DNA of 64,000 nucleotides from Kordia sp. (GTDB lineage Bacteria > Bacteroidota > Bacteroidia > Flavobacteriales > Flavobacteriaceae). The stretch covers positions 64,001 to 128,000 of the forward strand of contig NVVR01000002.1 in assembly GCA_002733415.1 (NCBI GenBank), written 5' to 3'. Numbering within the stretch: the stretch's first letter is position 1; the number at the start of each line of letters is the position of its first letter. A model generated the notes under the pieces. That model saw nothing but the letters and a program-made list of their open reading frames with translations. It ran no database searches and was not told the origin of the DNA. The position numbers and the translations under genes are program-made. Shown piece after piece: positions 1 to 64,000 of the stretch.

Positions 1-95
1 GGTGTTGCATTATTGAAAGTAATCCAAATTAAAAAAGCACCAAAGAGTATTGGTGCAATTATTTTTAATGTTTTTATAACGGTTTTCTTATCCAA
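1..95 (-). CDS. N-terminal fragment of a membrane protein, cut by the window edge
   Basis: An open frame runs from a TTG at 95..93 to the window edge, only 5 bases after the panD stop. The 31 visible residues begin LDKKTVIKTLKIIAPILFGA and look like a short basic N-terminus followed by a first membrane helix. In flavobacteria panD is often followed by a flippase-like (lysylphosphatidylglycerol synthase transmembrane, UPF0104) protein, and this start fits that family. The assignment is inference from position and the hydrophobic start. The tight spacing suggests cotranscription with panC-panD. Confidence 0.5.
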   Translation of the reverse strand, partial: MDKKTVIKTLKIIAPILFGAFLIWITFNNAT

Positions 96-100
96 CTAGT

Positions 101-451
101 TTAGTTTAATAAGTTAGTGCCTTCGTTTGGGAATACTAATGATGGTTTAAAAGTTTTAGCTTCTTGAATATCCATCATTGCATATGTGATTAGGATTAAG
201 ACATCTCCTTGAGCGACTTTTCTAGCAGCTGCGCCATTAAGTGTTATTTCTCCAGAGTTTCTTGGCCCAGGAATAGCATATGTTTCTAGGCGCTCTCCGT
301 TGTTATTATTTACAATTTGAACTTTTTCACCTTGAACAATATTTGCTGCATCCATTAAATCTTCATCAATAGTGATGCTTCCAATGTAATTTAGATTAGC
401 TCCTGTGACTTTTATTCTATGAATTTTCGATTTTACTACGTGTACTAACAT
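101..451 (-). CDS. panD: Aspartate 1-decarboxylase
   Basis: Makes beta-alanine from L-aspartate for pantothenate synthesis in the cytoplasm. It is a pyruvoyl enzyme that cleaves itself between Gly24 and Ser25, and both residues are present in the NYIGSIT context. The other active-site residues known from the E. coli enzyme also line up: Lys9, Tyr22, Arg54 and Tyr58. At 116 residues it is slightly shorter than the E. coli protein (126). It lies 13 bases downstream of panC, whose product joins beta-alanine to pantoate, so the two final steps of the pathway are coupled in one transcript. Confidence 0.96.
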
Positions 452-464
452 GGGGGTAAAGGTA

Positions 465-1313
465 TTAATTTAAAGCGATATTATCGATTAATCTGATGTT
501 ATCAATGAAAGCTGCTATAAATATTCTGTATTGTTGTTTTTTTGATTTTCGTTTTACGGGTTTTAAGGTTTTGATATTTGCAATTGAAACATACTCTAGC
601 TTGAATTGTTTGTTTTTTGCAAACTGTTTAGTAACCCATTCCTCTACCTTGATAGCGCTTTTTGTGTCAAATTGTTTTTTTGCTTCTAAAAGTGTTTTGT
701 TTATAAAAGCCGCTTCTTTTCTGGCATTCGGTGAAAGACGTTTATTTCGAGAACTCATAGCTAAGCCTGAAGCTTCCCGGAATATTTCGCACCCGATTAT
801 ATTTACACCTAACTTGTATTTGCTAACGAGTTTTTTTACAATTTGAAGTTGTTGAAAATCTTTTTCACCAAAATAGGCAATGGTAGGTTTTATTAATGTG
901 AAAAATAAATCCAAAACGGTACCCACACCATCAAAATGTCCAGCTCTATGTTTGCCTTCCATTTCATGTTCTAACCCATCGAATGAGTAATTTTTAGAAG
1001 TGATATTTCCTTGATATAATTCTTTGGACGTAGGAGCAAAAATTATGATGCTTGAGTCAATTTGTTTAATTAATTCAATGTCATTTTCTAAAGTTCGTGG
1101 GTATTTGTCTAAATCTGAAGCGTTGTCAAATTGAGTTGGGTTTACAAAAACGCTAACAAAAGTAATGCTGTTTTGTGAAATAGATTGCTTTATTAAAGAG
1201 GCGTGACCTTGGTGTAAAGCCCCCATGGTAGGGACGTATCCAATAGTTTTGCTTTTTGTTTTAGCGTCGTTAATAAAAGTTAAAACTTCTTCTCGAGTAT
1301 TGAAAACCTTCAT
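465..1313 (-). CDS. panC: Pantothenate synthetase
   Basis: Condenses pantoate and beta-alanine using ATP. It is a nucleotidyltransferase of the HIGH class: [10 protein letters not shown] (residues 28-37) carries the ATP-binding HxGH, followed by GEKDFQQ and SSRN motifs typical of PanC. The frame is open 17 codons further upstream (to 1364). I chose the Met at 1313 because it begins the conserved [10 protein letters not shown] and because the longer start would run into the promoter of the divergent gene. Length is 282 residues, normal for the family. panD follows 13 bases later. Confidence 0.95.
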
Positions 1314-1372
1314 TTTATAAAAATTAAATGAAGGCAAATCTAATACATTACTGCTAATCTGCATAATTTTTG

Positions 1373-1380
1373 TAATTTTG
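1373..1380 (+). promoter_or_regulatory. Promoter -7 box of the glycogen-synthase-like gene
   Basis: TAATTTTG matches the Bacteroidota -7 element TAnnTTTG. It lies 92 bases before the ATG at 1473, predicting a leader of roughly 85 bases. I cannot see a clear -33 element. Confidence 0.5.
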
Positions 1381-1472
1381 CAAAGTTTAAAAACATTTTT
1401 TTGCGATACTTAAGGTTGTTGAAAAAGAGTTTTTAATACAAAAAAACAACGAATATTAAAATATATTATAGA

Positions 1473-2279
1473 ATGAAAGATAAGAGGGTTTTATTTATTT
1501 CTTCTGAAGTAGTACCGTATTTACCGGAAACAGAAATTTCATCAAATTCATTTCAAGCAGCTAAAACTGTGAATTCAATTGGTGGACAGACAAGAATTTT
1601 TATGCCAAGGTTTGGGAATATCAACGAAAGAAGACATCAGTTACATGAGGTTATTAGATTGTCGGGGATGAACTTGGTAATAAATGACTTGGATATGCCT
1701 CTTATTATAAAGGTAGCTTCTATACCTAAGGAAAGAATGCAAGTGTATTTTATCGACAATGAAGAGTATTTTAAAAGAAAAGCGACGTTTACAGATGAGG
1801 ATGGGAAACTATTTGCGGATAATGACGAGCGTGCTATCTTTTTTGCGAAAGGTGTAATTGAAACTGTAAAAAAATTAAATTGGGCTCCAGACATTATCCA
1901 TGTACATGGATGGATGGCTTCTTTGTTGCCTTTATATTTAAAACAATACTTTAAAGACGAGCCATTGTTTACGGATAGTAAAGTGGTAACATCAATTTAT
2001 GCTGATGGGTATGAAGGAGATTTAGGGAAAGAATTAATTGCTAAGATTAAGTTTGATAAGATTGAAGAAGCTTCATTAGAGGTGTTAAAAGAAAGTTCTT
2101 ATGTAAATTTAATGAAGTTGGCTGCAGATAATTCTGACGGAGTTATTTTTGGATCAGAAGATGTTAATTCGGAGTTAATGTCATACGTGAAAAATAGTGA
2201 AACACCTACTTTAGATTATAAATCGCCAGATGAGTATGAGTCTGCCTATGCAGGGTTCTATAAAAGCTTAATGGTATAA
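1473..2279 (+). CDS. Glycogen/starch synthase-like protein, N-terminal GT5 domain only
   Basis: The 268 residues match the N-terminal Rossmann-like domain of glycogen/starch synthases (GT5): VLFISSEVVPY at the start, and IIHVHGWMASLLPLYL at about residues 139-154, where GlgA has its HxHDW motif. Full GlgA has about 480 residues and a second, nucleotide-sugar-binding domain, which is absent. The GlgA ADP-glucose motif KTGGL is replaced by PETEISS. Short GT5-like proteins beside panC are usual in flavobacteria, so this is a conserved family and not a fresh truncation. Catalysis as a glycogen synthase is doubtful. It is divergent from panC and 20 bases upstream of the DUF4270 gene. Confidence 0.8.
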   Translation: MKDKRVLFISSEVVPYLPETEISSNSFQAAKTVNSIGGQTRIFMPRFGNINERRHQLHEVIRLSGMNLVINDLDMPLIIKVASIPKERMQVYFIDNEEYFKRKATFTDEDGKLFADNDERAIFFAKGVIETVKKLNWAPDIIHVHGWMASLLPLYLKQYFKDEPLFTDSKVVTSIYADGYEGDLGKELIAKIKFDKIEEASLEVLKESSYVNLMKLAADNSDGVIFGSEDVNSELMSYVKNSETPTLDYKSPDEYESAYAGFYKSLMV

Positions 2280-2299
2280 TCAAGAAATTAAAGATTATT

Positions 2300-3856
2300 A
2301 TGAAGAGTACAAAGCAATTATTAGCTTTATTGGTTGTAGGGTTATTGTTTATATCGTGTGATAAAGATTATAATACTATAGGAGAAGGATTGGTGAATGA
2401 AACTCATTTTAATCAAAAAACAGATTCTGAATCTCAAATTAAAACGACACAACATGTTTTTGGGGAAAATGGAGTGACGCCAAACCCTGTGCAGGCTGAT
2501 AACTTGTCATATAATACATTAGGGTATTACAATCACCCGGTATATGGTGGTACAACTGCAAATATTCTTTCTCAAGTTACATTAAGTGAATATGGGAAAG
2601 ATTTTGGGGGAAACCCAGTTGTTTCTCGAGTGGTATTGTCAGTGCCGTATTTTAGTAGGAGTACGGATGCAGATGCTGGCACTTATGAGTTAGATTCAAT
2701 ATATGGGGAGGGGAATGAAATAAATTTGAAGATGTATAAATCTGATTATTTTTTAAATGATTTTGATGCAAGTGGTGATACACAACATTATTATACAAAT
2801 GCATATAATGGATCATTAGCAGGAATTGAATCTCAATTGTTATTTGAAAAAACAGATTTCACTCCTCTTTCATCTGAAGTTACAGGAGAGTTAGTTGATG
2901 GTGAATATGAAAAGTTATCTCCAAGATTAAGAGAGGAGCTTAATGTAGCGGATTTTCAATGGATGGTAGCTTCAGCAAATCAGTCTGATTTATCTTCAGC
3001 GAGTAATTTTAAAAATTACTACAGAGGAATTTATTTAAAAGCTACGAATGTCTCAGTTGAAGGTGTTTTAGTAGGTTTGAATTTATCACAGGCAGAAATC
3101 CAAGTTTTTTATGAATATGATGATCCAGATGGAGGAGTAGATCCTTTAGAAGGTTCTGTGAAAATATTATTTTCAGGAACGAAAGTAAATACATTTGAAA
3201 ATAGCTTTTCATATCCTGATATCCCAGGGGGGAGCCATTATTTAAATGGTGGGCAAGGAGCAATGATTACAGTAGACTTATTTGCGGGAGATGATATTGA
3301 TGATAATAAGGTTTCTGATAAATTGGACGACTTAAGAAGTAGAGATATTTTGATCAATGAGGCTATTTTAGAGTTTTATGTCGATCAATCCACTGCTATG
3401 GGTAATGATTCAGAGCCGGATCGTTTGTTTTTATTTGATATAGAAAATAATAAAGTGCTATTGGATTATCAGTTTGATAGCACTTCAGAAAATGACACGA
3501 ACCTTACACAATTAAATCATTTGGAGAAACTAGAGCGTGATGCGTTAGGTTTTGGTGTAAAGTACAAACTTCGTATTACAGAACATATAACAGATTTAAT
3601 ACGTAATGATTCTACAAATGTTAAGTTAGGGTTAGTTGTAACTAATAATGTGTTAGCAATTGGATCTTCGGATTTAAAAACGGCAGTAGTAATAGCGCCT
3701 AGTAATGATATACCTTCTGATAGGGAAACGAGTGTTAAAACAATATTCTCTGCGTCGGTTAATTCACATAAAGGAACAGTATTGTATAATGAAAATGCTG
3801 TAGACGAGGCTAAAAGAATAAAATTAACAATATATTATACTGAAGAAAATAACTAA
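2300..3856 (+). CDS. DUF4270 lipoprotein
   Basis: A 518-residue predicted lipoprotein: the signal peptide MKSTKQLLALLVVGLLFISC ends in a lipobox, followed by DKDYNTIGEGL, which is typical of the DUF4270 family. The body is rich in beta-strand-like sequence with no enzymatic motif I recognise. The short acidic or charged run after the Cys is compatible with surface display in Bacteroidota, but that is inference. It sits 7 bases upstream of glmS, an arrangement conserved in flavobacteria. Function is unknown; the linkage hints at cell-envelope or amino-sugar metabolism. Confidence 0.85.
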   Translation: MKSTKQLLALLVVGLLFISCDKDYNTIGEGLVNETHFNQKTDSESQIKTTQHVFGENGVTPNPVQADNLSYNTLGYYNHPVYGGTTANILSQVTLSEYGKDFGGNPVVSRVVLSVPYFSRSTDADAGTYELDSIYGEGNEINLKMYKSDYFLNDFDASGDTQHYYTNAYNGSLAGIESQLLFEKTDFTPLSSEVTGELVDGEYEKLSPRLREELNVADFQWMVASANQSDLSSASNFKNYYRGIYLKATNVSVEGVLVGLNLSQAEIQVFYEYDDPDGGVDPLEGSVKILFSGTKVNTFENSFSYPDIPGGSHYLNGGQGAMITVDLFAGDDIDDNKVSDKLDDLRSRDILINEAILEFYVDQSTAMGNDSEPDRLFLFDIENNKVLLDYQFDSTSENDTNLTQLNHLEKLERDALGFGVKYKLRITEHITDLIRNDSTNVKLGLVVTNNVLAIGSSDLKTAVVIAPSNDIPSDRETSVKTIFSASVNSHKGTVLYNENAVDEAKRIKLTIYYTEENN

Positions 3857-3863
3857 GTAGCGT

Positions 3864-5717
3864 ATGTGTGGAATAGTAGGTTATGTAGGTTTTAGAGAAG
3901 CTTATCCGATTATTATAAAAGGGTTAAAAAGGTTAGAGTATCGTGGGTATGATAGCTCAGGAATAGCACTTTTGGATAACGGAAGTATTAAATTATCTAA
4001 AACTAAAGGTAAAGTAGTAGATTTAGAAAACAGAGCTAAAGACGAAATTTCTTTAAACGGAACTTTAGGAATAGGGCATACACGTTGGGCAACCCATGGT
4101 GAGCCTAATGATGTAAACTCACATCCACATATATCAAACTCTGGGGATCTAGTAATAATCCATAATGGTATTATTGAAAACTATGCTCCGTTAAAAAAAG
4201 AGTTGATAAACAGAGGGTATACGTTTGTTTCTGATACTGATACTGAAGTTTTAATTAACTTGATAGAAGATGTAAAGAAAAATGATGGGCTTAAGTTAGG
4301 GAAAGCAGTTCGTGTTGCTTTAACTCAAGTTGTTGGGGCTTATGCAATAGCTGTTTTTGATAAAAACAAACCAAATGAAATAGTAGCTGCAAGAATGGGG
4401 AGTCCATTGGCAATTGGAGTGGGTGAAGATGATAAAGAGTTTTTTATAGCGTCAGATGCATCTCCTTTTATTGAATATACTAACAATGCTATTTATTTAG
4501 AAGATGAAGAGATAGCGGTTATAAGAAAAGGAAAGAAAATTAAAATACGTAAAATATCAGACGATTCAATCGTTGATCCGTATATTCAAGAGCTTCAGTT
4601 AAACTTGGAGCAGATTGAAAAAGATGGCTACGATCATTTTATGTTAAAAGAAATATTTGAACAACCTAATGCAATAACAGATACTTATAGAGGGAGGATG
4701 TTAGTGAATGAAGGGATTATTCGCATGGCTGGGATTGATGACAATCTGGAGCGTTTTTTAAATGCTGATAGAATCATTATTGTGGCTTGTGGTACTTCTT
4801 GGCATGCTGGATTAGTTGCTGAGTATGTTTTTGAAGAGTTGTCAAGAATTCCAGTTGAGGTAGAATATGCTTCGGAGTTTAGGTATAGAAACCCGATTAT
4901 TACAGAAAAAGATGTGGTAATAGCGATTTCTCAGTCAGGAGAAACTGCTGATACTCGTGCTGCAATCCAATTAGCGAAGTCAAAAGGAGCTTTTGTTTTT
5001 GGTGTTTGTAATGTAGTTGGTTCTACTATTGCAAGAGAGTCTGATGCTGGAGCATATACACATGCAGGACCTGAAATAGGAGTGGCGTCAACAAAGGCAT
5101 TTACTACTCAGATTACTGTCTTGACTTTAATTGCTTTAAAATTAGCGAAAGCTAAAGGGGCTATTTCGAATTCTGATTATCACATGCATTTGCGAGAATT
5201 GGAATTGATTCCTGAAAAAGTAAAGGAGTGTTTGACTTTAGATAATCATATAAAAGAAATTGCTGTTGTTTATAAAGACATGCCAAACTTCTTGTACTTG
5301 GGAAGAGGGTTTAATTTTCCTGTTGCTTTAGAAGGGGCGTTGAAATTAAAAGAAATTTCATACATACACGCTGAAGGGTATCCTGCAGCAGAAATGAAGC
5401 ATGGGCCTATTGCTTTAATTGATGAACAAATGCCAGTGGTGATAATTGCTACTAAAAAGGGGCATTACGATAAGGTAGTTAGTAATATCCAAGAGATAAA
5501 ATCTCGTAAAGGAAAAATTATTGCTATTGTAAATAATGGAGATGTTAGTGTTCGTGAAATTGCAGATTATGTAATTGAAGTCCCAGAAACATTAGAGTTA
5601 TTAAGTCCGTTATTAACAACAATACCATTGCAGTTATTGTCATATCATATTGCAGTAATGCGAGAGTGTAATGTAGATCAGCCAAGAAATTTAGCGAAGT
5701 CGGTTACTGTAGAATAG
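3864..5717 (+). CDS. glmS: Glutamine--fructose-6-phosphate aminotransferase
   Basis: Makes glucosamine-6-phosphate from fructose-6-phosphate and glutamine, the first step toward UDP-GlcNAc for peptidoglycan and LPS. The protein starts MCGIVGYVG, so removal of Met exposes the catalytic Cys of the N-terminal glutaminase domain. HTRWATHG and the two C-terminal SIS domains (for example CGTSWHAG and SQSGETADT) follow, and it ends in DQPRNLAKSVTVE as expected. Length of 617 is standard. It probably shares a transcript with the two upstream genes. No glmS ribozyme is visible: the gap before it is 7 bases. Confidence 0.97.
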   Translation: MCGIVGYVGFREAYPIIIKGLKRLEYRGYDSSGIALLDNGSIKLSKTKGKVVDLENRAKDEISLNGTLGIGHTRWATHGEPNDVNSHPHISNSGDLVIIHNGIIENYAPLKKELINRGYTFVSDTDTEVLINLIEDVKKNDGLKLGKAVRVALTQVVGAYAIAVFDKNKPNEIVAARMGSPLAIGVGEDDKEFFIASDASPFIEYTNNAIYLEDEEIAVIRKGKKIKIRKISDDSIVDPYIQELQLNLEQIEKDGYDHFMLKEIFEQPNAITDTYRGRMLVNEGIIRMAGIDDNLERFLNADRIIIVACGTSWHAGLVAEYVFEELSRIPVEVEYASEFRYRNPIITEKDVVIAISQSGETADTRAAIQLAKSKGAFVFGVCNVVGSTIARESDAGAYTHAGPEIGVASTKAFTTQITVLTLIALKLAKAKGAISNSDYHMHLRELELIPEKVKECLTLDNHIKEIAVVYKDMPNFLYLGRGFNFPVALEGALKLKEISYIHAEGYPAAEMKHGPIALIDEQMPVVIIATKKGHYDKVVSNIQEIKSRKGKIIAIVNNGDVSVREIADYVIEVPETLELLSPLLTTIPLQLLSYHIAVMRECNVDQPRNLAKSVTVE

Positions 5718-5743
5718 TATATCATAGTTGATAAAATAGAATT

Positions 5744-5777
5744 TAAAAGCATCTTGATAATTCAAGGTGCTTTTTTA
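5744..5777 (+). terminator. Rho-independent terminator after glmS
   Basis: A stem AAAGCATCTTGA / TCAAGGTGCTTT with loop TAAT is followed by a run of T, 27 bases after the glmS stop. Confidence 0.85.
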
Positions 5778-5929
5778 CTTCAAATAGAATTGATTACACA
5801 AGGTTTTTAGAATTTAAAAAGATGAGTTAGAAATAGAAGGTAGTAAGTGTTTTATTAAGTATTCCCTTTCTAAAGTATACTTCTTGTAAATGGTTATAAA
5901 TGTTCAGATGTCCAATTTAGAGTTTATTG

Positions 5930-6155
5930 CGCTTAAATGATTTGATAGCTGTTTTAGTTACAGAGGTTATATCTCCGATAGCAATTTGGTTTTTTTTTGC
6001 TCATTAGCTTAGTTTCTTCAGCGAGCTTTTTTATATTATATGCATTGTTCGAGTGTTTCTTCATAAATTTGAATTAGCCTTTTGTCAATGTTGGTTGTTT
6101 CTTCCATTGCTTTTAGAGTTGACCTTGTAGTAGAGCTTATTATAAAAGTTAATTT
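5930..6155 (-). pseudogene. Frameshifted relic of a small helical protein
   Basis: Read on the minus strand, three adjacent frames give helical, charged protein-like text that joins into one sequence if two single-base shifts are allowed: SSTTRSTLKAMEETTNID..., then YNIKKLAEETKLMSK, then KNQIAIGDITSVTKTAI ending RNKL-stop. One shift falls in a run of nine A residues, a typical slippage site. No start codon or family was recognised. The rest of the 590-base stretch between the glmS terminator and the atpD promoter shows nothing else I can name. Confidence 0.4.
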
Positions 6156-6298
6156 TATTGTAACTTATTTTATAAACTAGATAAATACCGTTAATATTAA
6201 TTCATAAATATAAAGGAAAGAAATAAAGATTTTTAAATGAAGCTCAAACTAGAGGGTAAAAATCAACAAAAAACTACAAATAATTAATTTAAAAAGAA

Positions 6299-6306
6299 TA
6301 TCTTTG
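6299..6306 (+). promoter_or_regulatory. Promoter -7 box of atpD-atpC
   Basis: TATCTTTG, followed by C, is an excellent TAnnTTTG element 61 bases before the atpD ATG, predicting a leader of about 55 bases. Confidence 0.65.
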
Positions 6307-6361
6307 CACCGCGAAAAATGAGGTAAACTCAATCGCTTATAATTTTCTAAACACTAAATAG

Positions 6362-7876
<1,515 letters not shown>

Positions 7877-7899
7877 TTCAATTAACAATGAGTAATTGA

Positions 7900-7940
7900 C
7901 AATTAGTAATTGTTAATTATGAATTATTAATTACTAATTG
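7900..7940 (+). repeat. Inverted repeat in the atpD-atpC gap
   Basis: CAATTAGTAATT and its exact complement AATTACTAATTG bracket a short AT-rich loop, and partial further copies of the same word (GTAATTGACAATTAG) precede it. It almost fills the 72-base gap between the two genes. It looks like a small interspersed palindrome and not a terminator, because no T-run follows the stem. Confidence 0.7.
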
Positions 7941-7948
7941 TAAAAAAT

Positions 7949-8227
7949 ATGTTTTTAGAAATTGTAACACCAGAAGCAATATTGTATAGCGGAGAAGTAA
8001 TTTCTGTAGCTGTACCAGGAATAAATGGTGAGTTTCAAATGTTAGACAATCACGCGCCTATCGTTTCTATTTTAGGAAAAGGGAATGTGAAAATTTACGG
8101 AACTGTTCAGTTAGATAAAGCAGTTGCGGATAAGTTCTCAAAAGGAGCTAATAATGAAACGCTTCTAGCAATCAATAGCGGAACACTTGAAATGAAGGAT
8201 AATAAAGTAATTGTATTAGCTGACTAA
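7949..8227 (+). CDS. atpC: ATP synthase F1 subunit epsilon, short form
   Basis: Rotor-stalk subunit of F1. The 92 residues cover the N-terminal beta-sandwich (MFLEIVTPEAILYSGEV, GEFQMLDNHAPIVSILGKG) and end without the C-terminal helical hairpin that inhibits ATP hydrolysis in the 138-residue E. coli subunit. Short epsilon subunits are usual in Bacteroidota. It follows atpD by 72 bases containing the palindrome above and is closed by a strong terminator. Confidence 0.93.
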   Translation: MFLEIVTPEAILYSGEVISVAVPGINGEFQMLDNHAPIVSILGKGNVKIYGTVQLDKAVADKFSKGANNETLLAINSGTLEMKDNKVIVLAD

Positions 8228-8250
8228 TCAGTTCTTTATAAAGAATAATT

Positions 8251-8283
8251 AAGCGCCAAGTATTTATATTTGGCGCTTTTTGT
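8251..8283 (+). terminator. Terminator after atpC
   Basis: Stem AAGCGCCAAGTAT / ATTTGGCGCTT with a short AT loop and a following T-run, 25 bases after the stop. Confidence 0.85.
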
Positions 8284-8365
8284 TGTTTATGTTTTTGTGG
8301 TAGTAGGTTTTGTAACCGAATTATTGTTTTACAAAAAAAGAGGCTGCCTGTAAAGAGTGGAGCGC

Positions 8366-8393
8366 GTCATTCTGAATTTACTTCAGAATATCA
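8366..8393. repeat. Interspersed palindromic repeat unit (TTCTGAA type)
   Basis: GTCATTCTGAATTTACTTCAGAATATC contains the dyad TTCTGAA / TTCAGAA. Words of this kind recur between genes in flavobacterial genomes. The rest of the 260-base gap between the atpC terminator and the next gene holds nothing I can identify. Confidence 0.5.
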
Positions 8394-8544
8394 ACAGATT
8401 GGCGGACTCATTTATAACAAATTTTCGATAATCAACATTCTTGTCAGGTTAAAATCAAAGAAGTTTTTATCTCTACGTATTTGTGTGGTTTTAAAAGTCT
8501 TTGTTGTTTTTTCTAACAGCAAAGCGGTCTCTTTATTCTTTAAT

Positions 8545-9057
8545 TTATTTAGCAGGTATCCCTAGTTTTAATTTTACAGTAGCGGTGATGTCAAATTTTT
8601 CATCAGCATAGGCAAATTCATTTCCATCTATAGTCAATATTTGAGTGTAGTTTTTCTCCTTAGCAACAATAGCAATCATATCACTTATTTTTTTGTATAA
8701 CGGACGTAATAAATCATCTTGTTTTAATTGAGTTAGCTGACTTCCATTTTGTTGAAATGATTTAATGTCATTTTCCAAGTCATATAATTCTTCACCCATG
8801 GTTTTTTTCATAACATCGCTATAGGTAGCTGCATTTTTTTTGAAAGCTGCTAATTTTGTTTTGTAAACAGTAATTTTTTTATTTAATGTTTTTTCTAATC
8901 CTGAATTATAAGTTATTACTGTGGTATTAACGGTGGCTAATTCAGGTAGTTCTGAAAGTATTTCGTTTACGTTAACGGTACCTACTTTACTTTGTGCTAT
9001 TATACTTATTGTAAACAGCATAAACGCAATTGATAATGAAATGTATTTGATGTTCAT
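8545..9057 (-). CDS. OmpH/Skp-family periplasmic chaperone-like protein
   Basis: 170 residues with a cleavable signal peptide (ISIIAQ at about residues 17-22) followed by KVGTVNVNEILSELPE, the usual Skp/OmpH opening, and a long charged coiled-coil segment (about residues 45-125) with a final small beta part. Skp-like proteins hold unfolded outer-membrane proteins in the periplasm. This copy stands alone, away from bamA, so it may be one of several paralogues. It has its own promoter just upstream. Confidence 0.85.
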   Translation of the reverse strand: MNIKYISLSIAFMLFTISIIAQSKVGTVNVNEILSELPELATVNTTVITYNSGLEKTLNKKITVYKTKLAAFKKNAATYSDVMKKTMGEELYDLENDIKSFQQNGSQLTQLKQDDLLRPLYKKISDMIAIVAKEKNYTQILTIDGNEFAYADEKFDITATVKLKLGIPAK

Positions 9058-9082
9058 GAAAATTATATTTGTTATTGAGTTT

Positions 9083-9090
9083 CAAATATA
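9083..9090 (-). promoter_or_regulatory. Promoter -7 box of the OmpH-like gene
   Basis: On the minus strand TATATTTG, 26 bases before the ATG. It sits directly after the terminator of the upstream XRE operon. Confidence 0.6.
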
Positions 9091-9121
9091 AAAAACCAAC
9101 TGATTTTATCAGTTGGTTTTT
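9091..9121 (-). terminator. Terminator of the DUF2975-XRE operon
   Basis: The perfect stem AAAAACCAACTGAT / ATCAGTTGGTTTTT has T-runs on both strands. On the minus strand it closes the operon and is followed at once by the next promoter. Just upstream, at about 9150-9182, CTCCTTGGGGAGAGG resembles another interspersed palindrome of these genomes. Confidence 0.8.
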
Positions 9122-9186
9122 GGAATAATTATCAAATACTTTTAATAATGTACCTTCTCCTTGGGGAGAGGCTTAAGGAGAGGAAA

Positions 9187-9393
9187 TTATTCCTCAATAT
9201 ATTCTAAAATATCTGCAGGTTGGCATTCTAGTGCTTTACAAATGGCTTCTAAAGTTGAAAAACGTACTGCTTTTGCTTTTCCTGATTTCAAAATGGATAA
9301 GTTAGCAGTAGTAATACCAATTATTTCTGCTAGTTCTTTGCTCCGCATTTTACGTTTTGCAAGTATTACATCTAAGTTGATTACTATTGGCAT
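9187..9393 (-). CDS. Small XRE-family regulator (YozG-like)
   Basis: A 68-residue protein that is little more than a helix-turn-helix: MPIVINLDVILAKRKMRSKELAEIIGI, then TTANLSILKSGKAKAVRFSTLEAICKALECQPADILEY. This is the compact Cro/C1-type domain of the YozG group. It follows the DUF2975 gene by 3 bases, so it is cotranscribed with it. YozG-type regulators are regularly paired with DUF2975 membrane proteins. It probably represses its own promoter (see the paired dyads at 10023-10072), which is inference. Confidence 0.9.
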   Translation of the reverse strand: MPIVINLDVILAKRKMRSKELAEIIGITTANLSILKSGKAKAVRFSTLEAICKALECQPADILEYIEE

Positions 9394-9396
9394 AAG

Positions 9397-9999
9397 CTAT
9401 ACAGTTAATTCGTTTTCTTGTTGGAGTTTATTTCCTTCTTTGAAAATTTCAGCTAATATAAAACTAATGAGTGCAAATAGTAATGGAGTGAAACTTATAG
9501 AGGTTTGGCTAAAACCTCCTTGTCCAAAATAAAGAGTATTATTGAAGCTTAGTATAAAATATAATAAGGTTAGTATAAAATATAATATTGAATATTTTCC
9601 AATTCGTCTAAATGATATAATATTATTTAGACGAAAAGTATCAAGTCTCTTTACTGACTGAATGATATTTTGAAACTCTTTAATGCTTAAGAAAAGAAGT
9701 ATAAAGACACAGGTAAACTTGAAGTAGATTAAATATATTGTTGTTGTAGTTAACTTTCCTAAAACATATACTTCATTAGATGGATCTTTCCATTTATCAG
9801 AATAACTTTTGTTTAAGCCAATCGAAAACGTGGTTGGGGTGCCAGTGTGATTTATTTTTATATCAAGATCATTATAAGCCCCTCTATCTATTTGGATATG
9901 GATAAAGATAACGGTAGTTGCAATAAATGAGAAGATGTAGATTAGTTTGGTGAATTTACAAATGGAAATGGCTATATTTAAAAGTCTATTTTTTGTCAT
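9397..9999 (-). CDS. DUF2975 membrane protein
   Basis: 200 residues with about four membrane helices (approximately residues 15-35, 90-105, 130-150 and 165-185) and an extracytoplasmic loop of about 50 residues after the first. The FRRIGKYSILYFIL segment and the overall layout match DUF2975. The molecular role is unknown. Its constant partnership with a YozG-type XRE protein suggests a membrane sensor or an effector controlled by it. Confidence 0.8.
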   Translation of the reverse strand: MTKNRLLNIAISICKFTKLIYIFSFIATTVIFIHIQIDRGAYNDLDIKINHTGTPTTFSIGLNKSYSDKWKDPSNEVYVLGKLTTTTIYLIYFKFTCVFILLFLSIKEFQNIIQSVKRLDTFRLNNIISFRRIGKYSILYFILTLLYFILSFNNTLYFGQGGFSQTSISFTPLLFALISFILAEIFKEGNKLQQENELTV

Positions 10000-10022
10000 G
10001 ATGTTTTATTACTTTAATTTTA

Positions 10023-10072
10023 TTATCGTTTAACAATAACAAATGTAATTTTAAATTATCGAAAAACAATAA
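10023..10072 (-). promoter_or_regulatory. Paired operator-like dyads flanking the DUF2975-XRE promoter
   Basis: Two 17-base copies of TTATCG-N5-CAATAA occur at 10023-10039 and 10056-10072, 33 bases apart (about three helical turns). Each is an approximate dyad (TTATyG / CrATAA). The minus-strand -7 box TACATTTG at 10040-10047 lies exactly between them, so one copy covers the start site and the other the -33 region. This is a classic autorepression geometry for the small XRE protein encoded in the operon; the binding partner is inferred. Confidence 0.6.
10040..10047 (-). promoter_or_regulatory. Promoter -7 box of the DUF2975-XRE operon
   Basis: Minus-strand TACATTTG matches TAnnTTTG, 41 bases before the DUF2975 start. 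Confidence 0.55.
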
Positions 10073-10114
10073 TAAAAAATTGAAAAAAAGATAATTAAAT
10101 TTATAAATCACTAT

Positions 10115-10132
10115 TTTTAGTAAATACTAAAA
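10115..10132. promoter_or_regulatory. Perfect 8-2-8 palindrome upstream of bioF
   Basis: TTTTAGTA-AA-TACTAAAA is a perfect dyad about 75 bases before the bioF promoter box and about 70 bases beyond the divergent XRE promoter. It could be an operator for either direction. No binding protein can be named. Confidence 0.4.
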
Positions 10133-10205
10133 CGATATTTTTTGCTCTCATAATAGAAGTAATGTTTATTGCTTAGGGTAAAGCGGTCTTTATTCTATAA
10201 AAAAG

Positions 10206-10213
10206 TATCTTTG
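10206..10213 (+). promoter_or_regulatory. Promoter -7 box of the biotin operon
   Basis: TATCTTTG ends 4 bases before the bioF ATG. Transcription normally starts a few bases after this element, so the bioF message would be leaderless or nearly so. Confidence 0.55.
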
Positions 10214-10217
10214 AAAA

Positions 10218-11378
10218 ATGTTTCCTAAAAAACTACAACATAAACTGCAACGACGAATAGAAAACAATAGCTTTCGAAAGTTATCGCCTCAAAATGAATT
10301 GGTAGATTTTTCTTCTAATGATTATCTTGGGTTTTCAAAATCCAAAACTATTTTCAATAAATCACATCAGTATCTAGTTGAGTATGGGTATACGTTAAAT
10401 GGCGTGTCTGGTTCCCGATTGTTATGCGGGAATCATGAATTGTATACTATAGTTGAGGAGCAATTAATAAACATTCATCAGTCAGAAGTATTGATTTTCA
10501 ATTCCGGGTATGACGCCAATATTGGTTTTTTTAGTGCAGTGCCACAACGTAATGATGTGATATTATACGATGAGTATTCACATGCTTCAATACGCGATGG
10601 TATAAAGTTGTCAAATGCCAAAGCGTATTCATTTAAACATAATGATTTAGCTGATTTAGAAAGAAGGCTATCGTCAATTCGAGCGCAGTCGAGAACTAAA
10701 GATGATGAAGTATATGTGGTTACGGAATCTGTTTTTTCAATGGATGGTGATTCACCAGATTTAGTTGAAATGCAAAACCTGTGTAAAGAATACAAAGCGC
10801 ATTTAATAGTTGATGAAGCACATGCGGTTGGAGTATTTGGTTTCGGTTTGGTTCATCAATTAGGTTTGGAAATAGAGGTGTTTGCTAGAATTGTAACTTT
10901 CGGGAAAGCCATGGGTTGTCATGGGGCAGCAATTTTAGGGAGTGAACAATTAAAAGACTATCTCATAAATTTTTCACGCTCATTTATATATACCACTGGT
11001 TTGTCGCCACATTCGTTAGCAACAATTCATATGGCTTATGAGGAACTTCTTATAACGAATGCAAACGCTAAATCTCACTCGGTTGTTCAACAACTAAAGG
11101 AGAATATTAAGTATTTCAAAGCTAAATATGCATCATTGCAATTACGTGATTCGTTTATTAATAGTGACTCCGCCATACAATGTTGTGTCATTTCAGGTAA
11201 TTCAATCGTTAAAAAATGTGCGAAAGTATTACAGGGACAAGGATTTGATGTGCGTCCAATATTGTCACCTACGGTTTCTGAAGGGCAAGAGCGTTTGCGT
11301 TTTTGTTTACATTCGTATAATACAACACAACAAATTGATGAAGTATTGAATTTGCTTAGTACATTTGTACGTGATTAG
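10218..11378 (+). CDS. bioF: 8-amino-7-oxononanoate synthase
   Basis: PLP enzyme condensing pimeloyl-ACP (or -CoA) with alanine, the first step of the biotin ring pathway. DFSSNDYLGFS near the N-terminus, VDEAHAVGVFG (about residues 198-208, with the PLP-contacting Asp and His) and TFGKAMGCHGAAILG (the Schiff-base Lys at about 230) are the expected landmarks of an alpha-oxoamine synthase. Length of 386 is normal. It opens the operon bioF-DUF2007-bioD-bioA-ketosynthase. Confidence 0.96.
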   Translation: MFPKKLQHKLQRRIENNSFRKLSPQNELVDFSSNDYLGFSKSKTIFNKSHQYLVEYGYTLNGVSGSRLLCGNHELYTIVEEQLINIHQSEVLIFNSGYDANIGFFSAVPQRNDVILYDEYSHASIRDGIKLSNAKAYSFKHNDLADLERRLSSIRAQSRTKDDEVYVVTESVFSMDGDSPDLVEMQNLCKEYKAHLIVDEAHAVGVFGFGLVHQLGLEIEVFARIVTFGKAMGCHGAAILGSEQLKDYLINFSRSFIYTTGLSPHSLATIHMAYEELLITNANAKSHSVVQQLKENIKYFKAKYASLQLRDSFINSDSAIQCCVISGNSIVKKCAKVLQGQGFDVRPILSPTVSEGQERLRFCLHSYNTTQQIDEVLNLLSTFVRD

Positions 11379-11406
11379 TTTTTGAAAACTAGTTAAAAAC
11401 AAGTAT

Positions 11407-11790
11407 ATGAAAAATAGTTTCACAATAATTGCAGTATTTCAGTATTCGTCAGAAGCATTAATTATAAAAGGCAAATTAGAATCTGAAGGGATCACCGTTT
11501 TTTTAGCTGATGAATATACGGTTGACACTGATCCTCTAGTAAGTAATGCTATTGGCGGGGTAAAGCTTCAAGTGTACACCGAACAGGCAGAAGTTGCTAA
11601 AAATATTATTAGAACTATTGATCCAAGCTTATTAAAAGAGCCAGTTTTATGTTCTAATTGTAAATCTTCGAACTTTAGTTTAAAGATGAATGCCAAGAAT
11701 TTATTCCTAAAGTTAATTCCAATAGACGGAAAGTTTGAATACAATTGTAGAGATTGTAATACTAATTTTAAAGCAGTAGAAGCTTTATGA
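11407..11790 (+). CDS. DUF2007-type protein with a C-terminal zinc-ribbon-like end
   Basis: 127 residues. The N-terminal 75 have the DUF2007 pattern (IIAVFQYSSEALIIKGKLESEGITVFLADE, then GGVKLQVY), a small ferredoxin-like fold annotated as putative signal transducing. The C-terminus carries CSNC and CRDC pairs about 30 residues apart, suggesting a bound zinc. It overlaps bioD by 4 bases (ATGA), so translation is coupled to the biotin genes, but no biotin role is established for the family. Confidence 0.8.
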   Translation: MKNSFTIIAVFQYSSEALIIKGKLESEGITVFLADEYTVDTDPLVSNAIGGVKLQVYTEQAEVAKNIIRTIDPSLLKEPVLCSNCKSSNFSLKMNAKNLFLKLIPIDGKFEYNCRDCNTNFKAVEAL

Positions 11791-12398
11791 GTATGAAATT
11801 ATTTATAACTGGTATCGGTACTGATGTAGGTAAAACAATTGTTTCAGCAATATTGACGGAAGCTTTGGAAGCTGATTACTGGAAGCCAATTCAAGCTGGA
11901 GAGTTAGCAAGAGGTGATTCACACACAGTAGCGAGTTTAATATCCAATTCAAAAACAATCATTCATCCAAATGCATATGCGTTAAATACTCCTATGAGTC
12001 CACATGCAGCAGCAGCAATTGATGGAGTTGTGGTTGATTTAAAGAAAATTCTAGTACCGATTACTAAAAACAATTTAGTAATTGAAGGAGCTGGAGGGAT
12101 ATTGGTTCCGTTAAATGATTCGGAAACGATACTAGATTTAATTCAGCTAGATTATAAAGTAATTGTTGTGTCGCGTCATTATTTAGGAAGTATCAATCAT
12201 ACATTAATGACCATACAGTTATTGCAACAAAAAGGATTTAATGTTTCGATACTATTTAATGGCAAGGAAAATAAGACTACAGAAAGTATTATTGAAAAAA
12301 TGACAGGAGTAACTGTTTTAGGGCGTATTGATGACGAGCTTTATTTTGATAAGAATGTTGTCAAGGAGTATGCAGATAAATTTAAAGATGTGTTATAA
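11787..12398 (+). CDS. bioD: ATP-dependent dethiobiotin synthetase
   Basis: Closes the ureido ring of dethiobiotin from diaminopelargonate, CO2 and ATP. The P-loop GTDVGKT is at residues 11-17, YWKPIQAG follows, and IEGAGGILVPL is the second conserved signature. 203 residues is usual for Bacteroidota BioD. Start overlaps the stop of the previous gene by 4 bases. bioA follows by 14 bases. Confidence 0.95.
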   Translation: MSMKLFITGIGTDVGKTIVSAILTEALEADYWKPIQAGELARGDSHTVASLISNSKTIIHPNAYALNTPMSPHAAAAIDGVVVDLKKILVPITKNNLVIEGAGGILVPLNDSETILDLIQLDYKVIVVSRHYLGSINHTLMTIQLLQQKGFNVSILFNGKENKTTESIIEKMTGVTVLGRIDDELYFDKNVVKEYADKFKDVL

Positions 12399-12412
12399 AA
12401 TAAAAGGACCAC

Positions 12413-13696
12413 ATGGGAAAAAATAAAGAGAATAGCCTCCAAGAAAGAGATAAAAAACACATTTGGCATCCGCTAAAACAACATCAGTTACATCCAAATA
12501 GTTTGGCAATAGTGAAAGCTAAAGGATGTGTATTGACTGATGATAAAGGTAATGAGTATATCGATGCAATAGCATCATGGTACACGTGTATGTTCGGACA
12601 TTGCAACGATTTTATTACGAGTAGGGTTTCGGACCAAATGAAGCAACTGGATCAGGTAATGTTTAGTGACTTTACACATGAGCCGGCAGTAAAACTTTCT
12701 GAGGAGTTAATTAAAATTCTTCCAGATAATCAGAATAAAATATTTTTTTCTGAAAACGGATCTACAAGTGTGGAGGTTGGTATCAAAATGGCTTTACAGT
12801 ATCATTTTAATATAGGAGAAAAACGAGATACATTTATTGCTTTTGAAAATGGATTTCATGGAGATACATTTGGAGCAATGGCGGTTTCTGGTTTATCGGT
12901 TTATAATGGGCCGTTTGAAGATTTCTTGATGGATATCAAGCGTATTCCAACACCTGATGGAAATAATACACAGGCTATACTTGAGCAATTAAAAGAAATA
13001 GTTACGAATAACAAAGTAGCAGGATTTGTATATGAGCCATTAGTGCAAGGTGCAGCAGGAATGAAAATTCATGATGCTGTAGGTTTAGGAGAAATTTTAA
13101 AATTCTGTAAAGAAAATACTATTCTGACTATTGCTGATGAAGTAATGACTGGATTTGGGAAAACAGGTAAACATTTTGCTTCTGATTATATTGAAACAAA
13201 ACCTGATATTCTCTGTTTGAGTAAAGCCTTAACTGCTGGGTTGATGCCAATGGCTATTACGTCATGTACACAAAATATTTATGATGCTTTTTTGAGTAAT
13301 GATATTAGTAAGGGGATGTTTCATTGTCATACTTATTGTGCAAATCCATTAGCTTGTACCGCTGCTTTAGCGAGTATTGAATTATTACAGACAGCCAAAA
13401 TTCAAGGTAGTATTCAAGAAATTATTGCGTCACATAAAGTGTTTAATGTGCGTATTAAAAATCATCCGAAAGTAAAATCTACTCGACAATTAGGAGTCAT
13501 TTATGCTTTAGATTTAAATACTGAAATGGAGCGCTATGGAAGTCTTCGTGATAAGTTATTAAAGTTTTTTATGAATCATGGAGTGTTTTTAAGACCTTTA
13601 GGGAATACAATATACATACAAGTGCCTTATGTAATTACAAAAGAACAATTGCAAAAAGTGTATAAAACTATTGAAGAGGCGTTGGAAATAGTGTAA
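12413..13696 (+). CDS. bioA: Adenosylmethionine--8-amino-7-oxononanoate aminotransferase
   Basis: Transfers an amino group to 8-amino-7-oxononanoate, giving diaminopelargonate. It is a class III PLP aminotransferase: HIWHPLKQH at the N-terminus is typical of BioA, IADEVMTGFGKTG carries the PLP-pairing Asp, and LCLSKALTAGLMP carries the Schiff-base Lys. Length 427. A run AAAAGGACCAC before the ATG offers a weak ribosome binding site. The ketosynthase gene follows at once. Confidence 0.95.
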   Translation: MGKNKENSLQERDKKHIWHPLKQHQLHPNSLAIVKAKGCVLTDDKGNEYIDAIASWYTCMFGHCNDFITSRVSDQMKQLDQVMFSDFTHEPAVKLSEELIKILPDNQNKIFFSENGSTSVEVGIKMALQYHFNIGEKRDTFIAFENGFHGDTFGAMAVSGLSVYNGPFEDFLMDIKRIPTPDGNNTQAILEQLKEIVTNNKVAGFVYEPLVQGAAGMKIHDAVGLGEILKFCKENTILTIADEVMTGFGKTGKHFASDYIETKPDILCLSKALTAGLMPMAITSCTQNIYDAFLSNDISKGMFHCHTYCANPLACTAALASIELLQTAKIQGSIQEIIASHKVFNVRIKNHPKVKSTRQLGVIYALDLNTEMERYGSLRDKLLKFFMNHGVFLRPLGNTIYIQVPYVITKEQLQKVYKTIEEALEIV

Positions 13697-13728
13697 ATTT
13701 GCTCTCTTTAAAAGGTATAAAACCAATA

Positions 13729-14907
13729 ATGAAATCACCAGTTTCTATAACAGCACTAGCGTCCCTTTCGGCTCTTGGGAGTAACTCAAAGCAAATTTGG
13801 GAGAACTATCAAAATGAAGACCATTTTATTTCTGAAAAGGAATTTAAAAGCTTTTCAGCACTAGTGGCTCAAATTTCTGAAGAAGATAAAATTGCAATAC
13901 AAGAATTAAGAACATCGGATTCTAAATATGTGAATCTGGATCATTCGGTACTGTATTGTATGTATGTTTCTAGAAAAGCAGTAAAAGATGCTGGATGGAA
14001 GTCATCTGATAATTTCGGAATTAATATAGGTTCTTCCAGAGGAGCAACATCATTATTTGAAAAGTATCATAAAGCCTTTTTAGAAAGTAATGTAGCAGAA
14101 ACATTAAGTTCTCCAACAACAACTCTAGGAAATATTTCTTCATGGACCGCGCATGATTTACAGACGGATGGGCCGGAAATTTCACATTCTATTGCATGTT
14201 CAACAGGTTTGCATGCGTTGTTGAATGGAGTAGTTTGGGTGCTTTCAGGTATGGCTAATAAGTTTTTAGTTGGTGGTAGTGAAGCAGCGTTAACGGGTTT
14301 TACAATTGCCCAAATGAAGGCGTTAAAAATATATGCAAAAAATGACAGAAATCACTCTGAGTTTGTCGAAGAGTCATATCCATGTCAAGCATTAAATCTT
14401 AATAAAAAACAGAATACGATGGTGCTCGGTGAAGGGGCAGCTGTACTATGTTTGGAAAAAGGAGTAAAAAAAAATGCTTTAGCAGTTATCAGTGGGGTGG
14501 GGTATGCTACAGAAATATTAGAACATAATGTTTCTATCTCTACAGAAGCAACATGTTTTCAAAAGTCAATGAAAATGGCTTTGGGAGAAATGAATCCAAA
14601 TGAAATTGATGCTATAGTAATGCATGCTCCAGGAACTATTAAAGGAGATTTATCGGAAGTAAAGGCTATAGAAAAAGTTTTCGGGAAGGATGTGCCGTTT
14701 TTAACTACTAATAAATGGAAGTTAGGGCATACGTTCGCCACATCAGGATTATTAAGTATTGAGTTAGCGGTTTTAATGTTGCAACATCAGCAAGTAGTTT
14801 CGGTTCCTTTTATAAAACCACAGAGGAAGCCAAAACAACTAAAAAATATAGTAGTGAATGCTGTAGGTTTTGGAGGGAATGCTGTAAGTGTATTATTAAC
14901 AAAATAA
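13729..14907 (+). CDS. Beta-ketoacyl synthase of the biotin operon
   Basis: A 392-residue KAS I/II-type condensing enzyme. The thiolase-fold triad is intact: Cys157 in SIACSTG, His299 in MHAPGT (usually HGTGT) and His334 in KLGHTFATSG. It is shorter and more divergent than housekeeping FabF. The first ATG (13729) begins MKSPVSITALASLSALG; a TTG at 13699, only 2 bases after the bioA stop, would add ten residues and is less likely. Its place as the last gene of bioF-bioD-bioA suggests a role in making the pimeloyl chain, which is inference; no bioC, bioH, bioW or bioI is present here. Confidence 0.88.
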   Translation: MKSPVSITALASLSALGSNSKQIWENYQNEDHFISEKEFKSFSALVAQISEEDKIAIQELRTSDSKYVNLDHSVLYCMYVSRKAVKDAGWKSSDNFGINIGSSRGATSLFEKYHKAFLESNVAETLSSPTTTLGNISSWTAHDLQTDGPEISHSIACSTGLHALLNGVVWVLSGMANKFLVGGSEAALTGFTIAQMKALKIYAKNDRNHSEFVEESYPCQALNLNKKQNTMVLGEGAAVLCLEKGVKKNALAVISGVGYATEILEHNVSISTEATCFQKSMKMALGEMNPNEIDAIVMHAPGTIKGDLSEVKAIEKVFGKDVPFLTTNKWKLGHTFATSGLLSIELAVLMLQHQQVVSVPFIKPQRKPKQLKNIVVNAVGFGGNAVSVLLTK

Positions 14908-15005
14908 TATGGGTATCAATATATAATCCCCGTAGGCTTGTTTTTAACGAAAAAGTTATTTGTTAATTCATACCTAGTGTGCTTGCACCGAGGATATTGA
15001 TTTAG

Positions 15006-15113
15006 TATTTTTGAAAATTAAAATAACTCACCTTTTTTTGGTGGGAATAATAATATTTTTATTGAGGAATTGCCTCAATAAGTAACTCCCATTAAGGGAC
15101 TAACTCGGATTTT
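15006..15113 (+). promoter_or_regulatory. bioB promoter and structured leader
   Basis: TATTTTTG at 15006-15013 is a good -7 element. The predicted leader of about 95 bases contains short hairpins: CACC-T7-GGTG, and TTGAGG-aattg-CCTCAA at 15063-15080. Upstream, ATCAATAT near 14916 and ATATTGAT near 14994 could pair over the whole gap. No known riboswitch fold is recognised. bioB therefore seems to have control separate from the rest of the biotin genes. Confidence 0.45.
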
Positions 15114-16208
15114 ATGAGCGAAGTAAGACATAACTGGACGAAGGAAGAAATTCTAGAAGTATATAACAGACCAATGATGGATTTGCTGTATGATGCAGCA
15201 ACCATTCATAGAAAACAACATGATCCTAATGTTGTACAAGTATCTACACTACTTTCAATTAAAACTGGAGGATGCTCGGAAGATTGCGGGTATTGCCCGC
15301 AAGCTGCACGTTATCATACAGGTGTTGAAGGGAATGATTTAATGACGGTAAACCAAGTAAAAGCGCAAGCGCTCAGAGCAAGAGAAAGCGGAAGTTCTCG
15401 TGTATGTATGGGAGCTGCTTGGAGAAATGTGAAAGACGGTCCGGAGTTTGATCAAGTATTAGAAATGGTACGTGGTATTAATAAGTTGGATATGGAGGTT
15501 TGTTGTACTTTAGGTATGATAACTGAAAACCAAGCACAACGTTTAGCAGAAGCAGGTTTATATGCGTACAATCATAACTTAGATTCATCAGAAGAGTATT
15601 ACAAAAAAGTAATTTCTACAAGAGGATATCAAGATAGATTGGATACTATTAGCAATGTGCGTAAAACAAATGTGACAGTTTGTTCAGGAGGAATTATCGG
15701 AATGGGAGAAAATATTGAAGATAGAGCTGGGATGTTAGTGGCGCTTTCTACGTTGAATCCACAACCAGAATCTACGCCTATTAACGCATTAGTCGCTGTT
15801 GAGGGGACTCCTTTAGAAGATGAAAAGCCAGTTGAAATTTGGGATATGATTCGTATGGTAGCAACTACCCGTATTGTATTGCCGGAAACTCAAGTGCGTT
15901 TGTCTGCCGGAAGAACTCAAATGAGTAGAGAAGGGCAATCAATGTGTTTCTTTGCTGGAGCAAATTCTATTTTCGCAGGAGATAAGTTATTAACTACTCC
16001 AAATCCTGATGTAAATGAGGATATGAAAATGTTTGAATTATTAGGATTGAAACCGCAAAAAGCATTTACTAAAAAGGTACAACCGCAAACGGTTGAGGCT
16101 GCTGATTCTCAGTTCGAAACATTAGGAGAGAAGCCAAAATGGACCAGACCAGATCATAAAATTGATAGAAATGAAGCTGCAAAAGCTAAAGGAAAATTAG
16201 TAAAATAA
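15114..16208 (+). CDS. bioB: Biotin synthase
   Basis: Radical SAM enzyme inserting sulphur into dethiobiotin. The [4Fe-4S] cluster motif CxxxCxxC is GCSEDCGYCPQ with Cys54, Cys58 and Cys61. YNHNLDSSEEYY and SAGRTQMSREGQSMCFFAGANSIFAGDKLLTT, with the [2Fe-2S] ligand region, are highly typical. Length 364, with a lysine-rich tail of about 40 residues beyond the barrel. It completes the pathway begun by bioF, bioA and bioD upstream. Confidence 0.97.
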   Translation: MSEVRHNWTKEEILEVYNRPMMDLLYDAATIHRKQHDPNVVQVSTLLSIKTGGCSEDCGYCPQAARYHTGVEGNDLMTVNQVKAQALRARESGSSRVCMGAAWRNVKDGPEFDQVLEMVRGINKLDMEVCCTLGMITENQAQRLAEAGLYAYNHNLDSSEEYYKKVISTRGYQDRLDTISNVRKTNVTVCSGGIIGMGENIEDRAGMLVALSTLNPQPESTPINALVAVEGTPLEDEKPVEIWDMIRMVATTRIVLPETQVRLSAGRTQMSREGQSMCFFAGANSIFAGDKLLTTPNPDVNEDMKMFELLGLKPQKAFTKKVQPQTVEAADSQFETLGEKPKWTRPDHKIDRNEAAKAKGKLVK

Positions 16209-16215
16209 GATTGTG

Positions 16216-16710
16216 ATGAAGAAGTTATTAGTTGTAGTCGTTTTGATGAGTGTATCGTTTGTCAATGCACAAGTTTTTACCGGAAAGGGAGATAAAAAAG
16301 TGCAGGTAGGAGCGACTTTTCAAGAAGATGCAAGGGGTGTGAATGTGAGTTTTGATTATGGTCTAGGAGATAATATCTCTGTAGGGTTATTAGGTTCTTA
16401 TGTATTAGGAGTTTCTAATGCATGGGACTATAAACCAGATTTTGACGAAGCAGTTGATTTACAAGTGCGTTTTAACGCAAATATTGGAAATGTAATTAAT
16501 GTAATTGATAAGCTAGATGTGTATCCAGGGTTGCATTTAGGTTTAAAAAATTTTGGAACACATTTAGGAGGGAGATATTTTTTCACAGATGGTTTTGGAG
16601 TGTTTTCGGAACTTTCTGTTCCAATAGCAAAATATAAAAATAAAATTGAAGGCTTTGATAGAATTCATAATCAATTATTGGTAAATATAGGAGCTGTTTT
16701 TAATTTGTAA
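16216..16710 (+). CDS. Small outer-membrane-type protein (DUF6646-like)
   Basis: 164 residues beginning MKKLLVVVVLMSVSFVNAQ, a signal peptide ending at about residue 19, then alternating strands such as DYGLGDNISVGLLGSYVLG and NQLLVNIGAVFNL, as in a small beta-barrel. A GTG one codon upstream is possible, but the ATG at 16216 gives the normal MKK start. It lies 7 bases after bioB and may be read from the same transcript. Assignment to the DUF6646 group is from memory of the sequence and is moderate. Confidence 0.7.
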   Translation: MKKLLVVVVLMSVSFVNAQVFTGKGDKKVQVGATFQEDARGVNVSFDYGLGDNISVGLLGSYVLGVSNAWDYKPDFDEAVDLQVRFNANIGNVINVIDKLDVYPGLHLGLKNFGTHLGGRYFFTDGFGVFSELSVPIAKYKNKIEGFDRIHNQLLVNIGAVFNL

Positions 16711-16728
16711 AAACACTACATATCAAAT

Positions 16729-16772
16729 AATAACAAAAGCGTTAATTTTAAGGAATTAACGCTTTTGTTATT
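16729..16772. terminator. Bidirectional terminator between the barrel protein and recX
   Basis: A perfect 19-base-pair stem, AATAACAAAAGCGTTAATT with its complement, and a 6-base loop that contains the recX stop codon. A- and T-runs on either side let it work for both converging genes. Confidence 0.88.
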
Positions 16773-17221
16773 TCATATACTAAGTTGGATTCCCACCCTC
16801 TGTATAGTAAATAATCGGCTAACTTTTTACGTTTTTTATACACGTTAGTTTCAGTAATGAAATCCAGTTTCTTTGTAGCTAAATAATTTAATTTCATAAA
16901 GTAATCCTCCTCTGAAAATTCTCTAAGCGCAGTTTTGATATTATATTCACTGATTTTCCTGAATTTTAATTCACGAATAATTCTAACCCTTCCCCAGTGT
17001 TTGATGTTAAATTTTCCTCTAGCAAAACTTTTAGCAAAACGTTCCTCGTTTAAAAAGTTATGTTGAATCAAATGATAAATGATTTCATCAATAGCCATAG
17101 GAATCATTCTCATTTCTTTGAGCTTTGAGTTAACCTCGGCGTGACACCTATCCTGATACACGCAATAGTGCTCTAGTTTTCGTTTTGCTTCTGTTAAGGT
17201 ATATGTTTTTTTAGTGTTCAA
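16748..17221 (-). CDS. recX: Recombination regulator RecX
   Basis: 157 residues made of helical three-helix repeats typical of RecX: TLTEAKRKLEHYCVYQDRCHAEVNSKL, then IIYHLIQHNFLNEERFAKSFARGKF, then WGRVRIIRELKFRKIS. RecX binds RecA filaments and limits recombination. recA is not adjacent. The last codon lies inside the shared terminator loop. Confidence 0.9.
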   Translation of the reverse strand: MNTKKTYTLTEAKRKLEHYCVYQDRCHAEVNSKLKEMRMIPMAIDEIIYHLIQHNFLNEERFAKSFARGKFNIKHWGRVRIIRELKFRKISEYNIKTALREFSEEDYFMKLNYLATKKLDFITETNVYKKRKKLADYLLYRGWESNLVYEITKALIP

Positions 17222-17328
17222 TATTTTATTTATAAATAAAAAGGTGATTAAATAATTCAGTTGTATAATATTTTTTTAGAAAATTCGTATCTTAGTATTC
17301 TCCTTAAGAACTATTAAATTTCAAAAAT

Positions 17329-18114
17329 ATGAAAAAAATAGTTTCTTTATTGTTTTTTGTTAGCAGTCTGTTATCTGCTCAAGTCGGAATTAACACTACA
17401 ACACCCAGTCCCGCATCTGTATTGCATTTAGAAGCACTAAATAGCTTAGGTGTCTATGGTGGTTTTATGCCTCCTAAGGTTACTTTAGTGGAAAGAGGGT
17501 TGATTCCAGTAACAGTATCCGACGATGGGATGATGATTTTTTTGTCAGATGGTTTAGTACGCTGTGTACAAATTTATGATGCAGTTAATAAAGTGTGGGT
17601 AGATTTTTATTGTATGCCAGTAACTTTGCCTGTCATATTTTCACAAGATTTTGATTCGAATACTAGTTGGACATTTACTTCTGATGTAGCTTTTTTCCAA
17701 AACGGTTCTGATGGGTATTATGATATTTCTAATGGAGCTGAATTTCCGAGCTTACTACTAAATAATAATTTTTTTGGAATTCTTGATTTGAATGATGAAG
17801 GAAATAATGGTACAACTGGTGAGGCAACATTATTGTTTGGACTGGTAGATGTATCAGGTATAGCTAATGCAATATTCTCTTTTGAGTATGATTCTCATGA
17901 ATTTAATAATGTTGCTGATTATTTTAAATATGAATTATTTCATGACGGTGTTGGGCAAGGGCAAATAGTGCTCTGTGAAGGTTGTAATAACGATGCCGAC
18001 GGTGTAATATCAGTTGGTATACCTGATACGGTAACTAATTTTCATGTTGAAATAATAGTGCAATGCAATGGGGTAAATGATTATGTAGGTTTTGATAATT
18101 TTAAAATATATTAA
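17329..18114 (+). CDS. Secreted protein, intact copy 1 of a tandem family
   Basis: 261 residues: a signal peptide (MKKIVSLLFFVSSLLSAQ), an N-terminal module of about 80 residues starting VGINTTTPSPASVLHLEA and ending with a Cys (VWVDFYC), then a C-terminal beta-rich part ending YVGFDNFKIY that resembles a jelly-roll, carbohydrate- or adhesion-type domain. No T9SS sorting domain is evident at the end. The opening module is shared by the three following copies. Function unknown; surface or exported role is inferred. Confidence 0.75.
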   Translation: MKKIVSLLFFVSSLLSAQVGINTTTPSPASVLHLEALNSLGVYGGFMPPKVTLVERGLIPVTVSDDGMMIFLSDGLVRCVQIYDAVNKVWVDFYCMPVTLPVIFSQDFDSNTSWTFTSDVAFFQNGSDGYYDISNGAEFPSLLLNNNFFGILDLNDEGNNGTTGEATLLFGLVDVSGIANAIFSFEYDSHEFNNVADYFKYELFHDGVGQGQIVLCEGCNNDADGVISVGIPDTVTNFHVEIIVQCNGVNDYVGFDNFKIY

Positions 18115-18117
18115 ATC

Positions 18118-18423
18118 ATGAAACATATGATGTGTATTGTAATTGGGGTGTTTTTTTCAGTGTTTTCATTTTCTCAGGTTGGAATAGGAACAGTTGCTCC
18201 AAGTTCTGCTGCGGTATTACATTTGAAAACGGCTAATATTGGGATAGTAATGTTTGGCGGCTTCTTATTGCCGATAGTTACAGAAGTGCAACAAGCCTTA
18301 ATTCCTGTAACAGTATCTGATGATGGTTTACTTGTTTTTGTAAAGGATGTAGGAACTGGTAAATGGTGCTTAGATATTTATGATGCAAAACAAGATGTCT
18401 GGAGGAGTATTAAGTGTGTGTAG
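18118..18423 (+). CDS. Secreted protein, copy 2, N-terminal module only
   Basis: 101 residues repeating the signal peptide and first module of the preceding gene (SQVGIGTVAPSSAAVLHLKT, IPVTVSDDG, LDIYDAKQDVWRSIKC) and then stopping two residues after the module's Cys. It starts 3 bases after copy 1 stops. The 190 bases downstream show no clear remnant of the missing second domain. It may be a truncated gene still open, or a genuine single-module protein. Confidence 0.6.
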   Translation: MKHMMCIVIGVFFSVFSFSQVGIGTVAPSSAAVLHLKTANIGIVMFGGFLLPIVTEVQQALIPVTVSDDGLLVFVKDVGTGKWCLDIYDAKQDVWRSIKCV

Positions 18424-18613
18424 TTGTTAGAGCTATGATAAACGAAGTAATACTTTTAACGCTAATTTTCTAATTAATCTTTATATTAAACTTAAAATTA
18501 ATGGGTGCAGAGGTTGTTATGTACTCTGTAGTTACTTGATAGTTATGTTTTACACATATAATTTAAAAGTAGTATATCTATCTCGGTTTTACTAAAATAC
18601 TTATCCCAATAAT

Positions 18614-19400
18614 ATGAAAAAAACAGCTTTTTTACTACTATTATTTTGTGGTATAGTGTTAGCTCAAGTTGGTATTAATACAACTTCTCCAAGTTCACCA
18701 TCCGTCTTACATTTAGAGTCCTTAAATGGACCTGGGACATAAGGTGGTTTTATGCCTCCAGTGGTAAGTTTGACCGAAAGGACTTTGATTTCTGTTACTG
18801 CTACCGATGATGGTTTAGTTATTTTTTGTCAGAAGGAACAACATGTTGCGTGCAAATATATAACTTAACAACTGCCACGTGGGTATATATATATATTGTA
18901 TGCCAATACCTTTTATTGAGTTTGGACAGGATTTAGATGCTAATACTAACTGGTTTTATATGGTAAATCCAAGTCACTATAACACTAACAATGGTGGTGA
19001 TGTAGATATTTGGTTACTGTAAATTCATTAGCAGATATTACAAACATATAAGGTCGCTTTCTTGGGGTTCCAGATTTACCCAATTCATATGGAGGAGGTG
19101 TCTTTTTTATGAAATTTCATTTGATAATGTAGATGTTTCAAATGGAAATAATGTAAAGTATCTTTTGATTATGATGTTTATCGATTTGATGCTGGAGATG
19201 ATTTTCAGTATCAAATATTCTTTGATGATATTGAGAAAAAGTCAGTTTTGTTAGTTGATGGGTTTTCGGGTTTAATGGTTTCTGGCACTGAAATTATAAA
19301 TATTCCTAATGGGACTACAGGTGTTATATTAGTTTTAGGTGTAAAGCAAGAAGGTTCTGGTGATAGGGAAGGGTTCGATAATTTTAGAGTATATGAATAA
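18614..19400 (+). pseudogene. Copy 3 of the secreted family, inactivated
   Basis: ATG at 18614 starts a clean signal peptide and module (AQVGINTTSPSSPSVLHLES), but an in-frame TAA follows within the GGFMPP segment and a frame change occurs near 18825. Further frames carry IYNLTTATWVYIYCMP and GQDLDANTNW, matching copy 1, and the 3' end restores EGFDNFRVYE before the stop at 19400. At least two frameshifts and one nonsense change are needed, so it is a pseudogene of the two-domain type. Confidence 0.8.
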
Positions 19401-20117
19401 TAGGGTTATATATTCTTGAGTATTTCTTTTAGTACTATTGTATTCTAAAGTGGCTGCTCAAATTAGGTGTAGGGACTACACCATCAAGTTCTGCGGTTGT
19501 ATTGCATTTAGAAATAGCAAAATATACAACAGCTTAAGTAGGTTTTTTTTAATGTCAGTGGTAACAGAGTATAAATAAGTTTTAATACAGGTGGTGATAA
19601 AAGAACTAATTCAGGTGATTGACCTGGGGGGTGTATGAGCGATTTATGATGGTATGGAAAATACTGGTAATCAATATATTGATTATGCCAATGCTAATAC
19701 AGGCTGCCAGTTTGAGTTAAATAACACAGGCGGGCCAGTTTAGGTTAACGACGTAAATAGTTGCAAAGCGAGTATGCAGCGTTTTGTTTTTCTGTTGATA
19801 TAGATGCGGCAGGAGTCTTGGGGTATGATCCGGCATCTCATAATACGGATAACACAAACAATACTAACAAATTATGTAAATGTGGAAAATTAAATTGATG
19901 GTAGTGTGTGATCCTTGTAGCAAATTATTGTGGAAACGGTTCTGCGGATTATACTTTAGTTGCGTCAAACCCTCAAAATGGAGCCTGTCCAGTATGATAG
20001 GTTTCGGTTTCAGGATTGAGAGGTACAAACTAATTACGTATTAGGGTTGCTTCAAGCACTAGAGTTGTGAGGGAGTATTTTTATTATGATAATATATTAA
20101 TAGAAGGAGGTAATTAA
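19393..20117 (+). pseudogene. Copy 4 of the secreted family, heavily decayed
   Basis: It begins at an ATG overlapping the end of copy 3. Fragments in different frames read GVGTTPSSSAVVLHLEIAKY, then IYDGMENTGNQYIDYANANTGCQFELNN, later ILVANYCGNGSADYT-like text, and finally EYFYYDNILIEGGN before TAA at 20117. The many stops show longer decay than in copy 3. The middle differs from copy 1, so the ancestral gene probably had a different C-terminal domain. Confidence 0.7.
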
Positions 20118-20138
20118 TATCACTTAAGCATAGAGCAA

Positions 20139-20167
20139 AAAAAACCAGCGCATTGCGCTGGTTTTTT
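20139..20167. terminator. Bidirectional terminator before RNase G
   Basis: AAAACCAGCGCA / TGCGCTGGTTTT with flanking A- and T-runs. It closes the minus-strand rng gene and anything read through the pseudogenes. Confidence 0.85.
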
Positions 20168-20168
20168 A

Positions 20169-21716
20169 CTATCTAATTTTTTTTCCTTTATCATTATAAA
20201 AATGATATTCTAGATATGTGTAAGCATCTCTAGGTAATATTTTAATCCATTTTTTATGCTCTAAAAACCATTTAGAACGGATTGATGGAAATCCTTGTGT
20301 TAAAAAGGCTGCTATAAAAGGGTGTACGTGTAGTACTACTTTTTTAGGTCCTTTATTTAATATTTTGTCAAGTTCAGAAGTTATTTTCTGTATCAATACA
20401 ATTGGAGCTTCAACTTCTGCTCCATTTTTGTCATTAGGATTTTTCTCTAATGTTTTGATTTTTACTTCTGGTCTAACACGTTGTCTAGTTATCTGTATTA
20501 ACCCAAATTTACTCGGGGGTAATATCTTATGTTTAGCTTTATCGGTTGCCATTTGATCTTTCAAATGCTGAAACAATTGTTTTCTGTTTTCAGGACTTGA
20601 CATGTCAATAAAATCGACTACAATAATTCCTCCCATGTCTCTAAGTCTTAATTGTCTTGCAACTTCTGTTGCTGCAATAATATTAACTTCTAGAGCTGTA
20701 CCTTCTTGGCTTTTAGATTTATTAGATCTGTTACCACTGTTTACATCTATTACATGTAATGCTTCGGTATGTTCAATAACTAAATAGGTTCCTTTACTAG
20801 AGGAAACTGTTTGGCCAAACGATGTTTTAATCTGGCGTTCAACCCCGTGTTTTTCAAAAATAGGGGCGTCAGATTGATGTAACTTAACGATTGATTCTTT
20901 CTTTGGTGCAATACGTCGCACCGTTTCTTTAATTTGTCCATAAAGCGCTTTATCATCAACATGTATAGCGGAAAATGAATCGTTAAACAAATCCCTTAAA
21001 ATAGAAGATGTTTTGTTCATTTCGCTTAATACTGTTGAGGGTAGTTCTGCTTTATGTAGTTTTTTGCACATTGCTGTCCATTTGGACAACAAATTTTGCA
21101 TGTCTTTGTCCAGTTCGGCTACTTTTTTGCCTTCCGCTACTGTACGAACGATAACACCAAATCCTTTCGGTTTAATGCTATGAACTAACTTCTTTAAACG
21201 ACTCTTTTCGGCTTTATCTTCAATTTTTTGAGAGATAGAAACACGGTCAGAAAAAGGAACTAAAACGATAAAACGTCCAGCAATTGATAATTCTGAACTT
21301 AATCGAGGTCCTTTTGTAGAAATAGGTTCTTTTACAACTTGTACGAGAATTGATTGATTTGACTTTAAAGCGTCATTGATGCTTCCGTCTTTATCAATTT
21401 CATTCTCAAACGGAAAATTATTCAGATTAAAATCTTTTAATTTACCGGTGCTTACACTTTTTACGAATTTCAGTAAAGAAGGTACTTTTGGTCCTAGATC
21501 GTGATAATGTAAAAAGCCATCTTTTTCATAGCCAACATTTACAAAAGCCGCATTAAGACCAGGCATAGTTTTTCTAATTTTAGCAAGAAATATGTCTCCT
21601 ACATTAAATTGGTTGTCACTATTCTCTTCTTTGTGTAATTCGATTAATTTTCCATCATTTAATAAGGCAAAATCAACTTTTGAGGAACTGGATCTGATAA
21701 TTAATTCTTTGTTCAC
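20169..21716 (-). CDS. rng: Ribonuclease G/E family endoribonuclease
   Basis: 515 residues, the RNase G size, without the long C-terminal scaffold of RNase E. An N-terminal S1 domain (VGDIFLAKIRKTMPGLNAAFVNVG..KDGFLHYHDL) is followed by the catalytic region. GGIIVVDFIDM, around residue 370, holds the first metal-binding Asp, and ITRQRVRP follows. It processes rRNA and decays mRNA in the cytoplasm. It lies downstream of the genes for a 29-residue basic protein and HU. Confidence 0.93.
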   Translation of the reverse strand: MNKELIIRSSSSKVDFALLNDGKLIELHKEENSDNQFNVGDIFLAKIRKTMPGLNAAFVNVGYEKDGFLHYHDLGPKVPSLLKFVKSVSTGKLKDFNLNNFPFENEIDKDGSINDALKSNQSILVQVVKEPISTKGPRLSSELSIAGRFIVLVPFSDRVSISQKIEDKAEKSRLKKLVHSIKPKGFGVIVRTVAEGKKVAELDKDMQNLLSKWTAMCKKLHKAELPSTVLSEMNKTSSILRDLFNDSFSAIHVDDKALYGQIKETVRRIAPKKESIVKLHQSDAPIFEKHGVERQIKTSFGQTVSSSKGTYLVIEHTEALHVIDVNSGNRSNKSKSQEGTALEVNIIAATEVARQLRLRDMGGIIVVDFIDMSSPENRKQLFQHLKDQMATDKAKHKILPPSKFGLIQITRQRVRPEVKIKTLEKNPNDKNGAEVEAPIVLIQKITSELDKILNKGPKKVVLHVHPFIAAFLTQGFPSIRSKWFLEHKKWIKILPRDAYTYLEYHFYNDKGKKIR

Positions 21717-21815
21717 TCTTTAATTAATTTAATCCATACCGTAATTAGTATAGATGGGTACTCTTTTTTTTTACTGTAGTTAAAATGTCTTCAAATTAAC
21801 TACTTAACTTAAAAA

Positions 21816-21846
21816 AGAAAAAGTAGTTTTAAAAACTACTTTTTCT
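21816..21846 (-). terminator. Terminator overlapping the end of the 29-residue gene
   Basis: AGAAAAAGTAGTTTT and its exact complement, one base apart, form a hairpin that includes the stop codon of the small gene. T-rich sequence follows on the minus strand. It separates HU and the small gene from rng. Confidence 0.65.
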
Positions 21847-21925
21847 TGTGACGGTTAGCTCTTCTACGCTTTTTACGCTTGTGCGTAGCTACCTTATGTC
21901 TTTTTCTTTTCTTACCACTTGGCAT
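21836..21925 (-). CDS. 29-residue highly basic protein, AURKAIP1/Cox24-like
   Basis: The frame MPSGKKRKRHKVATHKRKKR, then RRANRHKKK, has 19 Lys or Arg in 29 residues. This matches the short AURKAIP1/Cox24-domain proteins of Bacteroidota, related to mitochondrial ribosomal protein mS38, so it is probably a small ribosomal subunit component (role inferred). It is too short for usual gene callers. It starts 32 bases after the HU gene stops and ends in a hairpin. Confidence 0.85.
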   Translation of the reverse strand: MPSGKKRKRHKVATHKRKKRRRANRHKKK

Positions 21926-21957
21926 AACTTGAAATTTTTTAGATTAATAATTCGTTT

Positions 21958-22248
21958 TTATTTTACTTCTACATTTGTTTTCACACCTTCTAAAAACACT
22001 TTAGCTGGCTTAAATGCAGGAATGTTGTGTGCAGGTATTTTAATTGTAGTATTTTTAGAGATATTTCTCCCAGTTTTTTCAGCTCTAGTTTTAATGATAA
22101 AACTTCCAAAACCTCTTAAATAAACATTGTCACCACTTTCTAATGAGTTTTTCACCTCGTTCATAAAAGATTCAACAGTTGCTTGTACATCACCTTTTTC
22201 TATTCCTAACTTTTCTGAGATTTTAGTTACGATATCTGCTTTTGTCAT
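21958..22248 (-). CDS. HU/IHF-family DNA-binding protein
   Basis: 96 residues. MTKADIVTKISEKLGIEKGDVQATVESFMNEVKNSL is the helical dimer half, and VYLRGFGSFIIKTRAEKTGRNISKNTTIKIPAHNIPAFKPAKV is the beta-arm with the intercalating Pro. It bends and compacts DNA. Bacteroidota carry several HU-like proteins, so hup or ihf cannot be assigned. It heads the HU - basic protein - rng set on the minus strand. Confidence 0.93.
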   Translation of the reverse strand: MTKADIVTKISEKLGIEKGDVQATVESFMNEVKNSLESGDNVYLRGFGSFIIKTRAEKTGRNISKNTTIKIPAHNIPAFKPAKVFLEGVKTNVEVK

Positions 22249-22291
22249 TTCTATTAAATTTATTAAGTCCTTTTGTTAAATTTTAGGTGTG

Positions 22292-22299
22292 CAAATATA
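22292..22299 (-). promoter_or_regulatory. Promoter -7 box of the HU gene
   Basis: Minus-strand TATATTTG followed by C, 44 bases before the HU start. Confidence 0.6.
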
Positions 22300-22380
22300 C
22301 TAATTAATATTCCAAACAAGAATGCTAATTGATTAAAATTTAACCAGATAAAAAATTAATTTAGCCAAATATATAATAAA

Positions 22381-23421
22381 ATGAAAAACTTCACTAATGA
22401 GCTAGTATCGTGGTACTTAAAAAACAAGCGTGATTTACCTTGGCGAAATACCGTGGATCCCTATAAAATATGGTTGTCTGAAATCATGTTGCAGCAGACT
22501 CGTGTTGCGCAAGGATTGCCTTATTATTTAAAATTTGTGAGCGCTTTTCCTTCGGTAATGGGCTTAGCTGAGGCCTCTGAAGAAGAAGTTTTAAAGTTGT
22601 GGCAGGGACTTGGTTATTACTCACGAGCACGAAATTTACATGCAACGGCTAAGTATGTTTCATATGAGTTAAAGGGTGTCTTTCCTGATAATTATAATGA
22701 TTTAAAAAAATTAAAGGGAGTTGGTGATTATACTGCAAGTGCAATAGCTTCCATTTGTTATAAAGAGCCTAAAGCTGTGTTGGACGGTAATGTATTTAGA
22801 GTCTTGGCTAGGTTATACGGTATAGATACGCCAATAAATAGTCCTGCTGGAGTAAAGGTGTTTGCTGAATTATCTCAGCAGTTACTTGATGTAAATAATC
22901 CTGATACGCATAATCAGGCAATTATGGAGTTTGGTGCTAGACATTGCGCGCCAAAAAAACCGCTTTGTGAATCGTGTATCTATAATAGGAGTTGTGTTGC
23001 TTTGAAAAACAATCAAGTTGGCGACTTGCCAGTAAAACTTAAAAAAATAAAAATAAAAAAACGATATTTCAATTACATCGTTCCTATAACTGACAATGGT
23101 TTTACAATATTAAACAAGAGAGCAGAGAAAGGGATCTGGGCTAATTTATATGAGTTTCCTTTAGTAGAGACTATGGGGGTAATTGGAATTAAAGAGTTGA
23201 AGAATGAAATTCATAAATTAGCTGTTTTAGACACTTCTTTTGAGTTAAGTATGTATAATGAGAAAGAAATTGTACATAAATTATCGCATCAACATATTTA
23301 TACAAGGTTTTGGATTGCAACCACTGATAAGCTCATGGAGCCGAAAATATCCTTTTCAGAAATAGAAAAATATCCGGTTCCTGTTTTGATTGCGAACTTT
23401 ATTAATGAGTTCTCGTTTTAA
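22381..23421 (+). CDS. mutY: A/G-specific adenine DNA glycosylase
   Basis: Removes A mispaired with 8-oxoG. 346 residues: LSEIMLQQTRVAQGLPYY with the catalytic Glu, the helix-hairpin-helix LKGVGDYTASAIAS, VLDGNVFRVLAR with the catalytic Asp, and the iron-sulphur loop C-X6-C-X2-C-X5-C (CAPKKPLCESCIYNRSC). A C-terminal NUDT1-like 8-oxoG-reading domain with HKLSHQHIYTRF completes it. In flavobacteria mutY-ssb-gldE is a conserved order, kept here. Confidence 0.96.
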   Translation: MKNFTNELVSWYLKNKRDLPWRNTVDPYKIWLSEIMLQQTRVAQGLPYYLKFVSAFPSVMGLAEASEEEVLKLWQGLGYYSRARNLHATAKYVSYELKGVFPDNYNDLKKLKGVGDYTASAIASICYKEPKAVLDGNVFRVLARLYGIDTPINSPAGVKVFAELSQQLLDVNNPDTHNQAIMEFGARHCAPKKPLCESCIYNRSCVALKNNQVGDLPVKLKKIKIKKRYFNYIVPITDNGFTILNKRAEKGIWANLYEFPLVETMGVIGIKELKNEIHKLAVLDTSFELSMYNEKEIVHKLSHQHIYTRFWIATTDKLMEPKISFSEIEKYPVPVLIANFINEFSF

Positions 23422-23438
23422 ATGAATTAAAATTTCAC

Positions 23439-23574
23439 TATTTTTGATATAAATCAATATCTTCGGTGTAGTACACGAGGTATGAATTAACAAAGAACTT
23501 TTTTCGTTCGAGGCATTCCGATAGCCATCTGGACGGGGAATTAAACCCACTGCTGGGATTAAATTGGTAAAACT
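23439..23574 (+). promoter_or_regulatory. ssb promoter and leader
   Basis: TATTTTTG at 23439-23446 is the likely -7 box, giving a leader of about 125 bases. The part at 23500-23570 is unusually GC-rich for this genome and can form small stems such as CCCA-ctgc-TGGG. No known RNA family is recognised. Confidence 0.45.
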
Positions 23575-24021
23575 ATGAGCACTTTAAATAAAGTAATGTT
23601 AATTGGTAATTTAGGAGATGATGTTAAAATGCATTATTTTGAAGGGGGTAATTGCGTAGGTAGATTTCCGATTGCCACAAGTGAAACTTACACGAGTAAG
23701 CAAACTGGTGAACGTGTTACTAACACGGAATGGCATAACATTGTAATGCGTAATAAAGCTGCTGAAATTTGTGAGAAATATCTTAAAAAAGGAGATAAAA
23801 TATATGTTGAAGGACGTATAAAATCAAGGCAATGGCAGGCAGAGGATGGGACTACTAGGTATTCTACTGAAATTCAAGTGCAAGACTTTACCTTCCTATC
23901 CCCAAAATCTGATGGAGGATCAGGTCAGCAACAGGTTTCAAATACAGGTCAAGGAGCGGTTGTTACACCAAAACAGTCACAACAACCAGCTGCGGATGAT
24001 AATGATGATTTGCCATTTTAA
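23575..24021 (+). CDS. ssb: Single-stranded DNA-binding protein
   Basis: 148 residues: OB fold starting MSTLNKVMLIGNLGDDVKMHY with TEWHNIVMRNKAAEICEKYLKKGDKIYVEGRIKSR, a short Gln-rich linker, and the acidic tip DDNDDLPF that recruits repair and replication partners. It is placed between mutY and gldE as in related genomes. Confidence 0.96.
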   Translation: MSTLNKVMLIGNLGDDVKMHYFEGGNCVGRFPIATSETYTSKQTGERVTNTEWHNIVMRNKAAEICEKYLKKGDKIYVEGRIKSRQWQAEDGTTRYSTEIQVQDFTFLSPKSDGGSGQQQVSNTGQGAVVTPKQSQQPAADDNDDLPF

Positions 24022-24115
24022 CCACACAGTCGGACTAATTTAAATAAAATTAACACTTTTACTATTGCATCTAATATATTATGTAATAGATTATTTAACT
24101 AAATAACACATATAA

Positions 24116-25405
24116 TTGGACCCCAGTATTCCGTTTTTTATTTTATTATTCAATAACAGCTCAGTAATAAGTATTTTAGCTCTAGTGGTTTTATTAGTTT
24201 TTTCTGCGTTAATTTCAGGCTCGGAAGTAGCTTACTTTTCATTAAAACAAACGCAATTAAATGTGGAGTCTAAAACATTTAAGAAAAGGAAGTTGGTGGC
24301 TAAACTATTGTCTAATCCTAAACGTTTATTAGCTACAATACTAGTAGCAAACAATTTCATAAACATTGCAATTGTACTGCTATTTGCATCTTTAAGTCAT
24401 TTATTACTTGCTGATTTATCTGAAGTAACAAGGTTTGTGATTGAGGTAATAGTTGTCACATTTCTAATATTACTTTTTGGAGAAATTTTGCCTAAGGTAT
24501 ATGCGAGTAGAAACAACGAAAAATTTGCTGGATTTATGGCAAAGCCAATAGGTGTGATGCAAAAGGTGCTAAGTATTTTTAGTATTCCGATGCAGGCGGG
24601 AACTACTTTTTTAGAAGATAAATTGACAAAAACAAAGTCAGAAATAAGTATTAGTAAACTATCACAAGCCTTAGAGTTAACTTCGGATGGCGAGACAACA
24701 GACGGAGAGCAAAAAATATTAGATGGGATAGTGTCATTCGGGAATACAGATACAAGACAGGTGATGCGTTCAAGAGTAGATATCTTTGCGTTGAATTCGG
24801 TAACATCATTTTCTGAAGTTCTCCAACTAATTATTAAGGCAGGTTATTCAAGAATTCCTGTTTATGAAGAGACTTTGGATAAGATTGTAGGGATGTTGTA
24901 TGTAAAAGATTTACTTCCGTATTTAGAAAAAAAGGATGTGAAATGGCAAGAGTTAATTCGCGAGCCTTTTTTTGTTCCTGAGAATAAAAAATTGGATGAT
25001 TTGTTAAAAGAATTTCAAGAGAAAAAAGTGCATTTAGCAATTGTTGTTGACGAATATGGTGGTACTTCTGGAGTGGTTACACTAGAAGATATCGTAGAAG
25101 AAATTATTGGGGATATTAATGACGAATTTGATGATGAAAGTCTTGTGTATTCAAAATTAGATGATCATAATTATGTGTTTGAAGGAAAAACGTCTTTAAA
25201 AGATATCTACAGAGTTGTAGATATTGATGAAGAATTGTTTGAAGAGTATAAAGGAGAAGCAGAAACAATAGCAGGTTTTGTGTTAGAGATTTCTGGAGGG
25301 TTTCCTAAAAAGGATGAAAAAATAACCTTTCAAGGATATGCCTTTACGGTAGAGTCGTTAGATAGTAAGAGGATAAGGCAATTGAAATTGACTTTGCCAG
25401 AGTAG
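24116..25405 (+). CDS. gldE: Gliding motility-associated protein GldE
   Basis: 429 residues: about four membrane helices in an N-terminal DUF21/CNNM domain (LVFSALISGSEVAYFSL), a pair of CBS domains around residues 210-330 (YSRIPVYEETLDKIVGMLYVKDLLP; VDEYGGTSGVVTLEDIVEEIIGDI), and a CorC-like C-terminal domain. This is the transporter-like architecture of GldE, which is linked with GldD in gliding and type IX secretion. The start is a TTG at 24116; there is no earlier ATG in frame close by and the protein opens MDPSIPF. gldD, usually next, lies 3.5 kb away here. Confidence 0.9.
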   Translation: MDPSIPFFILLFNNSSVISILALVVLLVFSALISGSEVAYFSLKQTQLNVESKTFKKRKLVAKLLSNPKRLLATILVANNFINIAIVLLFASLSHLLLADLSEVTRFVIEVIVVTFLILLFGEILPKVYASRNNEKFAGFMAKPIGVMQKVLSIFSIPMQAGTTFLEDKLTKTKSEISISKLSQALELTSDGETTDGEQKILDGIVSFGNTDTRQVMRSRVDIFALNSVTSFSEVLQLIIKAGYSRIPVYEETLDKIVGMLYVKDLLPYLEKKDVKWQELIREPFFVPENKKLDDLLKEFQEKKVHLAIVVDEYGGTSGVVTLEDIVEEIIGDINDEFDDESLVYSKLDDHNYVFEGKTSLKDIYRVVDIDEELFEEYKGEAETIAGFVLEISGGFPKKDEKITFQGYAFTVESLDSKRIRQLKLTLPE

Positions 25406-25427
25406 TAGTTTTCGAGTTCATAGCGTG

Positions 25428-25459
25428 TAAAAAACCACCGCACTTACACGGCGGTTTTT
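25428..25459 (+). terminator. Terminator after gldE
   Basis: AAAACCACCGC / GGCGGTTTTT with a loop of about 8 bases, between converging genes. Confidence 0.8.
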
Positions 25460-25509
25460 ATGTACTCCTTAACTTTAAACTGTAAAAGGCTCTTTTCTGA
25501 GTATTAAGT

Positions 25510-27060
25510 TTATTCTTCAGTTAGTGGTTTAATGTACTGATATATATGACTTAAATCTGAAGGTTCTAATCCAGTAGAAGTTTTGCTTGGGTAGTTATTG
25601 TGGCAAGCAAAACAACTTGCGTTATTACCTGGAAAAGGACTTGTACCGTACTGAGCATAAGTTTCCATCGTGCTATTAGCTAATTGGCTAGTCCCGATAG
25701 CGGAACCATCTGTTTTGTCTTCAGAATAACTTTTCCCGGTAGGAGCTACGCCGTCATTTGTCCAAGTGGCACCAATAAAAACATAGTTTTTACGAATGTC
25801 ACCATCAATTAATTTTCCAAGGACACTGTTGTTAATTGAGATTACTTGACTGTTAGAGGCGGCTGGGGTGTTGTTTTCAGGGTTTGGTGTACCAGTATAT
25901 GCAACTCCAAACGCATTGACCATTTTGGTGTTACTACCGCTTATTGTATGGTTAGGGGTGGCTTTTATGTTGTCATTATTGTATTTCATGTGTGACTGAT
26001 TATAAGTTGTGCTAGCACTATTATTGTTTAATAACCAATTATTCCCGGTATCAGCGTTTACTGTTATTTTTTGGTGTTGATTGTTCAGGTATTGATACGA
26101 TAAATTAGGAGCATTGTTTTTATGTTCAAATGTAGCCCATATCATTTCTGGGTGTCCTGCGGCACTTCCAACAACATGCATGCCTATCATGGCTAGCTTT
26201 TTTGGAATATGCTTTCCTGTCGGAGTCCATAGCGTGTTGCTAGTTTTGTTGTATGTAGGTACTTCAGCCTCAATAGTAACATGGTTGCTAAAATCGCTTA
26301 AAGGGTTAACTTCTACCCATGAAGTTTTAATCTCCATAGCTAGTGTATTAGGGCTTTTTAAAGAGATGTTGTTTCTTAAAGTATATGCTTTAATTGCATC
26401 TAATTGAGGCTGTGTGGTAGGGAATTCGTTATCTGGAAATGCATTGTCACTTGCTCCAGTTAAAAATTGAGCATATACATCGTTAACAAAAGTGATGTAG
26501 TATAAAAGAGCTCCATGTTGCGACATTAATGCGTCACCGGTAGCTTGCCCTTCTTCTGTGTCTATGCGGGAGTCTCTTTTTTGTAGACTAGTAGTTGCAC
26601 GAAGTAGCTTTCCTGTTTCATGAGGAATTAAAGTTCTTGAGCCATTAACTTTAGGGGTAACTGTATAGAATTCAGGAGACTCTATAACAATTTTTCTGTT
26701 TTGTATAATGGCTTCGTCATTATATGTTTTTTCATTAAAAGGAGATGTTGTCCAAAGAAACATCTGCTCCGACCACTTGTAGAAGTTACAGTTGTTTTCG
26801 TGTTCAAAAGTAACACTGTTTGCGGGGTTTACGACCCCATTTATAGTAACCTGACCAGTTTTAAACCAATGATTGAAATCAGCTTGGTTAATCATACAGG
26901 AGGGTAAAACATCTGCTGGAAGTTTAGAGTTTATGGGGGTGATAGCTTCCGGATTCTCATTTTCGGTAGCAGGGGTGTATTTTTCTTTTTGCTTACAGGA
27001 ACTCGTAATGATGATTAGAGTTGTAAGTAGTATTCCGAATTTTAAAGTTTGTTTTCTCAT
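25510..27060 (-). CDS. Lipoprotein with a C-terminal c-type haem motif
   Basis: 516 residues: lipoprotein signal with the lipobox Cys at 22 (IIITSSCKQKE), a long beta-rich body with no recognised family, and one CxxCH haem-attachment motif, CFACH at residues 483-487, close to the C-terminus. A final helix-like segment (PSDLSHIYQYIKPL) is typical after such haem motifs. Two further Cys occur at LPSC and NNC in the first fifth. It is probably exported and anchored in the outer or inner membrane; an electron-transfer or oxidoreductase role is inferred. It lies between gldE and pheS, opposite in strand to both, which suggests insertion into the gld locus. Confidence 0.7.
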   Translation of the reverse strand: MRKQTLKFGILLTTLIIITSSCKQKEKYTPATENENPEAITPINSKLPADVLPSCMINQADFNHWFKTGQVTINGVVNPANSVTFEHENNCNFYKWSEQMFLWTTSPFNEKTYNDEAIIQNRKIVIESPEFYTVTPKVNGSRTLIPHETGKLLRATTSLQKRDSRIDTEEGQATGDALMSQHGALLYYITFVNDVYAQFLTGASDNAFPDNEFPTTQPQLDAIKAYTLRNNISLKSPNTLAMEIKTSWVEVNPLSDFSNHVTIEAEVPTYNKTSNTLWTPTGKHIPKKLAMIGMHVVGSAAGHPEMIWATFEHKNNAPNLSYQYLNNQHQKITVNADTGNNWLLNNNSASTTYNQSHMKYNNDNIKATPNHTISGSNTKMVNAFGVAYTGTPNPENNTPAASNSQVISINNSVLGKLIDGDIRKNYVFIGATWTNDGVAPTGKSYSEDKTDGSAIGTSQLANSTMETYAQYGTSPFPGNNASCFACHNNYPSKTSTGLEPSDLSHIYQYIKPLTEE

Positions 27061-27104
27061 CTGTATTGGTGTTTGTGGTTTTTTAATAAGAGTATGGTGT
27101 ATTT

Positions 27105-27112
27105 CAAAAATA
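27105..27112 (-). promoter_or_regulatory. Promoter -7 box of the haem-motif lipoprotein
   Basis: Minus-strand TATTTTTG, 44 bases before the start. The remaining 290 bases up to the next gene hold a second promoter (27380) and nothing else recognised. Confidence 0.55.
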
Positions 27113-27379
27113 GTTTTAAATAACTAGGTAAAATTGCGTGTTTCTACCTGTTTGTAGTGCTTTCAAAAATGAAAAATAATCTTGTAAATTCTTATAAAAA
27201 TGTCTTCAGCACTTAATATTTAGCCATAAAAGCAAAGATTATGAGTATAAGATTATCGGATTAAAGTGGATAGGGTGGAGGTGAGTAATCTTCGTATTGA
27301 TTATTGTTGAAGAATTCTAGTCTTTTATCTGGTCAGGTTAAAAAATTATTAGAAATGAAAAAAGTTGCTAAAATCTCCT

Positions 27380-27387
27380 TATTTTTG
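27380..27387 (+). promoter_or_regulatory. Promoter -7 box of the 118-residue gene and pheS
   Basis: TATTTTTG followed by C, 20 bases before the ATG at 27408. Confidence 0.6.
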
Positions 27388-27407
27388 CAACTTAATTATT
27401 TGATGAT

Positions 27408-27764
27408 ATGGCAAGAGATGTGGAATTAAAAGAGCGTTGGGACAATGTAGTTAAGGTGTTGTCTGATCAATTTGCTGATGGTGACCCTCTTGATTTGGAT
27501 AGTATCATTTACCTAATTGGAGTTCAGGAGTTAGGGCAATTAGATAGGAAATTTAAAAAAGACGATAAAGTAGATTTAATTCATATTGCTATTTGTAGGT
27601 TGTTAGAGCCTTACGGGTATTATGAATTTGAATTTTTTGACGATGATGGATGGCCACATTACAAAATACTGGAAGAGTTGCCTGTGCTAAAAGCAGGAGA
27701 GCAAACTGTTTTAATGAAAGAGGCTATTGTGGGGTATTTTTTAGAAAAAGAAGTAATAGCATAA
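27408..27764 (+). CDS. Conserved-looking small acidic protein of unknown function
   Basis: 118 residues, acidic, soluble, no signal peptide. Motif-like stretches are LIGVQELGQLDRKFKKDDKVDLIHIAICRLLEPYGYYEF and FFDDDGWPHYKILEELP. I recall similar unnamed proteins upstream of pheS in flavobacteria, but assign no function. It has its own promoter and lies 43 bases before pheS, so the two are probably cotranscribed. Confidence 0.75.
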   Translation: MARDVELKERWDNVVKVLSDQFADGDPLDLDSIIYLIGVQELGQLDRKFKKDDKVDLIHIAICRLLEPYGYYEFEFFDDDGWPHYKILEELPVLKAGEQTVLMKEAIVGYFLEKEVIA

Positions 27765-27807
27765 AGAATTTTTAATTGTAAATTTGCATTTCGCAAAAAC
27801 GAGCAGA

Positions 27808-28827
27808 ATGATAGATAAGATTAAGGAAATTATTGGGGAAGCTGAAGGGTTTAAAGCGCAGACAAAGGAAGAAGTAGAAGCCTTTAGAATTAAATACTTA
27901 GGTAAAAAAGGAGTGTTGAACGATTTTTTTGCTGAATTTAAAAACGTAGCTAATGATCAGAAAAAAGAATTCGGTCAAGCTATAAACAAACTAAAAACTA
28001 CAGCCCAAGATAAAGTTAACACCTTAAAAGAAGAGCTTGAAGCTAAAGAAGAAATAAAAGGAGGTTATGGTGATTTATCTCGTCCAGCTGAGCCTATTTC
28101 AATAGGGTCAAGACATCCGGTTTCTTTAGTAAAAAATCAAATTATTGAAATCTTTTCAAACATTGGGTTCAATGTTTCTGAAGGACCAGAAATCGAAGAT
28201 GACTGGCATAATTTTACGGCATTAAACTTACCAGAATATCATCCAGCAAGAGATATGCAGGATACATTTTTCATACAAACAAATCCTGATATTTTATTAA
28301 GAACACATACTAGTTCTGTTCAGGTGCGTTACATGGAAAATAATAAACCACCTATTCGTACAATATCTCCGGGTAGAGTGTTTAGAAATGAAGCTATTTC
28401 GTCTAGATCTCATTGTATATTTCATCAAGTTGAAGGATTGTATATTGATAAAGATGTTTCGTTTGCAGATTTAAAACAGACCTTATTGTATTTCACAAAA
28501 GAAATGTTCGGGAAGTCTAAAATACGTTTACGCCCGTCATATTTCCCATTTACTGAGCCAAGTGCTGAAGTAGATATTTACTGGGGGTTAAAAACAGAAA
28601 CAGATTACAGAATAACAAAAGGAACCGGTTGGTTAGAAATTGGTGGGTGCGGAATGGTAGATCCTAACGTATTAATCAATTGTGGTATCGATCCTAAAGA
28701 ATATTCAGGATTTGCATTTGGAGTAGGGATCGAGCGTATTGCGATGTTGTTACATCAAATTGGTGATATTAGAATGTTTTATGAAAACGATGTTCGTTTC
28801 TTAGAGCAATTTAAATCATCATTCTAG
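27808..28827 (+). CDS. pheS: Phenylalanine--tRNA ligase alpha subunit
   Basis: 339 residues of a class II synthetase. An N-terminal coiled coil (about 1-85) binds tRNA. The core has GPEIEDDWHNFTALNLPEYHPARDMQDTF (motif 1 region), GRVFRNEAISSRSHCIFHQVEG (motif 2) and FGVGIERIAML (motif 3). The frame is open 8 codons upstream from a TTG, but the ATG that gives MIDKIKEIIGEAEGF is the normal family start. pheT is not in the window, which is common in Bacteroidota. gldD follows closely. Confidence 0.96.
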   Translation: MIDKIKEIIGEAEGFKAQTKEEVEAFRIKYLGKKGVLNDFFAEFKNVANDQKKEFGQAINKLKTTAQDKVNTLKEELEAKEEIKGGYGDLSRPAEPISIGSRHPVSLVKNQIIEIFSNIGFNVSEGPEIEDDWHNFTALNLPEYHPARDMQDTFFIQTNPDILLRTHTSSVQVRYMENNKPPIRTISPGRVFRNEAISSRSHCIFHQVEGLYIDKDVSFADLKQTLLYFTKEMFGKSKIRLRPSYFPFTEPSAEVDIYWGLKTETDYRITKGTGWLEIGGCGMVDPNVLINCGIDPKEYSGFAFGVGIERIAMLLHQIGDIRMFYENDVRFLEQFKSSF

Positions 28828-28863
28828 TCACATTGTGACTCTTGTTAAAAATAGAAATTAAAC

Positions 28864-29451
28864 ATACGTACTTACATCAAACAATTAATAATTATAATAT
28901 CGGTTTTTGTGGCATTGATTTTAGGATCGTGTAAAGAAGAGCCTACGCCAAAGCCAAGAGGGTTTTTAAAATTAGAATACCCTGAAGCTGTTTATAAAAA
29001 GTATTTATCTGATTGTCCGTTTACTTTTGAGATCAATACCATTACTGAGATTGAAAAACCAAGAGGTGGTGGTAATTATTGTGGAATGAATATTAGTTAT
29101 CCGCGATTAAATGGGAAGATACATATCACGTACATAGCTGTTGATGAAGAGTTGTTGACTAAGTCATTAAAAGAAGCTCAAAACTTAACGCTAACTCATG
29201 CTCAAAAAGCAGAAAGTATTGAGACTTATCCTACAGAAGATAAAGCTAGTAATAGATACGGAATGGTATATGTAATAGAGGGGAATGCAGCATCTCCAGT
29301 ACAGTTTTACATTACAGATAACAAAAAGCACTTCTTAAGAGGAGCGGCTTATTTTAACACAAAACCTAATTACGATTCTATTTTTCCGGCTGTACATTAT
29401 CTTAAAAAAGATATTAAGGTATTGATGGAAAGTGTAGAGTGGAAAGATTAG
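28864..29451 (+). CDS. gldD: Gliding motility lipoprotein GldD
   Basis: The mature part is typical GldD: CKEEPTPKPRGFLKLEYPE, then NYCGMNISYPRLNGKIHITY and a C-terminal YDSIFPAVHYLKKDI. It is needed for gliding and type IX secretion in F. johnsoniae. The first standard start in frame is a GTG at 28909, which leaves only seven residues before the lipobox Cys, too short to be a signal peptide. Reading upstream from an ATA at 28864 gives a basic start and a hydrophobic core (IRTYIKQLIIIISVFVALILGSC), a perfect lipoprotein signal. The frame upstream is closed by TAG at 28852. I therefore give 28864 as the probable start, with a non-standard codon. Confidence 0.82.
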   Translation: MRTYIKQLIIIISVFVALILGSCKEEPTPKPRGFLKLEYPEAVYKKYLSDCPFTFEINTITEIEKPRGGGNYCGMNISYPRLNGKIHITYIAVDEELLTKSLKEAQNLTLTHAQKAESIETYPTEDKASNRYGMVYVIEGNAASPVQFYITDNKKHFLRGAAYFNTKPNYDSIFPAVHYLKKDIKVLMESVEWKD

Positions 29452-29582
29452 TTTCTTCAACTAGTATCGCTACCATCCGAAAGTTCGTTGATTTTATTGA
29501 TAGAGAGATTAGGTAAATTAGTTGTGTAGCGGTGTTTTGTTCGTTTTAAAAGTAAAAAAATAATTCCTCCTTGTAAAATATA

Positions 29583-29652
29583 TGTCAAACTGAGCTTGTC
29601 GAAGTCTTATGAAAACTAACCATTTATGGATTTCGATAAGCTCAATTTGACA
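29583..29652. repeat. Imperfect inverted repeat of the GAGCTTGTCGAAG type
   Basis: TGTCAAACTGAGCTTGTCGA on the left and, about 25 bases later, its near-complement TCGATAAGCTCAATTTGACA. This word is one of the common interspersed palindromes of Bacteroidota chromosomes. Related single units occur at 34011 and 54967. Confidence 0.7.
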
Positions 29653-29980
29653 ATAAATTAAGTTTTACTTAAAACTTTCGGACGGCAGTAAGTTGGTCTT
29701 AAGAAAGTAACAATTAACCTATCAGCGAAAACTTATCGAAGCATATTGGCTATATTTTTGTTCTTAAGCTTTTGTAATACCAAATAGATTTCAGGATACT
29801 AGACAGATAAGTAGAATTTTTTATTATTTTAGTAAGGTAAAAAGCCAAAAAAAGCATAGATACGATTTGATTTTTAAACGATGGTAAAGTGAAAAAGGCA
29901 TATGCTTAACTCGATTGGCTAAACTATTTTCGTCTGATATTCTGAGGTTTATTTGGTGTAATTTGCAAAATAAAAAAATT
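29653..29980. other. Intergenic stretch without a recognised gene
   Basis: About 330 bases before the zinc peptidase. A TAATACCAAATAGATTTC word near 29777 resembles the end of a mobile palindrome, but no partner was found. TGTAATTTGC at 29957-29966 is a near match to the -7 element (one base short in spacing) and could be the promoter of the next gene. Confidence 0.4.
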
Positions 29981-30673
29981 ATGATTGGATATTATATTAT
30001 TGCAGGAGCAATAGCGTTACTAAGTTCATTAGTAAGCAAAAAGTTACAAAGTAAATTTAAGAAGTATTCCCAAATTTATTTAAAAAATAAGATGACTGGA
30101 GCGGAAATAGCAGAAAAAATGCTAAAAGACCACGGTATTTTTGATGTAAAAGTAATCTCTACTCCGGGACAGCTTACCGATCATTATAATCCAAGAGATA
30201 AAACAGTTAATTTAAGTGAGGTAGTGTATAATCAACGAAATGCTTCGGCGGCGGCTGTCGCGGCACATGAGTGTGGTCATGCGGTACAACATGCTACGGC
30301 ATATTCATGGTTGACAATGCGATCAAAAATAGTACCAGTAGTAAATGTGGCCTCAGGTTTATCGCAATGGGTAATTATGGGAGGAATTGCGCTGTCATTT
30401 AGTTCAGCAATGGGGCAAATAGTTATGCTTGCAGGGATTGCTATATATGGAGTTATGGCTGCGTTTAGTGTAATTACTTTGCCGGTGGAATATGACGCGA
30501 GTAATAGAGCGTTGGCTTGGTTGGAAAATAAAAACATGTTAACAAGGGAAGAACATGCAGGTGCAAAAGACGCTTTAAAATGGGCTGCAAGAACCTATTT
30601 AGTTGCTGCAATAGGAGCGTTATCAACATTAGTATATTTTATTGGTCGCTACTTATCTAGTAATAATGACTAA
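29981..30673 (+). CDS. Zinc metallopeptidase, YugP family
   Basis: 230 residues with an N-terminal membrane segment (MIGYYIIAGAIALLSSLVS), the zinc site AAHECGHAVQHA (HExxH-type, HECGH), and two to three more membrane helices, including VIMGGIALSFSSAMG and YLVAAIGALSTLVYF. LPVEYDASNRAL, with the third ligand region, is typical of the DUF2262/YugP group. The frame is open 22 codons upstream; I chose the ATG at 29981, the usual start. Substrate is unknown; it acts at the inner membrane. Confidence 0.9.
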   Translation: MIGYYIIAGAIALLSSLVSKKLQSKFKKYSQIYLKNKMTGAEIAEKMLKDHGIFDVKVISTPGQLTDHYNPRDKTVNLSEVVYNQRNASAAAVAAHECGHAVQHATAYSWLTMRSKIVPVVNVASGLSQWVIMGGIALSFSSAMGQIVMLAGIAIYGVMAAFSVITLPVEYDASNRALAWLENKNMLTREEHAGAKDALKWAARTYLVAAIGALSTLVYFIGRYLSSNND

Positions 30674-30698
30674 TTTTCAGAATGAATAAATAGGGTAG

Positions 30699-30723
30699 AA
30701 GCGACCTGATAGGTCGCTTTTTT
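30699..30723 (+). terminator. Terminator after the zinc peptidase
   Basis: AAGCGACCTGATAGGTCGCTT with a T-run. Confidence 0.85.
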
Positions 30724-30790
30724 ATGTGTAGTTTTGTATTGAAAGAGAGAAATAAATTCTTTGCCAGTAGTTATGGGTTTTATGAAAAAT

Positions 30791-30828
30791 GTGATTTCGA
30801 AATGGAGTGAAGCGGAGTGACAAATCGC
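30791..30828. repeat. Interspersed repeat unit with GATTT / AAATC ends
   Basis: A GTGATTTCGAAATGGAGTGA-type unit ending in ACAAATCGC, with 7-base complementary ends. It belongs to the class of short interspersed words seen elsewhere in the window. Confidence 0.45.
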
Positions 30829-30904
30829 ATTATTTTACAGCTTATTGTAGAAATATTGTAGTTGAGCTTTTTTTGTGATTTTCCTAAGATCGAAATGGCT
30901 ATAA

Positions 30905-31060
30905 AATTTAACAACTAAAAATGCTCATGAGTAAATTTAATTATTTAGATTTAGTTGAGTTTGAAAACAAAAGCATAGCCTTAGTTGCGGTTATATTTTT
31001 AAGCGATAAATAAGTCAAAATGAAACGATTTAATATTGTATTTTGAATTTTAATTGGTAT
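30905..31060. mobile_element. MITE-like element, copy A (one end degraded)
   Basis: This stretch aligns with the reverse complement of 46558-46710 over about 140 bases: shared blocks include GCTCATrAGTAAATTTAATT, AGATTTAGTTGAGTTT, AGCATAG.CTTAGTT and TTTTTAAGCGA.AAAT. The right end TTTAATTGGTAT matches the terminal inverted repeat of copy B; the left end is diverged. No coding capacity. It ends 18 bases before the hupE-like start. Confidence 0.72.
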
Positions 31061-31078
31061 TAAATATAAAATAGGATA

Positions 31079-31654
31079 ATGGAACAACTAAAACTTTTTT
31101 TTGAATTAGGATTAACCCATGTGTTGGATATAAATGGGTATGATCATGTGTTGTTTTTGGTTGTTTTAGCAGTTCCATATTTGTTTTCAAATTGGAAGAA
31201 AGTATTGTTTTTGGTAACGGTTTTTACTATTGGCCATTCAGTGGCATTGATTCTGTCAAGCTATAAACTAGTTTCGGTAAATGGTGATTTGGTAGAATTT
31301 GTAATTCCAATTACAATTGCTGTGACTGCATTATTTAATATAATTACATCTGGTAAAATAATTCATAATACCAAAATTGGGTTGTTGTTTTTTATCACCT
31401 TGCTTTTTGGTGTTGTTCACGGATTGGGCTTTTCTAGTTATTTTAAAATGATTGTAGGGAATACTGATTATAAGTTTATCCCATTAATAGAATTTGCACT
31501 CGGAGTAGAGTTAGCTCAGGTGCTTGTGGTCATTGCAGTGTTGGTATTAAGTAGTGTTGCGCAAAATATATTGAATATTTCAAAAAAAGATTGGGTATTG
31601 GTATTGTCATCAATAACTTTAGGGGTAGTAATACCAATGTTATTATCTCGATGA
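31079..31654 (+). CDS. HupE/UreJ-like membrane protein
   Basis: 191 residues, about six membrane helices. The family's conserved GLTHVLDINGYDHVLFLVVLAVPYL, TVFTIGHSVALIL and FGVVHGLGFSSYF are present, with His residues in membrane segments that may bind metal. HupE/UreJ proteins are nickel or cobalt transport candidates, but many flavobacteria carry this gene without urease or hydrogenase nearby, as here, so the substrate is open. Confidence 0.85.
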   Translation: MEQLKLFFELGLTHVLDINGYDHVLFLVVLAVPYLFSNWKKVLFLVTVFTIGHSVALILSSYKLVSVNGDLVEFVIPITIAVTALFNIITSGKIIHNTKIGLLFFITLLFGVVHGLGFSSYFKMIVGNTDYKFIPLIEFALGVELAQVLVVIAVLVLSSVAQNILNISKKDWVLVLSSITLGVVIPMLLSR

Positions 31655-31706
31655 TTTTAACATAACCTTAAACAAATAATATTGATTAATTAGTAGTTTA
31701 GTACAT

Positions 31707-32150
31707 ATGTCAGAAATAAAAAAATTACGATATGATAAGGCCTATATAAGGATGGCTAGTGAGTGGGGAAAATTATCCCACTGCAAAAGGAGGCAAGTAG
31801 GGGCGATTATTGTAAAAGATAGAATGATTATTTCTGATGGATATAATGGTTCTCCAACCGGATTTGATAATTATTGTGAAGATGAGGAAGGATATACCAA
31901 ATGGTATGTATTGCATGCTGAGGCGAATGCAATTTTAAAAGTGGCAGCTTCAACACAATCGTGTGAAGGAGCTACCTTATACATAACATTATCACCGTGC
32001 AGAGAATGTAGTAAATTAGTGCATCAAGCTGGGATTAAAAGAGTAGTGTATAAAGATGGGTATAAAGACAATTCCGGAATTAAATTTTTAGAAAAAGCTG
32101 GTATTGAAGTAGTCCAATTACAGGATGATGTCTTTAAAGTTGAGAATTAA
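31707..32150 (+). CDS. Deoxycytidylate deaminase-family protein
   Basis: 147 residues of the CDA fold. Zinc ligands are in HAEANAIL (His and catalytic Glu) and PCRECSK (two Cys), with CKRRQVGAIIVKDRMIISDGYNG upstream, as in ComEB-type dCMP deaminases. It makes dUMP for thymidylate synthesis. It lies 26 bases upstream of an S41 protease, a conserved flavobacterial neighbour pair. Confidence 0.9.
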   Translation: MSEIKKLRYDKAYIRMASEWGKLSHCKRRQVGAIIVKDRMIISDGYNGSPTGFDNYCEDEEGYTKWYVLHAEANAILKVAASTQSCEGATLYITLSPCRECSKLVHQAGIKRVVYKDGYKDNSGIKFLEKAGIEVVQLQDDVFKVEN

Positions 32151-32176
32151 AAAATATTTTTCAGAAATAAGTTACT

Positions 32177-33769
32177 ATGACGTATAAAAAGAAATATCTA
32201 CCATTAATTATAGGATTAACTTTAGCTATTGGCTTTTGGGGAGGTGGCTTGTTTCATTTTAATACAGGAGCTGATTTATTTGTAGCGTCTTCTAAAAAGC
32301 AAAAGTTAAGTAGGCTAATTGATTACATTGATAATGAATATGTCGACGATGTAAATACGGATAGTATTGTTGATGTGGCGGTAAATGAGATACTAGGTAG
32401 CCTTGACCCGCATTCCGTATACATTCCAAAGAAAAAATTATCTGCAGTTACTGAATCGATGAATGGTGAGTTTGTAGGTATTGGAATATCGTTCTATGTA
32501 AAAAAAGATACGATATCTGTGATAAAAACGATTGCTGGTGGCCCGAGTGAAAAGGTAGGGATTGCTGCAGGAGATAAAATCTTAATAGCAGATAAAGATA
32601 CACTATATGGGGCTGGAATAACTAATGAAAAAGTAATTAAAAAACTTAAAGGCGAAATAGATTCTAAGGTAGCGTTAACAATATATCGAGCATCAGAAGA
32701 TAGGCAGTTTTCTATTGTTGTTACACGTGGAGTGGTTCCGATAAAAAGTGTTCCGATTGCTTATATGGTAGATAGCGGTTTAGGGTATATTAAAATAAAT
32801 CGTTTTGCAGAAACAACGTACAGAGAGTTTAAGGTTGCGTTAAAAAAACTAAAATCTAGCGGAATGACGAGTCTTGTTTTAGACTTAAGGGGTAATCCAG
32901 GAGGTTTTTTAGATAGAGCGCAACAAATAGTTGATGAGTTTTTAGAAGATGATAAATTAATATTGTTTACAAAAAACAAGAAAGGAGAAGTGCATAAGTT
33001 CTTTGCTACTGAAAAAGGAAATTTTGAAAAAGGAGATGTTTTTGTATTAATAGATGAAGAGTCGGCATCTGCAAGTGAGATTGTAGCTGGGGCGTTACAG
33101 GATAATGATAAAGGAACAATTGTAGGGAGGCGATCATTCGGGAAAGGTTTGGTGCAACGAGAAATGCAATTAGGTGATGGAAGTGCTATTCGTTTAACAG
33201 TATCAAGATATTATACTCCAACAGGGAGATCGATTCAAAAGCCGTATACGTCAAAAAATGATCAAGATTATTATGACGAATATAGAAAAAGATATCTCTC
33301 AGGAGAATTAACTGACTCTACGAGAATTGAGGTAGCAGATTCTTTAAAATTTATTACACCAAAAGGAAAAGTAGTTTACGGTGGTGGAGGAATAATACCA
33401 GATGTTTTTGTGCCAATTGATGCGAATGGCGAATACGAAAAAGTGTATTATGCAATAAACTCTAATCTGATTAGTAATTTTGTGTTTTTCATGTTAGAGA
33501 AAGATAGGAAATATTATAATAATTTAACTAAAAGAGAGCTGCTTGAAGATCATGTTGTTTCTGAAGATGATGTTTCAGAGTTTATAGAGCACGTTTATGT
33601 GTTTGTAAGAAGGAAATGGACAATTAATGGATCTGATTATGATGAGCAAATTAATCGCGCTATAAAGGCTGAAATAGCCTCGCAATTGTTTGATGATAAT
33701 TTAGCATATCAAATAAAAGACGAGGATGATATGATGATTCAAAAAGTAAAAGAATTACTTCTAAAATAA
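32177..33769 (+). CDS. S41-family C-terminal processing peptidase
   Basis: 530 residues: an N-terminal signal anchor (YLPLIIGLTLAIGFWGGGLF), a PDZ domain around residues 90-165 (GIGISFYVKKDTISVIKTIAGGPSEKVGIAAGDKILIA), then the protease core with LDLRGNPGGFLDRAQQIVDEF, the nucleophile Ser in DEESASASEIVAGALQDN and the Lys in RRSFGKGLVQ. A C-terminal helical extension follows. It is periplasmic and cleaves the C-termini of exported proteins. Confidence 0.93.
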   Translation: MTYKKKYLPLIIGLTLAIGFWGGGLFHFNTGADLFVASSKKQKLSRLIDYIDNEYVDDVNTDSIVDVAVNEILGSLDPHSVYIPKKKLSAVTESMNGEFVGIGISFYVKKDTISVIKTIAGGPSEKVGIAAGDKILIADKDTLYGAGITNEKVIKKLKGEIDSKVALTIYRASEDRQFSIVVTRGVVPIKSVPIAYMVDSGLGYIKINRFAETTYREFKVALKKLKSSGMTSLVLDLRGNPGGFLDRAQQIVDEFLEDDKLILFTKNKKGEVHKFFATEKGNFEKGDVFVLIDEESASASEIVAGALQDNDKGTIVGRRSFGKGLVQREMQLGDGSAIRLTVSRYYTPTGRSIQKPYTSKNDQDYYDEYRKRYLSGELTDSTRIEVADSLKFITPKGKVVYGGGGIIPDVFVPIDANGEYEKVYYAINSNLISNFVFFMLEKDRKYYNNLTKRELLEDHVVSEDDVSEFIEHVYVFVRRKWTINGSDYDEQINRAIKAEIASQLFDDNLAYQIKDEDDMMIQKVKELLLK

Positions 33770-33807
33770 AAAAGTAAAAAAATTAACATGTGTTAAAGAT
33801 ATATTGT

Positions 33808-33815
33808 TATATTTG
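33808..33815 (+). promoter_or_regulatory. Promoter-like -7 box with a nearby terminator
   Basis: TATATTTG lies 39 bases after the S41 peptidase stop and about 52 bases before the hairpin at 33867. A transcript of about 75 bases could start and end here. The hairpin may equally serve only the peptidase gene. Confidence 0.3.
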
Positions 33816-33866
33816 AGTCATATAAGAAAAAGTTTTTTTTCGTATTAAGTAAAACCACTGATTAAG

Positions 33867-33893
33867 AACCGAGCTGAAGAGCTCGGTTTTTTT
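33867..33893 (+). terminator. Terminator after the S41 peptidase
   Basis: AACCGAGCT-gaag-AGCTCGGTT followed by seven T. Confidence 0.88.
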
Positions 33894-34010
33894 AATTTCC
33901 GCTAGTTGGTTTTAGTGCTTCCCTAGGTTTTTCAGAATAAAAAGTTATTGATTGTTCGCTCTTTTTTTTCTAGGCTTGCTAACGTAAGTCTATTGTTGAA
34001 TTGAAATTCA

Positions 34011-34029
34011 CACTGAGCTTGTCGTAGTG
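34011..34029. repeat. Interspersed repeat unit CACTGAGCTTGTCGTAGTG
   Basis: A small dyad (CACT / AGTG) around GAGCTTGTC, the same word type as at 29583. Confidence 0.5.
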
Positions 34030-34113
34030 TAATTATAATCAGGTTTTATAGGTCTTTAAAGAGTTTAAATTTATTAAACTCTTTAACTTTATGATGTTGT
34101 GTTTGTGTCAAGA

Positions 34114-34722
34114 TTATATTTGCTTTTTATCATGAACCTTGGTGTGTTCACCATTATTCCATAAAGTAAGTATATCAGTGGCTACTTGAGCGCCACTACC
34201 AATAGCAATGGAAAATTGACTTCTCCAACCAGCTAAAGTGCCGGCAACATACAAATTAGGTTTTACCAAGTGAAGGGTGTTTTTTAATTGCACTCTGTCC
34301 TTTTCAGGTTTCGCCATTTGGTGAGGAGTAAGGTATTCCTCTAGGCCTTTTATGGTAAATGGTTTGGAGTACCCTGTAGCTACGACGATTGCTTTTGCAG
34401 TATAGGTCTGCTTATTAGTGATGACTTCAAAGAAAGTATCATGATCTTTTATTTCACAAACCTTTTCGTTTTCAATTTGGATGAGTTCAGGGTATAGAGT
34501 GGAAAGTTGGTTTTTTCCGCTTTCAAGAATATCGTCACCTAAAGTTCCTGGAGTCAAGCCAAGTACATTGTTAAATAAAGCTTTTTGTAGGTGCGACGTT
34601 TTTTGATGCGCAATTAGTCCCGCTTTTTTACCTTCAGCAAAAGGCTTGTTTAATGCAGAGCCAATAATTAAAGCGCAGGACATTCCAGCGGCACCACCAC
34701 CGATAATTAATGTGTCAAACAT
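34114..34722 (-). CDS. Single-domain FAD-dependent oxidoreductase
   Basis: 202 residues beginning FDTLIIGGGAAGMSCALIIG, the FAD-binding dinucleotide fold, and closing with NLYVAGTLAGWRSQFSIAIGSGAQVATDIL, which matches the FAD-contact end of thioredoxin-reductase-like enzymes. The NAD(P)H-binding domain and the CxxC of thioredoxin reductase are absent. Short forms of this kind are known in Bacteroidota as NAD(P)/FAD-dependent oxidoreductases of unknown substrate. Confidence 0.82.
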   Translation of the reverse strand: MFDTLIIGGGAAGMSCALIIGSALNKPFAEGKKAGLIAHQKTSHLQKALFNNVLGLTPGTLGDDILESGKNQLSTLYPELIQIENEKVCEIKDHDTFFEVITNKQTYTAKAIVVATGYSKPFTIKGLEEYLTPHQMAKPEKDRVQLKNTLHLVKPNLYVAGTLAGWRSQFSIAIGSGAQVATDILTLWNNGEHTKVHDKKQI

Positions 34723-34861
34723 GTAAATTGTATTATTTGTGTTTTCCTATTTAGAGCAAAAAAAGGAAACGTTAGAAGTCAAATTTAGAGTGTAAATGAT
34801 GTTTTTAGCGTGTTAAAAATCCGAGGTCTTTATTCTTGTTTCTTTTGTCTCTAAATTGAGT

Positions 34862-35056
34862 TTACCCTATCTTTTTTTCAATACGTTTAGAAATATTAAA
34901 TATGGCTAAAATTACTATTGCAATTAATGCAGCAATAATTTCAATAAAAACAATAGTGCTTTCTCCTTGAAAAAGATTGTTGAAATCTAATTTTGTGATG
35001 TTAAAAATGATTAAACCTAGGGCAACTAACCCTAATATAATACTTACTTTTTTCAT
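34862..35056 (-). CDS. Small two-helix membrane protein
   Basis: 64 residues with hydrophobic segments at about 4-20 and 34-54 and a basic tail (KRIEKKIG). It follows marC on the same strand by 15 bases and is probably cotranscribed. No family recognised. Confidence 0.6.
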   Translation of the reverse strand: MKKVSIILGLVALGLIIFNITKLDFNNLFQGESTIVFIEIIAALIAIVILAIFNISKRIEKKIG

Positions 35057-35071
35057 GTTATAATACGTTGT

Positions 35072-35656
35072 TTAATAAAAGATGCTTTTCACTCCTGAAG
35101 TAAATAATTTTACAGCAATTGCTAATAATATAATTCCAAATACTTTTTCGATTATGGCAATACCACTTTTGCCTAATTTACGTTCAAACCAACCACTCAT
35201 TTTCAATACTAAAAATACAAAAGCGATATTTAGTATTATGGCAATAGCAATGTTTACTGATTCGTATTCAGCTCTAAGCGATAAAATTGATGTCATGCTA
35301 CCTGCTCCTGCAATCATAGGAAAGGCAAGTGGAACAATTGAAGCAGTGCTTGCTGTGTTTTCATCCTGCTTAAAAAGATTTATTCCTAATACCATTTCTA
35401 GTGCCATAAAAAACAGAATAAATGAACCTGCTATACCAAAAGAAGCGGCGTCTATACCTATGAATTCTAGTATTTTTTCTCCAAGAAAAAGAAATAAGAT
35501 CATGATACTTCCGGCAACCAAGGAAGCTTTTCCGCTTTCTATTTTCCCTCCGGAATTTGCTTTAAGCTTAACAACTATTGGAAGAGAACCAACAATATCA
35601 ATAACAGCAAATAATATCATACTTGCTTTTGCGATTTCAAGAATATTTATATTCAT
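35072..35656 (-). CDS. MarC-family integral membrane protein
   Basis: 194 residues, six hydrophobic helices; IVPLAFPMIAGAGSMTSIL carries the PLA.P...GPG-like loop of the MarC/UPF0056 family. The frame is open to 35773, but the Met at 35656 (MNINILEIAKASMILFAVIDIVGSLP) is the family start, and a promoter box at 35674-35681 lies inside the longer version. Despite the old name, MarC is not shown to give antibiotic resistance; its function is unknown. Confidence 0.9.
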   Translation of the reverse strand: MNINILEIAKASMILFAVIDIVGSLPIVVKLKANSGGKIESGKASLVAGSIMILFLFLGEKILEFIGIDAASFGIAGSFILFFMALEMVLGINLFKQDENTASTASIVPLAFPMIAGAGSMTSILSLRAEYESVNIAIAIILNIAFVFLVLKMSGWFERKLGKSGIAIIEKVFGIILLAIAVKLFTSGVKSIFY

Positions 35657-35673
35657 AGGGGGATTTTTTTGTG

Positions 35674-35681
35674 CAAAATTA
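35674..35681 (-). promoter_or_regulatory. Promoter -7 box of marC
   Basis: Minus-strand TAATTTTG followed by C, 18 bases before the chosen start. Confidence 0.55.
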
Positions 35682-35724
35682 TACTTTAAAATTAATTGAA
35701 GCCATATAAAACGACTAAAAGAAT

Positions 35725-35732
35725 TACTTTTG
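35725..35732 (+). promoter_or_regulatory. Promoter -7 box of the DUF3109 gene
   Basis: TACTTTTG, 33 bases before the ATG, divergent from the marC promoter. Confidence 0.55.
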
Positions 35733-35764
35733 TGGTGTAAAGATACTAAAAAGAGGATGTTGAG

Positions 35765-36334
35765 ATGTTTCAAATAGGAAAAACCATTGTTTCTGAGGAT
35801 GTTATTGAAAAAGACTTTGTGTGTAATTTAACTGCGTGTAAAGGAGAATGTTGTATTTCTGGAGAAGCTGGGGCTCCTTTAGATAAAGATGAGGTTGCGA
35901 TACTAAAAGAAATTTACCAAAAAGTAAAGCCGTTTTTAAGGAAAGAAGGAATTGAGGCAATTGAGCAGCAAGGAACTTCTGTCACTACTAATTTAGGGGA
36001 GCTAGAAACTCCTTTAGTAAATAATGCTGAATGTGCGTATGTGGTTTTTAGAGAAGATAAAACTGCATTGTGCGGTATTGAGGCAGCGCATATTGCTGGC
36101 GAGGTTGATTGGAAGAAGCCAATATCATGTCACCTATATCCTATAAGAGTACAGAATTATAGTTCTTTTTCGGCCGTGAATTATCACAGCTGGTCAATTT
36201 GTGATGACGCATGTACTTTAGGTGCAGAGTTAAAAGTGCCTACATATAAATTTTTAAAAGAACCGCTGATCCGAAAGTTTGGTGAGAACTGGTATGCTGA
36301 ATTAGAAAAAGTAGCCGAAAACCACACGAAATAA
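35765..36334 (+). CDS. DUF3109 cysteine-rich protein
   Basis: 189 residues with CNLTACKGECCISGEAGAPL near the N-terminus, further Cys in NAECAYVV, TALCGIEAA and ISCHLYPIR, and CDDACTLG. The spacing matches the YkgJ-like DUF3109 family, thought to bind zinc or iron-sulphur through these Cys (inference). It stands directly upstream of nrdB with a 400-base control region between, and this neighbourhood is common in flavobacteria. Confidence 0.9.
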   Translation: MFQIGKTIVSEDVIEKDFVCNLTACKGECCISGEAGAPLDKDEVAILKEIYQKVKPFLRKEGIEAIEQQGTSVTTNLGELETPLVNNAECAYVVFREDKTALCGIEAAHIAGEVDWKKPISCHLYPIRVQNYSSFSAVNYHSWSICDDACTLGAELKVPTYKFLKEPLIRKFGENWYAELEKVAENHTK

Positions 36335-36735
36335 TTGTTGTTAAAGATTTTAAAATACCTTGTTTTATCACTTGCCATCGACGAACTGTGTGTTTAAACA
36401 GTTGTTATAGAGTCGTTTGTCTTTTGCCACTTGTTAACATCAATAAACACAAGGTGTTATCAACTTTGTTAAAAACTTGTTGAAAAGCTTTGGTGTTTTT
36501 TTCGTTATTATTTAATACAATTTCGAATATTTGTATAACCGGAAGGTAAATTAGATTCTGTGTTTATACAATGTGAGAAAGTTCAAATCTTTATTGTAGT
36601 ATAGAATATTAAAAAGCTTTTCAACCCCCAAATTAAAAAAAGAATAGTATAACCTTGAATTTTAGGTTAAAATAAATTTTGAATGATATATGTCATATTG
36701 TTCATTAATCGTTAGACTTTTTTAGTGAAATAACT
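36335..36735 (+). promoter_or_regulatory. Control region of the nrdB-nrdA operon
   Basis: A 400-base non-coding stretch. Near its start are four related words, TTGTTAACAT (36431), TGTTATCAAC (36455), TGTTAAAAAC (36467) and TGTTGAAAAG (36478). The last three follow each other at 11-12 bases, one helical turn. TTATCAAC resembles a DnaA box (TTATCCACA). No clear NrdR box or -7 element was found. The leader closer to nrdB is AT-rich without obvious hairpins. Confidence 0.45.
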
Positions 36736-38010
36736 ATGGAAATTATACAAATAATAAAAAGAGATTATGAAACGAGTGAGTTTGTTTTAAACAAAATCAC
36801 AAATGCAATAGAAAAAGCAATGATATCCGTTGGTAATGGAACTAGGGTTGATGCAGAAATGATTTCTCAAAATGTATTAAAATCACTTTTAAAGAGAAAG
36901 AATAATCATGTTAATTATATTCCAACAGTAGAGCAAGTTCAGGATATTGTTGAAGATTCATTAATGCATAGTGCCTTTCCTGATGTAGCAAAAGCTTATA
37001 TTTTATATAGAAATGAGCAAGCGAGAAACAGAGAGACGAATATTTTTGAGAAACGAATTAACTTAAAGCCATATGAGTATCCGCAACTTAATGAGTATGT
37101 AGATGCGATCAGACACTCCTATTGGATACATACAGAGTTTAATTACACTAGTGATATTCAGGATTTTAAAACAGGTTTAAATAATGCTGAACGTGGCGCT
37201 ATAAAAAACACGATGTTGGCGATTTCTCAAATAGAAGTAGCTGTTAAAACTTTTTGGGGAGACATTTATAATAAAATGCCAAAACCAGAAATTGGATCTG
37301 TAGGCGCAACATTTGCAGAAAGTGAAGTGCGTCATCATGATGCGTATTCTCATTTGCTAGAAATATTAGGGTTGAATAATGAGTTTAAAAACTTAAAAAA
37401 GAAACCTGTAATTATGAGGCGAGTTCATTATTTAGAAACCGCTGTGAAGAATGCTAAAAGTGAAGATAATAAAGAGTTTGCTGAATCAATATTACTGTTT
37501 TCTTTATTTATAGAACACGTATCGTTGTTTTCTCAGTTTTTAATAATAATGGCTTTTAACAAGCATAAAAATGTGCTTAAAGGAATTTCTAATGTAGTAG
37601 AGGCAACTTCAAAAGAAGAGCAAATACACGGAGATTTTGGAATAGATGTTATTAAAATTATAAAGGCAGAAAATCCAACTTGGTTTAATAAAGAATATGA
37701 ATTGTTAACTCAAGATTTATGTAGAGAAGCATATGAATCTGAAAGCAAAATTATTGATTGGATTTTTGAAGAAGGAGAATTAGACTTCTTGCCAAAAGCA
37801 GTAATTAATGAATTCATAAAAAACCGATTTAATAATTCATTAGAAAGCATCAATATCGGAAAAGTTTTCGAAGTAGATGAAACGTTATTAGCGGAAACAG
37901 AATGGTTTGACGATGAGATTATTGGGACTAAACACGGAGATTTCTTCGTAAAAAGATCTATCGCATACACCAAAAGAAGTAAAAGTATAACCAGTGACGA
38001 CCTATTTTAA
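36736..38010 (+). CDS. nrdB: Ribonucleotide reductase beta subunit with N-terminal ATP-cone
   Basis: 424 residues. The first 95 or so (IIKRDYETSEFVLNKITNAIEKAM.. to ..AKAYILYRNEQARNRE) form an ATP-cone, the allosteric domain that usually sits on NrdA. The radical-generating core follows with metal ligands in SEVRHHDAYSHLL (Glu, His, and a Tyr at the radical position), and EHVSLFSQF and EEQIHGDFG further on. Such fusions are known from Bacteroidota, where dATP shuts the enzyme down by oligomerising NrdB. Related enzymes use a dimanganese cofactor; that applies here only by inference. nrdA follows 3 bases later. Confidence 0.94.
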   Translation: MEIIQIIKRDYETSEFVLNKITNAIEKAMISVGNGTRVDAEMISQNVLKSLLKRKNNHVNYIPTVEQVQDIVEDSLMHSAFPDVAKAYILYRNEQARNRETNIFEKRINLKPYEYPQLNEYVDAIRHSYWIHTEFNYTSDIQDFKTGLNNAERGAIKNTMLAISQIEVAVKTFWGDIYNKMPKPEIGSVGATFAESEVRHHDAYSHLLEILGLNNEFKNLKKKPVIMRRVHYLETAVKNAKSEDNKEFAESILLFSLFIEHVSLFSQFLIIMAFNKHKNVLKGISNVVEATSKEEQIHGDFGIDVIKIIKAENPTWFNKEYELLTQDLCREAYESESKIIDWIFEEGELDFLPKAVINEFIKNRFNNSLESINIGKVFEVDETLLAETEWFDDEIIGTKHGDFFVKRSIAYTKRSKSITSDDLF

Positions 38011-38013
38011 ATT

Positions 38014-39801
38014 ATGAGAAAAGACGTACTAACCAGCCAGAATCAAAGCCAAACATTAACTGAACAAGATAAATTGGTAGAAGCAAGAAAAGCAGCTTTA
38101 CAAGCTGAAAAAGCAACTCGTCAACCAGAAATTAAATGGTTGACAGAAAATAGTCGTAAGTTTTTAGAATCAGGGTACCTTACTGATGGTGCAACTCCAG
38201 AGGAAAGAATTAGAGAGATAGCAGAACACGCAGAAAAAATCTTGAATAAGGATGGTTTTGCTGACAAGTTCTACGGTTATATGGCGGAAGGGTATTACTC
38301 TTTAGCGTCACCAGTTTGGTCAAACTTTGGTAAACGAAGAGGATTGCCAATTAGTTGTTTTGGATCTCATATTGCAGATGACATGGGGGATATTTTATTT
38401 ACTCAGTCAGAAGTAGGTATGATGTCAAAATTAGGAGGAGGAACATCTGGTTATTTTGGTAAATTACGTCATAGAGGAGCACCTGTTAAAAACAACGGAA
38501 AATCTTCAGGAGCGGTTCACATTATGCAATTGTTTGAAAAAATGGTTGATGTGGTTAGTCAGGGTTCTGTAAGAAGAGGTCGTTTTGCTCCATACTTACC
38601 TATCGATCATCCAGATGTTATGGAGTTTTTAGAAATTGGTTCTGAAGGAAATCCTATACAAGAGTTGACGCATGGTGTTACTGTGAGTGATAAGTGGATG
38701 GAAGAAATGAGAGATGGTGATGTTGCAAAAAGAACCATTTGGGCAAAAGTATTACAATCCAGATCGGAAGTTGGTTACCCATATATCTTGTTTAGAGATA
38801 ACGTTAATAACAATGCAGCTGACGTGTATAAAGATAAAAACTTGGAAATTTATGCAAGTAATCTTTGCACAGAAATCATGTTGCCGTCAAATGAAAGATG
38901 GTCATTCGTATGTTGTTTGTCTTCTATAAATTTATTACACTATGATAAATGGAAAGATACTGACGCTGTAGAAACGCTAACGTACTTTTTAGATGCTGTA
39001 ATGGAAGAGTTTATTACTAAGCTAGAAGCATTCAGAGATTCTGATGATCGTGATGATCAGCTTACGTTTACCTTTATGGAAAAAGCATATACTTTTGCAA
39101 AAGAAAATAGAGCATTAGGTTTAGGAGCTTTAGGATGGCATTCATTATTGCAATCAAAAATGTTACCTTTTGATAGTCAGGAAGCATTTAATTTAAACTC
39201 TGAAATTTTCAAGACTATAAAAGAGAAATCATATAAAGCCTCTGAAGAGATGGCAAAATTATATGGTGAACCTGAAGTATTAAAAGGGTATGGACGTAGA
39301 AATACAACTTTAAATGCAGTAGCTCCAACAACATCTTCAGCGTTTATCTTAGGACAAGTATCTCAAGGGATTGAGCCAATTTGGTCTAACAGTTATGTAA
39401 AGGATATTGCGAAGATAAAAACAACAATTAAAAACCCATTTTTAGTTGAGTTGTTGGAAGAGAAAGGTCAAAACACCCCAGAAGTATGGAAAAGTATCCG
39501 TGATTATGATGGGTCTGTACAGCATTTAGATTTCCTTACTGACAATGAAAGAGATGTATTTAAAACATATCCAGAAATAGATCAACTAACGGTTATATAT
39601 CAAGCCGCAAACAGACAAAATCATATTGATCAAGGACAGTCTATAAATGTAATGGTACATCCTGATATGCCAACAAAAGACTTGAATAATTTATATATGA
39701 CCGCTTGGAAATTAGGAATTAAATCAATGTATTATCAACACAGTATGAATGCCGCTCAGAAATTCAAACAAAAGAAAGAGTGTACTAGTTGCGAAGGATA
39801 A
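38014..39801 (+). CDS. nrdA: Ribonucleotide reductase alpha subunit
   Basis: 595 residues, class I catalytic subunit reducing NDPs to dNDPs. YYSLASPVWSNFGKRRGLPISCFGS, SNLCTEIMLPS (active-site Cys), NRALGLGALGWHSLLQ and the double Tyr of the radical path (KSMYYQHSMNAAQKF) are present. The C-terminus CTSCEG is the swinging reductant Cys pair. There is no N-terminal ATP-cone, in keeping with its presence on NrdB. Confidence 0.96.
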   Translation: MRKDVLTSQNQSQTLTEQDKLVEARKAALQAEKATRQPEIKWLTENSRKFLESGYLTDGATPEERIREIAEHAEKILNKDGFADKFYGYMAEGYYSLASPVWSNFGKRRGLPISCFGSHIADDMGDILFTQSEVGMMSKLGGGTSGYFGKLRHRGAPVKNNGKSSGAVHIMQLFEKMVDVVSQGSVRRGRFAPYLPIDHPDVMEFLEIGSEGNPIQELTHGVTVSDKWMEEMRDGDVAKRTIWAKVLQSRSEVGYPYILFRDNVNNNAADVYKDKNLEIYASNLCTEIMLPSNERWSFVCCLSSINLLHYDKWKDTDAVETLTYFLDAVMEEFITKLEAFRDSDDRDDQLTFTFMEKAYTFAKENRALGLGALGWHSLLQSKMLPFDSQEAFNLNSEIFKTIKEKSYKASEEMAKLYGEPEVLKGYGRRNTTLNAVAPTTSSAFILGQVSQGIEPIWSNSYVKDIAKIKTTIKNPFLVELLEEKGQNTPEVWKSIRDYDGSVQHLDFLTDNERDVFKTYPEIDQLTVIYQAANRQNHIDQGQSINVMVHPDMPTKDLNNLYMTAWKLGIKSMYYQHSMNAAQKFKQKKECTSCEG

Positions 39802-39830
39802 TAACTTAAAAATCACAAGTAATAAGAATT

Positions 39831-39862
39831 AAAAAACCAGTGCATTGCACTGGTTTTTTTTG
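39831..39862 (+). terminator. Terminator after nrdA
   Basis: AAAAACCAGTGCA / TGCACTGGTTTTT, T-run. It differs from the terminator at 20139 by paired changes in the stem. Confidence 0.88.
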
Positions 39863-39968
39863 GTTATAATATTGTCCTGAAAACAGAAATGATGTTAAAT
39901 AATAAAGTGTTTCGGTAAAAGTCATTATTTTTTCGTAAATTAATGCTGATAATCAACACTTTATAAAT

Positions 39969-40424
39969 ATGAAATCTAATGCACTTTATGTTAAATACGG
40001 ATTGTTAATTGCAGCAGCGCTGATTGCTTATTTTTTATTAATCAGGCTTATAGGGTTACACGACAATCATTGGTTAAGAGTTTTAAACGGTGTTATAGTT
40101 GCCTATGGAATTTATGCGGTGATTAAAAAGAAGAAAGACTTAGAGAAAGATGATTTTGAATATTTTTCAGGTTTTGGAACGGGAATTCTAACAGGAGTTA
40201 TAGCAACGTTTGTTTTTGTACTTTTTATGGGGGTATATTTATTTCATATAGAGCCTCCATTTGCAGAAATGTTAATGAGTTATTTAGCAGGGACAGGTGG
40301 GCCTGAGATATTATTATTGATATTAGCTATTGAAGGAGTGAGTTCTTCTGTAATATTATCACTAACCTTTATGCAGAAGTTTAAAGTGTCAAGAAATATT
40401 AGTGAAAAGCCAGTGACGGTATAA
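39969..40424 (+). CDS. DUF4199-like membrane protein
   Basis: 151 residues with about four membrane helices (approximately 10-27, 37-52, 68-92 and 108-130) and a basic KKKKDLEKDDFEYFSGFGTG loop. The layout is that of DUF4199 proteins, frequent and unexplained in Bacteroidota; the family name is moderately sure. It stands alone between two terminators. Confidence 0.6.
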   Translation: MKSNALYVKYGLLIAAALIAYFLLIRLIGLHDNHWLRVLNGVIVAYGIYAVIKKKKDLEKDDFEYFSGFGTGILTGVIATFVFVLFMGVYLFHIEPPFAEMLMSYLAGTGGPEILLLILAIEGVSSSVILSLTFMQKFKVSRNISEKPVTV

Positions 40425-40439
40425 ACACGAAATATAAGC

Positions 40440-40486
40440 ACCAAAAAAGAGCGTCTATTTTTAGTAAATAGACGCTCTTTTTTGGT
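40440..40486. terminator. Bidirectional terminator, 21-base-pair stem
   Basis: ACCAAAAAAGAGCGTCTATTT and its complement around the loop TTAGT, between converging genes. Confidence 0.9.
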
Positions 40487-40513
40487 CAACTCAATTTATT
40501 GAGTTAGTTAGAA

Positions 40514-41185
40514 CTAAGCTTTTGGGCTACAACATGCTTTCACGCATCCTGGTTTACATGCTTTAATTTCTTTCTTTGCGCAACATGGTTTTGTGCAACC
40601 TGCTTCACAAGTGCTTTTTTTAGCACAACACTCTTTTTCACATCCTGGTTTGCAAGATTTTACTGCTAATTTTTTAGCTGCGCATTTTGCTTTGCACTCA
40701 GCTGTTTTGGCAATGCATTTAGCACAGTCAGCTTTTGTGCAATCAGGAGTGCATTTTACAACACATTTTTTAGTACAACATGCTTTGGTACAGTCAGTTT
40801 TACATCCTTTTGAAGTGGCTGTTTGAAAGTTAGAGACTTTAAACTGATTGCCGTTTAGAACAACACGTTCCGCTAAAAGTTTGGTGTTTATTTGGTCTAC
40901 ATCGTATTCTACAATAGCAGTTTTGTTTTCAAAGTTTACAGTAGCTTTTTTTACGCCATCCATATTACCTAAACTCTTTTGTATTTTTGCTGCACATCCA
41001 ATAGCACAGGTCATTCCTTCAATATTAAATTGAACTTTTGCTAAAGTAGCATCTTCAGAGATAGTTGATTTTTTTACTTTTTCAATAGTATCTACTGTAA
41101 TAACCTCAACTTCTTTTTGTTCCTTTTTACAAGAAATTGTAGCTAAAAAAGTAAATGCAATAGCTACTAGTTTTAATGTTTTCAT
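40514..41185 (-). CDS. HMA-domain lipoprotein with a metallothionein-like Cys-rich tail
   Basis: 223 residues. A lipoprotein signal ends at Cys19 (TISCKKEQKE). A heavy-metal-associated fold spans about residues 50-118 with GMTCAIGCAAKIQ (Cys60 and Cys64, one residue longer than the usual CxxC) and ATVNFENKTAIVEYD. The last 100 or so residues hold about 23 Cys in repeats such as CKPGCEKECCAKK, CEAGCTKPCCAKK and CKPGCVKACC, rich in Lys. It is likely a membrane-anchored periplasmic or surface copper/metal binder. The Lys-Lys-Glu after the lipid Cys resembles Bacteroidota surface-export signals (inference). Confidence 0.82.
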   Translation of the reverse strand: MKTLKLVAIAFTFLATISCKKEQKEVEVITVDTIEKVKKSTISEDATLAKVQFNIEGMTCAIGCAAKIQKSLGNMDGVKKATVNFENKTAIVEYDVDQINTKLLAERVVLNGNQFKVSNFQTATSKGCKTDCTKACCTKKCVVKCTPDCTKADCAKCIAKTAECKAKCAAKKLAVKSCKPGCEKECCAKKSTCEAGCTKPCCAKKEIKACKPGCVKACCSPKA

Positions 41186-41213
41186 TTTAAATATATTAAC
41201 GGTTTAAGTGTTA

Positions 41214-41221
41214 CAAAGTTA
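41214..41221 (-). promoter_or_regulatory. Promoter -7 box of the HMA lipoprotein
   Basis: Minus-strand TAACTTTG, 28 bases before the ATG. Confidence 0.55.
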
Positions 41222-41265
41222 AGAAAATCAACTGATTATTGTGCTAAATTTTCCATTTTTGCAGT

Positions 41266-42141
41266 ATGGATGATAAAAAACTAAAGTGGATTTTTCTGGC
41301 AATTCTTTCTGTAATTTGGGGGAGTTCATTTATTTTAATTAAAAAAGGACTATTAGGATTAGATGCTTATCAATTAGGGTCATTGCGAATTATTTTCACG
41401 GCAGTGTTTTTATTTCTAATAGGATTTAAGAGTTTTAAGAAGATAGAGAAAAGACACTACAAGCCGGTAGTTATTTCTGCGTTATTAGGGACTTTTATAC
41501 CCGTGTATATGTTTGCTTTAGCAGAAACAGAAATTGATAGTTCAATTGCATCTATATTAAATTCCTTAACACCATTAAATACCTTAATTTTTGGTTTTTT
41601 CTTCTTCAAAATGTCCTTTAGTAAAAATCAGTTAGTAGGGGTTATTGTTGGGTTGCTAGGAACATTGTTGTTGATTGTGAGTGGGGCGAGCCTTAATCCA
41701 GATCAGAATTATTGGTTTAGTATTTTTGTGATAATAGCATCGGTTTGTTATGCATTTAATGTAAGTATTATAAAAACATATTTACAGGATTTAAATGCAA
41801 TGAGTATTGCAGTTGGTAATTTCGCAGTAATTACAATCCCTGCACTTATAGTATTGTTCTTTACAGGTTTCTTTAAAGTTGAAGTGATCACTTCAGAGGC
41901 AGTGCAAACTTCAATGCTGTATTTGGTTTTATTAGCAATTTTTGGTACTGGTATTGCTAAAGTGATGTTTAACAGGTTGGTTCAAATTTCTACACCTATA
42001 TTTTCTTCTTCAGTAACCTATACTATCCCAATTGTAGCATTGATTTGGGGTGTTTTAGATGGGGAAAAATTAAATATGGTGCAAATAGGAGCTACAGTAA
42101 TTATTTTGTTAGGAGTGTTTATGGCTAATCGTAAGAAATAA
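41266..42141 (+). CDS. DMT-superfamily (EamA) permease
   Basis: 291 residues, ten hydrophobic helices in two EamA repeats: WIFLAILSVIWGSSFILIKKGL opens the first, and PIVALIWGVLDGEKLNMVQIGATVIILLGVFMA closes the second. A drug/metabolite exporter of unknown substrate in the inner membrane. A weak -7-like box (CATTTTTG, 41254-41261) lies 4 bases before the ATG, so the message may be almost leaderless. Confidence 0.88.
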   Translation: MDDKKLKWIFLAILSVIWGSSFILIKKGLLGLDAYQLGSLRIIFTAVFLFLIGFKSFKKIEKRHYKPVVISALLGTFIPVYMFALAETEIDSSIASILNSLTPLNTLIFGFFFFKMSFSKNQLVGVIVGLLGTLLLIVSGASLNPDQNYWFSIFVIIASVCYAFNVSIIKTYLQDLNAMSIAVGNFAVITIPALIVLFFTGFFKVEVITSEAVQTSMLYLVLLAIFGTGIAKVMFNRLVQISTPIFSSSVTYTIPIVALIWGVLDGEKLNMVQIGATVIILLGVFMANRKK

Positions 42142-42163
42142 ACAAGGGTGATTTTAAAACATA

Positions 42164-42195
42164 AAAAAAGCTGAAACGTTAGTTTCAGCTTTTTG
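42164..42195. terminator. Bidirectional terminator
   Basis: AAAAAGCTGAAAC / GTTTCAGCTTTTT around a short loop, between converging genes. Confidence 0.88.
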
Positions 42196-42228
42196 TTTTT
42201 ATAATAAGAAATACTTTACTACTAAAAA

Positions 42229-44316
42229 TTATTTAAAGTCAGCATCAGTAACACCTTCGTTTACTTTTACTTCTTTAATAATCATTCCAAAAGTTTGAGG
42301 TCCTTGTTTAGTAGTCAAACTAAAAGGGAATTGAATTCCTTTCGTAGGAGTGTAATTTCCGTATACAGTAGAAATACTAATTGTTTGACCCTGTGCCTTT
42401 TTAGTAGTTTCAGACTTAACTAAATAACCAGACTTCGCATTGTAGTATCTGTATTCTGGTTCGCCTGATCCGGCAACTTTTAATTTGTAAGCATCTTCTC
42501 CGTTTATAGAAGTCATGCTTTCTAAAGTTACTTTAGACATGTCAAAAGATAATTCCTCAAACAATACATTCTTGTTTTTTGACTCAGTAATATCTTCTTC
42601 TGACATAGTTTGTTTTTGACCCATTTGAGCAGTATAACCTGCTTCTCCGTCAAAAACTTGCTTCATAACTACTCCCGCTTGTGGATGAGTTACTTCCATG
42701 GCACTTTTATTAGGAGTCATCTTTTTCATTTGAATCCCCATAACTTGCCCCATAGCATTCATATCACCAGAAAAAACTATTGTTTTAACTTTAGATAGAA
42801 CATCTTTACCTCCAATAGCTTTAAAATAAGTATCAATTACTGATTGAGCAGTAATGCCTTTAGGTAATGGTTTAGTAAACACTGGTTTTTCTGTTGGGTT
42901 TCCGTACTTGTCAAAATACTTAACAGGTATTTTTTTACCGTTATGCATCATTTTTTCTAACCCCTCTACAACGTCACTTCCTTTACCAGCAATAACAATT
43001 CTAGAGTTATCAGCTAAGAAATATTTGTTTGCAACTTTTTTCACATCAGCAATTGTAACTGCATTAATTTTCTTTAAGAACGTTTCGTAGTAATTAGCTG
43101 GCAACTTATTTGTTTCAATATTTAATGCGTAACGAGAAATAGTTTGTGGCTTTTCCATGTCTAAAACAAATTTCCCTAAATATTGAGCTTTTACATTGTT
43201 TAATTGCTTTAAGGTAACATCAATAGTTCTAATGTTTTTTAATTCTTTTAACGTTTCAACAACTGCACTATCAGTAACAGCATTTCTAACACTCGTAGAA
43301 GAAGTAAAAGTTGTTTGAGTATCTTTATCAGCTCTTAGTGAAGAACGTGCGCCATAAGTCCACCCATGCGCTTCTCTTAGATTTAAGTTTAACATACTGT
43401 TAAAGCTACCACCATATATTTTGTTAGCAATTAATACAGCATGATAATCAGCATCATTCATTTTAAGATCAACAGTATTTACCACAGCTATTTCTGATTG
43501 GACTGCATCTGGCATGTCAATAAAGTTTACTTGAGTAAACTGAACATTTTTAACAACAGGAATAGAAATAGATGGCGCTAAACCTTTTCTCCAGTTACTG
43601 AAGTGTTCTGTAACTACTTCTTTTACATCGTTATATTTTACATCTCCAATAATAACTAAGTACGCATTATCTGGTACAAAGTAATTTTGGTAAAATTTAC
43701 TTACATCAGCTAAAGTAACATTGGTAACAGTTTCTTTAGAAATGTACTCACCATATGGGTGATTTTTACCGTAAACTAAAAAGTCTTTTACTCTATTAGC
43801 TACAGCTTTAACATTTTTTTCTTCAGACTTAATTCCTTCAAGAACTTTTTCTTTTTCTTTGTCAAATTCTATTGCTGTAAAGTTTGGGTTAATAGCTGCG
43901 TCAGCCATTAAAGTAACCAAGCGGTTAAAGTATTTTGATAATCCACTAGCAAAGCCTCCGTGAGCGCCTAAGTCAAGGGTGACTCCCATGTAGTCTACTT
44001 CTTCATTAAAAGCATCTTTAGTAATTGTTTTAGACCCTTTTCCTAACATTGCTCCTGTTAATTCAGAAACTCCCGCCTTGTCTCCATCCAAAACTGGGGG
44101 GTTATCTAAGCGTAAGTTTAATGAAACTCTTGGTAATTTATGATTTTCAACTACCATAACTTTTAATCCGTTAGATAGTATGAATGATTGTGGCTTACCA
44201 ATATTTATTTTAGGAGCTGGCCCTGGTGTTGGTTGCTTTGATCTATCTATTTGTCCGTACATAGTTGTTATACTCATAAAAACTAATGCTATTAATGATA
44301 AAATTTTTGTTTTCAT
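42229..44316 (-). CDS. M16-family non-catalytic subunit with extra C-terminal domain
   Basis: 695 residues with a signal peptide (ALVFMSITTMYGQ). Two M16 (insulinase) domains follow, but at the zinc site the HxxEH motif is replaced by GVSELTGAMLGKG, so it cannot bind zinc normally. The second half keeps NLREAHGWTYGARS, the Arg/Tyr substrate-binding strip of the partner subunit in heterodimeric M16B enzymes. About 200 C-terminal residues (from 500) look like an outer-membrane-lipoprotein-sorting-type beta domain. It is 7 bases downstream of the catalytic subunit. Confidence 0.88.
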   Translation of the reverse strand: MKTKILSLIALVFMSITTMYGQIDRSKQPTPGPAPKINIGKPQSFILSNGLKVMVVENHKLPRVSLNLRLDNPPVLDGDKAGVSELTGAMLGKGSKTITKDAFNEEVDYMGVTLDLGAHGGFASGLSKYFNRLVTLMADAAINPNFTAIEFDKEKEKVLEGIKSEEKNVKAVANRVKDFLVYGKNHPYGEYISKETVTNVTLADVSKFYQNYFVPDNAYLVIIGDVKYNDVKEVVTEHFSNWRKGLAPSISIPVVKNVQFTQVNFIDMPDAVQSEIAVVNTVDLKMNDADYHAVLIANKIYGGSFNSMLNLNLREAHGWTYGARSSLRADKDTQTTFTSSTSVRNAVTDSAVVETLKELKNIRTIDVTLKQLNNVKAQYLGKFVLDMEKPQTISRYALNIETNKLPANYYETFLKKINAVTIADVKKVANKYFLADNSRIVIAGKGSDVVEGLEKMMHNGKKIPVKYFDKYGNPTEKPVFTKPLPKGITAQSVIDTYFKAIGGKDVLSKVKTIVFSGDMNAMGQVMGIQMKKMTPNKSAMEVTHPQAGVVMKQVFDGEAGYTAQMGQKQTMSEEDITESKNKNVLFEELSFDMSKVTLESMTSINGEDAYKLKVAGSGEPEYRYYNAKSGYLVKSETTKKAQGQTISISTVYGNYTPTKGIQFPFSLTTKQGPQTFGMIIKEVKVNEGVTDADFK

Positions 44317-44323
44317 CTGTGCT

Positions 44324-45646
44324 TTATTTTTTCTTTTCTTCTTTTTTAGGAAGGTATTCTAATAGTGCTCTTTGATTTGGATTCAAATACTTTTTAGCAA
44401 CATTTCTAATTTCTTCCCTAGTAATTGATTTGTAAATCTCAATTTCATTGTTAATTAAATTGATGTCGCCGTATAGCATATAGTATCTGGCTAAAGAATT
44501 AGCAATACCTTCAATACTAGCATTGGCATTTACAAACTGATTTTCATATTTGTTTTGTAATTTCTCAAATTCTCTTTCCGTAATTAGCTCCGTTTGAATT
44601 TTAACAACTTCTTCGTCAATTTCTTTAACTAAGTCTTCTAGCTTAGTTTCCCCTAATGGTAATCCATAGGTTATGTACATTCCGTAGTCCTCTTGACTAA
44701 CGCTAAATGCGCCTACTTGTAAAGCCATTTTTTTCTCATCAACTAATTTTTTGTATAATCTAGAGCTTTTACCATCACTTAAAAGTGTAGATATCATATT
44801 TAAAACAGATGCATCTCGGGTTTTCATAGATGGAGTTCTGTATGCAGAAACTATTGCAGGAATTTGAATATTAGAATCGTTGTAAGTTCCTTTAATTTCT
44901 TTAGTTATTAGATCCTCAACGATTTTTACTTTGGTTATAGCTTTTCCTTTAGGAATGCTTCCAAAGTAATCTTTAATCATTTTCTTCGTTTTCGTGATAT
45001 CTAAATCGCCAGCAACAACTAACACTGCGTTGTTAGGGATGTAGAATTTTTTATTGAAAGCTTGAAACTCTTCTAAGGTAGAAGCATCTAAATGATCCAT
45101 TGATCCGATAGTTGCCCAGCGGTATGGGTGTTTAGTAAAGATTAGTTTTTTGATTTCCGCCATGAAACTACCGTAAGGTTGGTTATCAACACGTAATCTT
45201 TTTTCCTCTTTTACAACTTCATTTTGAGTGTCAACTCCAGTTTGATCAATTACTGGGTGTAACATTCTTTCAGATTCCATCCATAACCCTAATTCTAAAT
45301 TGTTAGAAGGGAATACTTCATAGTAATAGGTTCTGTCGTCAGTAGTGTTTGCATTATTAGTACCTCCGTTAGACGATACAATTTCAAACCACTTTCCTTT
45401 TTCGATGTTTTTAGTCCCCTCAAATAATAAATGCTCAAAAAAGTGAGCGAATCCTGTACGTTCAGGGTTTTCATCTTTTGCACCTACGTGGTACATTACA
45501 GCTGTTGTTACAACTGGTGCTGCGTTATCTTGGTGTAAAACGACATGCAAACCGTTGTCTAGGTCATACTCTTCAAAAGTTACTTTTTGTGCCATAACTG
45601 ATACAGGTAAAAGTAATGAAGCGAGATAAATGATGCTTTTCTTCAT
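44324..45646 (-). CDS. M16-family zinc peptidase, catalytic subunit
   Basis: 440 residues with a signal peptide (LLLPVSVMAQ) and the inverted zinc site HFFEH at residues 68-72 plus a distal Glu in NEVVKEEKRLR. It is the active half of an M16B pair; together with the following gene it forms a periplasmic peptide-degrading chamber. Substrates are not known. The order catalytic then non-catalytic is conserved in Bacteroidota. Confidence 0.93.
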   Translation of the reverse strand: MKKSIIYLASLLLPVSVMAQKVTFEEYDLDNGLHVVLHQDNAAPVVTTAVMYHVGAKDENPERTGFAHFFEHLLFEGTKNIEKGKWFEIVSSNGGTNNANTTDDRTYYYEVFPSNNLELGLWMESERMLHPVIDQTGVDTQNEVVKEEKRLRVDNQPYGSFMAEIKKLIFTKHPYRWATIGSMDHLDASTLEEFQAFNKKFYIPNNAVLVVAGDLDITKTKKMIKDYFGSIPKGKAITKVKIVEDLITKEIKGTYNDSNIQIPAIVSAYRTPSMKTRDASVLNMISTLLSDGKSSRLYKKLVDEKKMALQVGAFSVSQEDYGMYITYGLPLGETKLEDLVKEIDEEVVKIQTELITEREFEKLQNKYENQFVNANASIEGIANSLARYYMLYGDINLINNEIEIYKSITREEIRNVAKKYLNPNQRALLEYLPKKEEKKK

Positions 45647-45815
45647 TAGAATTTTAATTAATTTTAAAGTTATAGGGTTTGACGCCTAAATTTATTTTTT
45701 GTTACAAAAAACTGAGTGTAAATATAAGCTTTTTAACTAAGTGGCTTAAGATGTTTGTTTAAAGAGCTGTTTATCTTTTGTGAATACAATTGTGAATGAT
45801 TATCTTCGTTTTTGT

Positions 45816-46511
45816 ATGAAAAGTATTTTTTGTTTTATAGCGTTAATTTATGGTCTTGGACTCTTTTCGCAGGAGGGTATTACTGAAACTAAAATTGACG
45901 ACCCTAAGTATAGAGAAGATCAATTTTATGTTGGGATATCGTATAATTTTTTGGAAAACAAGCCGTCAGGTATGTCTCAACAAGGACTTTCTGGAGGATT
46001 ACATTTAGGGTTTGTTAGAGATTTTCCCATAAACGAGCAACGAAATATTGCTTTTGGTATTGGGCTTGGCTATTCGAATAATTCTTATAATCACAACCTG
46101 TATATTAAAGAAGAAAATGGTTCAGTTACATGTCAAGTGCTTGATAATGATGTTGTTGGGTTTAGTAAGAATAAATTGAATATTCATGTAGTAGAAATCC
46201 CTATTCAGTTTAGATGGAGAACATCTACTGCTGAAAGTTATAAATTCTGGAGAGTTTATACTGGAGTAAAAATTGGATATGTATTTAATAGTATTGTAAA
46301 ATACAAAGGAGGCCTAGGTGATTTTAAACAAAATAATACGCCAGACTTAGATAGGATTAGAACAACCGCAGATATTAGTTTTGGTTGGGGGACTTGGAAT
46401 TTTTATGTAGCATATAGTTTAAATAGCCTTTTTTCTGATGAAGCAACAATAAACGGGGTAGCAATAGATATTACAGAAATTAAGTTTGGGTTACTATTTT
46501 ATCTTTTCTAA
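45816..46511 (+). CDS. porT: PorT-family outer-membrane protein
   Basis: 231 residues from the ATG at 45816 (MKSIFCFIALIYGLGLFSQ signal peptide). A GTG 36 bases upstream is possible but would spoil the signal. YREDQFYVGISYNFLENKPSGMSQQGLSGGLHLGFVRDFPIN is characteristic of PorT, a beta-barrel needed for type IX secretion, and the rest alternates in amphipathic strands, ending ITEIKFGLLFYLF. It fits with the gliding genes elsewhere in the window. Confidence 0.88.
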   Translation: MKSIFCFIALIYGLGLFSQEGITETKIDDPKYREDQFYVGISYNFLENKPSGMSQQGLSGGLHLGFVRDFPINEQRNIAFGIGLGYSNNSYNHNLYIKEENGSVTCQVLDNDVVGFSKNKLNIHVVEIPIQFRWRTSTAESYKFWRVYTGVKIGYVFNSIVKYKGGLGDFKQNNTPDLDRIRTTADISFGWGTWNFYVAYSLNSLFSDEATINGVAIDITEIKFGLLFYLF

Positions 46512-46557
46512 ACCACCAGTGAGGTTCTTTTAATTTTGTGTGTAATTATGGAATATT

Positions 46558-46710
46558 ATACCAATTAAAAGTCAAAATTAAATAGTTTCTTTTAAATCTA
46601 TTTGTCGCTTAAAAAGATAATCGAAACTAAGACTATGCTTGTATTTTTAAACTCAACTAAATCTAAAATAATTAAATTTACTTATGAGCACCTTGAAATT
46701 TAATTGGTAT
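46558..46710. mobile_element. MITE-like element, copy B (both ends intact)
   Basis: 153 bases bounded by ATACCAATTAAA at 46558-46569 and its exact complement TTTAATTGGTAT at 46699-46710. The inside matches copy A (30905-31060) in reverse orientation with roughly four of five bases identical. There is no coding frame of note and no clear target duplication. It lies between porT and the next gene. Confidence 0.75.
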
Positions 46711-46731
46711 CACTCTTAACAGAATACTCAA

Positions 46732-47337
46732 TTAAATCCAGTATGCCATCATCATGAACTGTGGTGAAAAACCAGCTACAAAACCAATAATTAATTGAAG
46801 TGTATTGTGTGCTTTTAAGTGCAGTCTTGAAGTGGCTACTAACCCGTTGATTAAAATTAAAAATCCAATTCCTATAATTAAGTTTAACTGTAAGTGAATA
46901 CTCAATGCTATAACGAACATTGTTAATCCGCTTATTGCCGCAGCGTGTAAACTTGCTTTGTAATTTAGGCAACTTAAAATTAAAAATGTAATGCTTGTGA
47001 AGCTAATGCCAGCGAAGAAAAAATGGAGTTCAAGGTCCATACTTTCAGTAAATACATATTTAGTAATGTATAAGTTCAATATGACGGCTATTAAGTATGG
47101 AAATCTTCGTTCTTTTACTTTTTTAAGCATTAAAGAGGAAGCGTATTGCATTTTTTTTAGAACCCTAAATATTAAGAGCGGGATTATAATAGTTAGTATA
47201 AAAAGTTGGAAGCCTCTATTTTGAATATATTCTTCAGTGTAATAATTATAGTTTAGGCTATAAAAAACACATACTCCAAAAAAAGGAAGGAATATAGGGT
47301 GGAAAAGATAGGATGTATAGGTTAATAGTTTATTCAA
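46732..47337 (-). CDS. PAP2-like membrane protein
   Basis: 201 residues and about six membrane helices. The end SRLHLKAHNTLQLIIGFVAGFSPQ resembles the C-terminal SR...H motif of PAP2 phosphatases, but the other PAP2 motifs are not evident, so activity is doubtful. It follows rpoN by 2 bases and is cotranscribed with it, as in other flavobacteria. Confidence 0.65.
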   Translation of the reverse strand: MNKLLTYTSYLFHPIFLPFFGVCVFYSLNYNYYTEEYIQNRGFQLFILTIIIPLLIFRVLKKMQYASSLMLKKVKERRFPYLIAVILNLYITKYVFTESMDLELHFFFAGISFTSITFLILSCLNYKASLHAAAISGLTMFVIALSIHLQLNLIIGIGFLILINGLVATSRLHLKAHNTLQLIIGFVAGFSPQFMMMAYWI

Positions 47338-47339
47338 AA

Positions 47340-48797
47340 CTATATCTTTTTTCTTAAACGAGCTACAGGAATATCTAACTGTTCTCTATATTTGGCAATA
47401 GTTCTTCTTGCAATAGGGTATCCTTTTTCTTTTAAAAGTTTAGCTAGCTTTTCATCAGTTAAAGGTTTTTTCTTATCTTCTGCATTGACTACATTTTCTA
47501 GTATTTTTTTAATTTCTCTAGTAGAAACGTCTTCTCCTTTATCATTTTTCATTGATTCAGAAAAAAATTCTTTAATCAATTTAGTTCCGTAAGGAGTGTC
47601 AACATATTTACTATTAGCAACTCTAGATACTGTTGAGATGTCCATGTTTATTTCATCAGCAACATCTTTAAGAATCATCGGTCTTAAATCCATTTCATCA
47701 CCGCTTAATAAAAACGCTTCCTGGTAATACATTATTGCAGACATGGTAACAAATAATGTTTGCTGACGTTGTTTAATAGCGTCAATAAACCATTTTGCAG
47801 CATCTAATTTTTGTTTTATAAACTGAACGGCGTCTTTTTGTGACTTAGTCTTGTTTTTGGCTTCCTTGTAGCCTTTTAGCATATTGTTGTATTCATTAGA
47901 AATATGCAGCTCAGGTGCATTACGGCCATTTAGCGTTAGTTCCAATTTTCCGTCTATTATTTTGATACTAAAATCGGGTACAACATGTTCGGTAATTCGA
48001 TTGTTCCCCGCATAACCTCCTCCTGGTTTAGGATTTAGTTTTTCTATTTCAAGAATAACATCTTTTAAATCATCTTCGGAGATGTTGAATTTCTTAAGTA
48101 ATTTTTTATAATGCTTTTTTGCAAACTGATCAAATGCTTCATCAATGATACTTATAGCCGTTTCTACTGCTTTTTCTTTAGGCTTTTGTTTTAACTGAAG
48201 TAGAAGGCATTCCTGTAAACTTCTTGCGCCTACACCAGTTGGTTCTAGTGTTTGAACTACATTTAGCACTTTTAATACTTCTTCATCAGTGGTATATACA
48301 CCTTGGGTGAATGCTAAATCGTCAACGATATCAGATATTTCTCTTCTTATATATCCGTTTCCATTAATACTCCCAACTAAGAATTCAGCAATTAAGTATT
48401 CTTGATCGTTTAATCGAAATGTGTTTAACTGATTTGTTAAGTGTTGGGTAAAAGTTATTCCTGCAGCATAAGGCATACTTTTATCCTCATCATCTGCGCT
48501 ATAGTTGTTTGCTTGCAGTCTATAATTAGGTATTTCATCATCACTTAAATATTCATCAATGTTGATGTCGTCAGTATTTATAGTGTCATCATCATAAGAA
48601 TCATCATCATACTCATCGTTTTGAAACTCATCCTCGTTATCATCCTCTTTTCCGTTATCTAAAGCAGGGTTTTCCTCTAATTCTTGTTTGATTCGTTGTT
48701 CAAAAGCTTGTGTAGGCAATTGAATTAACTTCATCAACTGAATTTGTTGTGGAGATAATTTTTGGGATAATTTAAACTGTAAGAACTGTTTTAGCAT
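47340..48797 (-). CDS. rpoN: RNA polymerase sigma-54 factor
   Basis: 485 residues. The Gln-rich activator-binding region (FKLSQKLSPQQIQLMKLIQLP) is followed by an acidic linker (about residues 50-90), the core-binding part, and the C-terminal DNA-binding RpoN box RRTIAKYREQLDIP. It reads -24/-12 promoters and depends on enhancer-binding ATPases. The acidic stretch is long, as usual for the phylum. Confidence 0.96.
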   Translation of the reverse strand: MLKQFLQFKLSQKLSPQQIQLMKLIQLPTQAFEQRIKQELEENPALDNGKEDDNEDEFQNDEYDDDSYDDDTINTDDINIDEYLSDDEIPNYRLQANNYSADDEDKSMPYAAGITFTQHLTNQLNTFRLNDQEYLIAEFLVGSINGNGYIRREISDIVDDLAFTQGVYTTDEEVLKVLNVVQTLEPTGVGARSLQECLLLQLKQKPKEKAVETAISIIDEAFDQFAKKHYKKLLKKFNISEDDLKDVILEIEKLNPKPGGGYAGNNRITEHVVPDFSIKIIDGKLELTLNGRNAPELHISNEYNNMLKGYKEAKNKTKSQKDAVQFIKQKLDAAKWFIDAIKQRQQTLFVTMSAIMYYQEAFLLSGDEMDLRPMILKDVADEINMDISTVSRVANSKYVDTPYGTKLIKEFFSESMKNDKGEDVSTREIKKILENVVNAEDKKKPLTDEKLAKLLKEKGYPIARRTIAKYREQLDIPVARLRKKI

Positions 48798-48813
48798 ATG
48801 GTAAAGATAAAAA

Positions 48814-48846
48814 AACCTACAAGGTTTTAAAATCTTGTAGGTTAGT
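48814..48846 (-). terminator. Terminator of asnS
   Basis: Minus-strand stem CTAACCTACAAGAT / CCTTGTAGG with a T-run. It resembles the frr terminator (53221) in sequence. Confidence 0.8.
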
Positions 48847-48871
48847 TTTATAAATTATTTCCACTAGTGAG

Positions 48872-50305
48872 TTAAAAGGCTGCGTTTTGTGGTGTTCTTG
48901 GGAAAGGAATTACATCTTTAATGTTATTCATTCCTGTAGCGAACATAACTAAGCGTTCAAATCCTAGTCCGAAACCAGAATGGACAGCAGTACCGTATTT
49001 ACGTAAATCAGTGTACCAAGATAGCTCTTCAGCATCAATATTTAAAGCTTTCATTTTCTCCAATAATACATCTAAACGCTCTTCACGTTGTGCCCCACCA
49101 ACCATTTCGCCAATACCAGGGAATAAAATATCCATGGCACGTACTGTTTTTCCATCATCATTTAAGCGCATGTAAAATGCTTTAATGTTTGCTGGGTAAT
49201 CAAATAGTATCACAGGGCATTTAAAGTGTTTTTCAACAAGGAAACGTTCATGTTCACTTTGTAAGTCAGCTCCCCATTCTTCAATAATGTAATTGAATTT
49301 TTTCTTTTTATTTGGTTTGCAATTTCTTAATATTTCAATAGCTTCGGTATAACTGACACGTTTAAAGTTATTATCGGCAACAAAATGTAATTTTTCAGTC
49401 AATGACATTTCGCTACGATCTTTTTGAGGTTTTGTTTTTTCCTCATCTAATAAACGTTGATCTAAGAATGCTAAATCTTCTTTGTTGTTTTCTAGAACGT
49501 AAGTGATAATCGATTTCAAGAAATTTTCAGCTAAATCCATGTTTCCGGCTAAATCCATAAAGGCAACTTCAGGTTCAATCATCCAAAATTCTGATAAGTG
49601 ACGTGAGGTATTAGAGTTTTCGGCTCTAAATGTTGGTCCGAAAGTATATACTTTTCCTAAGGACATTGCATAGGTTTCCGCTTCTAATTGTCCAGAAACT
49701 GTTAAGTTGGTTTCTTTTCCGAAAAAATCCTTGCTATAATCAACCGATCCATCTTCGTTTAATGGTGGGTTTTTAAGATTTAAACCAGTTACTTGAAACA
49801 TTTCTCCAGCCCCTTCAGCATCACTACCAGTAATAATTGGGGTGTGCATATAGTAAAAACCTTTTTGGTTAAAATACTGGTGTATTGCAAATGATAATGA
49901 TGATCGCAAACGCATAACAGCACTAAATGTATTGGTACGAGTTCTTAAATGCGCATTTTCTCTTAAGAATTCAAAGCTGTGTTTTTTAGGTTGAATAGGG
50001 TAGGTTTCTGGATCAGAATCTCCTAATATTTCAATAGTTTTAACTTCCATTTCAACTTTCTGACCTTTACCTTGGCTTTCAATAAGTGTGCCTGTTAAGG
50101 CAACTGCAGCTCCGGTAGTGATTCTTTTTAAGGTGTCTTCGTCGGTGTTTTCAAAATCGACAACACATTGTATGTTGTTAATTGTTGACCCGTCATTTAA
50201 AGCAATAAATCTTTTTGCTCTAAATGTTCTTACCCATCCTTTAAGGGTTATTTCTTGTAAAAGTTGTTCTCCTTTTAATAATTCTGAAACTGATGTAGTA
50301 TTCAT
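48872..50305 (-). CDS. asnS: Asparagine--tRNA ligase
   Basis: 477 residues of a class IIb synthetase: N-terminal OB fold for anticodon binding (ITLKGWVRTFRAKRFIALNDGS), motif 2 in TFRAENSNTSRHLSEFWMIEPE, and motif 3 GFGLGFERLVMFATGMNNIKDVIPFPR. The Asn-type sequence and length separate it from AspRS. rpoN follows after a terminator. Confidence 0.96.
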   Translation of the reverse strand: MNTTSVSELLKGEQLLQEITLKGWVRTFRAKRFIALNDGSTINNIQCVVDFENTDEDTLKRITTGAAVALTGTLIESQGKGQKVEMEVKTIEILGDSDPETYPIQPKKHSFEFLRENAHLRTRTNTFSAVMRLRSSLSFAIHQYFNQKGFYYMHTPIITGSDAEGAGEMFQVTGLNLKNPPLNEDGSVDYSKDFFGKETNLTVSGQLEAETYAMSLGKVYTFGPTFRAENSNTSRHLSEFWMIEPEVAFMDLAGNMDLAENFLKSIITYVLENNKEDLAFLDQRLLDEEKTKPQKDRSEMSLTEKLHFVADNNFKRVSYTEAIEILRNCKPNKKKKFNYIIEEWGADLQSEHERFLVEKHFKCPVILFDYPANIKAFYMRLNDDGKTVRAMDILFPGIGEMVGGAQREERLDVLLEKMKALNIDAEELSWYTDLRKYGTAVHSGFGLGFERLVMFATGMNNIKDVIPFPRTPQNAAF

Positions 50306-50466
50306 GTATCTAATAATTATTTTATAATATAAGTGACTTGCATCTATAAAAATTATTTTTTTAAATAATCAATGTTTTGGTATTGATGCGAGTATTCTTT
50401 TCTTTAAATGTTCTTAGGAAAAAATGTAATAGTTTATAAATCACATTAATCGGTACTAATAGTTTG

Positions 50467-50474
50467 CAAAGATA
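50467..50474 (-). promoter_or_regulatory. Promoter -7 box of asnS
   Basis: Minus-strand TATCTTTG followed by C, about 160 bases before the start, giving a long AT-rich leader without recognised structure. Confidence 0.55.
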
Positions 50475-50515
50475 ATTTTTTATGTGTTTAAAAAAATTTT
50501 ATTTTCAACTTCAAG

Positions 50516-50671
50516 CATCACTAAATATAGTGATGTAAAAATACCTAATTTAGGTGAGGGATTAATCTATAATGATGTTGTAATTTGCACCCAGCTTATA
50601 TTAGTAACCAGATAGGTTTATGAAGTAAGTTTTTTTGGGGTAAGAACCGTTAGTTAGCTAACGGTTTTTTT
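50516..50671 (+). ncRNA. Candidate small RNA ending at an orphan plus-strand terminator
   Basis: AACCGTTAG-ttag-CTAACGGTT with seven following T (50645-50671) is a good terminator only in the plus direction, yet both neighbouring genes run minus. Upstream on the plus strand lie a hairpin CATCACTA / TAGTGATG (50516-50535), another (ACCTAATTTAGGT near 50549) and a near -7 box TGTAATTTGC at about 50579-50588. The most likely transcript runs from about 50593 to 50671. There is no reading frame. Its boundaries are uncertain. Confidence 0.4.
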
Positions 50672-53057
50672 ATGCTTCTAAGTCTTCTTCTGGAATAGGG
50701 TTAAAACTAGGTTCTTTTAATGTTTTCTTATTCGCAATACTTCTTTCTAATGATAAAAGTAATGAGGGCAAAAGTAATAAGTTTGCTAACATTGCTAGTA
50801 ATAATGTTACTGATACTAATCCTCCTAAGGCAACAGTTCCTCCAAAACTAGAGATGGTAAATACTGAGAAACCAAAAAACAATACTATTGAGGTGTAAAA
50901 CATACTAACGCCAGTTTCTCTTAATGCAGCATATACCGATTTTCGTATTTTCCAGTTATTTACTTGTAGTTCTTGTCGGTATTTTGCTAAAAAATGAATA
51001 GTGTCATCTACTGATATTCCAAAGGCAATACTAAATACTAATATGGTAGATGGTTTTATCGGGACTCCTAAAAAACCCATTAAACCAGCTGTAATTAATA
51101 ATGGTAATAAGTTTGGGATTAATGAAACTACAATCATTCTGAGCGACCTAAACATATATGCCATAAATAATGAAATGATAACTATAGCTAAGCCTAATGA
51201 TAAAAATAAATTATCTCTTAAATACTTAGTTCCTTTCTGAAAAACTAAAGCTTTACCGGTCATGATTACCTCGTAGCGATCTTCAGGGAATATTTTGGTT
51301 ATTTTTAGTTTAAGTTGTTTTTCAATAGCTTCCATTCTGTCGGTACTAATGTCCTTCATGAAGGTAGTTATTCGTGCGTATTGACCAGTGCTATCAACAA
51401 AGCTTTTCATTAAATCATTCTCTGTATCAGCATTTTTAGCATAGGACAGAATAAAGTTCTTTTCTTGAGAAGTTGGAAGCTGGTAGTATTTTGGGTTACC
51501 ATTATAGTACGCTTGTTTGGTGTATTTAACTAAGCCAACTATTGACATTGGTTTTGATAATTCAGGTATTTCATTAATTGCTTCTTCCAATTCATCCATA
51601 CGTTTCAAGGTGGCTAATTTCATAACGCCTTTCTTTCGCTTGGTGTCTATCATGAATTCTACAGGCATGATGCCGTCAAATTCTTTTTCAAAAAATCGAA
51701 TATCTCTAAAGAAATCTGTGTTTTGTGGCATGTCTTCTATTAGACTTCCTGTAACTTTTATATTGAAGATACCAATCATACTTGCGATAAGTAAGATTAA
51801 TGATCCTGTATAAATTGTAATTCGCTTGTATTTTACCATGTGAACCATCCAGTTTACAAACCCATCAATCCACTTTTTGTTTAAGTGGTTTAAGTGTTTT
51901 TGTTTTGGTAATGGCATAAAACTGTATATAATGGGGATTAACAACAGTGAAAGGATGAAAATTGATAGTATGCTTAGTGAGGCTACAGTACCGAACTCAC
52001 TTAATAAATCACTTTTAGTTAAAATAAAAGTAGCAAACCCAGCTGCAGTGGTAGCGTTTGTCATTAGAGTAGCATTACCGATTTTGGTAATAACTCGTTG
52101 TAAAGACTTTGCTTGATTACCGTGTTTTTTAACTTCTGATTGGTATTTGTTTATTAAAAACACGCAATTCGGAATTCCAATAACAATAATTAATGGCGGT
52201 ATAATGGCTGTTAATACAGTGATTTCATATTGAAGTAGTCCCAATAGTCCGAAGGTCCACATAACTCCAACTACAACAGTAAATAATGAAATAAAAGTTG
52301 CTCTGAAAGATTTAAAGAATAAGTAGAAAATAAATCCTGTTACAAATAAAGCTGCTAATATGAAATAAGCTATTTCGCTAATTATGGTGTTAGAGTTTAG
52401 AGTTCGAATATATGGCATTCCTGAAACTCTAACTTTTAAGTTGTATTTTTTGTTGAATGCTTCAATTTTAGGAACAAGAAACTGCTCTATTAATTCTTTC
52501 CTAGCAGGTTTGTTTATGATTTCTTTATTAACGTATATAAGTGTTCGGAAAGTATTGGTTTCCGAGTTGTATAGCATTTTTTTATAAAAAGGGAGATTGT
52601 GGTAAAGAGTCTTTTTTAAATCATCAAGTTCTTTTTGTGTTTTTATTTCTTTAGGAACTAACGGTTTTAGGTCAAACTTTTTCTTTTCGTCATTTCTAAC
52701 TAGGTTTTGTATTTCACCAACCCCAATTACATTTGTAATATGCTCATGAGTGTTTAGGTCTTGTCCTAGATTATTCCATGCGTTGAATTTTTCGGGCGTA
52801 AAAAAAGAGTCATCTTGTATGCCGATGATGATTAAATTACCTTCATCGCCGAATTTGTCTACAAATTTATAGTATTCTTTGTTTATGGCATGGTCGACAG
52901 GTAGTAAGTTTGCTTCAGTATAGGTGAAGCGCATGTTTTTAAACTGGCTAGCTAATCCTATTGTTATAATAGTTATTAGAATTAGGATTAAAATCCTATT
53001 TTTCAATATCATTCGAGCAATTGCTGCCCAAAAACCAACACTAAATAGTTTTGTCAT
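50670..53057 (-). CDS. MMPL/RND-superfamily transporter
   Basis: 795 residues, two halves each with a large extracytoplasmic domain and a group of membrane helices (first near 20-40, second group about 230-390, third group about 620-760). FSIAFGISVDDTIHFLAKYRQEL is the conserved charged helix of MMPL and patched-type permeases. It lacks adjacent periplasmic or outer-membrane partners, so it is more like hopanoid or lipid exporters (HpnN-like) than multidrug pumps; the substrate is inferred only. Confidence 0.87.
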   Translation of the reverse strand: MTKLFSVGFWAAIARMILKNRILILILITIITIGLASQFKNMRFTYTEANLLPVDHAINKEYYKFVDKFGDEGNLIIIGIQDDSFFTPEKFNAWNNLGQDLNTHEHITNVIGVGEIQNLVRNDEKKKFDLKPLVPKEIKTQKELDDLKKTLYHNLPFYKKMLYNSETNTFRTLIYVNKEIINKPARKELIEQFLVPKIEAFNKKYNLKVRVSGMPYIRTLNSNTIISEIAYFILAALFVTGFIFYLFFKSFRATFISLFTVVVGVMWTFGLLGLLQYEITVLTAIIPPLIIVIGIPNCVFLINKYQSEVKKHGNQAKSLQRVITKIGNATLMTNATTAAGFATFILTKSDLLSEFGTVASLSILSIFILSLLLIPIIYSFMPLPKQKHLNHLNKKWIDGFVNWMVHMVKYKRITIYTGSLILLIASMIGIFNIKVTGSLIEDMPQNTDFFRDIRFFEKEFDGIMPVEFMIDTKRKKGVMKLATLKRMDELEEAINEIPELSKPMSIVGLVKYTKQAYYNGNPKYYQLPTSQEKNFILSYAKNADTENDLMKSFVDSTGQYARITTFMKDISTDRMEAIEKQLKLKITKIFPEDRYEVIMTGKALVFQKGTKYLRDNLFLSLGLAIVIISLFMAYMFRSLRMIVVSLIPNLLPLLITAGLMGFLGVPIKPSTILVFSIAFGISVDDTIHFLAKYRQELQVNNWKIRKSVYAALRETGVSMFYTSIVLFFGFSVFTISSFGGTVALGGLVSVTLLLAMLANLLLLPSLLLSLERSIANKKTLKEPSFNPIPEEDLEA

Positions 53058-53212
53058 AATAGATTATAAAAAGAGCACAAAGGTATTAAAAAAGTATTCA
53101 GTATTCAGTAGCAGTTTGCAGTAAAATACCTCATATGTTATTTCTGTACCAAGTGTTTTTTTAAATGGAAAACACGGATGCTTTTCTTGATTTTTTAAGA
53201 GAAGTATCGCGT

Positions 53213-53253
53213 AAAAAAAAAGACCTCACAGGTTTTTAAAACCTGTGAGGTCT
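53213..53253 (-). terminator. Terminator of frr
   Basis: AGACCTCACAGGTTTT / AAAACCTGTGAGGTCT with nine T on the minus strand. The 160 bases between this and the transporter start contain only a short TATTCAGTATTCAGTAGCAG repeat near 53096. Confidence 0.88.
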
Positions 53254-53286
53254 GCTGGCTGTGCCAACTTTATAATTATCATAAAT

Positions 53287-53841
53287 TTATACCGTCATGA
53301 TGTCTTTTTCTTTTGCGGCATAAATTTCATCGATTTTTTTAACAGCATCATCTGTTAATGTTTGAATTGATGCTTCAGCATTTTCTTTCATGTCATCAGA
53401 AGGAGCTTCTAATTTTTTAATTTCATGATTAGCGTCTTTCCTGTTGTTTCTAACAACAACTTTAGCGTCATCTGTTTCTCCTTTGGCTTGTTTTGCTAAC
53501 TCACGTCTTCTTTCTTCGGTTGGAGCAGGTACGTTTATGATAATGGTTTCACCATTGTTCATTGGGTTGAAGCCTAAGTTTGCTTTCATTATTGCTTTTT
53601 CGATTTCTTGCAATAAATTTTTCTCCCAGGGTTGTACGGTAATAGTTCTTGCGTCAGGTGTGTTTACGTTCGCTACTTGTGATAAAATAGTAGCAGTACC
53701 GTAATAATCAATTTTTACGCTACTTAACATTGCAGGAGATGCTTTTCCAGCTCTAATAATACGCAATTGTTTTTCTACATGGATTATTGCATTGTCCATT
53801 CCTTCTTTTGCGCTGTCTATAATGAAGTTAATTTCTTCCAT
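53287..53841 (-). CDS. frr: Ribosome recycling factor
   Basis: 184 residues: a three-helix bundle with MDNAIIHVEKQLRIIRAGKASPAMLSSVKIDYYG and TITVQPWEKNLLQEIEKAI, typical of RRF. It splits ribosomes after termination with EF-G. pyrH lies upstream, the usual arrangement, but a separate promoter precedes frr. Confidence 0.96.
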   Translation of the reverse strand: MEEINFIIDSAKEGMDNAIIHVEKQLRIIRAGKASPAMLSSVKIDYYGTATILSQVANVNTPDARTITVQPWEKNLLQEIEKAIMKANLGFNPMNNGETIIINVPAPTEERRRELAKQAKGETDDAKVVVRNNRKDANHEIKKLEAPSDDMKENAEASIQTLTDDAVKKIDEIYAAKEKDIMTV

Positions 53842-53998
53842 AAATTAAATTTTATCCTCTGTTGAGGTGAATCGTTATAGTTTAATTCTGCTTGTGGATT
53901 AATTGCCTCAAGGATTGGCTAGAACGAAAAATGATTTTATTGTTTATTACCGCTATAGTTTCGTAAAGGTAGTTAATTTTTTAAATCAATAACTAAGC

Positions 53999-54006
53999 CA
54001 AATATA
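53999..54006 (-). promoter_or_regulatory. Promoter -7 box of frr
   Basis: Minus-strand TATATTTG about 158 bases before frr, just past the pyrH stop. Confidence 0.5.
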
Positions 54007-54009
54007 AAA

Positions 54010-54717
54010 CTAGTTAGTTACTTTAGTTCCTATTTGCTCGCCAGCAACTACTTTTAACAAGTTGCCTCTTGTATTCATGTCAAAAACAATAATAGGTAGG
54101 TTGTTTTCTTGACTTAGTGTAAAGGCTGTCATGTCCATTACTTTTAATCCTTTTTTGATTACATCTTTAAATGTAATTAAATCAAATTTTACTGCATCAG
54201 GATTTTTTTCTGGATCTTCGCTGTAGATACCGTCTACGCGAGTTCCTTTTAAAATCACATCAGCACCTATTTCAATAGCACGCAATACTGCTGCTGAGTC
54301 AGTTGTAAAATAAGGGTTTCCTGTTCCAGAGCCAAAAATTACAACTCTACCTTTTTCAAGATGTCTCGTTGCTTTTCTTTTAATATATGGTTCTGCAATA
54401 GCCTCTATTTTTATTGCTGTTTGTAATCGTGTTTGCACATCGGCATCTTCCAATGCGCTTTGTAGTGCTAAACCGTTTATTACAGTAGCAAGCATTCCCA
54501 TGTAATCACCTTGAACACGGTCCATTCCGTTACTTGCTCCGGCAACACCTCTGAAGATGTTTCCTCCACCTATAACGATAGCTACTTCTACGCCTTTGTC
54601 TACTAATTCTTTTATCTCTTGAGCATATTCTGCTAGTCTTTTTGGGTCAATACCATATTGACGTTCTCCCATTAAAGCTTCTCCTGATAGTTTTAAAAGT
54701 ATTCTTTTGTAGTACAT
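54010..54717 (-). CDS. pyrH: UMP kinase
   Basis: 235 residues of the amino-acid-kinase fold: [15 protein letters not shown] at the start, [19 protein letters not shown], and [35 protein letters not shown]. It phosphorylates UMP to UDP. The frame is open 7 codons further, but that start (54738) lies inside the promoter box, so Met at 54717 is chosen. Confidence 0.95.
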
Positions 54718-54735
54718 AGTTGTGAATGATTTGTG

Positions 54736-54743
54736 CAAATATA
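54736..54743 (-). promoter_or_regulatory. Promoter -7 box of pyrH
   Basis: Minus-strand TATATTTG followed by C, 19 bases before the pyrH start. Confidence 0.6.
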
Positions 54744-54966
54744 CATTTGTTGAGGACTATGTCAAGCGATTGAGTGTTATTTTATTTTCATGCTATAAAT
54801 AGTAATACTATTAATGTTTGTCAATAGAAAAAAGACCACTATGTTGTTGGAGTAAAGAACAAATATTTTTTGAGGAATAATGGACTAAATACCTTTGTGC
54901 TAATTAAAATTAATAGAGGTAAGTAGATAAGTTCATGCTTTTTTAATTTGTAAATAACCGTTATTT

Positions 54967-55024
54967 GGAGTGTAGTCGAGATGTTTTTAAGTTTAAATTT
55001 CGCTCGACTGCGCTCGAACAGACA
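54967..55024. repeat. Interspersed inverted repeat (GTAGTCGAGA / TCTCGACTGCGC type)
   Basis: GGAGTGTAGTCGAGATG and the near-complementary TTTCGCTCGACTGCGCTC face each other across about 15 bases. It belongs to the same genome-wide class as the GAGCTTGTCGAA units. The rest of the 430-base gap between pyrH and the tsf terminator shows no gene; a 66-codon minus-strand frame across it is accidental. Confidence 0.6.
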
Positions 55025-55176
55025 GGTCTTAATACTCAATTTCTTTAGAGCCTATTTTTAAATAATTTTAGCTGTTTATACAAATACTTACCTCTAAAGA
55101 CTAATTTATCTTTTAATAAAAAAGTAAGCTGCAGTTTTTGTAAACGAGCGTCTTTGCTTTGCTGATATTGTTGTAT

Positions 55177-55208
55177 AAAAAAAAAGCCTCTCATTTCTGA
55201 GAGGCTTC
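55177..55208 (-). terminator. Terminator of tsf
   Basis: AAGCCTCTCATTTCTGAGAGGCTT with a T-run on the minus strand. Confidence 0.88.
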
Positions 55209-55232
55209 AATATATTATAAAAGAGTATGTAC

Positions 55233-56198
55233 TTATGCTAAAGTTACTCTTTCAAAAGCAGTAACTGAAACATCACCATATGTTTTCACATATTCAGCAA
55301 CATTTTGTTTTGATTCTTTAATAAATTCTTGATCTAATAAACATTGCTCTTTATCAAGAGTAGTGTTGTCCGAGATAAAACGTTCTATTTTTCCTGGAAG
55401 AATTTTGTCCCATATTTTTTCTGGTTTACCTTCGGCGGCTAATTGTTCCTTAGCAGTAATTTCTGCTTGAGCAATAACTTCGTCAGATAATTGAGACATA
55501 GAAATGTATTGAGGTACGTTTTTAAGTGTTTTACCTAAACGTCCTAACTCAATATTTTCTTTTTCAATAACAGCGATTCTAGCTTCAGTTTCTGATGCTA
55601 CGAATTCAGGATCGAAATCTTTGTAAGATAAAGTACTTGCTCCCATTGCGGCAGCTTGCATAGCTAAATCTTTACCTAATACAGCAGCATTATCTACAGC
55701 AGCAGATAAACCTACGATAGAAGCGATTTTGTTTCCAACATGAATGTATGATCCTACAAAAGGAGCATTTAATTTTTTATATCCACCAATTTCAATTTTC
55801 TCACCTATTACTCCAGTTTGTTCAATTAACTTTTCAGCAATAGTCATTCCATTGTAATCAGCAGCTAAGAAATCTTCTTTTGTATCATAAGATAACGCTA
55901 AGTTAGCGAAATCCTTTGCTAAGTTTATGAAGTCTTTGTTCATAGCAACAAAGTCAGTTTCACAGTTTAAACAAACAACTACACCAGCAGTTGAATCGTC
56001 ATTAACTACAGCAATAACAGCTCCTTCAGAAGAATCTCTGTCAGCTCTTTTTGCAGCAACTTTTTGACCTTTTTTACGCAAAATATCTAATGCTTTGTCG
56101 AAATCTCCTTCAGCCTCAACTAATGATTTTTTACAATCCATCATTCCAGCACCAGTAGCGTCTCTTAATTTTTTTACGTCAGCAGCAGTAATTTTCAT
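55233..56198 (-). CDS. tsf: Elongation factor Ts
   Basis: 321 residues. KITAADVKKLRDATGAGMMDCKKSLVEAEGDFDKALDILRKKG is the N-terminal UBA-like part, followed by CLNCETDFVAMNKDF, the conserved EF-Tu contact region. It exchanges GDP on EF-Tu. It sits 68 bases after rpsB, with a hairpin between. Confidence 0.96.
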   Translation of the reverse strand: MKITAADVKKLRDATGAGMMDCKKSLVEAEGDFDKALDILRKKGQKVAAKRADRDSSEGAVIAVVNDDSTAGVVVCLNCETDFVAMNKDFINLAKDFANLALSYDTKEDFLAADYNGMTIAEKLIEQTGVIGEKIEIGGYKKLNAPFVGSYIHVGNKIASIVGLSAAVDNAAVLGKDLAMQAAAMGASTLSYKDFDPEFVASETEARIAVIEKENIELGRLGKTLKNVPQYISMSQLSDEVIAQAEITAKEQLAAEGKPEKIWDKILPGKIERFISDNTTLDKEQCLLDQEFIKESKQNVAEYVKTYGDVSVTAFERVTLA

Positions 56199-56220
56199 CG
56201 TGTATGTGTTTAAAATTAAA

Positions 56221-56250
56221 TAGCCTGACTTTTGGTATAAAGTCAGGCTA
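56221..56250 (-). promoter_or_regulatory. Hairpin between rpsB and tsf
   Basis: TAGCCTGACTTT / AAAGTCAGGCTA with a short loop. The minus-strand side is followed by TTTAATTTT, a poor T-run, so it may attenuate or protect the message instead of ending it. Confidence 0.6.
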
Positions 56251-56266
56251 CTTTAAATACTAATTA

Positions 56267-57088
56267 TTATTTTTCTTCTGTTGGAGTTTCTGTTTTTGCT
56301 TCAGTAACAGCAACTTCGGTAGCTTTAGCTTCAGCTTTTGGAGCTTCAGCTTTTTCAACTTCTTTTGTGTCTTCGGCTTTTTTAGAATCTTTCTCAGCTT
56401 TTCTGTCAGATAATCCTTCTGCAACAGATGCAGTAACGTGACTTAAAATCTTGTCGATAGATTTAGATGCATCATCGTTTGCTGGTATTACAAAATCAAC
56501 CTGTCTTGGGTCAGAGTTTGTGTCAACCATTGCAAAGATTGGAATGTTTAATTTCTGTGCTTCTTTAATAGCGATGTGCTCTCTTTTAATATCAACAACA
56601 AAAAGAGCTCCAGGTAAACGAGTCATATCAGAAATAGAACCTAAATTCTTTTCTAATTTAGCTCTTAAACGGTCAACCTGTAAACGTTCTTTTTTAGATA
56701 AAGTCATGAAAGTACCGTCTTTCTTCATTCTATCAATAGTAGACATTTTCTTAACTGCCTTACGGATAGTAACAAAGTTAGTTAGCATTCCACCAGGCCA
56801 TCTTTCTGTAATATAAGGCATATTTACAGCACCTGCTTTTTCAGCTACGATATCTTTTGCTTGTTTTTTGGTAGCTACGAATAAAATCTTTCTACCAGAT
56901 GCAGCAATTTTTTGTAAAGCATTTCCAGCTTCTTCAATTTTTGCAGCAGTTTTGTATAAGTTTATAATGTGAATTCCATTACGCTCCATATAAATATACG
57001 GTGCCATATTTGGATCCCATTTACGAGTCATGTGTCCGAAATGTACACCTGCCTCAAGTAAGTCTTTTACTTCTATGTTATTTGCCAT
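56267..57088 (-). CDS. rpsB: 30S ribosomal protein S2
   Basis: 273 residues. DLLEAGVHFGHMTRKWDPNMAPYIYMERNGIHIINL and ERWPGGMLTNF are conserved S2 motifs. A C-terminal tail of about 45 residues is rich in Lys, Glu and Ala (EKAEAPKAEAKATEVA), longer than in E. coli S2 and common in the phylum. tsf follows. Confidence 0.96.
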   Translation of the reverse strand: MANNIEVKDLLEAGVHFGHMTRKWDPNMAPYIYMERNGIHIINLYKTAAKIEEAGNALQKIAASGRKILFVATKKQAKDIVAEKAGAVNMPYITERWPGGMLTNFVTIRKAVKKMSTIDRMKKDGTFMTLSKKERLQVDRLRAKLEKNLGSISDMTRLPGALFVVDIKREHIAIKEAQKLNIPIFAMVDTNSDPRQVDFVIPANDDASKSIDKILSHVTASVAEGLSDRKAEKDSKKAEDTKEVEKAEAPKAEAKATEVAVTEAKTETPTEEK

Positions 57089-57252
57089 TTTGTAATAGTT
57101 TACGTTCTTCGTTGTAGTAGCAATAATTACGCGTAATCATTTAGATGCTAAACTAACTCTTTGGTTTGTCCAAAGCAACGACAACAAGTTTTTTAAATTT
57201 TGATAATACTGAATAAATCCAGTACAATCCCCAATCAAGTTGAGGATAGGTA
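57089..57252 (-). promoter_or_regulatory. Structured rpsB leader
   Basis: The 164-base rpsI-rpsB gap can fold into several stems in the minus-strand RNA: ATCCTCAA..TTGGGGAT (57228-57248), TACTG..CAGTA (57208-57225), CTTTGG-acaaa-CCAAAG (57159-57175) and the self-complementary ATTACGCGTAAT (57126-57137). Such leaders bind S2 in other bacteria; this fold is not assigned to a known family. Confidence 0.5.
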
Positions 57253-57639
57253 TTAACGTTTAGAGAATTGGAACTTCTTACGTGCCTTCTTCTGACCGAA
57301 TTTCTTACGTTCAACCATTCTTGGGTCTCTAGTTAGTAAACCTTCTGGCTTCAAGATACCTCTATTTTCTTCGTTCAACTCACACATTGCGCGTGAAATT
57401 GCTAAACGAATAGCTTCAGCTTGACCAGTGATACCACCACCATAAACATTTACTTTGATGTCAAAGTTTTCCAAGTTCTCTGTTAACATTAGAGGTTGTT
57501 TAACTTTGTACTGTAAAGTTCCTGTAGGGAAGTAAGTACTCATTTCTTTTTTGTTTACTGTAATTTTACCGCTTCCATCAGAAAGGTAAATTCTTGCTAC
57601 AGCAGTTTTTCTACGACCGATTTTGTGTATAATTTCCAT
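57253..57639 (-). CDS. rpsI: 30S ribosomal protein S9
   Basis: 128 residues: IHKIGRRKTAVARIYL near the N-terminus, GGGITGQAEAIRLAISRAM, and the C-terminal KKFGQKKARKKFQFSKR whose tail reaches the P site. Its start overlaps the rplM stop by one base, so translation is coupled. Confidence 0.97.
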   Translation of the reverse strand: MEIIHKIGRRKTAVARIYLSDGSGKITVNKKEMSTYFPTGTLQYKVKQPLMLTENLENFDIKVNVYGGGITGQAEAIRLAISRAMCELNEENRGILKPEGLLTRDPRMVERKKFGQKKARKKFQFSKR

Positions 57640-58094
57640 TATAAGTAATCGTTAAGGTTAATAGTCTTTGGTTTTTGAGCTTCTTGATTGTGCTCAGAAC
57701 CTACATAGACTTTTAAATTACGGAATAAAGCGCTTCCTAATTTGTTTTTAGGTAACATTCCTTTTACTGATTTTTCCACTAAACGAGCAGGGTTTTTCCC
57801 AAACAACTCAGTAGCAGTTAATGATTTTTGACCTCCAGGGTAACCTGTGTGACGGATGTAACTTTTATCCGTCCACTTTTTACCTGTTAAGATGATTTTT
57901 TCTGCGTTGATAACAATTACGTTATCACCACAATCAACATGAGGTGTGTAGTTAGGCTTGAATTTTCCTCTAATAAGTTTTGCAACCACAGAAGACATTC
58001 TACCTAACGTTTGACCTTCAGCATCAACTAAAACCCATTCCTTATTAACGGTGTTTTTGTTTGCTGAAATAGTTTTGTAGCTTAATGTATCCAC
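57639..58094 (-). CDS. rplM: 50S ribosomal protein L13
   Basis: 151 residues: EWVLVDAEGQTLGRMSSVVAKLIRGK, HVDCGDNVIVINAEKIILTGKKWTDKSYIRHTGYPGG and KSVKGMLPKNKLG are standard L13 motifs. It starts the rplM-rpsI operon. Confidence 0.97.
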   Translation of the reverse strand: MDTLSYKTISANKNTVNKEWVLVDAEGQTLGRMSSVVAKLIRGKFKPNYTPHVDCGDNVIVINAEKIILTGKKWTDKSYIRHTGYPGGQKSLTATELFGKNPARLVEKSVKGMLPKNKLGSALFRNLKVYVGSEHNQEAQKPKTINLNDYL

Positions 58095-58125
58095 ACTAAT
58101 TCTTTTTAATTATTAAACATTCCTT

Positions 58126-58150
58126 ACTCTCGAAAGAGTTTGCAAAAGTA
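58126..58150 (-). promoter_or_regulatory. rplM promoter with a hairpin at the 5' end of the message
   Basis: Minus-strand TACTTTTG followed by C (58150-58143) is the -7 box. A few bases on, ACTCT-TTCG-AGAGT (58139-58126) forms a small hairpin at or next to the transcription start, which could stabilise or regulate the L13 message. Confidence 0.5.
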
Positions 58151-58336
58151 CACTAAATAATTTGGTTAACAAAACTCTTTGAAAATGAATTTTTTAAAAG
58201 TGAAAACAGTAATGATTTGGTGTTTTGTTTTTCGAGAAATTTAAGATCAACAAGACATGGAAATAATGAAAAAGTATGAAGTGTTTAAACTTATTGTAAA
58301 GTTACAACTCTTTTATTTCATTCAATTTAACGTAAA

Positions 58337-58366
58337 TAAAAAGCACTGCAATATTGCAGTGCTTTT
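58337..58366 (-). terminator. Terminator of the T9SS-sorted protein gene
   Basis: AAAAAGCACTGCA / TGCAGTGCTTTT with T-rich sequence on the minus strand. Confidence 0.85.
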
Positions 58367-58394
58367 GGGGCTTAAATTAAAATAAAGGGGTAAT

Positions 58395-59150
58395 TTATAA
58401 TTTGATAATCTTTTTAATCGCAGTGTTTTTGTTTGATCTAACATGTAAAAAGTATATCCCGTTTGAGAATGTTGATATGTCTACTTTATTGTTGAATATA
58501 TTTAATAATGTAGTTTTTCCAAGTACATCAATTAAATGTGCTTCTTCAATTATTAATTCACTTTTAATTGAAATAATCCCTGTTGTAGGGTTTGGAAAGT
58601 AGCTTACCTTTATGTTGTTTGCGTAATCTTGAATAGCTAAAGCTTGTTCTCCAGCATTAATTGCTGCATCTGGTGTTGTGTTGTATGCATAATCTAGTAA
58701 TGTGATAGTCCCTGAAGCAGAATTTACTCTAAGCCATCCGTAATGAGTGTTTGCTCCTAATTTAAAAGTAGTTCCAATATAAGAGTTGCCTTCTGGGAAT
58801 TCATCTCCTGGGTTTTTCCAGCCTGGATTAATGTATGCGTCACCAAAAGCCTCGAAACTCCCTGTGTTGTCTATAGTGTATCCGTTAGTTAGTGGTTTGA
58901 TGATGTCCCATCCATAACCACTATCAAAAGAACCGTAACCTATAAAGTTAATGTTGTTGGCGTCAAAAAACACACTAATGCTACCCCAGCCTTCTTCTAT
59001 GTTGAATTCTGGTGTACCGTCATTATTAAAGTCAATGTCGATATTTGCGTTAGTAGTAAATGTAAAGTCAGCAATGTCACGATGGATGATTTGTGAAATT
59101 GCACTATTAAGTGTTGCTAATGCAATAAGTAAAAAAGTAATTTTTTTCAT
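58395..59150 (-). CDS. Secreted protein with type IX secretion sorting domain
   Basis: 251 residues: signal peptide (LLIALATLNSAISQ), a beta-rich body with DIDFNNDGTPEFNIEEGWG (a calcium-binding-like DxNxDG motif) and HYGWLRVNSASGTITLLDYAYN, then a C-terminal T9SS type A domain from VSYFPNPTTGIISIKS to GIYFLHV...KKIIKL. It is therefore exported across the outer membrane by the machinery to which PorT belongs. The passenger's role is unknown. Confidence 0.85.
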   Translation of the reverse strand: MKKITFLLIALATLNSAISQIIHRDIADFTFTTNANIDIDFNNDGTPEFNIEEGWGSISVFFDANNINFIGYGSFDSGYGWDIIKPLTNGYTIDNTGSFEAFGDAYINPGWKNPGDEFPEGNSYIGTTFKLGANTHYGWLRVNSASGTITLLDYAYNTTPDAAINAGEQALAIQDYANNIKVSYFPNPTTGIISIKSELIIEEAHLIDVLGKTTLLNIFNNKVDISTFSNGIYFLHVRSNKNTAIKKIIKL

Positions 59151-59275
59151 TATATATAAATTTGGGTTATTGTTTTACAAATTTATAATGATGATTACTA
59201 TTTCAATATTTTATACTACTCTGTAACTTCTATTTAAGTACTCTTTTATTACTCAAATCGCATTAGATTGTTTGT

Positions 59276-60835
59276 TTATAGGTTGTTAAGGGTATTACTT
59301 AAGCTTTGTGTGGTTTCTAAGTTCATTTTTTTTCGAATGCGATATCTTTTGTTTTCAATACTTCTTATGGAGAGATTTAATAGATTAGAAATGTCTTTGT
59401 TTTTTAAATTCAGATAAATCAAAGAGCATAAATGTTGTTCTTCTTTGGTAAGGTTAGGATAGTTTTTTGTAAGATTGAATAGATATTCGTTGTTTACTTT
59501 TTCCAGATAATTTTTAAGTTCTTTTTTGTTGTCACTGATAGTTTTGTATGAATGTAAATCGCGAAGTAATTTAGTGATTTCGTCTTTGCTTTTTTTGTCA
59601 GTGATACGTGTAAGTGTTTCTTTTATTTTTTCTGAAAAAGAAGTAACGTACTCTTGACTAGTGGCAATGTTTAGCGCCATTTTTTCAATTTTATTTTTAT
59701 TGAAATCTAGTTTGTCAATTATTTCAGTTTTTTCATCACTCAGTGTTTTAATTCGATAACGTGATTTTTTTATAAATAAATAAGTAACTAATCCTAGTAA
59801 TAATAGGGAGATAAGAAGGATAGTGGTTTTTAGGTTACTAATAGTTTTTTCTCTTTCTAGGGTTGTTATTTTATTTTTTTGTAGGGTAGTATCAGATTTG
59901 TGTTTTTCTAATTCGTTAGCTGCATTAATATTAGCTATTTTCAACAGAGTAGATGAGTTCGCTATAGAATCATTGTATTTTTGGTGTAAGTTTAAGTGGG
60001 TATATGCTTTTTTATATTGTTTTTTTTCTTGGTATATACTTGCGTAAAATTTATGTAAACTAGTCTGAAGCTCTAAATTTGAGGCTTGTTTTAGTATTAC
60101 TTCACTTTTTTGATTAGAACTTAATGCTTTGTCATAGTTGTTTAACTTAATATGGGCTTCAGCAATGTTTTGAAGCAGCATAATTTGAAGGGTTTTGTTA
60201 GGCTTTTTTTCAATTAACCTTAAGGCTTGATTGTAGTAGTCGATTGCTTTTTCGGGAATATCAAGTTTTTCCAAATAGATGTTTCCTAAAGTCATGAGTA
60301 TATTTGCTTTTGCTCTATGATCAAAATCTTTATTTGCACTTAATTTTTTAAGCGTTGTAATAGCTTTCTCAATAGGACCTATTCTACTCTGTAAAACTGC
60401 AATGTTTCCTAAGGCAAATATTTTACGTTTATGTTTATTTGTTAAGGTAAACATTTCGTGTGCTTTTGTGTAAAAATCTAAACTGCTTCGTAAGTTTCCT
60501 GTTCTTAACTGAATTTTCCCTAAGTCTTGATAGTAATCTCCAATATGAATTTTCAGTTTTTTGCTTTGAGCGATTTGTAGTGCCTTTATGTAAAATTCAT
60601 ATGATTTATCATATGCTTCAATAATTGAGTAGAGATCACCCAATACAGCGGCATTGATCATGATGGTGTATGTGTCTTTTTCAGAAGAAATATTTTTTTC
60701 TAATAGCGTGATTTTTTTATCAACTGATATTGGACTGGATTTAATACTGTCAATTATTTTAATCGCATCATTTGTTTGTGCGTAATTAATAATAGTAAAA
60801 GTAAAATAGATTATAAGGGTGATAACTCTATTCAT
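59276..60835 (-). CDS. TPR-repeat membrane regulator with LuxR-type HTH
   Basis: 519 residues. Signal peptide (about 1-19), roughly six tetratricopeptide repeats (about 40-290; for example GDYYQDLGKIQLRTGNLRSSLDFYTKA), a membrane helix (LLISLLLLGLVTYLFIKK, about 345-362), a coiled coil, and a C-terminal helix-turn-helix (LTKEEQHLCSLIYLNLKNKDISNLLNLSIRSIENKRYRIRKKM). This periplasmic-sensor, cytoplasmic-DNA-binding plan is common in Bacteroidota. The stimulus and target genes are unknown; the adjacent T9SS protein gene is one candidate target. Confidence 0.85.
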   Translation of the reverse strand: MNRVITLIIYFTFTIINYAQTNDAIKIIDSIKSSPISVDKKITLLEKNISSEKDTYTIMINAAVLGDLYSIIEAYDKSYEFYIKALQIAQSKKLKIHIGDYYQDLGKIQLRTGNLRSSLDFYTKAHEMFTLTNKHKRKIFALGNIAVLQSRIGPIEKAITTLKKLSANKDFDHRAKANILMTLGNIYLEKLDIPEKAIDYYNQALRLIEKKPNKTLQIMLLQNIAEAHIKLNNYDKALSSNQKSEVILKQASNLELQTSLHKFYASIYQEKKQYKKAYTHLNLHQKYNDSIANSSTLLKIANINAANELEKHKSDTTLQKNKITTLEREKTISNLKTTILLISLLLLGLVTYLFIKKSRYRIKTLSDEKTEIIDKLDFNKNKIEKMALNIATSQEYVTSFSEKIKETLTRITDKKSKDEITKLLRDLHSYKTISDNKKELKNYLEKVNNEYLFNLTKNYPNLTKEEQHLCSLIYLNLKNKDISNLLNLSIRSIENKRYRIRKKMNLETTQSLSNTLNNL

Positions 60836-60881
60836 ATAATAAAACTAATTGAGTCCTTAAATGTAGGGGATTTAAGGCTAA

Positions 60882-60916
60882 AAAAAAAGGGGTGTCATAA
60901 TTATGACACCCCTTTT
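60882..60916 (-). terminator. Terminator of pit
   Basis: AAAAGGGGTGTCATAA / TTATGACACCCCTTTT, with a long T-run on the minus strand. Confidence 0.9.
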
Positions 60917-60933
60917 AAGTATAAGTAATAGAT

Positions 60934-63195
60934 TTATTGTTGCTCTTTATAAGCTTCTAGTAAACTCATGGTTGCTTTAATCAGGTCTTTTGTTTCTAAT
61001 AATAGACTAAAGTACAATGTTGTGTTTTTAGGACTGTCTTCTTCAGTTCTTGTTCTAGCAACTTGTTTCTTGATACGTTCGTTTACTTTGTCAAGTAATT
61101 GTTGTTTCTCGTCAAGTATAATATTGATGTTTTCAAAATTACGTTCAGAGAAAGTGCTTTTTATTTTACCGAACAATGTTTTTAATTGTTGTTCTGTTTC
61201 TTTTAAATCTTTAATTTGATTGAAACGTAATTTCAAGTGATTGTTGTTAACGTGCTTATGACTTGCTTTAGAAATGTATTCTAAAGATTGTGACATGTCT
61301 TGCAGATTCCCAATTACATTGATATAAAAATCACTTGCTCCAATACTTGATTCGTCTAAGTTTTTAATGAAATAGAAGATATTGTCTTTTAAGGCTTCTA
61401 CTTCGTCATTCAATTTCTTAACTCCTTTTTTGCTTTTTTTAAGTCCTTCTAAATCTTGTTTAGCTAAACTGTCAATAGTATTTGTGTAAATTTTAGAAGT
61501 TCTACTTACTACTGCTCTAATGTTGTCAGCGCTTTCTTCTACAACTCCTTGTACGGAGCTACTCTCTGCTTGGATAATTGAATCTTCTTCTTTTTCAGCC
61601 CTTGCTTTTTTACGATGAGCAAGCATGTTTCTAGTTAATAAAATAGCAGTCACTAATAATAAAACAGGAACCATTACTTTTACATTCCATGAAATTAAGA
61701 ATGCAACCACTGCAGCAGCAAAAAATGCGCTAAAGGCAGTCAAAAACCATCCTCCAATAACATTTAATACTCCGGCTACACGATACACAGCACTTTCGGC
61801 TCCCCAAGCTCTATCGGCCAAAGAAGTTCCCATTGCAACCATAAATGTTACATAAGTAGTAGATAGTGGTAATTTGTATGAAGTTGCAATTGAAATTAAA
61901 ATACCCGCTACCATTAGGTTAACCGATGCTCTTACCATATCAAAAGCTGGTAGTTCATAGGTTTTGTCTTTTGAAAGCTCAATTACAGGCTTTTCAAATT
62001 GAATATCGATTCTTTTTGATAATATATCTGGTGTAATAGCAGTAAAAGTTCTTGATAGAAAAATAGCTCCTCTTACAACTCCTCTAGATACAAAATTAGG
62101 TTTGAAACGTTCTTTTGTTTCTCCTTGGCTAGATAAATTTAAAGATGTTTTTAAAACTTCTTTTGATTTTGATGATAACCATAAAGTAGCTACCATAACA
62201 GCACTTGCTAAAAATAACCAAAGCGTTGGTGTTGGTACTTTTTTACCTAAAGCGTCCATAGCAAATTCACTTGCAGGAATCCCTGATCCGCTCCAAGCTT
62301 CAAATGATTGCCAACCTGCAATTGGTACACCAATAAAGTTAACTAGGTCATTCCCCGCAAAGGCTAATGCTAGAGAAAAAGTACCAATGATGATGATTAA
62401 TTTATAGATATTTTGATTGAAAAACTTCATAAAAACATAAGAGAATCCAGTCCAAAACACAAAAAATGCTGCAACCAATTCTAGTACGTATGATTCTAAG
62501 AATTTTCTAATAGTTAATCCGTTAGTGAAGTCAAAGCTTTGTTTTGCTATGTCAGCTCCTTTAATTCCTTTCATTAATATGAAATATACTAAAGCTGTTA
62601 AGGCTATACCTCCAAATAGGGCGCCAACCCAAATAGCTTTCTTTTCAAAATGAAAGGATAATAATATTCTTGAAATGTATTGCACCAAAGCACCTATAGA
62701 AAACGCGACGACTACGGAGAGTAATATGCCTCCAATAATTTGCTTTGCTTTTTCGGTATTTATATAAGTAAATAAGTCTGAATAATTTTGAGTATCATCA
62801 CCACTAATTTTTATTAAAGCAATGCAAACGGCCGCTCCTAATAAGTTAAATACGATAGAAACTGTAGTAGATGTAGGCATTCCTAGTGTATTGAATATAT
62901 CTAGGAGTAGTATGTCAGTAATCATTACTGCCATGAAAATAATCATGATTTCATCAAACATAAAATTGCCTGGAACGAAAATTCCTTTACGGGCAACTTC
63001 CATCATTCCACTTGAAAATAATGCTCCACAAGCAATACCAACACTAGCAACTATCATGATGGTTTTAAATGAAACGGCTTTAGACCCTATAGCAGAGTTC
63101 AAGAAATTTACGGCGTCATTACTAACCCCCACAACTAAATCGATTACTGCTAGTACACCTAGTGCAATCACCATTAAAAGATAAATATTATCCAT
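60934..63195 (-). CDS. pit: Inorganic phosphate transporter with PhoU-like C-terminal extension
   Basis: 753 residues. The Pit/PiT repeat signature occurs twice, GVSNDAVNFLNSAIGSKA near the N-terminus and AFAGNDLVNFIGVPIAG in the middle, within about a dozen membrane helices. The last 190 or so residues are soluble, helical and charged, resembling PhoU/DUF47 proteins, so transporter and regulator are partly fused. It follows phoU on the same strand by 190 bases, with its own promoter. Confidence 0.92.
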   Translation of the reverse strand: MDNIYLLMVIALGVLAVIDLVVGVSNDAVNFLNSAIGSKAVSFKTIMIVASVGIACGALFSSGMMEVARKGIFVPGNFMFDEIMIIFMAVMITDILLLDIFNTLGMPTSTTVSIVFNLLGAAVCIALIKISGDDTQNYSDLFTYINTEKAKQIIGGILLSVVVAFSIGALVQYISRILLSFHFEKKAIWVGALFGGIALTALVYFILMKGIKGADIAKQSFDFTNGLTIRKFLESYVLELVAAFFVFWTGFSYVFMKFFNQNIYKLIIIIGTFSLALAFAGNDLVNFIGVPIAGWQSFEAWSGSGIPASEFAMDALGKKVPTPTLWLFLASAVMVATLWLSSKSKEVLKTSLNLSSQGETKERFKPNFVSRGVVRGAIFLSRTFTAITPDILSKRIDIQFEKPVIELSKDKTYELPAFDMVRASVNLMVAGILISIATSYKLPLSTTYVTFMVAMGTSLADRAWGAESAVYRVAGVLNVIGGWFLTAFSAFFAAAVVAFLISWNVKVMVPVLLLVTAILLTRNMLAHRKKARAEKEEDSIIQAESSSVQGVVEESADNIRAVVSRTSKIYTNTIDSLAKQDLEGLKKSKKGVKKLNDEVEALKDNIFYFIKNLDESSIGASDFYINVIGNLQDMSQSLEYISKASHKHVNNNHLKLRFNQIKDLKETEQQLKTLFGKIKSTFSERNFENINIILDEKQQLLDKVNERIKKQVARTRTEEDSPKNTTLYFSLLLETKDLIKATMSLLEAYKEQQ

Positions 63196-63228
63196 AATTA
63201 AAACTTTATTTTATTGAAAGTAACGGTG

Positions 63229-63236
63229 CAAACGTA
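63229..63236 (-). promoter_or_regulatory. Promoter -7 box of pit
   Basis: Minus-strand TACGTTTG followed by C, 34 bases before the start. Confidence 0.6.
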
Positions 63237-63263
63237 CTTCAAATAAAATTTTCTAATGTTACG

Positions 63264-63297
63264 GTAATGTTATCAATTCGCAAATTGATAACATTAC
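63264..63297. promoter_or_regulatory. Perfect 15-base palindrome upstream of the pit promoter
   Basis: GTAATGTTATCAATT and its exact complement, 4 bases apart, about 30 bases upstream of the pit -7 box. No T-run follows on either strand, so an operator is more likely than a phoU terminator. Confidence 0.6.
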
Positions 63298-63385
63298 AAT
63301 ATACACTTCAAGATTATTTGAAATGTACATTGTGTTATAGTGATGAGTGTTTATGGGTAATTACGGCTATGAATGCACTGTATTT

Positions 63386-64000
63386 CTATTTCTTCTTTTT
63401 GTGTTTTAAAACTTCTGCGTCAATGTAAAAAATGATTTCTTCCGCGATGTTTTTAATTAAATCGCCAACACGTTCCATTTTTTTTATAACGGAAAATAAT
63501 AATAGTGCTTCTGATATAATGTTATTGTCTTTTTTAATTTCAATTTCAAGAACAGCGAAAGAATCAGTATTTATTTTGTCTAGTACTTTGTCTTTTTGAA
63601 AGACTTTTCTAGCAGTCTTTACATCCTTGTTCTCATAGGCTTCAGCTATGTTCTCAAGCATTTTTACAATAGTATCGTACATGGTATGAAATTGTAATAC
63701 TTCAAATAAATGTGGAGGTATTTTTTTATCAACCTCAACTACGTATTTAGAAATGCTGTACGCATGATCTGCAATTCTTTCTAAATCAAAATTAATTTTT
63801 CTGATAGCCATAATAAACCGTAGGTCGTTAGCTACGGGGTTGTAAAGTGCTAAAAATTTCTCGCAATTTTTTTCAATACGTAAATCTAATGCGTTTACAC
63901 GTACTTCATTTAATATTACTTCTTCTGCTAAATCACTGTCATGATTTAAAAATGCATCTTTAGATTTTTCTAATTGAGACGTACAAATAGCCAGCATTTC
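63386..64000 (-). CDS. phoU: PhoU-family phosphate regulator, 5' end outside the window
   Basis: 205 visible residues of a helical PhoU: NEVRVNALDLRIEKNCEKFLALYNPVANDLRFIMAIRKINFDLERIADHAYSISKYV, and in the second repeat ALLLFSVIKKMERVGDLIKNIAEEIIFYI, each with the E.ADHa metal-binding pattern. The frame continues to the window edge: the Met at 63997 is preceded by GAA and lies at a position that is internal in other PhoU proteins. The C-terminus ends in KHKKKK. It acts with the downstream pit gene. Confidence 0.88.
   Translation of the reverse strand, partial: EMLAICTSQLEKSKDAFLNHDSDLAEEVILNEVRVNALDLRIEKNCEKFLALYNPVANDLRFIMAIRKINFDLERIADHAYSISKYVVEVDKKIPPHLFEVLQFHTMYDTIVKMLENIAEAYENKDVKTARKVFQKDKVLDKINTDSFAVLEIEIKKDNNIISEALLLFSVIKKMERVGDLIKNIAEEIIFYIDAEVLKHKKKK

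Follow-up and report, generated by a model that had tools for sequence, protein, structure and literature searches.

The window, by which we mean the whole 64,000-nucleotide stretch of Kordia sp. DNA analysed here, carries a cluster of biotin genes that runs from 10218 to 16208, entirely on the + strand, in the order bioF, DUF2007-like gene, bioD, bioA, KAS, bioB. The bioF gene (10218..11378, +), encoding 8-amino-7-oxononanoate synthase, was assigned from its match to TIGR00858, the top of 15 families at 321.6 bits (below the cut-off of 426), and its position is conserved across the KAS regions compared. The BioF step is the consumer of the pimeloyl thioester. The genes for dethiobiotin synthase (bioD, 11787..12398, +), DAPA aminotransferase (bioA, 12413..13696, +) and biotin synthase (bioB, 15114..16208, +) match TIGR00347, TIGR00508 and TIGR00433 with 116, 531 and 394 bits versus cut-offs of 83, 405 and 225, respectively. 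The DUF2007-like gene (11407..11790, +) lies inside the cluster, between bioF and bioD. It matches PF09413 at 20.4 bits, below the cut-off of 25.7, and its NCBIfam match is also below cut-off; tblastn picked up a relative at 48 of the 80 named KAS loci, which are the 80 top-ranked among 541 confirmed stretches.

The KAS gene itself (13729..14907, +) encodes a FabF-type condensing enzyme of 392 aa. It begins with the ATG at 13729 and its stop codon ends at 14907; an ORF listing begins it upstream of this ATG, at the TTG at 13699. The initial annotation described KAS as closing bioF-bioD-bioA. All three genes do lie upstream, but KAS is not the end of the cluster, since bioB starts downstream after a spacer of 206 bases. 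The accompanying remark that no known gene of a pimeloyl route lies nearby agrees with our scan of the cluster genes against family profiles, in which neither BioC nor BioW was matched.

The sequence TAAATTTG at 13694-13701, which begins within the bioA stop codon, fits what we take to be the Bacteroidota -7 promoter consensus, TAnnTTTG; it may be an internal KAS promoter or a chance occurrence in AT-rich DNA. A bioB operator at 15059-15081, where the KAS-bioB spacer contains a perfect 9-bp inverted repeat, was considered and rejected: the repeat is single in the window, and the operator reading also fails on conservation, as only 5 of the 33 named loci that have bioB within 1.5 kb downstream contain any perfect repeat of at least 8 bases in this spacer. 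Sigma-70-like sites in the window number 25, against a shuffle mean of 31.7, and so show no excess; the 5 terminator-like sites (shuffle mean 2.7, sd 1.6) were not used as evidence.

KAS Is a Divergent Relative of FabF with a Complete Catalytic Set

KAS contains both ketoacyl-synthase halves, PF00109 and PF02801 (71.7 and 56.5 bits), and its top NCBIfam match is the fabF equivalog, TIGR03150. The score of 126 bits falls far below the cut-off of 494, and for this reason the protein was rightly called divergent. The ACP_syn_III domain has no match in the window KAS and is touched by 2 of 25 orthologs, at best with 5.7e-4.

The catalytic triad had been reported as intact, and all three codons can indeed be read from the DNA. 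The nucleophile Cys157 (14197..14199, +) aligns with E. coli FabF Cys163, His299 (14623..14625, +) with His303, and His334 (14728..14730, +) with His340; the active-site lysine, Lys329 (14713..14715, +), is present too and aligns with Lys335 of FabF. Each of these four residues is found in 84 of 84 orthologs, rows that were drawn from two collections and in which the same species may be present twice. One alignment holds 25 of the 31 KAS proteins described below (that of the window and 24 others, two of them start-trimmed), and a second holds the window protein together with those from 55 of the 80 named loci.

An AlphaFold model of KAS has a mean pLDDT of 86.9 and a pTM of 0.89, and the closest PDB folds are FabF structures, with a TM of about 0.86. 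The model is weak at the pocket, where the means of 10-residue blocks are 58-73 for residues 101-140 and 63 for residues 151-160. In a tree of 46 rows, which includes 23 of the 84 KAS rows, KAS forms a single clade separate from FabF and FabB with a support of 100/100; the KAS rows L214, L213, L066 and L212 are long-branched, and their joins may be false.

An Invariant Arginine Aligns with the Gate of the FabF Acyl Pocket

The acyl-pocket gating residues of FabF are given as Ile108 and Phe202 (PMC7138838). We aligned the E. coli FabF residues from the gene sequence; the literature numbering omits Met1. At the place of Ile108, KAS has an arginine, Arg104 (codon 14038..14040, +), and this residue is invariant in the alignment of orthologs (84/84). 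We compared this column in 19 flavobacterial FabF proteins, of which 15 come from genomes that also carry KAS; it holds Ile 17 times, Val once and Asp once. Arg was found there in none of 23 other ketosynthases aligned, comprising these 19, E. coli FabF and FabB (the latter gapped at this column) and two others of the host genome. A single same-strand gene run elsewhere in that genome (L216, G000:C5:36000-55000), perhaps an aryl-polyene or flexirubin-type cluster, contains two ketosynthases besides KAS, which have Ser and Val in the Arg104 column.

The remaining pocket positions have also changed. The FabF Leu111 column (Thr107 in KAS) is Thr in 83 orthologs and Ser in 1, the Phe133 column is Ser in 43, Ala in 19 and Thr in 15, and the Val134 column (Ser128) is Ser in 84 of 84. 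The Gly201 column (Gln195) holds Gln in 83 of 84, and the second gating position, Phe202 (Met196), holds Met in 79 of 84. As read from the alignment, the greasy pocket of FabF is turned more polar in KAS and carries one fixed positive charge, a combination that would suit a primer bearing a free carboxylate. Arg104 was placed by alignment, given the low confidence of the AlphaFold model over residues 101-140 and 151-160. A parallel to this polar pocket is the set of Ser84, Arg147 and Ser287 in BioZ, which docking positions close to the free carboxyl (PMC8024396). The Arg147Ala mutant of BioZ is reported to retain partial activity (PMC8024396), which makes it a weak precedent for an essential arginine.

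KAS Orthologs Are Linked to Biotin Genes

Of 146 Flavobacteriales genomes searched, 31 contain a KAS ortholog; one of these is the window's own genome, and the orthologs in the others have 39-68% identity to the window KAS. The search yielded two distinct classes, orthologs with E of 5.6e-65 or lower and FabF-like proteins with E of 5.5e-27 or weaker; the latter class was excluded from the count, and G039, which has two copies, contributed one. These genome searches scored limited candidates per genome (e.g., 7, 10 or up to 17, depending on the search), and misses are possible.

Among 30 regions fetched from the other Flavobacteriales genomes, 28 have a bio gene near KAS, the exceptions being L059 and L065. 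KAS adjoins bioB in G009, G014, G024, G034 and G039 even though bioF, bioD and bioA are located elsewhere in these genomes. The named loci, which come from Flavobacterium, Zobellia, Maribacter, Tenacibaculum, Polaribacter, Kordia and other genera, give a similar picture: in the 80 that ranked highest out of 541 confirmed stretches, a bio gene always lies no more than 9 kb from KAS (80 of 80), the next of nine markers upstream is bioA in 75, and the next downstream is bioB on the same strand in 61. Outside Flavobacteriales, bio genes are found near 4 of 4 distant orthologs (L211-L214, 34-44% identity).

No non-bio gene is common to all KAS regions, while recX, the ATP synthase beta subunit, DUF2007 and others recur in part. 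Genes located between bioF and bioD in several relatives were first taken as partners, a reading that was dropped; they look like an RNA-polymerase sigma factor, a membrane protein and an exported protein, labels that were assigned by eye.

KAS Co-Occurs with bioA but Not with BioC or BioE-Like Genes in Flavobacteriales

A bioA gene scoring over the TIGR00508 cut-off is present in 46 of the 146 Flavobacteriales genomes. These 46 include every one of the 31 KAS genomes, and KAS was found in none of the 100 genomes that lack bioA. Fisher's test gives 1e-20 for this association, and such values overstate independence because the sampled genomes share ancestry: 18 of the 31 KAS genomes belong to one family, and the 14 BioE-like genomes introduced below to one genus. 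The 46 bioA genomes divide, with zero overlap, into 31 with KAS, 14 with a BioE-like gene and 1 with BioC and BioG.

In the 14 BioE-like genomes, all of genus g15, a protein of about 207 aa precedes bioF. A search with this protein matches exactly those 14 of the 146 genomes and none of the 31 KAS genomes. It has no match in Pfam, so the BioE label rests on its size, its place and its MocR-like neighbour. A MocR-like regulator is divergent from bioE-bioF-bioD-bioB-bioA in all 14 regions (L099-L101, L103-L113), an arrangement that resembles the BioE-BioL module described in Elizabethkingia (PMC12915131), the MocR-like regulator being compared with BioL. In the fifteenth non-KAS bioA genome, G030, BioG (124 bits) and BioC (158 bits) adjoin bioF. 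BioW was found in 0 of the 146 genomes by a search whose control was positive in B. subtilis and M. jannaschii.

The Same Pattern in a Sample of the Phylum

A sample of 247 genomes from the phylum contains 21 genomes with KAS, 83 with BioC and 7 with a BioE-like gene, and no genome has two of the three. The 21 exclude G066, whose match is FabF-like (173 bits). BioC was called at E of 1e-27 or lower, which gives the 83 genomes and includes one doubtful case, G332 (99 bits); bioA was called at E of 1e-90 or lower, which gives 124 genomes, 120 of them above the curated cut-off. By these calls bioA accompanies KAS in 21 of 21 genomes (Fisher, 4e-7, for related genomes) and BioC in 74 of 83.

At the thresholds used here, 22 of the 124 bioA genomes have neither KAS nor BioC nor a BioE-like gene; four of them (G295, G329, G336 and G362) are below the bioA cut-off. 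The bioA regions of 20 of these 22 genomes (L248-L267) include some, L250 and L251 among them, with bioB-bioF-bioD-bioA clusters. A missing known route therefore does not by itself implicate KAS, and these genomes suggest that further pimelate routes, or divergent members, are still to be discovered.

The Window Assembly Contains No BioC above Cut-Off

For BioC and BioW, what the initial annotation had observed in the neighbourhood of KAS also applies to the assembly as a whole (3.72 Mb in 97 contigs, 90% complete): the BioC profile gives 15 weak matches, the best at 63 bits against a cut-off of 185, and the BioW profile gives no match. The two best BioC candidates were scanned against other families. 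The 60-bit candidate is UbiE/MenG (252 bits). The 63-bit candidate is a generic methyltransferase that fits only positions 24-181 of 244; its top family is still BioC, at one third of the cut-off. For comparison, BioC matches in the phylum sample score 139-239 bits and are mostly full length in 82 of 83 genomes, the exception being G332 with 99 bits, whereas no KAS genome in the Flavobacteriales set scores above 76 bits for BioC (the value of G076).

Proposed Role of KAS and Source of the Primer

We propose, with a probability of roughly 0.8, that KAS builds pimeloyl-ACP for BioF from an unmasked short dicarboxylyl primer, using the general Fab enzymes. That KAS starts or extends the pimeloyl chain had been suggested when the gene was first annotated, and the suggestion is supported by the bio linkage, the co-occurrence with bioA, the mutual exclusion with BioC and BioE-like genes, and the invariant pocket arginine. 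To judge from the genomes compared, such a route is likely to operate in many biotin-producing Flavobacteriales (31 of the 46 sampled) and in some other Bacteroidota.

In the mechanism that we infer, the short dicarboxylyl primer would be loaded onto Cys157, with its free distal carboxylate paired with Arg104 in the polar acyl pocket, and His299 and His334 would drive decarboxylative condensation with malonyl-ACP. The ordinary FabG, FabZ and FabI would reduce, dehydrate and again reduce the 3-keto-dicarboxylyl-ACP so formed, and pimeloyl-ACP would then be passed to BioF. With ordinary Fab processing of an unmasked chain, neither a methyl mask (BioC) nor an esterase (BioH or BioG) would be required.

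Either glutaryl-CoA or glutaryl-ACP could serve as the primer, with a single round of the BioZ kind, or malonyl-ACP could, with two rounds via glutaryl-ACP; we lean only slightly toward the glutaryl primer. FabF-type enzymes normally use primers that are ACP-bound. This property, together with two KAS genomes in which no close glutaryl-CoA dehydrogenase was found, G009 (92% complete, best match 38%) and G134 (99% complete, best match 37%), is why both options are kept. The dehydrogenase was detected by motif or protein search in 29 of the 31 Flavobacteriales genomes with KAS, so a glutaryl-CoA pool is presumably present in these.

We had considered the same enzyme as a marker of the primer and rejected it. 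A degenerate DNA pattern for EGTxDIH, which we take to be a glutaryl-CoA dehydrogenase motif, gave 27 of 31 KAS genomes versus 0 of 14 BioE-like genomes. This contrast is an artefact, because a protein search of 17 chosen genomes found the enzyme in all 3 BioE-like genomes among them, at 72-73% identity, as well as in the KAS genomes G057 and G039. A glutaryl-CoA dehydrogenase gene is also located on the window's contig (L246:2248-3423, -), about 56 kb past the window end. The top solved structures for the enzyme of this genome are glutaryl-CoA dehydrogenases, the best being 2eba with 428 bits.

A bolder version, which we hold to be less likely than not, is that the FabF-derived KAS needs no primer other than malonyl-ACP and takes it through glutaryl to pimeloyl in two rounds, both unmasked, with the acyl-pocket arginine reading the carboxylate. 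If true, this would be a fifth pimelate route beside BioC-BioH, BioI-BioW, BioZ and BioE, one that operates without mask, esterase, oxygenase or lysine catabolism and that would be the biotin source of a large share of biotin-producing flavobacteria.

Alternative Explanations

A masked route encoded by unlinked genes could also supply pimeloyl-ACP; an unrecognised BioC-like methyltransferase and an esterase would then carry out the masking and unmasking, and KAS would merely elongate the methyl ester. Esterases of the BioH type are frequently unlinked, and the assembly contains 15 weak BioC-profile matches. However, the best scores of this genome, 63 and 60 bits, belong to a generic methyltransferase and to UbiE/MenG, and the BioC genomes of the phylum sample reach 139-239 bits (82 of 83), against 76 bits at most in Flavobacteriales genomes with KAS. 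What is more, a masked chain is uncharged and gives no reason for an invariant arginine in the acyl pocket. We regard this explanation as unlikely. Slightly less probable still is a route that cleaves a long chain, BioI- or BioE-like, with KAS tailoring or extending its product and not starting the chain. BioE shows that members of this order do use cleavage routes (PMC12915131), but the BioE-like protein is found in 0 of 31 KAS genomes and BioW in 0 of 146 genomes, and none of the genes that partly recur near KAS (recX, the ATP synthase beta subunit, DUF2007 and others) looks like a partner for such a reaction.

The FabF-like fold and catalytic residues would be expected of an ordinary FabF paralog that serves general fatty-acid synthesis and lies in the biotin cluster by chance. 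We consider this very unlikely: of the 19 genomes from which we took a separate FabF, 15 carry KAS, and 17 of these 19 FabF proteins have the gate Ile; the KAS clade is separate, and KAS is present in 0 of 100 bioA-less genomes. Finally, a neighbourhood of bioA and bioB is compatible with any biotin step, and KAS could act at the pimeloyl stage or beyond it, such as in pimeloyl transfer or channelling to BioF, and take no part in building the chain. This reading seems to us the least credible: the Cys-His-His-Lys set is complete and invariant in 84 of 84 orthologs, which indicates condensation, and searches of these genomes for BioC, BioE-like proteins and BioW yielded no alternative supplier of the pimeloyl group.

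Comparison with Known Pimeloyl Routes

If chain building by KAS is correct, the enzyme supplies the pimeloyl step of 31 of the 46 sampled bioA-bearing Flavobacteriales. All four late biotin genes were reported in 69.3% of the flavobacterial genomes examined by Wienhausen et al. (PMC9561691). For 74 gut species, spread over diverse phyla, Rodionov et al. give the pimeloyl source as unknown, and they propose enzymes that have yet to be characterised (PMC6593275). Among the open-access papers on biotin listed in our literature searches, no description of KAS was found.

KAS shares with FabF (KAS II) the fold, both Pfam domains and the Cys-His-His-Lys set, and differs from it in scoring below the equivalog cut-off, in the Arg that replaces the gate Ile108, in the polar pocket and in its separate clade. 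The route through BioC with BioH or BioG likewise makes pimeloyl-ACP by way of malonyl-ACP and the Fab enzymes, but there the carboxyl is masked as a methyl ester, and no BioC was found in the KAS genomes of the two samples. The BioE-BioL diiron oxygenase route occupies the same pimeloyl-supply slot in other members of the order (PMC12915131); it uses an unrelated protein that cleaves a long acyl chain, and a BioE-like gene was found in no KAS genome of the two samples.

The closest functional parallel is the alphaproteobacterial BioZ, which condenses glutaryl-CoA with malonyl-ACP (PMC7645780). Both are dedicated bio-cluster ketosynthases that replace BioC-BioH, with pimeloyl-ACP as the product, shown for BioZ and proposed for KAS. 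The KAS gene, too, sits in the biotin cluster, in genomes in which no BioC was found, and in the BioZ primer tunnel the residues proposed to neutralise charge also include an arginine (PMC8024396). Hu and Cronan describe bioZ, of the fabH-like type, in two thermophiles, one of them termed an atypical Bacteroidetes. BioZ, however, belongs to FabH (KAS III) and has a Cys-His-Asn triad, whereas KAS belongs to the FabF branch with Cys-His-His, and its arginine occupies the FabF Ile108 gate position. KAS is therefore likely to be BioZ-like in function without being a BioZ, as family and triad are different. If this comparison holds, the unmasked-dicarboxylate solution arose twice, from FabH in BioZ and from FabF in KAS.
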